From: a virus
Length of the DNA stretch: 22,682 bases
Virus record (IMG/VR): IMGVR_UViG_3300031688_000142
Coordinates: 1-22,682 of that record
Strand: one strand, 5' to 3'
Shown here: positions 1-22,682 of the stretch, in pieces
Position numbering within the stretch: position 1 is the first letter of the stretch
How the letters are laid out: the number at the start of each line of letters is the position of its first letter
The notes under the pieces: model-generated
Databases searched by the model: none
What the model saw: only the letters and a program-made list of their open reading frames with translations
What the model was told of the DNA's origin: nothing
Position numbers and translations under genes: made by a program

Positions 1-2
1 AG

Positions 3-287
3 GTATTAGCTCAGGGTAGATTTCAAATCTTTGTAGAGGATAATAACATTAACGAGGCTACAGGTTTCGGTGATGTATACCTTGCAGGTGCTTATAATGG
101 TATGACCGTAACAGGTGGGAACATTGGGAGAGGAAAAGCGTTCGGAGATATGAGCGGTTATAACTTAGCTTTGGTAGGTAGAGAGCAGCGTGCTGCACTT
201 TCAGTAGTGCCAAGTGCAGTTGTGGCAGATACAATCTTCGGAGGTCTTACAACTTTAGGTAATAGACCTGCAATAGTTACTTCTTAA
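3..287 (+). CDS. C-terminal end of a phage virion protein (5' truncated)
   Basis: The frame is open from the window edge (codons begin at base 3) to TAA at 285-287, so this is the last 94 codons of a longer gene; the internal ATG at 102 is not a credible start because the upstream residues continue the same Gly/Val/Ala-rich, beta-prone composition (for example FGDVYLAGAYNG, GKAFGDMSGYNLALVG). No motif gives a firm family. A strong terminator follows directly, and the next transcribed genes look like a spike base and a lectin-domain fibre, so a capsid or tail shell protein is a reasonable inference. A major capsid protein is one candidate, but nothing in this fragment proves it. Confidence 0.6.
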   Translation, partial: VLAQGRFQIFVEDNNINEATGFGDVYLAGAYNGMTVTGGNIGRGKAFGDMSGYNLALVGREQRAALSVVPSAVVADTIFGGLTTLGNRPAIVTS

Positions 288-309
288 AGTAAAATTATAA
301 TTCAATACT

Positions 310-340
310 AAAGCTCTACTTAACGGTGGGGCTTTTTTTA
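310..340 (+). terminator. Rho-independent terminator after the truncated virion gene
   Basis: A 10-bp stem AAAGCTCTAC / GTGGGGCTTT (two G-U pairs) closes a 6-nt loop, TTAACG, and runs straight into a T tract (332-339). It separates the truncated gene from the next transcription unit. Confidence 0.85.
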
Positions 341-365
341 TGCAAACAAAACAAAACGAGTAAAT

Positions 366-381
366 TACTATTTATATATAT
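366..381 (+). promoter_or_regulatory. AT-rich 16-nt motif, first copy (candidate late control element)
   Basis: TACTATTTATATATAT lies just downstream of the terminator and 19 nt upstream of the ATG at 401. The identical 16 nt occur at 20664-20679, again just after a terminator and at the head of a virion operon. It does not match the host-type TAnnTTTG box, so a phage-specific promoter or a conserved leader element are both possible. Confidence 0.4.
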
Positions 382-400
382 ACACACTTAAACAAAGAAG

Positions 401-658
401 ATGCCTACAAATTTAATAGTAAGACAAGGAACAACAGGAGTTATAGTAACTCCAAGTGATGTTACCGATATAACAGGTTCAAACGCTAACACTCCTGCTA
501 CGTTGTTTGTGGGTAATGGTGGAGATATTGATGTGATCACTTTGGGTGGTTCTACATTACTTCTTAAAAATATTGCAGATGGTTCTTTCTTACCTATTCA
601 GGTAACAAGGGTTAAAGCAACACTTACAACTGCAACGGACATAGTAGCTATATTTTAA
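401..658 (+). CDS. Small beta-rich virion protein, spike-base-like
   Basis: The 85-aa product is almost all beta-prone. An N-terminal segment (VRQGTTGVIVTPSDVTDITG) leads to TPATLFVGNGGDIDVITLGG and a C-terminal LLLKNIADGSFLPIQVTRV ... TTATDIVAIF. The layout 'LyVGttGDv.vt..gg....f.nvp.Gs.lPi.v.rV..tgTTAt.IvAl' is typical of small phage spike-base proteins (the RCAP_Rcc01079-type family), which anchor spikes or fibres on the virion. Only 3 nt separate it from the lectin-domain protein downstream, which fits a base plus fibre pair. Family assignment is from memory of the pattern; residues alone do not show whether it sits on head or tail. Confidence 0.6.
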   Translation: MPTNLIVRQGTTGVIVTPSDVTDITGSNANTPATLFVGNGGDIDVITLGGSTLLLKNIADGSFLPIQVTRVKATLTTATDIVAIF

Positions 659-661
659 GGT

Positions 662-2425
662 ATGATTAATATCATACAAAATTCAATTGGTGCTTTAGCT
701 AAAAGGCTAGGCATCGTAACGAAGAACCTCCAAATGTGGTTAGGCTTTTATAAGTCTGATGTCATAGGAAGGGAGTTGGTGGTTAATGGTGATTTCGCTA
801 CGGATTCAGACTGGACTAAGCAAGCAGGTTGGACTATTTCAGGTGGTGTAACTAATGTAGATTCATCGGTGGCAGGTTCTACAAATATAACAAGCACAAA
901 TTTAACCCTAACTATTGGGAGTACATACGATGTTGAGTATTACGTAGATAGTGCTTCAGGTATTGGTGTAGCTTCAACGGTTGGCGGAGTGGGTGAACCA
1001 ACTTTTTCTATAGCGACAGGTAATAGGGTTAGAACTATTGTAGCAACTTCAACACAAGGCTTTATATTATCGGCTTCAGGTAGTACGACTTTAGCTCAAA
1101 TATCAAACGTAACAGTAAAAGAAGTAACTCAATTCGCTCCTGACAAATCGACCAACTCGAACGATGCGAAGTTGTTTACAGGTAAGGCGTTGAGTTTTAA
1201 TGGGAATGATTCGGTTGTATTAGATGGATTCACTTCGAGTGGAGATACTTTTACGTTTGCTTTTTGGGCGAAAGAAACTACATCAGGAGCTACCAAAATG
1301 ATTTTGGACATAAACCCATCAAGATTTATAATTACATATAAAAACGGAGTACTAAATATCTATAGTGGTGGGTATGTAGCGTTTAAATCAATGCCAATAA
1401 ATGAATTTAGTAGGGTTATTGTAGCTATAAACGGCACTAGTATATCTGTGTATATAAACGGAGAGAAATACGGTGATACTAAAACTTTAAATTCAGCACT
1501 AAATATTACCAATGCAACAGTTGTTAGGTTAGGCGGTGAATATACTAATCTACCTCAATACTATTTCAACGGATTACTGTCCGACTTCCAAATCTACAAC
1601 GCATCTTGGATTCAATCAGACGTAGCCTTCGACTACAACAACCCTAATCACCTCGTAACGGATAACCCTGACACGACTTTAACCTTATCGAATCTATCAG
1701 CTTACTACGCTTTAAGTGAGGGTAGTGGTTCAATAGCTTACGATAGCTCAGGTGGTGGTAATAATGGAACTATTACAGGTGCTACATACGATGACCAACA
1801 ACCGACCATACCTCAATTGGGTTTAATGGATTGGGCAAAGAGTACTCCAGTGTCTACAGAGGTAACACTTATACAAGCACCAAATAATAAAGGTTACGAT
1901 ATTCTAGGTAACTCGCTTCGATTAAGAGAGAGAGGGTTTAATTTAGATGGGAGTGGTTATAGTTCGGTTGTTATGTCAAGTGAATTAACAGCTATAACAA
2001 ATGGAACGATTCAGTTTTGGTTAAAAAATTCTAAATCTACTACCTTTGTTATGTTTAATGAAACTACTACAACAAACTACTTAGGTGCTTGGAACGGTAG
2101 TGGTGATTTTTATAATGATTCTGCTTCTGGAACGGTTACACAATATGCTGATGATAATTCTACAGTAACATCTACAAAAATAACCGATGGTACGTGGCAT
2201 TTATATACGTTCACAGGTGTAGATTTGAGTTTATTTAATGAGTTTCAAATAAGTAATTATTCAACTTCTTCCTCTATTTGGTTAGATTGTATTATAGATG
2301 AGGTTACTATTTACGATAGAGTGCTAACATCGAAGGAAATAACCAACAACTACAAGGTAGGTTTAAACGCTCACAAAGTAGGTTCAGCATTTAGTACAGA
2401 GTTCTCAAGTGAATTTGGATTTTAA
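662..2425 (+). CDS. Large lectin-domain (LamG-like) fibre or spike protein
   Basis: The 587-aa protein begins with a short segment (about 1-36) that could attach to the virion. A jelly-roll, carbohydrate-binding-like domain follows (about 38-160; ELVVNGDFATDSDWT ... GWTISGG is the typical CBM4/9-like opening). Then come two concanavalin/LamG-like domains: about 175-330 (ALSFNGNDSVVLDG, FTFAFWAKET, FNGLLSDFQIYNASW) and about 425-560 (FNLDGSGYSSVVMSS, TIQFWLKN, CIIDEVTIYDRVLTSKEI). 'FNG..D.v....' followed by 'G.i.d..iYnr.Lt..Ei' is the LamG_3 hallmark. Such proteins bind glycans, so a role in host adsorption is likely; no hydrolase residues stand out. It follows the spike-base-like gene by 3 nt. 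Confidence 0.75.
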   Translation: MINIIQNSIGALAKRLGIVTKNLQMWLGFYKSDVIGRELVVNGDFATDSDWTKQAGWTISGGVTNVDSSVAGSTNITSTNLTLTIGSTYDVEYYVDSASGIGVASTVGGVGEPTFSIATGNRVRTIVATSTQGFILSASGSTTLAQISNVTVKEVTQFAPDKSTNSNDAKLFTGKALSFNGNDSVVLDGFTSSGDTFTFAFWAKETTSGATKMILDINPSRFIITYKNGVLNIYSGGYVAFKSMPINEFSRVIVAINGTSISVYINGEKYGDTKTLNSALNITNATVVRLGGEYTNLPQYYFNGLLSDFQIYNASWIQSDVAFDYNNPNHLVTDNPDTTLTLSNLSAYYALSEGSGSIAYDSSGGGNNGTITGATYDDQQPTIPQLGLMDWAKSTPVSTEVTLIQAPNNKGYDILGNSLRLRERGFNLDGSGYSSVVMSSELTAITNGTIQFWLKNSKSTTFVMFNETTTTNYLGAWNGSGDFYNDSASGTVTQYADDNSTVTSTKITDGTWHLYTFTGVDLSLFNEFQISNYSTSSSIWLDCIIDEVTIYDRVLTSKEITNNYKVGLNAHKVGSAFSTEFSSEFGF

Positions 2426-2434
2426 AAAATAAAC

Positions 2435-2671
2435 ATGGCAAAGCAAGATTATACATTACGAGCGATCAAGGATAGATATAAAGCTCTAGTAAAGAGTAAA
2501 TCACTAACTAAGATTTCTGTAGCTTCTGCTGAAAAGAGAAGTAGAGCAGAGTTGTTAGATATGGTAGAAGAAATGTTTGAAAGTAAAGAGACTCACATCT
2601 CAGCAGAAAGCCTTAGAGCGTTCTTACATATCTTAGTTAAATCAACTAAAAACTCAAGCGATGATAGGTAA
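2435..2671 (+). CDS. Small helical protein of unknown function
   Basis: A 78-aa, Lys/Glu/Ser-rich, mostly helical protein (MAKQDYTLRAIKDRYKALVK..., AELLDMVEEMFES) with no family that I recognise. It starts 9 nt after the fibre gene and its last codons overlap the next gene by 11 nt, so it is translated within the virion operon. A small head or assembly factor is possible but not shown. Confidence 0.7.
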   Translation: MAKQDYTLRAIKDRYKALVKSKSLTKISVASAEKRSRAELLDMVEEMFESKETHISAESLRAFLHILVKSTKNSSDDR

Positions 2672-3020
2672 CATATTTATATGCTTAGAAGAGCAAACTT
2701 ACAAAGGATTAATTCCTGAAGAATTAGAAGGTTCTTACGCTCGTAAAACTTACGATGAAGATGGTGAATTATTAAATATACTACCTACTACATTCGAAGA
2801 AGTTGGAATAGATAATAGAATTAAGTTCGGTAGTGTTATCGAAATAGATGTGAACGGAGCTAAGCACTATGTAATGGAGTTTAATGCTTCGTGGTTACAA
2901 AGTGAGGTTACTACATTAATTAACTTAGGGAATGGTTTAAACTATCCTAGTAATACCTTGCTTACAAATGCAGAGGCTATAAGTTTAATTAACCAGTATA
3001 CAAATGATATACCTGAATAA
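2661..3020 (+). CDS. Hypothetical protein in the virion operon
   Basis: A 119-aa acidic protein that I do not recognise. Mixed alpha/beta character: IFICLEEQTYKGLIPEELEG, then a beta region (IKFGSVIEIDVNGAKHYVMEF) and a helical tail with LTNAEAISLINQYTND. It starts inside the 3' end of the preceding gene (11-nt overlap), and the following small ORF starts inside its own 3' end, which is typical of genes translated together. Confidence 0.7.
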   Translation: MIGNIFICLEEQTYKGLIPEELEGSYARKTYDEDGELLNILPTTFEEVGIDNRIKFGSVIEIDVNGAKHYVMEFNASWLQSEVTTLINLGNGLNYPSNTLLTNAEAISLINQYTNDIPE

Positions 3021-3177
3021 ATTAAGAGGAGCGTTCATTATCACTTATACTATAGGGGATAAGATACAGCTACAAACACAAAGAGAAGATTATAAAACTG
3101 CTAAGACCTACGCTAAAGCATTAGGTAAAAAGCATAAAGTTAAAGTAAATGATAAAGCTAAAGCACGAACAGAGTAA
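3004..3177 (+). CDS. Small basic protein between virion genes
   Basis: A 57-codon ORF (MIYLNKLRGAFIITYTIGDK..., ending KVKVNDKAKARTE) overlapping the gene before by 17 nt and the one after by 29 nt. The region 3021-3148 would otherwise be the only untranslated gap in the operon, which argues that this ORF is real. The C-terminal half is strongly basic (KTYAKALGKKHKVKVN), suggesting contact with nucleic acid or an acidic partner. No family recognised. Confidence 0.6.
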   Translation: MIYLNKLRGAFIITYTIGDKIQLQTQREDYKTAKTYAKALGKKHKVKVNDKAKARTE

Positions 3178-3547
3178 TACGGTTTATCTATCATTAGAAG
3201 AAAATTCTACTAATGCTTATGATAACTATTATTTACTTATATTTACTAATCTACAAACACGAGTTAGCGAAGCGAAAGTGGTAACTAAAGGAGATGTAAA
3301 TGTAAGGTCGGTAGCTTTAACTTTCAACGTAAACACAGGAGCAGAACCTAAGTATACAATGCAGGAGATGAGTTTCTTTTCCTACGATGTATATGAACAA
3401 ACAGAAGCGACTAACGAAGATCCATTAGATGCCAGTGTTCTCGGATTGCGAGAGGTTGGCAAAGCGTGGGTAGGTGGTACGAGTGAGGTGGTTTATATTA
3501 AACAAGCCGAAGCAAACAATACTAATAGTGTATATTTAAAAGTATGA
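3149..3547 (+). CDS. Hypothetical virion-operon protein
   Basis: A 132-aa beta-rich protein (SNTVYLSLEENS, YYLLIFTNLQTRVSEAKVV, SVALTFNVNTG, TSEVVYIKQAE) ending four nucleotides inside the portal gene (ATGA overlap at 3544). The sheet-rich, structureless-loop style is like small Bacteroidota phage head or neck proteins, but no specific family is recognised. It is translated with the portal. Confidence 0.7.
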   Translation: MIKLKHEQSNTVYLSLEENSTNAYDNYYLLIFTNLQTRVSEAKVVTKGDVNVRSVALTFNVNTGAEPKYTMQEMSFFSYDVYEQTEATNEDPLDASVLGLREVGKAWVGGTSEVVYIKQAEANNTNSVYLKV

Positions 3548-5271
3548 GTTTCAAAGTAATAAATTTCGCATCAATCAACACACCTAAAGCAGTCGAAAGC
3601 CCTGCTAAGGATTGGGTTGCTTACGGTGAAGAGAACGATTATTTCACTTATCTAATTGATAGGTGTAATGGTTCAGCAGTTTCTAACGCTATTATCACGA
3701 GTGTAAGCGACCAAATCTACGGAGAAGGCTTATCTGCTACTGATAGTTCTAAGCGACCTTTAGACTACGCTAAAATGCGTACTATATTCAGAGGTGAAGA
3801 TGTGCGAAGAGTAGCAGGTGATTTGAAAAAGCTTGGAATGGGTGCATTTAATGTAGTTTGGAATAAGGGAAAGACTCAAATACTCAAAGCAAAGCACATA
3901 CCGATGCAGAACCTACGACCTGAAAAGGCTACGGAGGGAGAAATTAAAGGTTGGTACTATTCAGATAATTGGAGTGAGTACAGGAAAGATAGATACAGAC
4001 CTAGAAGAATAGAATCTTTTGACGGTTCACGAGGAGAGGAAACTCAAATATTAGTTATTGCTCCTTATTCGGCAGGGTTCTTTTACTTTAGTCCTGTAGA
4101 TTATGTAGGTGCTTTACCATGGTCAGAGATAGATGAGGAAATAGCAAACTACCACAAGACAAATATCCAAAACGGATTTGCTCCTACAATGCTTATAAAC
4201 TTCAATCAAGGAGTTCCTACAGAAGATGAGCAAGGAATGATTGAGAATGCTATCGAACGCAAATTAATAGGTACAGGTGGTAAAAAGTGGCTTACGAGTT
4301 GGAATGATGACCAATCAACTGCTACTACAATAGAAACAATACCTATTTCAGAAGCTTCAGAGCAATATAAATTCTTATCTGAAGAATCTACACAGAAAAT
4401 ATTAATAGGGCATAGAGTAACAAGTCCTATGCTATTCGGTATTAAAGATGCAACTGGTTTAGGTAATAATGCAGACGAGATTAAAACGGCATCACAGTTG
4501 TTTGATAACAAAGTAATACGACCAAAGCAAAACATCATACTAGAAGCAGTTGATAGTATATTGGCAGTTAATGGAATTGTATTAGATTTATTCTTTAAGA
4601 CTATCGAACCTATTGAGTTTGTAGAAACTGAAGGATTAAATATAGAAGAAACAGAGAAAGAAACAGGTGTTAAAATGTGCGAGAACTTTTCTAAGGAAGA
4701 CGAGAAGCAGGATTTTATAGTAGCTACTGAGTTAATAGGATTAGGTGAAGAACTTAGTAGCGATGAATGGGAATTAATAGCCGATGAAGATGCAGAAGAA
4801 CACGAGGATTTATTAGCCTTTGAGTTTGCGAGTACTGGAGTTGCAAGACCTAACGCAAAGAGTGAGCAGGATAAGACTATCAACGGCTTTATGTATAAAG
4901 TTCGATACTCTTACGCTCCGTTAAAAACAAGCTCTAATAGTAGAGAGTTCTGTCGTAAGATGGTGAACGCTGATAAACTTTATAGAAAGGAAGATTTAAT
5001 AGCAATGGGTTCTAAGTCTGTTAATTCAGGTTGGGGTGAAGGTGGAGCAGACACTTATTCTATATGGAAGTATAAAGGTGGAGGTGCTTGTCATCACAAG
5101 TGGAGAAGAAAGACATTTAAGAGTACTATTAAATTAGATGTTAAAAGTCCTTTAGCTCCAACGGTAAGCACAGGTAAAGCAGACTCAGAAGGTTACAGAG
5201 TACGGAATGATAGAGAGGTTGCTATGAAGCCTATCGATATGACTAACAAAGGATTTATAAAGAAAAGATAA
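3544..5271 (+). CDS. Portal protein with Cys/His C-terminal extension
   Basis: A 575-aa portal: the dodecameric ring at the capsid vertex through which DNA is packaged. Residues 1-400 show the family features: N-terminal clip and wing region (DWVAYGEENDYFTYLIDRCNG), DYVGALPWSEIDEEIANYHK, NGFAPTMLINFNQG, then the stem/crown region with EESTQKILIGHRVTSPMLFG and GNNADEIKTASQLFDNKVI. Residues about 440-575 are an extra domain with SREFCRKM (Cys470) and GGGACHHKW (Cys516, His517, His518). This kind of appended C..CHH domain is seen in Bacteroidota phages; metal binding or a head-morphogenesis role like MuF is inference. The 1-nt TAATG overlap with the next gene indicates translational coupling. 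Confidence 0.85.
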   Translation: MSFKVINFASINTPKAVESPAKDWVAYGEENDYFTYLIDRCNGSAVSNAIITSVSDQIYGEGLSATDSSKRPLDYAKMRTIFRGEDVRRVAGDLKKLGMGAFNVVWNKGKTQILKAKHIPMQNLRPEKATEGEIKGWYYSDNWSEYRKDRYRPRRIESFDGSRGEETQILVIAPYSAGFFYFSPVDYVGALPWSEIDEEIANYHKTNIQNGFAPTMLINFNQGVPTEDEQGMIENAIERKLIGTGGKKWLTSWNDDQSTATTIETIPISEASEQYKFLSEESTQKILIGHRVTSPMLFGIKDATGLGNNADEIKTASQLFDNKVIRPKQNIILEAVDSILAVNGIVLDLFFKTIEPIEFVETEGLNIEETEKETGVKMCENFSKEDEKQDFIVATELIGLGEELSSDEWELIADEDAEEHEDLLAFEFASTGVARPNAKSEQDKTINGFMYKVRYSYAPLKTSSNSREFCRKMVNADKLYRKEDLIAMGSKSVNSGWGEGGADTYSIWKYKGGGACHHKWRRKTFKSTIKLDVKSPLAPTVSTGKADSEGYRVRNDREVAMKPIDMTNKGFIKKR

Positions 5272-5768
5272 TGGCAGCACTATTTTGCAACGAAGATAAA
5301 TTAAAGAGTTCTACGGCGATTAATTACAACGTAGATACTGCATTCTTGTTACCTTTTTTAAAGATAGCACAAGATAAGAATATGCAGGTTATATTAGGGA
5401 CTGACTTATACGAAAAGTTGGAAGCTGATATAGTAGCAGGAAGTATTACAGGTAACTATAAAGTGTTAATTGATGACTATGTACAAGATAGTATTATCCA
5501 TTACGCATTAGTTGAGGCTTTACCGTTTATATCCTTCCAAATTAAGAACGGATCGGTAACTCAAAAGAATAGCGAGAACGGAACTGCTGCCAGTAAATCA
5601 GATATTAATTGGTTGATTCAAAAAGAAAGAGATACAGCCGAGTTTTATGGTCAAAGAATCGTAGATTACCTATGTGAAAATTCTAGTTTGTTTCCTGAAT
5701 ACTCAAGTAACTCAGGTGCAGATATGAATCCAATTTCTAATGCATACAATACAGGTCTAAGGATATGA
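5271..5768 (+). CDS. DUF6712-like head-tail connector
   Basis: A 165-aa, largely helical protein. It has the pattern of the connector or adaptor family placed after portals in Bacteroidota phages: an early segment with LLPFLKIAQDKNMQVILGTDLYEKLEA, a middle helix (LIDDYVQDSIIHYALVEALPFISFQIKNGSV), then Q..NSENG and a late helix (AEFYGQRIVDYLCEN). It is expected to sit between the portal and the tail completion proteins. Its start overlaps the portal stop by one base. Assignment is by pattern and position. Confidence 0.65.
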   Translation: MAALFCNEDKLKSSTAINYNVDTAFLLPFLKIAQDKNMQVILGTDLYEKLEADIVAGSITGNYKVLIDDYVQDSIIHYALVEALPFISFQIKNGSVTQKNSENGTAASKSDINWLIQKERDTAEFYGQRIVDYLCENSSLFPEYSSNSGADMNPISNAYNTGLRI

Positions 5769-5833
5769 TATACAAGCCAAAGAAGAAGAATATAAAGAAG
5801 CTATTAATATATTTAAGCTCAGTTAATGTATAG
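5765..5833 (+). CDS. Possible 22-aa basic peptide
   Basis: ATG overlaps the connector stop (ATGA) and the frame ends at TAG 5831-5833, giving a Lys-rich peptide (MIYKPKKKNIKKLLIYLSSV). It may serve only to carry ribosomes to the next start at 5826, which lies inside it. Too short to judge as a protein. Confidence 0.25.
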   Translation: MIYKPKKKNIKKLLIYLSSVNV

Positions 5834-5972
5834 AGATGTAATAGAAACAAATGTTATAAATACGGCTGCACTTGGCATAAGCTTTGCAGATATTAATGGA
5901 TTCTTAACGGCTATTGTATTAATAACAGCAGCCTTATATAATATCAAGAAGATAGGAAACGAGAAAAACTAA
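5826..5972 (+). CDS. Micro membrane protein, lysis block
   Basis: A 48-aa protein with one hydrophobic helix (GFLTAIVLITAALYNI, about 25-40) and a short basic tail KKIGNEKN. Its stop overlaps the next ATG by one base (TAATG), so it is coupled to the DUF5675 gene. Small single-helix proteins beside cell-wall-related genes are often holin or pinholin-like, but none of the four micro membrane proteins here can be singled out as the holin from sequence alone. Confidence 0.6.
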   Translation: MYRDVIETNVINTAALGISFADINGFLTAIVLITAALYNIKKIGNEKN

Positions 5973-6376
5973 TGAAAGCACACTTACTTAGATTACGAGA
6001 TGATGGGGTTCAAACCTTAGGAGCTTTAGTTATTTATGATGGTGTAGATAAGGTTTTTGAATGCGTTACTTTAGAGCTACCTTGGAAGGGTAATAAGACT
6101 AATGTTAGTTGTATACCTAAAGGAGTCTATAACGTAGTGCATAGAGAAAGCACTAAGTATGGTGACCACTTGCATATAGAAGATGTAAACGATAGAAGCT
6201 ATATACTTATTCATGTAGCTAATTACGTAAGCCAACTAAAGGGTTGCATTGCATTAGGTAAAAGATTTGCAGATATTAACGGAGATGATGCTTTAGATGT
6301 AGTATCTTCAAGAAATACGTTAAAGAAGTTGGTTGATATTATACCAATTGAAGGAATAACCTTAGAGATTATTTAA
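5972..6376 (+). CDS. DUF5675 family protein (possible lysis-related enzyme)
   Basis: The 134-aa protein shows the DUF5675 pattern: CVTLELPWKGN near 31-41, CIPKGVYNV (47-55), then DRSYILIHVAN (about 75-84) and GCIALGKR (91-98). The paired IH..N and GCI segments resemble the His/Cys arrangement of L,D-transpeptidase-like folds, which would fit an action on peptidoglycan, but this is inference. It lies among micro membrane proteins, which supports a lysis-cassette role. No other endolysin is visible in the window. Confidence 0.7.
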   Translation: MKAHLLRLRDDGVQTLGALVIYDGVDKVFECVTLELPWKGNKTNVSCIPKGVYNVVHRESTKYGDHLHIEDVNDRSYILIHVANYVSQLKGCIALGKRFADINGDDALDVVSSRNTLKKLVDIIPIEGITLEII

Positions 6377-6377
6377 T

Positions 6378-6530
6378 ATGATTGGTTGGGATATTGGAAT
6401 AGGAGTTTACACAGGAGTACTAATCGGAGTTTGGTCTGATAAATTTGGCGATGGTTACAAGCATTGCCTATATATACCTTTTATATTCATTGAAATTAAT
6501 ACATATTATGACACAGATTCTAGCAAATAA
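6378..6530 (+). CDS. Micro membrane protein with two hydrophobic segments
   Basis: A 50-aa ORF starting 1 nt after the DUF5675 stop. It has a glycine-rich hydrophobic segment (IGIGVYTGVLIGVWSD) and a second aromatic one (CLYIPFIFIEINTYY). Two closely spaced membrane segments suit a small holin or anti-holin, without proof. It overlaps the next gene by 23 nt. Confidence 0.55.
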   Translation: MIGWDIGIGVYTGVLIGVWSDKFGDGYKHCLYIPFIFIEINTYYDTDSSK

Positions 6531-6666
6531 TTGGGGAGAGTTACTTATTGGATTTTTAGCATTCGCTAAGATAATAGTAAACCTTACACCAACAGAAAAG
6601 GACAACAAAATCTTCGGTTACTTTGATGACATCGTAGGGTACTTCGTAAAGGATAAGAGAAAATGA
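6508..6666 (+). CDS. Micro membrane protein in the lysis block
   Basis: A 52-aa protein from ATG 6508 (MTQILANNWGELLIGFLAFAK...). I prefer this start to the upstream in-frame ATG at 6445, because the upstream 21 residues only repeat the coding sense of the overlapping gene and 'NNWGELLIGFLAF.K.IVNLTPTEKDNK.FG..D.IV.YFV' is the compact form seen in Bacteroidota phages. One hydrophobic helix (about 10-25) is followed by a conserved polar and amphipathic tail. Its stop overlaps the next ATG (ATGA). Confidence 0.7.
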   Translation: MTQILANNWGELLIGFLAFAKIIVNLTPTEKDNKIFGYFDDIVGYFVKDKRK

Positions 6667-6875
6667 ATCCCTTATTCGCAAAAGGCGTATTAGCTATTAT
6701 CCCTGAGATGTTTAAAGACGTTAAAGGAAAGTGGAGCAGTAAGAGAACTGTTAGTGGTGTTTTAGCTATCGCTGCAGTTACTCAAATAGACGCTACTGGT
6801 ATCACTTGGCAAACGCTTGTATTAGCAACGATTGCAATAATACCTTTATGCTTTTCGGTATTCGAGAAAAAGTAG
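6663..6875 (+). CDS. Holin-like small membrane protein
   Basis: A 70-aa protein with a cytosolic-looking N-terminal part ending GKWSSKRTV (about 24-32), then two hydrophobic segments (VSGVLAIAAVTQI, about 31-43; LVLATIAIIPLCFSVF, about 52-67) and a KK end. A GKWSSKR segment before two helices is familiar from small phage membrane proteins in lysis regions. It is the best holin candidate of the group by topology; function is inferred. Confidence 0.65.
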   Translation: MNPLFAKGVLAIIPEMFKDVKGKWSSKRTVSGVLAIAAVTQIDATGITWQTLVLATIAIIPLCFSVFEKK

Positions 6876-6899
6876 TATATTCGTGCTAAACAGAAAGAC

Positions 6900-7991
6900 A
6901 TGGCACAAAGAAAGAACAACAGATTTCGGTTAAAAGGTGATGAGATAGACATCATAAAGAAACACCGAGCAAACACCCTAGACAATTTTAACGACAATTC
7001 ATCACTTGATATTCATCTGCTTGAAAGAGGGATTGATAAGAAGGACGTTGTATCCGTTAAACATTGGCAGAACATGGGCGGAGAACTTAGGTTCTCAATC
7101 GTTACTAAAGATGGGCAAGGTGGATTCGATGAAGGTGGAATGTTCGAAAGACTAAACACCTTTATAAAAGATCACGCACCTACTTATCCAAAAGTAGAAC
7201 ACAACGAAGGAACTCACTTATTAGTTATCAATCCTGCAGACATTCATATCGGGAAGTATGCGAACGCTGAAGAAACTGGTGAAGCTTACAATACTGATAT
7301 TGCAGTTGCAAGAGTTATAGAAGGTGTTCAAGGTCTTATCACTAAAGCACAAGGTTTTAAAGTAGAAAGAATACTCTTTTGTATTGGAAACGATATACTA
7401 CATGTAGATAATGTATATAATACTACTACAAAAGGAACTCCACAAGATTGCGATGGTAAATGGTGGGAGCATTTTGAAATAGCTTTACAACTATACGTTA
7501 AATGTGTTGAGATGCTTAGAGAGATAGCTCCAGTTGATTGCGTTCACTCTATGAGTAACCACGATTACCAAAGTGGATTTCATTTAGCGCACGCATTGAA
7601 GTCTTGGTTTAGGCTTGCAGACGATGTTTCGGTAGATGCAGGTGTAGCACATCGAAAGTATTATACTTATGGTTCTAACTTAATAGGTTTAGAGCATGGT
7701 GATGGTGCTAAGATGGATAACCTACCGATGCTAATGGCACAAGAACAACCACAAGAATGGGCAAATACTAAGTATCGATATTGGTATCTTCACCATTTAC
7801 ATCACAAAGTTAAATATAAATGGCGAGATGCTAAAGACTTTATAGGTGTTACCGTTGAATACTTACGCTCACCTAGTGCAGCCGATTCATGGCACTCAAG
7901 AAAAGGATATACAGGTTCACCGAAAGCAGTAGAGGCTTTCATTCACGAACGAGAGCAAGGTCAGGTCGCAAGACTAACACACTTCTTTTAG
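6900..7991 (+). CDS. Calcineurin-like metallophosphoesterase
   Basis: A 363-aa protein with the ordered metal-binding motifs of the calcineurin-like fold: D114-I-H116 (DIHIGK), G163-N-D165 (GND), SNHD at 219-222 (usually GNHD), then EHGDG (265-269) and LHHLHH (about 300-305). The family hydrolyses phosphomono- or diesters and phage members are often DNA nucleases or nucleotide-processing enzymes. The first 110 residues are polar and could be a DNA- or partner-binding arm. It is the last gene of the virion and lysis operon, followed by a strong terminator; the substrate cannot be read from sequence. Confidence 0.8.
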   Translation: MAQRKNNRFRLKGDEIDIIKKHRANTLDNFNDNSSLDIHLLERGIDKKDVVSVKHWQNMGGELRFSIVTKDGQGGFDEGGMFERLNTFIKDHAPTYPKVEHNEGTHLLVINPADIHIGKYANAEETGEAYNTDIAVARVIEGVQGLITKAQGFKVERILFCIGNDILHVDNVYNTTTKGTPQDCDGKWWEHFEIALQLYVKCVEMLREIAPVDCVHSMSNHDYQSGFHLAHALKSWFRLADDVSVDAGVAHRKYYTYGSNLIGLEHGDGAKMDNLPMLMAQEQPQEWANTKYRYWYLHHLHHKVKYKWRDAKDFIGVTVEYLRSPSAADSWHSRKGYTGSPKAVEAFIHEREQGQVARLTHFF

Positions 7992-8000
7992 TTAAGTATC

Positions 8001-8031
8001 AAAGGGTTACAGAAATGTAGCTCTTTTTTTA
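8001..8031 (+). terminator. Rho-independent terminator closing the virion/lysis operon
   Basis: An 11-bp stem AAAGGGTTACA / TGTAGCTCTTT (two G-U pairs) with a GAAA tetraloop, followed by T7 to 8030. Confidence 0.9.
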
Positions 8032-8062
8032 TGCAATAAAGCTCACTTTATTCTATTAATTA

Positions 8063-8093
8063 TTTGCGTAATCAAATTAAAGGTTTATCTTTG
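8063..8093 (+). promoter_or_regulatory. Canonical Bacteroidota promoter for the early/replication operon
   Basis: TTTG (8063-8066), 19 nt, then TATCTTTG (8086-8093). This matches the Bacteroidota housekeeping consensus TTTG-N19-TAnnTTTG and lies between the terminator and the first gene at 8118. The same two boxes and spacing recur at 20328-20358. Confidence 0.85.
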
Positions 8094-8117
8094 TAGGGAA
8101 CTAAAAAAGCAAAAGCT

Positions 8118-8288
8118 ATGAAGTATATTATTTATGACATCGAATCACAAAACTATGTCGATATCTTTTACTCAAGAACAGAGTACAAAGACCAAGCAGA
8201 AGTATTTAATTCAGAAGCTGATGCGTTACTAGAAATTCAAACGCAAGGCACAAGTTCAATGATTGTAATACATAAAGATGATGAATAG
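8118..8288 (+). CDS. Small acidic protein, first gene of the early operon
   Basis: A 56-aa protein (MKYIIYDIESQNYVDIFYS... MIVIHKDDE) reading from the first ATG after the promoter, in an AAAGCTATGAAG start context also found at 20380. Short beta strands flank a helix; no family recognised. The next gene starts inside its end (11-nt overlap). Being first after a strong host-type promoter suggests early expression, possibly as a host-interacting protein. Confidence 0.65.
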   Translation: MKYIIYDIESQNYVDIFYSRTEYKDQAEVFNSEADALLEIQTQGTSSMIVIHKDDE

Positions 8289-8712
8289 AGATTTAAAGAG
8301 TATTAGCAAGCTGATAGAGGACATTACTAGAGATATTGATGGATTAGTATTAGATGGTGATTTGTATGCCATAGAATCTATCGTATTAGCTAAGAAGTTT
8401 GAGAGTGCTGCAAAGCATTTAAAAGACTATTGGGAAGAAGACGCTTTACTTAGTACGGAAGTTTGGAAAGGTCAGGAGTTCGAAGGGTATACGGCAACAC
8501 AAAAAGATGGAGCAAGAAGATATAGCTTCAAGCATTTAGATAACTGGAATACTTTAAACGATCAACGTAAGGAGTTAGAATCTGAAAGTAAAAACGCTTA
8601 CTTACAATTTCTAAACGGTAATGTTATAGTCGATTCTGATGGGGTTATAGTTCCACAAGCTGAACCTGTAGCATCAAAACAAAGTATAGTATTAACTAAA
8701 AATAAATACTAA
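8278..8712 (+). CDS. Helical phage protein of unknown function
   Basis: A 144-aa protein (start ATG 8278 or the adjacent ATG 8281). It is predominantly helical, with SISKLIEDITRDIDGLVLDGDLYAIESIVLAKKFESAAKHLKDYW and, after a short turn (GARRYSFKHLDNW), another long helix KELESESKNAYLQFLN. The tail is flexible (VPQAEPVASKQ). This organisation recurs in early operons of Bacteroidota phages; no activity is known to me. Confidence 0.75.
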   Translation: MMNRDLKSISKLIEDITRDIDGLVLDGDLYAIESIVLAKKFESAAKHLKDYWEEDALLSTEVWKGQEFEGYTATQKDGARRYSFKHLDNWNTLNDQRKELESESKNAYLQFLNGNVIVDSDGVIVPQAEPVASKQSIVLTKNKY

Positions 8713-8739
8713 TTAATAGTTCATTCAATTATTAATTCA

Positions 8740-8747
8740 TATATTTG
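8740..8747 (+). promoter_or_regulatory. Bacteroidota -7 box TATATTTG
   Basis: TATATTTG 22 nt before ATG 8770. No clear TTTG is seen about 19 nt upstream, so this is weaker than the promoter at 8063-8093. Confidence 0.55.
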
Positions 8748-8769
8748 CTTCAAACAAAACAACTAAGCT

Positions 8770-8988
8770 ATGAGAACATTACTAGAAAGATTAAAGCCAG
8801 AAGTAAGAGATAGATTAAATTTATCTTACAAAGATTTTCCTGATACGTGTGGGAATATTGAGAAATCTTTACACTACAATCACTCAATCATTCAATTAAC
8901 TATTAACGATTGTTGCTCGATATTAACTATGACTACAAGAGAGCCGTTAAGCTTTGAGAATGTTGAACAATTATTTACAGAAAACTAA
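8770..8988 (+). CDS. Hypothetical protein, early operon
   Basis: A 72-aa protein (MRTLLERLKPEVRDRLNLSY...), helical N-terminus followed by NDCCSILTMTTREPLSFENVEQLF. It has three cysteines, two adjacent, without a recognisable metal-site spacing. The start sits in an ACTAAGCTATG context and the gene ends with a TAA that forms part of the ACTAAGATG start box of the next gene. Function unknown. Confidence 0.65.
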   Translation: MRTLLERLKPEVRDRLNLSYKDFPDTCGNIEKSLHYNHSIIQLTINDCCSILTMTTREPLSFENVEQLFTEN

Positions 8989-8989
8989 G

Positions 8990-9184
8990 ATGGGAAAACT
9001 AAAAGAATTATTTTTGAGAACGAGAGTTCAGCATTTAGATAGAGATGAGATGATCGAGCAGCAGATGAACAATGAGTATGCTAGACATTGCGAATTATCA
9101 CAAGAGTGGAACTCAGGAGAACGCTCACCAGTTACACGTTCACTAATGGAGTGGGAGCATTTAGGTAAGCCAAGTAAAAACTAA
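8990..9184 (+). CDS. Small charged protein, early operon
   Basis: A 64-aa protein from ATG 8990. I chose this start over the upstream in-frame ATG 8954 because it carries the recurring ACTAAGATG start context. The product MGKLKELFLRTRVQHLDRDE... is highly charged and helical, with no family recognised. It lies 1 nt after the previous stop and 4 nt before the next start. Confidence 0.65.
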   Translation: MGKLKELFLRTRVQHLDRDEMIEQQMNNEYARHCELSQEWNSGERSPVTRSLMEWEHLGKPSKN

Positions 9185-9188
9185 GAAG

Positions 9189-9563
9189 ATGGATAGAGAA
9201 AAGATAGCAGAGCTGTACAAGAAGTACAACCTAGCAAAAGAAGATATATACAAGCATCAGCATTATCTGATTATCTCTCGTAGTGGTATAGATAAGATAC
9301 AAGCAACGGAAGGAATAGAGATAGCTTACGAGGTTATCAAATGCGAAACTAACTTCTGTGTTGTGAAAGCATCAACGAAGGGATTAGAAACATTTGGAAG
9401 TGCTATAAAAGGAGCATCGTTTAAAGATGGTAATACGAACTCCTGGTATGTTATGGAGATGGCCGAGAAACGAGCAATGAGTAGAATTGTATTAAAAGTA
9501 TGTGGATTCTATCAGCTTGGTATATTCGGAGAAGATGAGAGCGAAGATTTTAAACGTAAATAA
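9189..9563 (+). CDS. Conserved phage protein, possible single-strand annealing protein
   Basis: A 124-aa protein beginning MDREKIAELYKKYNL. The middle part SGIDKIQATEGIEIAYEVI is followed by ETFGSAIKG, and the late segment TNSWYVMEMAEKRAMSRIVL runs on to GEDESEDFK. A helix of the form 'AEKRAmSRavLkl.Gf' next to a beta core occurs in recombination or annealing proteins of phages (Rad52/Erf-like), and a DUF3127 SSB-like gene lies in the same operon. The role in pairing single strands is inference; other DNA-metabolism roles remain open. Confidence 0.45.
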   Translation: MDREKIAELYKKYNLAKEDIYKHQHYLIISRSGIDKIQATEGIEIAYEVIKCETNFCVVKASTKGLETFGSAIKGASFKDGNTNSWYVMEMAEKRAMSRIVLKVCGFYQLGIFGEDESEDFKRK

Positions 9564-9564
9564 G

Positions 9565-9783
9565 ATGGCAGCAAACGGTAGAGGGTGGCAACCAGAAAGC
9601 CCATTTCAGGAGATTGTATTCAATACATATACCACGAAGTCTAATGCTTGTAAAAGATTAGGATTAGCTCAGTATACTATTGATAAACTATTTAAAGATG
9701 AATTAAGATTAACGATTAAGCAACTAAACGCTTTATCGTGGGATTCAAAACTAACTATTAACGATATATTAAAAACGCTATGA
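9565..9783 (+). CDS. Small HTH-like DNA-binding protein
   Basis: A 72-aa protein from ATG 9565, which directly follows the previous stop in a TAAGATG context; an upstream in-frame ATG at 9502 lies inside the previous gene and is rejected. Residues 23-60 (TTKSNACKRLGLAQYTIDKLFKD...LSWDSKLTINDIL) have the spacing of a Cro/XRE-like helix-turn-helix. A regulator of the early operon is likely, but the operator is unknown. It overlaps the next gene by ATGA. Confidence 0.5.
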   Translation: MAANGRGWQPESPFQEIVFNTYTTKSNACKRLGLAQYTIDKLFKDELRLTIKQLNALSWDSKLTINDILKTL

Positions 9784-10172
9784 TTGAAGTAATATTGGAA
9801 AGGAGTGCAAGAGCTAATAAAGTCTCCGTAGGTGAGATAGTATCACAAGGAGAAAAGCTATTTGTAAGAGAAGCACGAGCTATGGTAGTAGGTGCAATGG
9901 ACGAGGTCGGTTTAACTGATGAAGTTATAAAGGAAGCTATAAATAAAGGTACTGCAGAGCTTAAAGACATGAGAGCGATGCACAAGCAACAATTAAAAAG
10001 AGCAGGATATTACTCTCAGGGTTATATGGAGGTAATGTGTTACATAAACGAACCAGAAATAAACGAAAGCGACTACACAAGCAGAGAAGAACGATCATTA
10101 CAGGCAGTCATTATGGGGCTAAAATCAGAAATCGAATCATTACAAACAAAAATAATCCAATTAAAATGGTAA
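9780..10172 (+). CDS. DnaA domain IV-like protein with coiled-coil tail
   Basis: A 130-aa protein. Its N-terminal region (NKVSVGEIVSQGEKLFVREARAMVVGAMDEVGLTDEVI) has the rhythm of the DnaA box-binding domain: Val-rich helix, basic/Arg helix with REAR, and a later short helix. The C-terminal end (about 105-130) is a predicted coiled coil (LQAVIMGLKSEIESLQTKIIQLKW). It may bind replication DNA or recruit host DnaA factors; the similarity is by eye and weak enough that a general HTH protein is an alternative. It ends 7 nt inside the DUF3127 gene. Confidence 0.45.
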   Translation: MIEVILERSARANKVSVGEIVSQGEKLFVREARAMVVGAMDEVGLTDEVIKEAINKGTAELKDMRAMHKQQLKRAGYYSQGYMEVMCYINEPEINESDYTSREERSLQAVIMGLKSEIESLQTKIIQLKW

Positions 10173-10477
10173 TCAAAGGAACAGTAGTAGAGATTAAGGA
10201 ATTACAAGTAATCTCTGAGAAGTTTAAGAAGCAAGAAGTAATCATTAAGCAAGAAGGTGTAGAGTATGATGCTGATATTCCTATCGAGTTTATACAAGAC
10301 AAAGGAATAGAGCTTGTAAAAGGCATGGCAGTTGGTGGTTCTTACGAAATAGACATCAATATAAGCGGTAGAGCTTGGAAGGATCGCTACTTTGTAAGCC
10401 TTAAAGCTTGGAAGGTTTCAAAAGTAGAGGCTGCTCCTGAAGGAAACGAGCCTACTGGTGATGGAATGCCCTTTTAA
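10166..10477 (+). CDS. DUF3127 OB-fold protein (SSB-like)
   Basis: A 103-aa protein from ATG 10166 (the in-frame ATG at 10037 would lie deep inside the previous gene). It has the DUF3127 layout: MVIKGTVVEI, KKQEVIIKQEG, an OB-type barrel, then SGRAWKDRYFVSLKAWKVSK (about 68-87). The acidic, Pro/Gly-rich end closing in GDGMPF resembles the tip by which bacterial SSB recruits partners (DDIPF-like). Single-stranded DNA binding in phage replication or recombination is the expected role. It is the last gene before the terminator. Confidence 0.7.
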   Translation: MVIKGTVVEIKELQVISEKFKKQEVIIKQEGVEYDADIPIEFIQDKGIELVKGMAVGGSYEIDINISGRAWKDRYFVSLKAWKVSKVEAAPEGNEPTGDGMPF

Positions 10478-10479
10478 AA

Positions 10480-10496
10480 GAGTAGTAAATCTACTC
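10480..10496 (+). other. Small perfect hairpin after the SSB-like gene
   Basis: GAGTAG / CTACTC with the loop TAAAT forms a 6-bp perfect stem 3 nt after the stop codon; no T tract follows. Possible mRNA end protection or processing element ahead of the true terminator. Confidence 0.4.
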
Positions 10497-10509
10497 AGTT
10501 GGTTGAATT

Positions 10510-10543
10510 TGGAGGTGCTTTAGTTAGTGCCTCCATTTTTTTA
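10510..10543 (+). terminator. Rho-independent terminator closing the early operon
   Basis: Stem GGAGGTGC / GTGCCTCC (two G-U pairs, extended by one T-A pair) around an 8-nt loop, followed by ATTTTTTT. Confidence 0.85.
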
Positions 10544-10559
10544 TTCCAATATTTATTTA

Positions 10560-10567
10560 TATGTTTG
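10560..10567 (+). promoter_or_regulatory. Bacteroidota -7 box TATGTTTG
   Basis: TATGTTTG lies 18 nt before the ATG at 10586, directly after the terminator. No clear -33 TTTG. Likely promoter of the replication initiator operon. Confidence 0.6.
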
Positions 10568-10585
10568 TAAAAACTAACTAAGATT

Positions 10586-11284
10586 ATGGAAAGAAATTTT
10601 AAAGGTATATGGATACCGAAAGAGGTTTGGTTAAGTAAAGACCTTGCTATTATGGAGAAGTTGTTCTTAGTAGAGATAAGTAGCCTTGATAATGAGAAGG
10701 GTTGCTTTGCAGGTAATGGTTACTTCTCTGAGTTCTTCGAATTAAGTAAGACCAGAGTAAGTGTAATTATTAACTCATTGGTTTCTAAAGGATACATCAC
10801 GTCTACTCTAATATATAAAGAGGGTACTAAACAAATCTTAAAGAGGGTATTAAAGATTTCAATGGGAGGGTATATAAGAAAACAAGTAGAGCCTATTAAA
10901 GAAAAGTTTATAGATAACAATACAGTTAATAATACAATTAGTAATACAGTTAATAAAGATAAAGAGGTAAAGAAATATTTTGATAATTTAGAGATTAATA
11001 ATTTGTTTAAAGAGTTTCTAAATCTAAGAATATCTTTAAAAGCTAAAAACACAGAGAGAGCCGTTAAGCTTATATTAAAAAAATTGGAAGGATTACCTTC
11101 AGAACTACAAACAGAGATGTTAGAGCAGTCAATAGAGAACTCTTGGAAGAGTGTATTCCCTATTAAGCGACAATTTAAAAGCACACCGAAGCCAAGTTTA
11201 GCAAAGCAGTACTTTCCTGAGATGTTTAACGATCCATTTGCTACTGATTTAAAAATAGAAGATAATAGAAAACTGCTTGAATAG
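10586..11284 (+). CDS. Replication initiator / winged-helix replisome organiser
   Basis: A 232-aa protein. The N-terminal 100 residues are a typical replication-protein winged helix: GIWIPKEVWL, 'LFLVEISSLDNEKGCFAGNGYFSEFF..SKTRVS.IINSLVSKGYI', then a basic wing (KRVLKIS). A linker from about 108-125 has the repeat NTVN-NTIS-NTVN, encoded by three tandem 12-bp DNA repeats. The C-terminal part is helical and may load or contact a helicase. Initiator genes of many phages hold the origin in their own coding sequence, and this one seems to as well. No helicase, primase or polymerase gene is visible here, so host machinery is presumably recruited. Confidence 0.7.
   Translation: MERNFKGIWIPKEVWLSKDLAIMEKLFLVEISSLDNEKGCFAGNGYFSEFFELSKTRVSVIINSLVSKGYITSTLIYKEGTKQILKRVLKISMGGYIRKQVEPIKEKFIDNNTVNNTISNTVNKDKEVKKYFDNLEINNLFKEFLNLRISLKAKNTERAVKLILKKLEGLPSELQTEMLEQSIENSWKSVFPIKRQFKSTPKPSLAKQYFPEMFNDPFATDLKIEDNRKLLE
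10919..10954 (+). repeat. Three tandem 12-bp iterons inside the initiator gene (candidate origin)
   Basis: AATACAGTTAAT, AATACAATTAGT and AATACAGTTAAT follow each other without spacers; copies 1 and 3 are identical and copy 2 differs at two positions. Downstream (10955-11015) the DNA is very AT-rich with few G/C runs, as expected for an unwinding element. This is the arrangement of initiator-binding iterons in phage lambda O and in replisome-organiser genes. Confidence 0.6.
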
Positions 11285-11314
11285 TTGGTAGTCTTAAAAA
11301 TAACTATACATTTA
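11285..11314 (+). promoter_or_regulatory. Possible promoter of the C5-methyltransferase gene
   Basis: TTG (11285-11287), 19 nt, TACATTTA (11307-11314): the Bacteroidota layout with the final G of TAnnTTTG replaced by A. The 19 nt TATACATTTACAAAAACAA (11305-11323) recur exactly at 12414-12432 ahead of the next gene. Confidence 0.5.
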
Positions 11315-11331
11315 CAAAAACAAAAACAATT

Positions 11332-12405
11332 ATGAAGATAGGAACGGATTTTAGTGGAATAGGTTCACCTGAGAGTGCATTGAAAAGGTTAGGTTTAGAT
11401 ATAGATGAGGTTTTTGCTTGTGAGATTGACAAGTTTGCAAGAGCTTCGTTTAATGAGTTGCATAATCCTACTACAATGTATGAGGATATAACGACAAGGA
11501 ATCACTCAGAAGTGCCTCAGTTAGATTTGTATGTAGCAGGTTTCCCTTGCCAGTCATTTAGTTTAGCAGGTAAGCGTGGAGGGTTTGAAGATACAAGAGG
11601 AACTCTATTTTTTAATGTAGCTGAGTTTATAAAAGAGAATCAACCTAAGTGCTTTGTACTGGAGAATGTAAAAGGATTACTTTCACACGACAACGGAAGA
11701 ACATATCAAACCATTACAGATGTGCTAACGAATGGGGGTGGTACTTTAAACGGACAGATAGGTTTAGATTCCATAGATAATGGATTAGGGTATCATGTGT
11801 ACGCTCAAGTGTTAAACTCTAAGGATTACGGTATACCACAAAATAGAGAGAGAATATTTATAGTAGGGTTTAAAGAATTTAGAGAGTTACGATTCCCTAA
11901 GAAGATGGAGTTAAAGTTGAGGTTAAAGGATTTACTAGAGAAGGAAGTAGATGAGAAATATTATTTGAGTGATAAAAAAATAGCCTTTCTGAAAAGAGCA
12001 GAAGGTACAACATTCAATATAAATAAAGATTTATTAAAAAAAGAACTAAATGATTTATCCAGAACAATAACTAGTAGCTACTACAAGGCAGGTAGGACAG
12101 AACAATACATCTCTCACTCACTTTACCCAAGAAGCTCTAAGACAGGTAAGGGGGGTTCTGGTCATTTATCTAAAGCAGATGGCACAAGTTATTGTGTAGA
12201 TACTGGTTGTTCGCAAGGGGTTGAAGTAAATAAAAGAATAAGAAGATTAACACCTTTAGAGTGTTGGAGATTACAAGGATATACTGATGAGCAATTTAAC
12301 AAAGCTCAGAAAGTAAACTCAGATACTCAGTTATATAAACAAGCAGGTAACTCTATAACCGTTGATGTGATGGTAGAATTATTTAAAAAGATATACGACA
12401 TCTAA
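11332..12405 (+). CDS. DNA (cytosine-5) methyltransferase
   Basis: A complete 357-aa C5-MTase that transfers a methyl group from S-adenosylmethionine to cytosine C5. Motifs in order: I DFSGIGS (6-12), IV FPCQSF with catalytic Cys73, VI ENV (111-113), VIII QNRER (170-174), variable target-recognition region (about 185-300), IX RRLTPLECWRLQGY (304-317) and X AGNSI (338-342). No restriction endonuclease partner is beside it, so it probably protects phage DNA from host restriction, or mimics a host pattern. The recognition region is more A-rich than the flanking coding sequence, as expected for a swapped specificity segment. The target sequence cannot be deduced. Confidence 0.9.
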   Translation: MKIGTDFSGIGSPESALKRLGLDIDEVFACEIDKFARASFNELHNPTTMYEDITTRNHSEVPQLDLYVAGFPCQSFSLAGKRGGFEDTRGTLFFNVAEFIKENQPKCFVLENVKGLLSHDNGRTYQTITDVLTNGGGTLNGQIGLDSIDNGLGYHVYAQVLNSKDYGIPQNRERIFIVGFKEFRELRFPKKMELKLRLKDLLEKEVDEKYYLSDKKIAFLKRAEGTTFNINKDLLKKELNDLSRTITSSYYKAGRTEQYISHSLYPRSSKTGKGGSGHLSKADGTSYCVDTGCSQGVEVNKRIRRLTPLECWRLQGYTDEQFNKAQKVNSDTQLYKQAGNSITVDVMVELFKKIYDI

Positions 12406-12413
12406 AAAATTAG

Positions 12414-12432
12414 TATACATTTACAAAAACAA
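12414..12432 (+). repeat. Second copy of the 19-nt leader TATACATTTACAAAAACAA
   Basis: Identical to 11305-11323. It ends 4 nt before the ATG at 12437. No TTG is found 19 nt upstream of this copy, so it could be a promoter remnant or a duplicated translation leader. Confidence 0.5.
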
Positions 12433-12436
12433 CGAC

Positions 12437-13117
12437 ATGGAAATAGGAAAAGAATCAAGTGATGAATTATTAAGCTTCTGTGGAATGACATTAAAACGAT
12501 GTCTATTTGAGATGAGTCAAAACAAAGATCAAGCGGATATTGTAATCATGGCTAATATCTTAATGACTGACTTAAACCAAACCTTTCACCGGTTAACTAA
12601 GGAAGATGTTACATTAGCATTTCATAGAGGAGTAAGAACAGGAGAACAACTTGCAATCAATCCAAGAACGTGGTGTAACTGGTTAAATTCTCAGAAGTTG
12701 AAATCGAACGCTACAAGGATTAACTCTGCTCAGCTTAACGAGAAGCTGTTAATCGATACAGAGTTCGGTAAAGTGGATAAAAAGCAGGTTCTGAGGGATT
12801 TCTTAACGCTTTGTGTAATCGAACCATACGAACAATACTGTAACGATGAAGATATAAGCATTCAGGGAGTAAATCAAATCTACTTATGGCTAGAGAAAAA
12901 CGGATTTCTATTTGTAGATGAAGAGGAGAAGGAAAAGATTTGGAGAGAAGTGCAAGGAATGATTAAGCGAGGTAAGATGTTTGTGCAGAACAACGCTAAG
13001 AAATATCACCCTGTAATAATGTGCAGAGAGATAGCTATTATAAACCTCTTCAGAGACATGAAAGAGATGAAGGTAAACCTAAGAGTTGAAATTTTAAAGA
13101 TGTTAGACAATGAATAA
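12437..13117 (+). CDS. Phage protein of unknown function, possible replication accessory
   Basis: A 226-aa mostly helical protein. A segment around 70-90 (FHRGVRTGEQLAINPRTWCNWL) resembles the 'Arg-rich helix plus NPRTW..WL' region found in Bacteroidota phage proteins near replication genes; the rest contains QVLRDFLTLCVIEPYEQY and IMCREIAIINLFRDM. No Walker motif is present, so it is not an ATP-dependent helicase loader. It lies between the C5-MTase and a VRR-NUC nuclease and overlaps the following small gene by 8 nt. Function unknown. Confidence 0.65.
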   Translation: MEIGKESSDELLSFCGMTLKRCLFEMSQNKDQADIVIMANILMTDLNQTFHRLTKEDVTLAFHRGVRTGEQLAINPRTWCNWLNSQKLKSNATRINSAQLNEKLLIDTEFGKVDKKQVLRDFLTLCVIEPYEQYCNDEDISIQGVNQIYLWLEKNGFLFVDEEEKEKIWREVQGMIKRGKMFVQNNAKKYHPVIMCREIAIINLFRDMKEMKVNLRVEILKMLDNE

Positions 13118-13250
13118 AGAAAAGAAGATAGTTACAGATAACAACTGGGTTCTTGTGGTAGGTGGTCAATTGCCTGATATAAAAAGCCAAGAGTCTTTAG
13201 ATAAGAGAGCTAAACGAAGAAAAAAATACAATGTAAGAGATGAAGAATAA
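13110..13250 (+). CDS. Small basic protein
   Basis: A 46-aa ORF (MNKEKKIVTDNNWVLVVGGQLPD... DKRAKRRKKYNVRDEE) overlapping the gene before by 8 nt and the VRR-NUC gene after by 11 nt; without it a 122-nt gap would exist. The C-terminal KRAKRRKK cluster suggests nucleic acid contact. No family recognised. Confidence 0.5.
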   Translation: MNKEKKIVTDNNWVLVVGGQLPDIKSQESLDKRAKRRKKYNVRDEE

Positions 13251-13584
13251 AGAAGATGATTTACAAACTGCAGTAGTTACTTACTTAAAGTTAGAATATA
13301 AAGCTTTGTTCTGTGCTTCTCTCGGAGGTCAGTATCAGAAGTACCAATCTCAGAGAATGAAAGCCAAGAGGACAGGATATGTAGCAGGGTTTCCTGACTT
13401 ATTCATCTATGAACCTAGAGGTAAGTATAGTGGTTTAGCTTTAGAACTTAAGGTAAAGGGTAACTACGCAAGTCCAAAGCAGAAGAAATGGTTGTTGGAT
13501 TTAGTAGATAGAGGATATGATGCATGGGTTTGCACTGGATTCGATCAAGCAAAAGAAGTGATAGATAATTATTTCAATCAATAA
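13240..13584 (+). CDS. VRR-NUC domain nuclease
   Basis: A 114-aa stand-alone VRR-NUC protein (a PD-(D/E)XK-type fold). Residues in the usual order: E5 with EDDLQ at the start, AGFPDL with Asp53, ALELKVK with Glu69 and Lys71, and Q81 in SPKQKKW. Single-domain phage members act as structure-specific nucleases, for example resolving branched DNA or recombination intermediates before packaging. The length is normal for the stand-alone form. Confidence 0.85.
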   Translation: MKNKEDDLQTAVVTYLKLEYKALFCASLGGQYQKYQSQRMKAKRTGYVAGFPDLFIYEPRGKYSGLALELKVKGNYASPKQKKWLLDLVDRGYDAWVCTGFDQAKEVIDNYFNQ

Positions 13585-13592
13585 ATTAGTTT

Positions 13593-13600
13593 TATATTTG
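13593..13600 (+). promoter_or_regulatory. Bacteroidota -7 box TATATTTG upstream of structured leader
   Basis: TATATTTG lies 9 nt after the VRR-NUC stop; transcription is expected near 13606, so the transcript would begin with the structured region and run into the Mom-like gene. No good TTTG at the -33 position. Confidence 0.6.
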
Positions 13601-13605
13601 CCTCA

Positions 13606-13765
13606 GTGAGTAAGCTACTTGAACGCTACACTAAAGCCCTATCGAAACCTAACAAGGTTTAATTTCAACACGATAGGCAGAGTTAAACCTTTGGGGTTTA
13701 AAAGTCAGTGTTGGGAAGGCAAGGGATTTCCTTCCCAACTATGAACTAACTAAAACACGACTAAG
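13606..13765 (+). ncRNA. Structured, possibly bistable leader RNA before the Mom-like gene
   Basis: 160 nt without an ORF hold several helices. An outer helix CCTATCG (13638-13644) / CGATAGG (13671-13677) encloses AAACCT / AGGTTT with loop AACA (13645-13660). A second hairpin is TTAAACC / GGTTTAA (13683-13701). A third is a perfect 10-bp stem GTTGGGAAGG / CCTTCCCAAC (13710-13739) that ends 26 nt before the start codon. AGGTTTAA (13655-13662) is also exactly complementary to TTAAACCT (13683-13690); that 8-bp pairing would break the first two hairpins. No T tract follows, so translation control or a stable RNA is more likely than termination. Confidence 0.55.
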
Positions 13766-14695
13766 ATGGAGGTTTTAAAAATAAAAAATTACGAGTGTAA
13801 AGATTGGCTTTTAAATAAACATTATGCTAAAAGGTTGTGTAGTATATCTTATGCGTTCGGGTTATATATAGATAAAGTACTAAGTGGTGTTGTAACGTTT
13901 GGTATGCCCCCTAGTGTTAATCTTGCTGAAAGTATTTGTGGGGTAGATATGAAAAATAAAGTGTTAGAATTAAATAGATTAGTAGTAAATGAGGGTTTAC
14001 CTAAAAACACTCTATCTTTTTTTGTTTCAAATGCAATAAATAAACTAACTAATAATAAAATAATAGTTTCTTTTGCTGACGCTAATATGTTTCACAATGG
14101 TTATATTTACCAAGCAACAAATTTCGTGTACACTGGGTTAAGTTCAAATACCACCAAATTAGTAGATAAAAACGGTGAAGAGTTCCATTTTAGAAATATA
14201 GGTCATTATCAAAAAAATAACAAATTAAATGTGAATTTAATAAAGAGAAGATTAAACGAAGAAAGTATAGATAAAAAACAAATAGCTGAATTTTTACGAG
14301 AGAATAAAAAAGGGATTAGCAATAAAGAATTAGAGAAAATAATTAAGGTAAATAAAACAACTATTGAGCATTGGTTTAGGTTAGATTCAGGATTTAGTTT
14401 CCCAACTATAGAACATTGGATTGAATTACAGAAAGCTTTATCGTTTGATGACACACATAATGATAAAATGATTGCTTTTGAAATGATTGCAGATTCCAAC
14501 GAAATAATAAATAAGTTAGAATTAAAAAAAGTTAATATATTACCAAAGCACAGGTATGTTTACTTTAAAGGAAGTAAAACATTTAAACAGAAGTGTTATA
14601 ATAACTTAAAGCTAAACATAACCAACTACCCTAAAGGAGAAAACAAAAGATACATAAATGTATATAAACCGAAAGTTCAGGGGGTTTTATTTTAA
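13766..14695 (+). CDS. Mom-like DNA modification enzyme with inserted helix-turn-helix
   Basis: A 309-aa protein. Residues 1-125 match the GNAT-fold Mom family, which makes a bulky N6-adenine modification in phage Mu: HYAKR (19-23), YAFGLY...SGVVTFG, ELNRL (68-72), then NTLSFFVSNAINKL and SFADANMFHNGYIYQATNF (102-120). The family's C-terminal signature KHRYVYFKGSK...YPKGENKRY is present at 251-286. Between them sits an extra domain (about 155-235), KKQIAEFLRENKKGISNKEL..., KTTIEHWFRLDSG, SFPTIEHWIELQKALSFDDT, which reads as a helix-turn-helix. The inserted HTH may set target specificity. The gene is distinctly AT-rich against its neighbours. It follows a structured leader RNA and an AACTAAAACACGACTAAGATG start context. 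Confidence 0.7.
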   Translation: MEVLKIKNYECKDWLLNKHYAKRLCSISYAFGLYIDKVLSGVVTFGMPPSVNLAESICGVDMKNKVLELNRLVVNEGLPKNTLSFFVSNAINKLTNNKIIVSFADANMFHNGYIYQATNFVYTGLSSNTTKLVDKNGEEFHFRNIGHYQKNNKLNVNLIKRRLNEESIDKKQIAEFLRENKKGISNKELEKIIKVNKTTIEHWFRLDSGFSFPTIEHWIELQKALSFDDTHNDKMIAFEMIADSNEIINKLELKKVNILPKHRYVYFKGSKTFKQKCYNNLKLNITNYPKGENKRYINVYKPKVQGVLF

Positions 14696-14720
14696 AAAAC
14701 CATAAACTAAGACAAACAAG

Positions 14721-14801
14721 ATGACACAAAAACTATTTATAATTACAACCCTAGTATTAATTATAGCATTTAAGCTATACGATAAATCAGTAAACAGATG
14801 A
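14721..14801 (+). CDS. Micro membrane peptide
   Basis: A 26-aa ORF with one hydrophobic helix (LFIITTLVLIIAFKLY) starting in an AACTAAGACAAACAAGATG leader. Its stop overlaps the next ATG (ATGA). The leader resemblance to other real starts supports translation, but no function is known. Confidence 0.4.
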   Translation: MTQKLFIITTLVLIIAFKLYDKSVNR

Positions 14802-14935
14802 ACAAAGATTTGGAAAAGAAACCTACAGAGATAGCATCAGCTATGTTTGAGAACTGGTTAAATGACTTAGAGGATAAAGAGCAACCTGAAGCTTGTAGTA
14901 TAGACAATGAAGATTGTGAAGCTTGTGGATCGTAG
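14798..14935 (+). CDS. Small acidic Cys-containing protein
   Basis: A 45-aa ORF (MNKDLEKKPTEIASAMFENW... ACSIDNEDCEACGS) with three cysteines at the C-terminus (C-x6-C-x2-C), perhaps a half metal-binding site. ATGA-coupled to the peptide before it; the next gene starts 29 nt before its stop. No family recognised. Confidence 0.45.
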   Translation: MNKDLEKKPTEIASAMFENWLNDLEDKEQPEACSIDNEDCEACGS

Positions 14936-15116
14936 TATAGAAGAGAAGGTATGTGCTAAGATATTAGAACGTGCTGAGATGGGGAAGAACAAATACGGTA
15001 CTACAATGGAACGTACAGACCTATCCGTTACCGAGTGGTTAACTCACGCACAAGAGGAAGCAATGGACTTAGCTATATATTTAGAGAAAATAAAAAGCAT
15101 AGTTGGCAATGAGTAG
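14907..15116 (+). CDS. MazG-like nucleotide pyrophosphohydrolase-type protein
   Basis: A 69-aa protein with the compact phage form of the MazG/dUTPase-like helical fold: ILERAEMGKNKYGTTMERTDLSV (about 19-41) then EWLTHAQEEAMDLAIYLEKI (43-62). The EE..D pair (Glu51, Glu52, Asp55) is the usual Mg2+ site. A role in cleaving unusual or surplus (d)NTPs fits a phage that modifies its DNA, but the short length also allows a non-catalytic variant. It overlaps the upstream ORF by 29 nt and is the last gene before a perfect terminator. Confidence 0.65.
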   Translation: MKIVKLVDRSIEEKVCAKILERAEMGKNKYGTTMERTDLSVTEWLTHAQEEAMDLAIYLEKIKSIVGNE

Positions 15117-15168
15117 CACAATTATTGTATATTAGCAGTAAGAATTTCCACTTCTTAGTTGTTTTGAT

Positions 15169-15203
15169 GGGGGTGAAGGGTCATAGCTTCACCCCCTTTT
15201 TTT
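15169..15203 (+). terminator. Perfect Rho-independent terminator
   Basis: GGGGGTGAAG / CTTCACCCCC, a 10-bp perfect stem around the 8-nt loop GGTCATAG, followed directly by T7. The strongest terminator in the window. Confidence 0.95.
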
Positions 15204-15228
15204 ATAACTAAGATTAAAAACAACTACT

Positions 15229-15393
15229 ATGAGAGGATTAATCAATCACACAATATTAAAAGGCATTAAGAAGGGTGCTAAAGCTCACGTAATAAGAAGA
15301 TACCTTTCTATATACTACAGAATTAAAATAGGACACAGAGCGTTCATTACAAGGTATGGAACAATTAAAAAACGTTATAGCAGCACGCTATAG
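15229..15393 (+). CDS. Small very basic protein
   Basis: A 54-aa Lys/Arg-rich protein (MRGLINHTILKGIKKGAKAHVIRRY..., KIGHRAFITRYGTIKKRYSSTL) after an AACTAAGATT leader. It overlaps the sigma-like gene by 38 nt. Composition suits nucleic-acid binding. No family recognised; the long overlap leaves some doubt. Confidence 0.45.
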   Translation: MRGLINHTILKGIKKGAKAHVIRRYLSIYYRIKIGHRAFITRYGTIKKRYSSTL

Positions 15394-15883
15394 CGAAGTA
15401 AGTAATATAGCTCTTAAAGTAACTAAGGGTAATAGGGAAGATGCACAAGATCTCACACAAGAGGTTTATCTTATAATGCTCGAATATGACCAAAGCAAAC
15501 TACTACAAATAGTGAGCAATGGTCATTTATTGTTTTGGGTAACAAGGGTAATGATGAACCAGTACCAATCTTCTAAGGCTTCATCTTTCAAGAAGAAGCA
15601 CAAACCTTTACCGATAGACGAGAATGCAATCATAAGCACTCTAAGAGCTGAGAACATCAATGAAGTAATCGAGGAGGATTTAGAATACTATCGTAAGTTA
15701 GACTTAATCAATAGGTCAATGGAGGATTTACACTTCTACGATAAGACTCTATTCAAAGTATACTACGAATCAGACCATACTATCAGAAGTTTAGCACAAG
15801 CTACAGGTATAAGTACAACCTCAATCTTCTTAACTATCAAGAAGGTTAGAAACTATATCAAAGATGAAGTTAAAAACAAGTAG
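15356..15883 (+). CDS. Sigma-70-family-like transcription factor
   Basis: A 175-aa protein. Residues 26-70 carry a region-2-like segment, NREDAQDLTQEVYLIMLEYD...LLFWVTRVMMNQYQS, close to the ECF pattern 'G...DAeDltQevfl...w...i..n...d..R'. Residues 126-170 carry a region-4 helix-turn-helix (FYDKTLFKVYYESDHTIRSLAQATGISTTSIFLTIKKVRNYIKD). Such phage factors redirect host RNA polymerase to middle or late promoters. Candidate targets are the AT-rich motif at 366 and 20664, but this link is inference. A sigma-like HTH regulator without polymerase binding cannot be excluded. Confidence 0.7.
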   Translation: MEQLKNVIAARYSEVSNIALKVTKGNREDAQDLTQEVYLIMLEYDQSKLLQIVSNGHLLFWVTRVMMNQYQSSKASSFKKKHKPLPIDENAIISTLRAENINEVIEEDLEYYRKLDLINRSMEDLHFYDKTLFKVYYESDHTIRSLAQATGISTTSIFLTIKKVRNYIKDEVKNK

Positions 15884-16244
15884 CAGAACTTATCAGGAGC
15901 GAATGAGCATCTGTAAAGTATGTCCTCACTTCCGAAAGTCAGTAAGTCAGTGTAAAAAATGTGGTTGCTTTATGAAAATCAAAGCACAAATAGCATTCAC
16001 TAAATGCCCAGTAGGTAAATGGGAAAGAGAGAACGACTTAACAACCGACCAACTAAGTATATTGAAACGATTACTAAAACAAATCGGTTCAGATAAGATT
16101 AGCAGAGAGGGGAATGTAGGAATTACAAACCTATACAATGAGATATTCGGAATGAATAAGAAGGTTTCGAGTTGTGGCACTTGTGTTGCACAGACAATAA
16201 AAGAATTAAAGGAAGTAATGAGTAGCTATGAAGATAGAGAATAG
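15864..16244 (+). CDS. Zinc-binding phage protein
   Basis: A 126-aa protein starting inside the sigma-like gene (20-nt overlap). A cysteine cluster C17-x2-C20 ... C30-x2-C33-x-C35 ... C48 (SICKVC, QCKKCGCFM, KCPVGKW) is a DUF6171-like zinc ribbon; a second C104-x2-C107 pair lies near the C-terminus. No enzymatic motif is visible. Adjacency to the sigma-like gene suggests a transcription-related partner, though this family also occurs beside packaging genes. Confidence 0.65.
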   Translation: MKLKTSSRTYQERMSICKVCPHFRKSVSQCKKCGCFMKIKAQIAFTKCPVGKWERENDLTTDQLSILKRLLKQIGSDKISREGNVGITNLYNEIFGMNKKVSSCGTCVAQTIKELKEVMSSYEDRE

Positions 16245-16677
16245 AAGAATATCAGAGTTAAAGTTTGCAGAGTATAATCCACGAACGATTAATAAGAAGC
16301 AATTCAAGGATTTAAAAGCAAGTTTAAAGAAGTACAGTTTAATTGATCCAATCATTATAAACTCTTCTAAGGATAGAGAGAATATTATCATAGGAGGGCA
16401 TCAACGCTCTCGTGCTTGGCTTGAGTTAGGGAATGACACAATACTATGCGTAGTTCTGGACTTATCTTTAGCTGACGAAATGGAGCTTAATTTACGCTTG
16501 AATAAAAACGGAGGTAAATTTGATGATGATTTACTATTGAATTACTTTGATGAGGATTTACTATTCGAAGTAGGGTTTACTGTAAACGACTTAAACATCA
16601 ACTTAGATAAGTACGAAGATAATACATTAGCAGAAGAAACTAAGAACGTATGTGAGTGTTGTGGCGAACCTCTATAA
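16228..16677 (+). CDS. ParB-like (ParB/Srx fold) protein with zinc tail
   Basis: A 149-aa protein: ISELKFAEYNPRTINKKQF (8-26), a helix-rich core and IIGGHQRSRAWLELG (about 54-68), the GGHQR box typical of ParB/sulfiredoxin-fold proteins in phages. A Cys-rich end (C142, C144, C145) could hold metal. ParB-fold domains are often fused in front of DNA methyltransferases; here the domain is a separate gene just ahead of one. Possible roles are DNA binding or nuclease and NTPase activity. It overlaps the zinc protein by 17 nt. Confidence 0.75.
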   Translation: MKIENRRISELKFAEYNPRTINKKQFKDLKASLKKYSLIDPIIINSSKDRENIIIGGHQRSRAWLELGNDTILCVVLDLSLADEMELNLRLNKNGGKFDDDLLLNYFDEDLLFEVGFTVNDLNINLDKYEDNTLAEETKNVCECCGEPL

Positions 16678-16696
16678 ATTTAGACACTATCTACTA

Positions 16697-16753
16697 ATGG
16701 GTTTATTCGGTGCTATAATATTCAGCATTACATTAATACTATTAACGACATGA
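16697..16753 (+). CDS. Possible 18-aa hydrophobic peptide between ParB-like and MTase genes
   Basis: MGLFGAIIFSITLILLTT, all hydrophobic, ending in ATGA overlap with the MTase start at 16750. The frame is also open upstream to GTG 16661 (30 codons), overlapping the ParB-like gene. A coupling peptide or micro membrane protein; real translation is uncertain. Confidence 0.25.
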   Translation: MGLFGAIIFSITLILLTT

Positions 16754-17496
16754 TTGAATTACATAAAGGAGATTGCTTACAAGTTATGAAGGGTATTCCT
16801 TCAGGTAGTGTAGATGCAATCATTACAGACCCACCGTACGGAACAACTGCGTGTAAGTGGGATTCAGTTATAGACTTTACTTTAATGTGGGAACAACTGA
16901 ATAGAATCATTAAACCGAACGGTGCTATTGTATTATTTGGAAGTGAACCTTTTAGTTCTGCTTTACGCATGAGTAACATAAAAAATTATAAGTACGATTG
17001 GAAGTGGGATAAAGTAAACTCTGGAAGCTTTGCAGTTGCTAAATATAGACCATTAACAGTTTTTGAAGATATTATTATTTTTGGTAAAGGCAGAATTAAT
17101 TATTACCCTATAATGGAATTAGCAGAAGATAAAAATAAACGACCAAGAAACGGAGAATATAAGCGTAAAAAAGATAATAGTAATGGAATGGGAAGTGGAG
17201 TATTTAAAAGCTCAAAAAAACATAATGAAAATTTAAGGTTTCCTAAAAACAGGCTTGTATATAATAAAAATAAAGGAGAATTAAACGCTATAAATAGAAT
17301 ACACCCAACACAAAAACCAGTATCACTTATGGAGTACTTAATTAAAACCTACACCAACGAAAATGAAACTGTTTTAGATTTTACAATGGGTTCAGGTAGT
17401 ACAGGAGTAGCAGCAAAGAATACCAACAGAAGCTTCATAGGTATTGAACAAGATGAGAAGTACTTCAATATAGCGAAGGATAGAATCAATGCGTAA
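16750..17496 (+). CDS. DNA amino-methyltransferase (N6-adenine or N4-cytosine), DPPY type
   Basis: A 248-aa beta-class amino-MTase: catalytic motif IV DPPYGTTACKWDSV near the N-terminus (DPPY 27-30), then the target-recognition segment (about 95-185), and the S-adenosylmethionine-binding motif I near the C-terminus (VLDFTMGSGSTG, 208-219, preceded by HPTQKPV). DPPY usually means N6-adenine, and GTTACKWDS is a common variant in phages. The recognition segment (17040-17340) is more A-rich than its flanks. It is coupled to the HNH gene by an 8-nt overlap and preceded by a ParB-like gene, so the three form a module. No classical restriction partner is seen. Confidence 0.85.
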   Translation: MIELHKGDCLQVMKGIPSGSVDAIITDPPYGTTACKWDSVIDFTLMWEQLNRIIKPNGAIVLFGSEPFSSALRMSNIKNYKYDWKWDKVNSGSFAVAKYRPLTVFEDIIIFGKGRINYYPIMELAEDKNKRPRNGEYKRKKDNSNGMGSGVFKSSKKHNENLRFPKNRLVYNKNKGELNAINRIHPTQKPVSLMEYLIKTYTNENETVLDFTMGSGSTGVAAKNTNRSFIGIEQDEKYFNIAKDRINA

Positions 17497-17755
17497 GCAC
17501 ACTAAAATATACTTAGAGTTCTTTAACTTTGATGAGTGCGATTATATACCATGTGAAGTATGTTCATCTCCTGCACAAGACATACATCACATCGAGGCTC
17601 GTGGCATGGGAGGGAGTAAAGTAAAGGATTACATCGGTAACCTACAAGCGGTGTGTAGACCTTGCCATATTAGATACGGAGATAAGAAGCAATACAAAGA
17701 AATGTTAATCGAAATCCATATGAACTACATGGATAAATACGGAAAACTACAATAA
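17489..17755 (+). CDS. HNH-type zinc endonuclease
   Basis: An 88-aa protein: C22-x2-C25 (PCEVCS), DIHHIEARGMGGS (31-43, catalytic His33/His34), N51 in GNLQAVCRPCH and C56-x2-C59, with H60 directly after. The layout is a zinc-supported beta-beta-alpha metal nuclease. Small HNH proteins near terminase genes often help packaging, while pairing with a MTase suggests a restriction-type or repair role; the downstream terminase favours a packaging or recombination role. It starts 8 nt inside the MTase. Confidence 0.8.
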   Translation: MRKHTKIYLEFFNFDECDYIPCEVCSSPAQDIHHIEARGMGGSKVKDYIGNLQAVCRPCHIRYGDKKQYKEMLIEIHMNYMDKYGKLQ

Positions 17756-17756
17756 G

Positions 17757-17921
17757 ATGGAACAACCAAAAAACGAAGGAAGTTATGTGTGTAGAATGAG
17801 TAACGGCTACATCAAGTTATGCTACTACACAGGTACAGAATGGTTAGATATGTGGGAAACTACATTGAAAGGTGAAGTAATTAGATGGATGGAAATCCCT
17901 AACGAACTAAAACAATACTAA
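17757..17921 (+). CDS. DUF551-like small protein
   Basis: A 54-aa protein beginning one base after the HNH stop in a TAAGATG context. Pattern W/G-rich: GSYVCRMSNGYIKL, YYTGTEWLDMWE, then GEVIRWMEIPNELKQY; the end 'g.Vt.WMeiP' is the DUF551 hallmark. DUF551 proteins are common phage and host-encoded proteins of unknown role. The DNA encoding its C-terminus doubles as the AACTAAAACAATACTAAGATG leader of the next gene. Confidence 0.6.
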   Translation: MEQPKNEGSYVCRMSNGYIKLCYYTGTEWLDMWETTLKGEVIRWMEIPNELKQY

Positions 17922-17922
17922 G

Positions 17923-18120
17923 ATGAATGAATCACAAACGATAACTTTAGACATTTCAGATAGCGACCTTAAATCACAAGTTGAGAGGTATGCTAAACAA
18001 AGAGGTGTAGAGGAGCTAGAAAATGTCATAGATATGATTGACAGTATGTATGATGGTTTTATTGTGGAGGAAATTGCAAAAGCATTGAATCAAAGAATCA
18101 AAGAACTAAAACAAGAGTAA
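17923..18120 (+). CDS. Small helical acidic protein
   Basis: A 65-aa protein (MNESQTITLDISDSDLKSQVERYAKQRGVEELENVIDMIDSMYDG...) with an ACTAAGATG start box. Amphipathic helices suggest an oligomeric partner-binding protein. No family recognised. Confidence 0.65.
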   Translation: MNESQTITLDISDSDLKSQVERYAKQRGVEELENVIDMIDSMYDGFIVEEIAKALNQRIKELKQE

Positions 18121-18151
18121 AGACCTTCTCAATTAATATAGGCGTTAGATT

Positions 18152-18262
18152 ATGTTAGATAAATACATCAAAGAAATTGCAGAGAATTATGCTTTGCACT
18201 GTTTAGACACAACAAATGACACATCAAAGAGATTGTCGTTTAATGATTTTGTTAACCGTTAG
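18152..18262 (+). CDS. Possible 36-aa protein
   Basis: MLDKYIKEIAENYALHCLD... SFNDFVNR. It lacks the recurring start leader but fills the gap between a gene and a hairpin. Short and unfamiliar; coding status is uncertain. Confidence 0.35.
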   Translation: MLDKYIKEIAENYALHCLDTTNDTSKRLSFNDFVNR

Positions 18263-18279
18263 TCGTTAACTATTAATTA

Positions 18280-18306
18280 AAGTAGGCGGATAACTTCCGC
18301 TTACTT
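18280..18306 (+). other. Strong hairpin between small genes
   Basis: AAGTAGGCGGA / TCCGCTTACTT, an 11-bp stem with one G-U pair and the loop TAACT, without a T tract. It sits 15 nt before an ATG (18321) and could control that start, stabilise the mRNA or act as a weak terminator. A near-palindromic GTTAAC pair (18251-18256 and 18265-18270) lies just upstream. Confidence 0.5.
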
Positions 18307-18320
18307 AAAACAAGACTAAG

Positions 18321-18413
18321 ATGAAGAAGAAAAATAACTTGTTTGAATGGTGCGTAGCTTCAATATTGGCAACGGGGGTGTTTTATTTGGCGATACTATT
18401 TTTAAACAACTAA
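18321..18413 (+). CDS. Micro membrane protein before terminase
   Basis: A 30-aa ORF with one hydrophobic helix (WCVASILATGVFYLAILFL), a basic N-terminus (MKKKNN) and an AAAACAAGACTAAGATG leader identical to that of the next gene, which supports translation. Function unknown. Confidence 0.5.
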   Translation: MKKKNNLFEWCVASILATGVFYLAILFLNN

Positions 18414-18425
18414 AACAAGACTAAG

Positions 18426-18785
18426 ATGGAAGAGAGAAAAGAGCAAAACAGAACAAAATTAGCTAAAGTACAGATGCTTAAAGCATTAGAGAAAACACTT
18501 GGAATTGTTACAGGTGCTTTAAAGATTGCAGAGATAACTAGAACGACCTACTACTCTTGGTTAAAGGCAGATGAGGAGTTTGCTGCTAAGGTTAAGGCAA
18601 TGGATAACTTAGTATTAGACTTTGCTGAGAGTAGCTTAATGAAGCAGATTAAAGAGGGTAATCATTCAAGTACTCAATTCCTTCTTAAGAATAAAGGAAA
18701 GGTAAGAGGGTACGGCGATAAGTTAGATATTACCAGTAACGATGAAACGATTAAAATACATATAGACCTTGGAAATAAGTCCTGA
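18426..18785 (+). CDS. Terminase small subunit
   Basis: A 119-aa protein with the N-terminal DNA-recognition HTH (about 20-60: LEKTLGIVTGALKIAEITRTTYYSWLKADEEF), the region by which small terminases pick packaging sites, then a central oligomerisation helix (AMDNLVLDFAESSLMKQIKEG) and NHSSTQFLLKNKGKVRGYGDKL (about 79-99), the usual end pattern. It is directly followed by the large subunit with a 17-nt overlap. Leader AACTAAAACAAGACTAAGATG. Confidence 0.8.
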   Translation: MEERKEQNRTKLAKVQMLKALEKTLGIVTGALKIAEITRTTYYSWLKADEEFAAKVKAMDNLVLDFAESSLMKQIKEGNHSSTQFLLKNKGKVRGYGDKLDITSNDETIKIHIDLGNKS

Positions 18786-20079
18786 ATTTACGAGTAAGCA
18801 GAGGGATTGTTTAAGATTCCTATTCGATGACTACACAAACGAGGTTCTATTTGGTGGTGCTGCAGGTGGTGGTAAGTCTTGGGTAGGTTCTGCTTGGCTT
18901 GTTACTATGTGTTTACGTTATCCTAAGACTCGTTATCTTATGGGAAGGTCTAAGTTAGACGCATTAAAGAAGACTACGTTAAACACATTCTTTGAGGTGT
19001 GTGGTGCTTGGGGTTTAAAGAGTGGAGAACATTATACTTTCAACGGATCGAGTAACATCGTTACATTTAAGAACGGTTCAGAGATTATACTTAAAGATTT
19101 ATTCTTATATCCTTCAGATAGAAACTTCGATAGTCTTGGTTCATTAGAGATTACAGGTGCATTCATTGATGAGGTAAACCAAGTAACATACAAAGCAGTC
19201 AATGTAGTTCAGTCTAGGATTAGATATAAGTTAGACGATTACGGAATCATTCCAAAGCTTCTAATGACTTGCAACCCTGCTAAGAATTGGGTGTATACTG
19301 AATACTATAAACCTGCACAGTTAGGTGCACTTAAAACCTATCGTAAGTTTATACCTTCTCTAGTAACAGATAATCAATTCATCTCTAAACATTATGAGAA
19401 GCAACTATCTAAACTAGATGAAGTTTCTAAGCAACGTCTACTATTTGGAAACTGGGAATATGACGCATCAAGCGATTCACTTATTAACTACGATAGTATA
19501 TTAAACTTATTCGATAACAAAGGAGCAGAGGGAGAGAAGTATATCAGTTGTGACGTTGCTCGTATGGGAGAGGATAAGTCTGTAGTGATGTTATTCGAAG
19601 GGTTACACGTGGTAATGATTAAGACATTCGATAAGAATACAATCACAGAATTAGCTGAATACATTAGAGAGTTGCAAAAGAACCACCAAGTAAAGTTATC
19701 TAACATCATTGTCGATAGTGATGGTGTCGGTGGTGGGCTGCAAGATGTACTAAGGTGTAAAGGATTCATCAACAACGCATCACCAATTAAGAAAGAGAAC
19801 TTTCAGAACCTTAAAACACAATGCTATTACAAACTAGCAGACTTAATTAATAAAGGACAGATAGGTATCACTATTAGAGATGTAGACACACGCAAACACA
19901 TTACAGAAGAATTAGAGCAGGTTAGAACTAAGGATATAGATAAGGACGGTAAACTTAAGATAGTACCTAAAGATGTGGTTAAATCTGTGATAGGTCGTTC
20001 TCCTGATTACTCCGATGCTTTAGCTATGAGAATGTTTTATGAGTTACGTTCTAAGGTTGGAAGGTATGCAGTTAGGTAG
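18769..20079 (+). CDS. Terminase large subunit (packaging ATPase/nuclease), TTG start
   Basis: A 436-aa TerL that powers DNA translocation and cuts concatemers. ATPase: Walker A GGAAGGGKS (29-37), Walker B FIDE (132-135), coupling motif TCNP (167-170). RNase H-like nuclease: Asp262 and Asp269 (CDVARMGEDKS), Asp316 and Asp318 (IIVDSDGVGGG), and Asp413/Asp416 (RSPDYSDAL). The only possible start upstream of Walker A is TTG 18769: a stop codon (TAG 18763) lies just upstream in frame and the next in-frame ATG is beyond Walker A. The TTG overlaps the small-subunit 3' end by 17 nt, giving coupling. Confidence 0.95.
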   Translation: MEISPEFTSKQRDCLRFLFDDYTNEVLFGGAAGGGKSWVGSAWLVTMCLRYPKTRYLMGRSKLDALKKTTLNTFFEVCGAWGLKSGEHYTFNGSSNIVTFKNGSEIILKDLFLYPSDRNFDSLGSLEITGAFIDEVNQVTYKAVNVVQSRIRYKLDDYGIIPKLLMTCNPAKNWVYTEYYKPAQLGALKTYRKFIPSLVTDNQFISKHYEKQLSKLDEVSKQRLLFGNWEYDASSDSLINYDSILNLFDNKGAEGEKYISCDVARMGEDKSVVMLFEGLHVVMIKTFDKNTITELAEYIRELQKNHQVKLSNIIVDSDGVGGGLQDVLRCKGFINNASPIKKENFQNLKTQCYYKLADLINKGQIGITIRDVDTRKHITEELEQVRTKDIDKDGKLKIVPKDVVKSVIGRSPDYSDALAMRMFYELRSKVGRYAVR

Positions 20080-20084
20080 ACTAA

Positions 20085-20103
20085 TATATTTGTTGTATGT
20101 TTG
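20085..20103 (+). promoter_or_regulatory. Tandem Bacteroidota -7 boxes
   Basis: TATATTTG (20085-20092) and TATGTTTG (20096-20103) both match TAnnTTTG and lie before the gene starting at 20125; a good -33 box is not seen. Two overlapping starts are possible. Confidence 0.55.
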
Positions 20104-20124
20104 TGGAAACAAAACAAAACTAAG

Positions 20125-20310
20125 ATGAATAACTTTATAATGATGTTCGGAGAGCAGTCAGAAACTGACTCACTCAATAAGGATATACCAAAGCATATAT
20201 CAACTACACCTCAAGGAACTTACAGAGTAATGATAAGGCAAGTATACTTAGGTACGTTCAAAGAGATGGATCAAGCTAAAGATTCAGTAGACAATTATTT
20301 AAATAATTAA
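20125..20310 (+). CDS. AP2-like small DNA-binding protein
   Basis: A 61-aa protein from ATG 20125 with the ACTAAGATG start box; an in-frame TTG at 20101 is part of the promoter and is rejected. The C-terminal half TPQGTYRVMIRQVYLGTFKEMDQAKDSVDNYL has the three-strand plus helix layout of an AP2/integrase-type DNA-binding domain ('G.yrv.i...ylG.f.t.eeA...v'). It may be a stand-alone regulator or a remnant of an AP2-HNH homing endonuclease that has lost its nuclease half. Confidence 0.55.
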   Translation: MNNFIMMFGEQSETDSLNKDIPKHISTTPQGTYRVMIRQVYLGTFKEMDQAKDSVDNYLNN

Positions 20311-20327
20311 ACTATTTTACAATAAAG

Positions 20328-20358
20328 TTTGGTGGTTCATTTTATTCGCCTATCTTTG
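20328..20358 (+). promoter_or_regulatory. Canonical Bacteroidota promoter
   Basis: TTTG (20328-20331), 19 nt, TATCTTTG (20351-20358): same boxes and spacing as the promoter at 8063-8093. It drives the small gene at 20380, bounded by a terminator at 20607. Confidence 0.85.
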
Positions 20359-20379
20359 TGTAAACTAAAAATAAAAGCT

Positions 20380-20586
20380 ATGAAGAAAGATGTTGGTTAC
20401 GAAATACAATTCGCAGAATATATAGGTACAAGAGCTTATGTGTTTTTAGATTATAGAGATGGAGTAGGTCATTGGGAATCTGAAGATGGGTTAGTAATTA
20501 CTACTGACTCAATGTATGTAGACTTTATCAATATAAAGGAAGCTATTTTCCAAATGGATAAAGTAGGATTAGAATTAAAACAATAA
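20380..20586 (+). CDS. Small protein on its own promoter-terminator unit
   Basis: A 68-aa protein (MKKDVGYEIQFAEYIGTRAYVFLDYRDGVGHWESEDGLVITTDSMYVDFINI...) starting at ATG 20380 in the AAAGCTATGAAG context also used at 8118; the in-frame TTG at 20329 lies in the promoter and is rejected. Beta-rich; family unknown. It has its own promoter and terminator, which suggests that its timing or level differs from the neighbouring tail genes, as for an accessory 'moron' gene. Confidence 0.65.
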   Translation: MKKDVGYEIQFAEYIGTRAYVFLDYRDGVGHWESEDGLVITTDSMYVDFINIKEAIFQMDKVGLELKQ

Positions 20587-20606
20587 TACACAATCCCCCA
20601 GATTGC

Positions 20607-20636
20607 AAGGCTCTCCATAATCGGAGGGCTTTTTTT
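20607..20636 (+). terminator. Rho-independent terminator
   Basis: AAGGCTCTCC / GGAGGGCTTT, a 10-bp stem with two G-U pairs around the loop ATAATC, followed by a T tract (20630-20636). Confidence 0.85.
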
Positions 20637-20663
20637 GTTTATATTTATACAGAATTAAGAAAA

Positions 20664-20679
20664 TACTATTTATATATAT
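20664..20679 (+). promoter_or_regulatory. AT-rich 16-nt motif, second copy, overlapping the chaperone start codon
   Basis: TACTATTTATATATAT is identical to 366-381. Here the last AT belongs to the ATG at 20678, so it cannot be a normal -10 box for this gene. A possible -7-type box, TATATTTA (20640-20647), lies a little upstream. A shared translation leader is as plausible as a phage promoter. Confidence 0.4.
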
Positions 20680-21280
20680 GAAGCTACAGATACCAACAGA
20701 CTTGAGCGAAATAACATTAGGGCAGTTACAATCCCTTACTAAGTTAGAAGCTTCAGAGCTTAACGAGTTAGAGCTACAAAAGAGAACCTTAGAGTTGCTT
20801 ACTGATATAGATAGAGCAACGATAGACCAAATTAAATTGAATGATTTAAACGAGGTGTATGGTAAGCTATTAGGTTTAACTAAGATGAGCGAGGAGTTGC
20901 ATCAGTTCGTTTCTATTGATAATGTAAAATATGGCTTTCATCCTAACTTATCAGAGATGAGTACAGGAGAGTTTGCCGATTTAGACACCCTATGCAAAGA
21001 TTTAAACGACAATTTACACCTTATAATCGCTATTCTTTACAGACCAGTAGCAAAAGAAGCTCACGGAAAGTACTCAATAGAGGCTTACGATGGAGAATTA
21101 GAAGCAAGAGGTAGGATATTTAAGAAGAAAATGAAAGCGAATGTAGTAAACTCTGCATTAGTTTTTTTTTGGACTATCGGAAAAGACTACTTGAACGATT
21201 CGCTAACCTCTTTAGTGGAGGGAGTGGAGACGTCAAGCAACAAAACTTTGGTAAAAAGTGGGGTTGGTATTCAATACTAA
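20678..21280 (+). CDS. Tail assembly chaperone, short form (G-like)
   Basis: A 200-aa, helix-rich protein (MKLQIPTDLSEITLGQLQSL...) placed at the head of the tail operon, as expected for the chaperone that loads tail proteins on the tape measure. After ALVFF (residues 160-164, encoded at the T9 run 21162-21170) the zero frame continues WTIGKDYLNDSLTSLVEGVE...KSGVGIQY and stops at 21278. A second open frame (-1) begins at this run, so the gene pair has the lambda G/G-T layout. Identity as a chaperone comes from position, size and the frameshift; there is no catalytic motif. Confidence 0.6.
   Translation: MKLQIPTDLSEITLGQLQSLTKLEASELNELELQKRTLELLTDIDRATIDQIKLNDLNEVYGKLLGLTKMSEELHQFVSIDNVKYGFHPNLSEMSTGEFADLDTLCKDLNDNLHLIIAILYRPVAKEAHGKYSIEAYDGELEARGRIFKKKMKANVVNSALVFFWTIGKDYLNDSLTSLVEGVETSSNKTLVKSGVGIQY
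21162..21170 (+). other. T9 slippery run, candidate -1 programmed ribosomal frameshift site
   Basis: Nine T residues; in the zero frame they read GTT TTT TTT TGG. The heptamer T TTT TTT (21163-21169) is of the canonical X XXY YYZ form, so both tRNAs can slip back one base, after which reading continues TTG GAC TAT into the 21169-21393 frame. A single extra T in the true genome would give the same fusion. Confidence 0.6.
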
Positions 21281-21393
21281 TGAGTTTATGTAGTGAGGAT
21301 ATACTTAAACTAGATGAAGCTACAAAGATAAGTATAGAACAAGCGTTTACGTTTATGAGTTACAAACAGGATCAAGACAAGATAAAGAAATGA
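21169..21393 (+). CDS. Tail assembly chaperone, frameshift extension (T-like)
   Basis: A 74-codon open frame shifted by -1 against 20678-21280, overlapping it by 112 nt. It has no ATG near its start and is preceded by the slippery T9, so it should be read only as a fusion (164 + 74 = about 238 aa). Residues after the join include FGKKWGWYSILMSLCSEDILKLDEATKISIEQAFTFMSYKQD, a pattern (KWGWY ... l..gDi.k.de.......f.fl.Y..dk) known from C-terminal parts of tail chaperone-type proteins of Bacteroidota phages. Its stop overlaps the MTase start (ATGA). Confidence 0.65.
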   Translation: MDYRKRLLERFANLFSGGSGDVKQQNFGKKWGWYSILMSLCSEDILKLDEATKISIEQAFTFMSYKQDQDKIKK

Positions 21394-22151
21394 TAAAGTT
21401 AAACGAAGTAAGGAACGAGAATTGTCTAGACACGATGGGGTTGATGGAAGATAACTTTATTGATTTAACAGTTACCTCTCCACCTTACGACAATTTAAGA
21501 GACTACAACGGTTATTCTTTTGATTTTGAAAGTATAGCTAAAGAGTTATACAGAGTAACTAAGGTGGGAGGTGTGCTTGTTTGGATTGTAAGTGATGCTA
21601 CTGTAAAAGGAAGTGAGACAGGCACAAGTTTTAAGCAAGCATTATTCTTTAAGGAATGTGGCTTTAATTTAAACGACACCATGATATGGAATAAGGGTAG
21701 TTTTTCAGCCGTAGGTTCTCTCAAATCTAGATATGCTCCTGTATTCGAATACATGTTTATTCTAAGCAAAGGTAAAGCTAAGTCATTTAATCCTATCAAG
21801 GATAGAAAAAATAAGTGGGCAGGGGAGAAACGAAAGCATGTAATGTTTAGGCAAGCTAATGGTACTATAAAACAGACTAGCGGATCTGAAATTAAGGAAT
21901 TTGGGCAAAGGTTTAATATATGGAATTTGCCTCCATCAAAGAATAGGAGTATAAATCACCCTGCTACCTTTCCCGAGCAATTAGCAAATGATCATATAAT
22001 AAGCTGGAGCAACGAGGGTGATTTGGTTTATGATTGCTTTGCTGGAAGTGGCACAACTGCTAAAATGTCTATACTAAATAATAGAAACTACTTAGCTAGC
22101 GAAATGAGTGAGGAGTATTGTGAAATAATAAAAGAAAGAATCAAGAAATGA
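21390..22151 (+). CDS. DNA amino-methyltransferase (SPPY type) inside the tail operon
   Basis: A 253-aa beta-class MTase: TSPPYDNLRDY near the N-terminus (SPPY 30-33), target-recognition segment (about 115-180), then FPEQLAND...VYDCFAGSGTTAKMS (motif I, 215-223). SPPY is typical of N4-cytosine enzymes, though adenine specificity occurs. It is joined by ATGA overlaps to the chaperone extension on one side and to the next virion gene on the other, so it is an insertion adapted to the operon. Without a nearby nuclease it probably protects late progeny DNA. Target unknown. Confidence 0.85.
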   Translation: MIKLNEVRNENCLDTMGLMEDNFIDLTVTSPPYDNLRDYNGYSFDFESIAKELYRVTKVGGVLVWIVSDATVKGSETGTSFKQALFFKECGFNLNDTMIWNKGSFSAVGSLKSRYAPVFEYMFILSKGKAKSFNPIKDRKNKWAGEKRKHVMFRQANGTIKQTSGSEIKEFGQRFNIWNLPPSKNRSINHPATFPEQLANDHIISWSNEGDLVYDCFAGSGTTAKMSILNNRNYLASEMSEEYCEIIKERIKK

Positions 22152-22603
22152 AGACATTTAAATCAGTAGTAGACCAATTCAGAGCGATATGCGAAGCACA
22201 CAAGCAGCTTAATTCGTTTTCCTTTGGTGATATATTCGAAGTAGACTTAACTAATGAGATGAACTTCGCTAAGGCACATCTGATAGAGCAACCTGCTACA
22301 ATTAACAATAGAGATTTTGTATTTACATTTGACCTCCTGGTAATGGATTTAGTAGCTGCAGATGGTTCGAATGAAACTGATGTACTCAATGATACGTTCT
22401 TGATAGTATCAGATATATACAGAGAGATTAAAAGTGGTAATGGTAGAGTAGGTACTCCAATGACATCGAGAGAGTTTGTCGTAAGTGAGAATATTACTTG
22501 TGAACCTTTTACAGATAGATTTGAAAACCTATTAGCAGGATGGAAAGCTACTATTTCAATTACAGTACCTTCACATAACAACGCTTGTAATAACCCTATC
22601 TAG
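22148..22603 (+). CDS. Minor tail or neck protein of the Bacteroidota phage type
   Basis: A 151-aa protein coupled (ATGA) to the MTase. Pattern: FSFGDIFEVDLTNEM..AKAHLIEQPATI, DFVFTFDLLVMDLV, NETDVLNDTFLIVSDIYREI (about 77-96), ENITCEPFTDRFENLLAGWKATISITVP, then a Cys near the C-terminus. This arrangement recurs beside tail assembly and tail-tube genes in Bacteroidota phages, so a virion role is likely; which tail or connector position it takes cannot be read from sequence. The stop TAG overlaps the next GTG start by one base. Confidence 0.65.
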   Translation: MKTFKSVVDQFRAICEAHKQLNSFSFGDIFEVDLTNEMNFAKAHLIEQPATINNRDFVFTFDLLVMDLVAADGSNETDVLNDTFLIVSDIYREIKSGNGRVGTPMTSREFVVSENITCEPFTDRFENLLAGWKATISITVPSHNNACNNPI

Positions 22604-22682
22604 TGGCAGCGTTTGACTATGAAAAAACTAAGAAAGCTCTTAGCAAGTTTGGACTTGATGTCGTTATACGTGCTGCAAGTTT
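22603..22682 (+). CDS. Start of a tail or neck protein (3' truncated), GTG start
   Basis: From GTG 22603 (TAGTG overlap with the previous stop): MAAFDYEKTKKALSKFGLD, then VVIRAAS, open to the window edge. The 'fdy.kt.kaL.kFG..vv' opening is similar to small tail completion or neck proteins. A competing frame from ATG 22619 is also open to the edge; it lacks the 1-nt stop/start overlap seen elsewhere in this operon and the familiar opening, so I prefer GTG. Confidence 0.5.
   Translation, partial: MAAFDYEKTKKALSKFGLDVVIRAAS

What the first reader, a model, noticed from the sequence alone, without database searches (positions are those of the whole stretch)
13606..13765. Structured, bistable-looking leader RNA in front of a Mom-like modification gene
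Seen: five complementary segments in 160 nt. CCTATCG/CGATAGG encloses AAACCT/AGGTTT, TTAAACC/GGTTTAA forms a second hairpin, and a perfect 10-bp hairpin ends 26 nt before the ATG. AGGTTTAA (13655) can pair instead with TTAAACCT (13683) over 8 bp, breaking both first hairpins. Known: in phage Mu, mom is controlled by leader structure plus a translation activator because the enzyme is harmful early. No such leader is known to me for flavobacterial phages.
Basis: partly seen in the sequence, partly recalled or inferred. Interest (0 to 1): 0.75.

Follow-up and report, generated by a model that had tools for sequence, protein, structure and literature searches.

The report
Modular pseudoknotted RNA of marine phages
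The folded RNA in front of this phage's DNA-modification gene is not that gene's private leader: it is one small copy of a previously uncatalogued, multi-part structured RNA carried once per genome by many sea-living viruses of bacteria, probably flavobacterial phages, with no known job yet.

Summary
Mom homologs 56-69% identical have no such leader. Relatives of this phage keep the RNA without mom; in L017 and L098 the RNA runs straight into the next gene. The RNA (about 13605-13741) belongs to a family found in over 110 IMG/VR contigs, one locus per genome in 17 of 17 records tested. No family member was found in 84,980 bacterial/archaeal genomes or 50,697 phage records, and Rfam has no match.

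Its 5' module is an H-type pseudoknot supported by covariation (AAG/CUU, ACG/CGU, UUG/CAU). Longer members add a second pseudoknot of the same design, covarying hairpins, and an upstream pseudoknotted junction. Neighbouring genes fall into 29 upstream and 38 downstream clusters, so the RNA is not tied to one gene. The 8-bp alternative pairing behind the bistability claim is not conserved.

Best reading: a phage-specific modular structured RNA, comparable in kind to GOLLD/ROOL but unrelated by Rfam, most likely acting in trans; mom is later cargo. The family is shown; the function is inferred. Metagenome catalogues of unannotated structured RNAs could not be checked.

The parts
13593..13600 (+). 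TATATTTG, Bacteroidetes-type -7 box (TAnnTTTG); predicted transcript start about 13603-13606, at the 5' edge of the RNA (start position inferred)
   Evidence: Kept at identical spacing (-15 from GAG) in L017, L024, L025. Consensus matches of this kind are at chance level across the window; promoter type from general knowledge.
13605..13629 (+). Module A: H-type pseudoknot. S1 13605-13607 x 13617-13619; S2 13610-13615 x 13625-13629 with A13612 bulged
   Evidence: A3, 79 distinct sequences: 92.4% of cells paired, 48 double-change cells against 21 in shuffles; S1 middle pair AU43/CG30/UG2/UA1; S2 CG/UG/UA. Predicted third S1 variant found in L225.
13638..13677 (+). Module B: helix 13638-13644 x 13671-13677 enclosing hairpin 13645-13649 x 13656-13660 and UUUAAUUUCA
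   Evidence: A2, 13 sequences: outer helix 100% paired, 3 of 7 pairs with double changes.
13683..13701 (+). Module C hairpin (UUAAACC/GGUUUAA)
   Evidence: Hairpin kept with different arms in relatives (AAAUC/GAUUU, UAGCA/UGCUA, AAGCU/AGCUU).
13710..13739 (+). Module D: perfect 10-bp closing hairpin
   Evidence: consensus D helix with double changes; pairing probability 1.0.
13740..13765 (+). A-rich leader of mom (CTAACTAAAACACGACTAAG); near-identical leader before the 18426 ORF
   Evidence: Second match 18408-18430, 96%.
13766..14695 (+). mom-like gene, 309 aa, between the RNA and the small ORF that directly follows the RNA in L017 and L098
   Evidence: Pfam/PHROGs; L017 element followed directly by window 14699; sequences of L017 and L098.
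13240..13584 (+). VRR-NUC gene immediately upstream
   Evidence: PF08774, 2.4e-10.
14721..14801 (+). Small hydrophobic ORF (MTQKLFIITTLVLIIAFKLYDKSVNR), direct downstream neighbour of the RNA in L017 and L098
14798..14935 (+). Small acidic Cys-containing ORF (MNKDLEKKPTEIASAMFENWLNDLEDKEQPEACSIDNEDCEACGS), recurrent downstream neighbour
   Evidence: Acidic W-motif ORF within 1.6 kb in 22 of 86 RNA loci; second largest downstream cluster, 15.

Best explanation
The segment is a short member of a phage-specific, modular, pseudoknot-rich RNA family. Shown by sequence comparison: it is an RNA read from the + strand; its 5' module is an H-type pseudoknot; longer members append a second pseudoknot of the same design, hairpins, and an upstream pseudoknotted junction (M1); it is a single locus per genome; it tends to start near the upstream stop codon; it is independent of any particular neighbour, mom included. 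Inferred: the RNA is made from its own promoter here, or released from the operon transcript in phages where it overlaps the upstream stop codon, and acts in trans as a folded RNA, with the pseudoknots as docking sites for a host or phage protein or for other RNAs, as a discrete phage RNA of the GOLLD/ROOL kind. The target is unknown. Mom is later cargo in a variable spot just downstream.
For: Element present and mom absent in relatives; mom homologs without the RNA. More than 110 contigs, one locus per genome in 17 of 17, none in bacteria/archaea (with 70-71) or cultured phages. Pseudoknot covariation with slid and shuffled controls and a successful prediction. M1: 99.7% of cells paired, 9 of 18 pairs changed on both sides, pseudoknot helix included. 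M1 retrieved without using A: 19 of 20 have A 71-280 nt downstream, and the twentieth, L233, reads ACGUGAG-CUUCC-UACGUGAGU-GGAAG, the same module with a replaced S2 stem. 40 G.U against 3 A.C cells marks RNA of this strand. Neighbours in 29 and 38 clusters.
Against: No transcript data, so size, ends and trans action are unproven. Downstream genes are not random: small hydrophobic and acidic ORFs recur, which also fits a cis element. Only fragments were seen for most phages. M1 lies 2.5-4 kb from A in L169, L170 and L185, so M1 may be separable. G.U/A.C counts come from sequences retrieved with patterns that fix some positions.
Confidence: 0.55

Rival explanations
1. A cis-acting element of the phage operon mRNA (processing, stability, or transcription elongation control like HK022 put), useful whatever gene follows.
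For: Starts near the upstream stop codon in many phages; upstream genes on the same strand in 85 of 95; downstream genes vary, which a general operon element allows. An intrinsic terminator-like hairpin lies about 1.4 kb downstream in the window (15169-15203).
Against: put-type RNAs sit behind early promoters and are about 70 nt with two stem-loops (PMC9378689). Here downstream genes are mostly co-directional in only 63 of 84, often a tiny ORF then opposing genes. Strong sequence conservation of pseudoknot loops exceeds what a stability hairpin needs.
Confidence: 0.3
2. An anti-defence decoy: pseudoknots that mimic the RNA antitoxin of a host type III toxin-antitoxin system or engage another RNA-binding defence protein (a special case of trans action).
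For: A and A2 are repeated H-type pseudoknots with conserved loops and free S2 stems. Type III antitoxins are repeated H-type pseudoknots, and phage TE escapes ToxIN by expanding a pseudo-ToxI (PMC5086642). Single copy and modular variation suit an arms race.
Against: Usually one, at most two recognised A-type modules; no matching sequence in bacterial genomes; no ToxN in 17 phages, but that search had no positive control.
Confidence: 0.12
3. A mom-specific bistable leader acting as a translational switch, as the first reader proposed (possibly a recent re-use of the older RNA).
For: Alternative helix is near-isoenergetic and favoured when the mom start is included, with the AUG paired.
Against: Not conserved; mom absent from relatives; start pairing ranks 3 of 38 gene starts, and 62 of 2000 shuffles and 53% of genome 40-mers do as well; MFE ignores the pseudoknot. 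The RNA is present at this site in relatives without mom.
Confidence: 0.05

Closest known systems
GOLLD and ROOL ornate phage RNAs
   Same: Phage-encoded, folded, several pseudoknots, variable regions, function unknown; one member here (L163) has a tRNA-like gene inside the RNA, as some GOLLD linkers do (PMC12286853).
   Different: No Rfam match in the loci scanned; most members far shorter (about 110-450 nt against over 800 for many GOLLD); modular order; seen here only in uncultured viral contigs, the ones examined being marine Bacteroidetes-type.
Phage Mu com/mom leader
   Same: A structured RNA upstream of a Mom-family gene.
   Different: In Mu a hairpin next to a translation-inhibition structure, whose stem holds the start codon, is bound by Com (PMC6483171). 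Here the conserved RNA ends 26 nt upstream, the gene before is VRR-NUC, and the RNA occurs at this site without mom.
Type III toxin-antitoxin RNAs (ToxI, CptI)
   Same: Repeated small H-type pseudoknots.
   Different: No recognised toxin gene after the RNA, no long tandem array, extra hairpin modules.
HK022 put RNA
   Same: Phage-encoded structured RNA inside operons.
   Different: put is about 70 nt, two stem-loops, behind early promoters, no pseudoknot mentioned in the paper.
RT-14 RNA (Rfam RF02921)
   Same: Best sub-threshold Rfam match.
   Different: 21.1 bits against a gathering score of 48.1, E 0.69; no reverse transcriptase in 17 RNA-bearing phages.

Membership tests
Mu-type mom leader | Leader travels with the mom gene | tested here: not met
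   Mom homologs lack it; RNA-bearing relatives lack mom.
Mu-type mom leader | Start codon held in a conserved inhibitory stem | tested here: not met
   Conserved helices end at 13739; start pairing is seen only in window folds and is chance-level.
Mu-type mom leader | Adjacent com-like zinc-finger translation activator | tested here: inconclusive
   Upstream gene is VRR-NUC; no dedicated Com search was made.
GOLLD | Match to Rfam covariance model | tested here: not met
   No match in the window or in 12 loci carrying the RNA.
ROOL | Match to Rfam covariance model | tested here: not met
   Same scans.
GOLLD/ROOL | Homo-oligomeric RNA nanocage | not testable with these tools
   Needs cryo-EM or native gels.
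Type III antitoxin RNA | Toxin gene downstream in the same operon | tested here: inconclusive
   PF13958 in 0 of 17 genomes, but no control genome rang; downstream ORFs were listed but not all scanned by profile.
Type III antitoxin RNA | Tandem repeats of an H-type pseudoknot | tested here: inconclusive
   Second pseudoknot A2 follows in about a quarter of elements, never a long array.
Retron or RT-associated RNA | Reverse transcriptase gene in the same phage | tested here: not met
   PF00078 in 0 of 17, controls positive; many records are incomplete.
HK022 put RNA | Suppresses termination by binding RNA polymerase | not testable with these tools
   Needs transcription assays.
Riboswitch for a given gene class | Consistent downstream gene family | tested here: not met
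   83 downstream ORFs in 38 clusters, though short ORFs cluster poorly.

The most novel reading that the evidence does not exclude
A widespread, previously undescribed class of modular pseudoknotted RNA, restricted to uncultured marine Bacteroidetes phages, in which pseudoknot and hairpin modules are added, swapped and reordered; a trans-acting phage RNA machine or anti-defence decoy.
Probability: 0.55. Interest if true: 0.85.

Novelty: new variant of a known kind. Interest (0 to 1): 0.72.

Why it matters
Few phage-encoded structured RNAs are known, and the ornate ones (GOLLD, ROOL) still have no function. This one is abundant, small enough at about 110-150 nt for ordinary biochemistry, strongly supported by covariation, and naturally varied in module content, so its parts can be tested one at a time. 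It also corrects a tempting annotation: a structured leader before mom is not evidence for Mu-like control.

Tried and rejected
Rfam at gathering and relaxed thresholds: nothing but tRNAs and chance-level hits. Bistable switch: no conservation. Anti-start pairing with mom: chance level. Host origin: the only genome-contig hit lies inside a long coding ORF that looks like a dipeptidyl peptidase. L125 and L226 pattern hits excluded as chance (no family context). Cultured flavobacterial phages 11b, P12024S and P12002L, and the first 50 kb of phi10:1, show no copy. Retron and type III toxin genes not found (the ToxN search had no positive control). Antitermination at operon start: location argues against it. 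Literature: no description found in the open-access library. From my own knowledge, a published catalogue of over ten thousand candidate structured RNAs from viruses and phages (Fremin and colleagues, 2023) exists and may list pieces of this; it did not come up in the library. Structure prediction of proteins was not used because the finding is about RNA.

Full report
Observation. The inverted repeats are exactly as described and the region folds better than 200 of 200 dinucleotide shuffles (z -3.5). The gene after it is a true Mom-family gene. The phage is flavobacterial by its terminase (55% to Flavobacterium phage 11b) and portal (35% to Nonlabens phage P12024S).

Is it a mom leader? No. 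The ten Mom relatives fetched include two near-identical contigs (99.7-99.9% over about 7 kb). Of the other eight (56-69% identity), seven have the start region in the contig and in those the gene follows the upstream gene without any such RNA; L007 begins inside the gene. Fetching relatives through the neighbouring VRR-NUC gene showed the RNA in many phages without mom. In L017 the match jumps from window 13749 to 14699, and L017 and L098 read from the RNA straight into the small hydrophobic ORF, so the site without mom exists naturally. L018, L021 and L055 carry other genes there. None of 12 contigs with the same B module has mom within 1.6 kb; L117 and L244 end 32 and 618 nt after it. Of 17 RNA-bearing genomes only the window has a Mom match.

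Bistability. The 8-bp alternative helix is possible here (P 0.12; -43.9 against -44.2 kcal/mol), and adding the mom start makes it dominant in the model. Across relatives it pairs in 61.3% of cells against 60.4% in shuffles, a one-column slide does better, and L025, L052 and L054 keep 1-3 of 8 pairs. The predicted pairing of the mom start with the RNA is matched by 62 of 2000 shuffles and by 53% of 40-mers of this genome. It is best seen as chance, possibly a window-only quirk.

What it is. A stricter pattern found none in 84,980 bacterial and archaeal genomes, a second pattern found one that is a chance hit in a coding gene, and blastn found none in 50,697 phage records. In 17 records of 22-96 kb there is one locus each, with no hits for the reversed control pattern. 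Three records show a second match: in two it lies within about 400 nt, in the same element, and in G001 it is a distant match with 2 mismatches.

Structure. The conserved 5' module reads A(A/C)G(U/A)-GAG-YAAGC-Y-RC(U/G)U-GARY-GCURC. Its 5' flank pairs with the loop of the YAAGC/GCUR hairpin, giving an H-type pseudoknot. On 79 distinct sequences the S1 middle pair is AU43, CG30, UG2, UA1, with three exceptions that carry a one-nucleotide longer linker; S2 is CG49, UG17, UA13 with no C-A. The pattern left the S1 5' strand free, so this is not circular. I predicted that if the loop letter were A or C the flank must change; the search found one true member, L225, with UUG/CAU. A second pseudoknot of the same design (A2) has S2 stems CCA/UGG, UCC/GGA, GGC/GCU, ACC/GGU and others: covariation score 0.50 against 0.13 in shuffles. 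The shuffle control ignores relatedness; the slid control does not, and agrees.

The B helix, C hairpin and D helix also covary. G.U cells outnumber A.C cells 40 to 3, as expected for RNA of this strand and not for a DNA-level hairpin, with the caveat that retrieval patterns fix some positions.

Larger members. Upstream of A many phages carry further modules. M1, an about 80-nt junction with its own pseudoknot, has 99.7% of cells paired and 9 of 18 pairs changed on both sides. A scan for M1 alone gave 20 contigs; 19 have module A 71-280 nt downstream, and L233 has the same module with its S2 stem swapped to CUUCC/GGAAG. In L169, L170 and L185 M1 is 2.5-4 kb away. Order varies (M1-M2-A, M2-M1-A, M3-A-A2, M4-A). 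L163 has a tRNA-like gene with a long insertion between A and A2.

Context. Upstream ORFs fall into 29 clusters and downstream ORFs into 38, including nuclease- and helicase-like genes upstream and small hydrophobic ORFs, acidic Cys ORFs, HNH-like and methyltransferase-like genes downstream (names of genes other than those are by eye). In the window and three relatives a TAnnTTTG box sits at a fixed distance so that transcription would begin at the edge of the pseudoknot; elsewhere the element often overlaps or abuts the upstream stop codon.

Mechanism. The family, its structure and its independence of mom are shown. That it acts in trans is inferred from neighbour independence, single copy, phage restriction, conserved pseudoknot loops and frequent position near the end of a gene run. 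A general cis-acting operon element remains possible, and an anti-defence decoy is an attractive special case. No experiment here decides among them.

Known relatives. It is most like the ornate phage RNAs GOLLD and ROOL (PMC12286853) but is not a member by Rfam models. It is not a Mu-type leader (PMC6483171), nor a put RNA by architecture (PMC9378689), and no toxin gene of type III systems was found with it (PMC5086642; the toxin search had no positive control).

Noticed in passing
L163:7214-7350 (-): A tRNA-like gene (Rfam tRNA 33.4 bits) with a long insertion lies inside the RNA element, between modules A and A2; ARAGORN does not call it.
   Followed up: partly
window 13766-14695: The Mom-like protein has a C-terminal extension of about 140 aa with a weak HTH/regulator-like match (phrog_8), kept in the closest relatives (L003-L006, 59-69% identity).
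   Followed up: no
window 11332-12405, 16750-17496, 21390-22151: Besides Mom the phage encodes one C5-cytosine and two N6/N4 DNA methyltransferases.
   Followed up: no
window 15169-15203: Strong intrinsic terminator-like hairpin (GGGGGTGAAG/CTTCACCCCC plus T-run) closes the gene group after the RNA.
   Followed up: no
window 13748-13768, 18307-18323, 18408-18430: Shared A-rich leader (AAAACAAGACTAAG-ATG) in front of several genes, probably the phage's translation-start context.
   Followed up: partly
window 14798-14935 and downstream of the RNA in 22 of 86 loci: Small acidic ORF with F(E/D)(S/N)W(L/I)xDL and C-terminal cysteines, recurrent next to the RNA; blastn matches suggest it is also present where the RNA is absent.
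   Followed up: partly
L169, L170, L185: Module M1 occurs 2.5-4 kb away from module A, suggesting it can be an independent element.
   Followed up: no

Follow-up and report, generated by a model that had tools for sequence, protein, structure and literature searches.

A phage Mom-family enzyme with an inserted methyltransferase-type helix-turn-helix cassette that probably aims its chemistry at DNA sequence

The DNA described here, called the window throughout, is the whole 22,682-base stretch of an IMG/VR virus record described as a marine phage. An ORF on the plus strand (13766-14695) starts with ATG and encodes a complete protein of 309 amino acids followed by a stop codon. An earlier note, made from the letters of this DNA, had read the product as a Mom-like enzyme whose GNAT-like core is separated from a C-terminal signature by a helix-turn-helix (HTH), and all motifs named for it are present in the ORF: HYAKR, ELNRL, SFADA, GYIYQATNF, WFRLDSG, LSFDDT, KHRYVYF, and YPKGENKRY. 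The gene and its parts are as follows.

13766..14695, plus strand: complete Mom-family gene, 309 aa (PF25680, E=3.7e-34; phrog_1384, E=4.6e-55)
13766..14140, plus strand: GNAT catalytic core, residues 1-125 (8bv8 alignment; S84 and D105 invariant; VIA-align Z 19.1)
14141..14224, plus strand: SSNTT..DKNGEEFHFRNIGHYQKNN segment, residues 126-153, retained in an HTH-free sister class
14225..14542, plus strand: inserted cassette, residues 154-259, about 106 aa, missing in relatives of 206-212 aa (predicted alone by AlphaFold2, pLDDT 94.1)
14273..14473, plus strand: residues 170-236, bundle of HTH helices predicted by AlphaFold2
14369..14404, plus strand: HWFRLDSGFSFP signature, residues 202-213, common to phage DNA methyltransferases (pattern scan)
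14543..14692, plus strand: residues 260-309, with net charge +11: KHRYVYF, the final strand of the GNAT fold, and the basic YPKGENKRY tail

The gene is preceded by a 180-base spacer (13585-13765) in which inverted repeats are visible by eye (AAACCTTTGGGGTTT and GGGAAGG...CCTTCCC); an Rfam search and a terminator scan return nothing for the spacer. On the downstream side of the mom region, a strong hairpin followed by a run of T at 15169-15196 resembles an intrinsic terminator. The window encodes three further DNA methyltransferases, one C5 and two amino-type (11332-12405, 16750-17496, and 21390-22151), and the phage is therefore rich in DNA-modification genes. It is likely a phage of Flavobacteriia, because its terminase is closest to those of Flavobacterium phage 11b (55%) and Cellulophaga phage phi10:1. 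The Mom gene recurs unchanged in two further viral contigs (L001 and L002). No record of an isolated phage or plasmid matches more than 80% of the Mom protein, narrow patterns for the cassette and for the core find no relatives among genome contigs, and an NCBIfam search of the protein returns no family.

The gene is AT-rich, from which recent transfer had been proposed. Its GC content is 27.1% vs 34.8% for the window, the lowest among the 27 listed ORFs; its third-position GC of 22.6% is not the lowest among them. The same trait runs through the family: 49 of 50 HTH-bearing Mom genes and 85 of 95 HTH-free ones are AT-richer than their own contigs. Therefore, recent transfer does not follow from base composition, and we reject the argument.

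By sequence and by predicted structure, the protein is a Mom-family GNAT enzyme with conserved catalytic residues, as had been proposed. The Pfam Mom family PF25680 covers residues 2-169 with 118.6 bits, against a curated cut-off of 27.1, and PHROG 1384 is annotated 'Mom-like DNA modification protein'. The sequence of the Mu Mom crystal (8bv8) matches residues 12-159 (E 1.2e-9). Comparison with the Mu Mom structure, which the earlier note had suggested as a check, gives a VIA-align Z of 19.1 for the predicted model, with an rmsd of 3.0 over 189 residues; the next chain reaches Z 12.4. The title of 8bv8 describes an inactive S124A mutant, and the mutated alanine is aligned to S84 of the window protein. 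D105, the aspartate of SFAD, is aligned to the corresponding motif of Mu Mom. S84 and D105 are both invariant in an alignment of 43 homologues. Counting along the alignment, we take D105 to be equivalent to D149 of Mu Mom, presumably a known catalytic residue.

The cassette is delimited by relatives that do not have it. In an alignment of seven homologues there is one gap: three proteins of 206-212 aa are without window residues ~157-258, keep the core and the KHRY...YPKG end, and are otherwise aligned end to end. A sister class of 236 aa (L073, L076, and L088) is without ~77 residues and keeps the EFHFRN segment; its core identity to the HTH-bearing L044 reaches 73%. Close Moms without the HTH thus provide natural with/without pairs. 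The division of core and C-terminal signature by an insert, as first read, is borne out by this gap. The separateness of the signature is not, for VIA-align matches the KHRYVYF strand (residues 262-268) to both Mu Mom and other GNAT folds, and the strand belongs to the fold. The HTH therefore sits inside the fold: as judged from the alignments and the model, the cassette is inserted just ahead of the last strand. Against Mu Mom, the aligned span of the model runs to its residue 290, whereas generic GNATs stop near 269.

The lengths of the variable region are discrete among 152 distinct Mom ORFs, with 35-60 residues in HTH-free proteins and 140 or 255 in HTH-bearing ones. Moms of 423-424 aa (L059:2430-3701, L061, L063, and L064-L067) have an extra domain of ~115 residues between the core and the HTH. 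It is YunG-like (PF24585, E=7.8e-5, under the cut-off), and relatives of it are found in Caulobacter, Synechococcus, and Myxococcus phages. A first tree that included truncated ORFs gave 8 changes of gain or loss of the HTH. On a core tree of complete ORFs from which long branches were removed, the minimum falls to 3 changes, and a single HTH-bearing clade is not rejected (AU p=0.14). We therefore dropped repeated independent gain, and the HTH-bearing Moms may form a single clade on the core tree.

Structure prediction, named in the earlier note as a check on the HTH, returns such a fold. AlphaFold2 with 43 homologues models the whole protein with a pLDDT of 90.5 and places five helices within residues 170-236 (170-181, 186-193, 197-203, 215-225, and 229-236). 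Predicted alone (pLDDT 94.1), the cassette is a five-helix Cro/CI-type (XRE) HTH domain with flanking strands. The placement of the HTH relative to the active site is modelled with moderate confidence (pTM 0.74). The closest solved folds are 3ivp (Z 7.3), C.AhdI (1y7y, 6.6), lambda cI (1rio, 6.6), and P22 c2 (2r1j, 6.2), so that DNA-binding repressors and restriction-modification (R-M) controller proteins are among its nearest Cro/CI-type structures. Taken alone, a Z of 6-7 would be modest for a domain built of helices; by sequence, too, HTH_3 of Pfam leads the HTH families, below threshold (17.9 bits vs a gathering score of 23, E=0.003). A sequence search with the cassette against solved structures finds no significant relative. 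A Pfam NADAR match over the HTH (E 0.003-0.009) is below the cut-off and was taken as chance. The cassette is under purifying selection, with a dN/dS of about 0.15-0.4. The predicted fold and the insert-free relatives together uphold the reading of an inserted HTH.

The cassette is not confined to Mom. When the insert alone is compared with isolated phages by tblastn, 18 records match, the great majority annotated as DNA methylase or methyltransferase. A structure search with the isolated cassette gives the same picture, the named matches with E below 0.01 being DNA methyltransferases. The residues HWFR, D, FS, and W are invariant across the Mom and methyltransferase modules, and 30 Mom inserts align with four methyltransferase modules in hhalign with a probability of 99 (E 7.7e-18). 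In motif-sampled viral contigs, nearly all protein-length ORFs among the matches listed are a recognisable DNA methyltransferase or Mom; three pattern-scan matches under 50 residues look like chance. Pfam C5 methylase matches cover 26 of the 36 aligned module-bearing ORFs. Of nine listed ORFs that the classification rules left unassigned, 8 match methyltransferase families in PHROGs; for the other, L221, the sole match is a family without known function, although its module aligns with the rest.

In C5 methyltransferases, the module lies between the catalytic PCQ and motif IX (LTPxExxRLQ), the usual position of target recognition. This holds for 26 of 26 listed C5 proteins with both motif sets, and among the matches listed there is no C5 protein with the module ahead of PCQ. 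A motif-VIII-like element is found upstream of the module by regular expression in 18 of these 26. In the C5 enzymes of AP013541 and Bacillus phage CM1, the recognition position is taken by a homologous HTH of the HWFRxDxxFSxP form. In beta-class (N4/N6) enzymes, such as P0004, P0006, P0011, L228, and that of Staphylococcus phage Alsa_2, the module separates the (D/S)PPY half from the half with the glycine-rich SAM motif. The closest bridge from methyltransferases to Mom, among the matches listed and as judged by BLASTP, is L228, a complete beta-class enzyme of 457 aa. Its module is of the GYKDTAAHWFRTDxGFSFP type, as in the Mom version, and is 59% identical to a Mom module over 83 aa (E 1e-27, 97 bits); other methyltransferase modules among the matches listed score 69 bits or less.

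It is thus well supported from sequence that the Mom HTH is a homologue of modules in the target-recognition domain (TRD) position of both C5 and beta-class methyltransferases, two unrelated classes. The proposal that it is a methyltransferase-type target-recognition module stands for homology and position; sequence-specific modification by Mom would be a further step, taken up below. The window's own three methyltransferases were ruled out as donors of the HTH, since their sequences have no HWFR motif or HTH module. In Staphylococcus phage Alsa_2 (L014:2762-4570), an HTH-free Mom directly adjoins a module-bearing beta-class methyltransferase, a plausible setting for cassette transfer. Four contigs (L131, L155, L236, and L240) have small ORFs that start with the HTH module and are without an N-terminal methyltransferase half; these are possibly split methyltransferases.

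Cores and cassettes do not always share one history. Between the Moms of L004 and L006, synonymous differences amount to 49/72 (68%) in the core vs 11/79 (14%) in the module and C-terminus (Fisher p=7e-12), which points to recombination with a breakpoint near the start of the module. As judged from these synonymous sites, the cassette has recombined independently of the core in at least this one pair. Two other pairs differ within the HTH itself. L003 and L059 share 88% amino acid identity in the core, 44% in helices 1-3, 96% from helix 4 to the end of the module, and 96% in the C-terminus; L025 and L064 share 93% in the core, 96% in the tail, and 48% in helices 1-3. The differences in the HTH half are mostly non-synonymous in both pairs, and therefore replacement or fast divergence are both possible. 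Across 50 HTH-bearing Moms, the similarity of helices 1-3 is hardly coupled to that of the core (Spearman 0.19). Two or three Mom genes lie adjacent or close together in six contigs (L055, L030, L049, L271, L050, and L316), five of which combine HTH-bearing and HTH-free copies. The tandem Moms resemble one another in core and tail, with variable segments that are unrelated; two copies in L055 are 98% identical over their final 60 nt.

We consider it quite probable, from the homologies and the predicted fold, that phage Mom has taken up a methyltransferase-type HTH cassette that aims its chemistry at DNA sequence. The mechanism would be the following. The variable slot of Mom would be a site for alternative target-recognition segments, filled by an HTH in this lineage. 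In cis, the HTH would recognise a short stretch of DNA sequence, and its binding would position the GNAT active site at an adenine in that place. The group added is presumably methylcarbamoyl or a related one, and the modification would shield phage DNA from restriction. Exchange of the cassette would then lead to modification of different sites. A wider version, which we put forward tentatively and lean slightly against, is that phages at large draw on one pool of HTH cassettes for C5 enzymes, amino-methyltransferases, and Moms; a given target could then receive a methyl or a bulky Mom-type mark when the cassette moves from one enzyme to another, and tandem Moms in one phage would serve several targets.

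The main rival, itself rather unlikely, is that the HTH provides non-specific or weakly specific DNA affinity and increases the efficiency of modification without choosing sites. The precedent from the literature is M.EcoGII, a phage-encoded, non-site-specific enzyme whose TRD is a four-helix bundle with an HTH (PMC11551740). The strongly basic tail of Mom (+11) would also suit an enzyme that merely holds on to DNA. Affinity alone, however, fits less well than a change of target with the divergence of helices 1-3 beside a near-identical remainder (44% vs 96% in L003/L059), and it sits poorly with the fact that many C5 enzymes and amino-methyltransferases carry the same module where their TRD belongs.

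That position also counts against a regulatory role, in which the enzyme would carry the HTH as a fused autorepressor, in the manner of methyltransferases that repress their own promoter through an N-terminal HTH. Such fusions are known (PMC12707154), and R-M controller proteins are among the nearest solved structures; but the regulatory HTHs are N-terminal whereas that of Mom lies within the fold, its homologues occupy the TRD position in two methyltransferase classes, and a promoter and terminator scan with an Rfam search identified no upstream operator. We regard this reading as very improbable. Least credible of all is an insert for protein interaction or structure that makes no contact with DNA: XRE-like folds are indeed known from non-DNA-binding enzymes, and cyanase and HppE are among the structural neighbours, but the sampled homologues of the cassette sit in DNA-modifying enzymes.

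The preferred reading, an HTH that directs Mom to sequence, differs from known systems in what it combines. Mu Mom shares the GNAT fold (S124 corresponding to S84, and the SFAD aspartate), but its chain is just 232 residues long, and by sequence the match stops at about the start of the cassette; the fold of the window Mom is interrupted there by the ~106-residue HTH. The phage C5 enzymes share the HTH, but they methylate cytosine with a Rossmann fold whereas the window Mom has an acyltransferase-type GNAT core; beta-class enzymes, also unlike it, carry out SAM-dependent methylation. In Helicobacter pylori R-M systems, recognition domains move within and between genes and specificity changes (PMC3983042). 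That movement is among methyltransferase genes, whereas the Mom cassette is shared between methyltransferases and an enzyme unrelated to them in fold and chemistry. Fusions of Mom domains to nucleases have been reported (PMC7824862). The open-access abstracts and passages searched contain no report of an HTH-bearing Mom; an earlier description elsewhere is possible.

Movement of TRDs among R-M genes is thus already known, and what is described here is a cassette common to DNA-modifying enzymes that are related neither in fold nor in chemistry. This suggests that phages fit a single recognition module to enzymes that differ in their chemistry. If the cassette sets specificity, Mom modification would be re-targetable by swapping about 100 residues, and a cassette-to-motif code could be learned from the methyltransferases, whose motifs map easily. 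The natural with/without pairs and the tandem paralogues make the site choice of Mom directly testable.

Follow-up and report, generated by a model that had tools for sequence, protein, structure and literature searches.

A conserved T run joins two reading frames in a probable tail assembly chaperone gene of marine flavobacterial phages

The two-form tail chaperone is a textbook case of conserved ribosomal frameshifting. Lambda G/GT consists of a short form and a -1 fused long form whose fused C-terminal domain is its own, an arrangement shared by the family described here, and in phage P2 the E/E+E' pair is likewise made by a -1 shift on a T run. Frames can also be joined by transcriptional slippage. 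The excerpts of PMC5009743 that we draw on describe bacterial RNA polymerase as slipping efficiently on 9 A or T, with a hybrid of 9-10 bp, and those of PMC1088944 give nine as the length at which selection against A/T runs appears in many bacteria. In Thermus dnaX, Shigella spa13 and IS elements, an A/T run lies at the junction and an extra base leads into the other frame (excerpts of PMC1088944 and PMC5009743); the slippage examples in these excerpts include no phage tail gene. Searches of the open-access literature found no paper joining flavobacterial phage, tail assembly chaperone and frameshift, and the portions of that literature covered contained no report of transcriptional slippage in a tail chaperone.

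Here we describe such a locus in a complete virus record of 22,682 bases, the whole of which was analysed and is called the window. Our main reading, to which we give a probability of about 0.5, is that one gene encodes two proteins, that the frame changes at a T run, likeliest by RNA polymerase slippage, and that the products are probably a tail assembly chaperone pair.

The T run and the two frames in a family of loci

A preliminary description of this DNA had proposed a -1 programmed frameshift in a tail assembly chaperone gene, and its account of the letters agrees with ours. Frame 0 reads GTT TTT TTT TGG within the ORF 20678-21280, the second frame lies exactly -1 to it and extends to 21393 without a usable ATG (frames and start codons were re-read), and the coordinates of the 112-nt overlap agree. 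The features are as follows.

20678..21280, + strand: frame-0 ORF of the short form, 200 aa (ORF reading, upstream-domain HMM, AlphaFold2 model); residues 1-164 are the N-terminal part and residues 165-200 its own C-terminus
21162..21170, + strand: putative T9 slip run, G TT TTT TTT T GG in frame 0 (sequence, family conservation)
21163-21169, + strand: in-frame heptamer T_TTT_TTT, inside the T9 run
21169..21393, + strand: -1-frame C-terminal part of the long form, 74 aa, with its stop codon at 21391-21393
21169..21280, + strand: predicted dual-coding overlap of 112 nt, with both frames read (evidence across the family from avoided stops and from substitutions)
21259..21270, + strand: WGWY motif in the -1 frame, where conservation of the long form is highest (W31 and W33 do not vary among 40 sequences)

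A shift after GTT TTT TTT gives a fused long form of 164 + 74 = 238 aa. The -1 frame is open from upstream of the T9 run through to its stop, the sole start-like codon at the junction is TTG at 21169, and the first -1-frame ATG 3' of the run, at 21280, lies downstream of the WGWY motif. No other A/T run in the window reaches eight. Just 5' of the gene, at 20607-20640, there is a terminator-like hairpin with a T tail, one such element being found where about one is expected by chance.

Related loci came from searches by direct similarity, profile scans combined with alignments of the upstream domain, two DNA-pattern scans, a genome scan and two cultured phages. In two of the profile scans 598 and 590 of the first 600 stretches were relatives, with more hits beyond these, and 80 from each were taken into the locus set; the DNA-pattern scans gave at least 120 matches each, a sample biased by its own pattern. 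Of 564 records scanned with HMMs for the upstream part and for the downstream part, 553 had both, 8 ended at or near the site and 3 lacked the upstream part, the upstream N domain being found in 561. The 553 loci include repeated records, and the distinct fused proteins number 439.

In all 553 loci the HMMs place the two halves in a -1 relation, and none has them in a single frame or in +1. Overlapping ORFs in this relation, the second without a start of its own, are a feature of lambda G/GT-type genes. The T run, the -1 relation and both frames thus recur in relatives, as the preliminary description had suggested checking. A single-frame relative, one of the two findings that it held would point to a plain gene with a sequence error, was searched for and seen in 0 of 553; the other was T10 in raw reads, leaving one fusion frame, and T10 relatives have a shifted register in which the -1 relation is kept.

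Homopolymer runs are generally error-prone, which is what would speak for a sequencing or assembly error in a plain single-frame gene. This explanation is contradicted by the -1 relation that all 553 loci, drawn from many samples, and two cultured phages have in common, and the frame-0 tail is kept free of stops; we give it almost no weight.

The longest T run in the overlap of the 553 loci is nine in 369, ten in 177, eleven in 6 and twelve in 1. Our statement on run length rests on the 316 loci found via similarity of the upstream protein, chosen without regard to the run (the query peptides lay 5' of it, except one of six in the direct similarity search): T9 in 256, T10 in 55, T11 in 4 and T12 in 1, with none below nine. 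A length invariant at nine, as in the first 82 loci, is ruled out by the T10, T11 and T12 runs, and a minimum of nine stands.

The T9 of the window, in identical phase, is present in the cultured phages P12024S and P12024L. Three MAG contigs from a second genome scan carry the locus under the labels Flavobacteriaceae, Winogradskyella and Bacteroidetes, and the first genome scan returned no prophages. From the cultured phages (Persicivirga/Nonlabens) and the MAG labels, the hosts are flavobacteria. Among the individual members, one with T9 (L151) has no WGWY by simple motif search of its -1 part, and the HMM finds its C domain in the -1 relation. The 47.7-kb contig IMGVR_UViG_3300030061_000336 (L443/L555) holds two diverged copies of the upstream domain, at 8850-9266 and 38019-38432, representing either two phages joined or a duplication.

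In the cultured phages the halves are annotated as two separate hypothetical genes (gp38/gp39 in P12024S, gp40/gp41 in P12024L), and the -1 ORF could be translated alone or by restart after the frame-0 stop. A TAATG overlaps that stop at 21278-21282 in the window, and 38 of 109 lineages have a -1-frame ATG within 20 nt of it, where about 19 would be expected; this excess is largely mechanical, however, because ATGA itself makes the frame-0 stop. Conservation begins at the run. Of 109 lineages, 33 have no ATG in the -1 part and one has an ATG among its first 10 codons; the median position of the first ATG is codon 62, and restart would drop the WGWY domain in most. We therefore consider two separate genes very improbable.

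Selection on both frames of the overlap

Over 108 lineages, the frame-0 tail has a mean length of 52.9 codons, compared with 15.4 expected by synonymous recoding of the -1 part, and 72% of these lineages fall below P 0.1; the same recoding gave no such excess in the third frame or in four control stretches. The median over distinct loci is 56 codons. The tail of 36 codons in the window has P=0.15 and is not significant by itself, so that selection on the frame-0 tail is a property shown by the family and not by the single window.

Substitution rates between pairs of loci give a second line of evidence. Upstream, in frame 0, the rates at the three codon positions are.127/.075/.337, and in the -1 part after the frame-0 stop they are.094/.054/.231; within the overlap, the rates at -1 codon positions 1/2/3 are.162/.096/.171. 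The first 12 codons after the run have a frame-0-like pattern (.154/.051/.088), as do codons 48-60, and the stretch between is -1-frame-like. Judged by this comparison of sequences, the C-terminus of the short form and that of the fused form are both under selection and the overlap is dual-coding, in keeping with the earlier proposal that the two forms differ at their C-termini. If the dual-selection reading is true, the short form is a distinct protein with an extended C-terminus of its own and not a mere truncation.

A stop in the third frame comes after 0-3 codons in 103 of 108 lineages, compared with about 69 expected, as if transcripts of other lengths had to be silenced. As an argument for polymerase slippage this is weakened by its confounding with the frame-0 constraint, which could cause the same excess. 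In the [FY]R motif that follows the run, the Arg codon is AGG in 71 of 95 lineages though AGA is commoner elsewhere; AGG fits a frame-0 Gly and creates a third-frame TAG.

Polymerase or ribosome at the run

Of the programmed -1 frameshift proposed at first, the change of frame at a conserved T run stands (553 of 553 loci), while the ribosome is one possible agent of it. We slightly favour the polymerase, whose role we infer. In the proposed mechanism, a 9-bp RNA-DNA hybrid lying wholly within the T9 run would slip and one extra U would be added, giving a U10 message that an ordinary ribosome would read as GUU UUU UUU UUG GAC, or VFF-LDYR. Most messages would probably be read in frame 0 into the 200-aa short form, a ratio that we infer, and a minority would enter the -1 frame after the residues FF to give the 238-aa fused form with the WGWY domain. 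The short form would be in excess and the long form would bring in tail subunits, like lambda gpG and gpGT.

A -1 ribosomal frameshift on U_UUU_UUU, in which two Phe-tRNAs slip back one base and reading continues in -1, would give the same product; both routes lead to the identical join peptide ALVFFLDYR. This alternative, which we rate a little below even odds, invokes a mechanism known in lambda G/GT and P2 E+E' (excerpts of PMC5009743), and all tail chaperone shifts are described as ribosomal in the portions of the literature covered, which weighs against the polymerase. An X_XXY_YYZ heptamer in frame, the mark of ribosomal -1 shifting, is present in the window as first described and at 553 of 553 sites. 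Since any T run of nine or more holds an in-frame T_TTT_TTT, however, the heptamer follows from the run and is no evidence for the ribosome.

Transcriptional slippage is expected at an A or T stretch that is at least nine long, uninterrupted, placed where the frames meet and maintained by selection, and this is what the family has. The run occurs in three registers, each needing different neighbouring T's. In the commonest register, replacing T8 by C alters neither protein and leaves U_UUU_UUC, yet this variant was found in 0 of 95 lineages (80% clusters) compared with 12.6% expected from codon use (P ~3e-6), and in 0 of 39 at 60% clusters (P ~0.005). An interrupted site, with the run broken and UUUUUUC kept, was also sought throughout the whole viral collection and found nowhere; as a positive control, the matching T9 pattern finds 160 of 404 loci. 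Another pattern scan for an interrupted heptamer gave at least 120 apparent counterexamples, of which 120 were read and set aside: 117 were T10 in a longer register, 1 was T9, and the remaining cases were one real site truncated by the contig edge and one unrelated sequence. Other ORFs of the related loci contain no sense T run of nine or more in 790 kb. Ribosomal shifting would not need nine T's, since P2 E+E' shifts on T6, and the sites include neither a run below nine nor a T_TTT_TTC substitute.

We also looked for RNA structure downstream of the run. Across 109 lineages the mean z was -0.11 and -0.05, the level of shuffled sequences, so that on average no conserved structure of the kind common, though not universal, at ribosomal -1 sites was found, and Rfam gave no match within 20000-22682. 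Taken by itself, the window folds stably at +4..+84 (z -2.9 against shuffles), which counts against the polymerase. Taken together, a minimum of nine T's, no T_TTT_TTC at these sites and no conserved RNA structure on average mean that polymerase slippage fits at least as well as ribosomal shifting.

Two further points count against the polymerase: ribosomal slipping may favour UUU over UUC, which would likewise preserve T8, and the protein sequence, [VLI]-FF-[LF], itself dictates some of the flanking T's. The Phe codon test in the second register (TTT 22, TTC 0) was dropped as evidence, because where the fused residue is Phe TTC is seldom used in any case, with 1 of 12 for register 1 and 0 of 22 for register 2. 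As for the hosts, the excerpts of PMC8710568 report that Flavobacterium johnsoniae ribosomes rarely use Shine-Dalgarno pairing and that prfB frameshifting with an SD-like element exists there; ribosomal frameshifting is therefore possible in flavobacterial hosts.

Identity of the protein and comparison with known systems

Tail assembly chaperone, the identity proposed from the start, is the likeliest role and is unproven: size, position in the tail module, the -1 fusion and a weak fold match make it plausible, and no sequence family of known function includes the protein. Pfam has no family for it, its PHROG (32199) is of unknown function, and a sequence search against the PDB gave nothing. 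In the AlphaFold2 models, the upstream part has a pLDDT of 79.5 and the downstream (-1) part, with a pLDDT of 80, is a small helical domain for which no structural match was found. Compared with 288 chains, the N part has the HK97 tail assembly chaperone 2ob9 as its best fold match, a weak one with Z 4.3 (the next row has 3.2) and an alignment of 64 residues at rmsd 3.3 and 8% identity that covers residues 1-72 of 200. Foldseek against the PDB gave a best E of 0.63 for the upstream part and nothing under E 0.6.

A structural relative of the upstream domain outside the sequence family is found in Flavobacterium phage 6H (AGN89393; KC959568 10352-10927, - strand). It reads TGT TTT TTC TAT (T6C), ends CFFYSTR*, and lies outside the rule of nine or more T's; its -1 frame stops at once and its +1 frame is open for about 40 codons.

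The recoding could instead be real in a protein that is some other tail or connector component, which we consider unlikely. Besides the missing Pfam family and the weak fold match, gene order gives this alternative some ground. In the close relative L569 the gene lies directly behind the terminase and is followed by ORFs of 151 aa, 174 aa (phrog_29822), 517 aa and 753 aa. The fifth ORF after it matches a tape measure profile (phrog_3336, 2e-9), the next one matches head maturation proteases, and more head genes and an ORF of portal size come after these; the window itself has a portal call. The tape measure assignment is tentative, and an adjoining recognised tape measure gene, which is usual for chaperones though not strictly defining, is not seen in L569. 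A short form paired with a -1 fusion, both of about 200-240 aa and encoded in the tail module, is nevertheless characteristic of chaperones, and the best fold match among the 288 chains is to one.

Next to the gene in the window is a DNA methyltransferase ORF (21390-22151; phrog_67, 1.6e-53), which stands between the frameshifted gene and the next gene and whose ATG overlaps the -1 stop; the relatives L004-L007 lack it, and there the next gene directly follows. The ORFs 11332-12405 and 16750-17496 are also DNA methyltransferase-like, as judged by eye.

More broadly, we tentatively propose that a large marine flavobacterial phage lineage makes its chaperone pair by polymerase slippage at nine or more T's, with C-termini both under selection and a distinct short chaperone; we hold this broader proposal to be somewhat less probable than our main reading. 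If it is true, phages use another machine to arrive at the same pair of proteins, just as E. coli and Thermus differ for dnaX.

Several differences separate the family from the systems that it most resembles. Lambda slips on GGGAAAG and leaves 5 frame-0 codons, whereas the family has a T run of at least nine and a selected frame-0 tail (36 codons in the window); no sequence similarity to lambda G/GT was found, and, unlike lambda G/GT, the gene here is without a recognised tape measure neighbour. P2 is closer in the size of its -1 part, which at 57 aa is near the 74 aa of the window, but there the shift site is T6 (TTTTTTG), followed by 6 frame-0 codons, and the family never falls below T9. For Thermus dnaX, Shigella spa13 and the IS elements, slippage is proven by RNA analysis according to the excerpts cited above, whereas here it is proposed from sequence comparison. 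The direct homologues P12024S gp38/gp39 and P12024L gp40/gp41, with the same T9 phase, differ from our description in being annotated as two genes each, and in marine phage annotation two such hypothetical genes should be joined into one.
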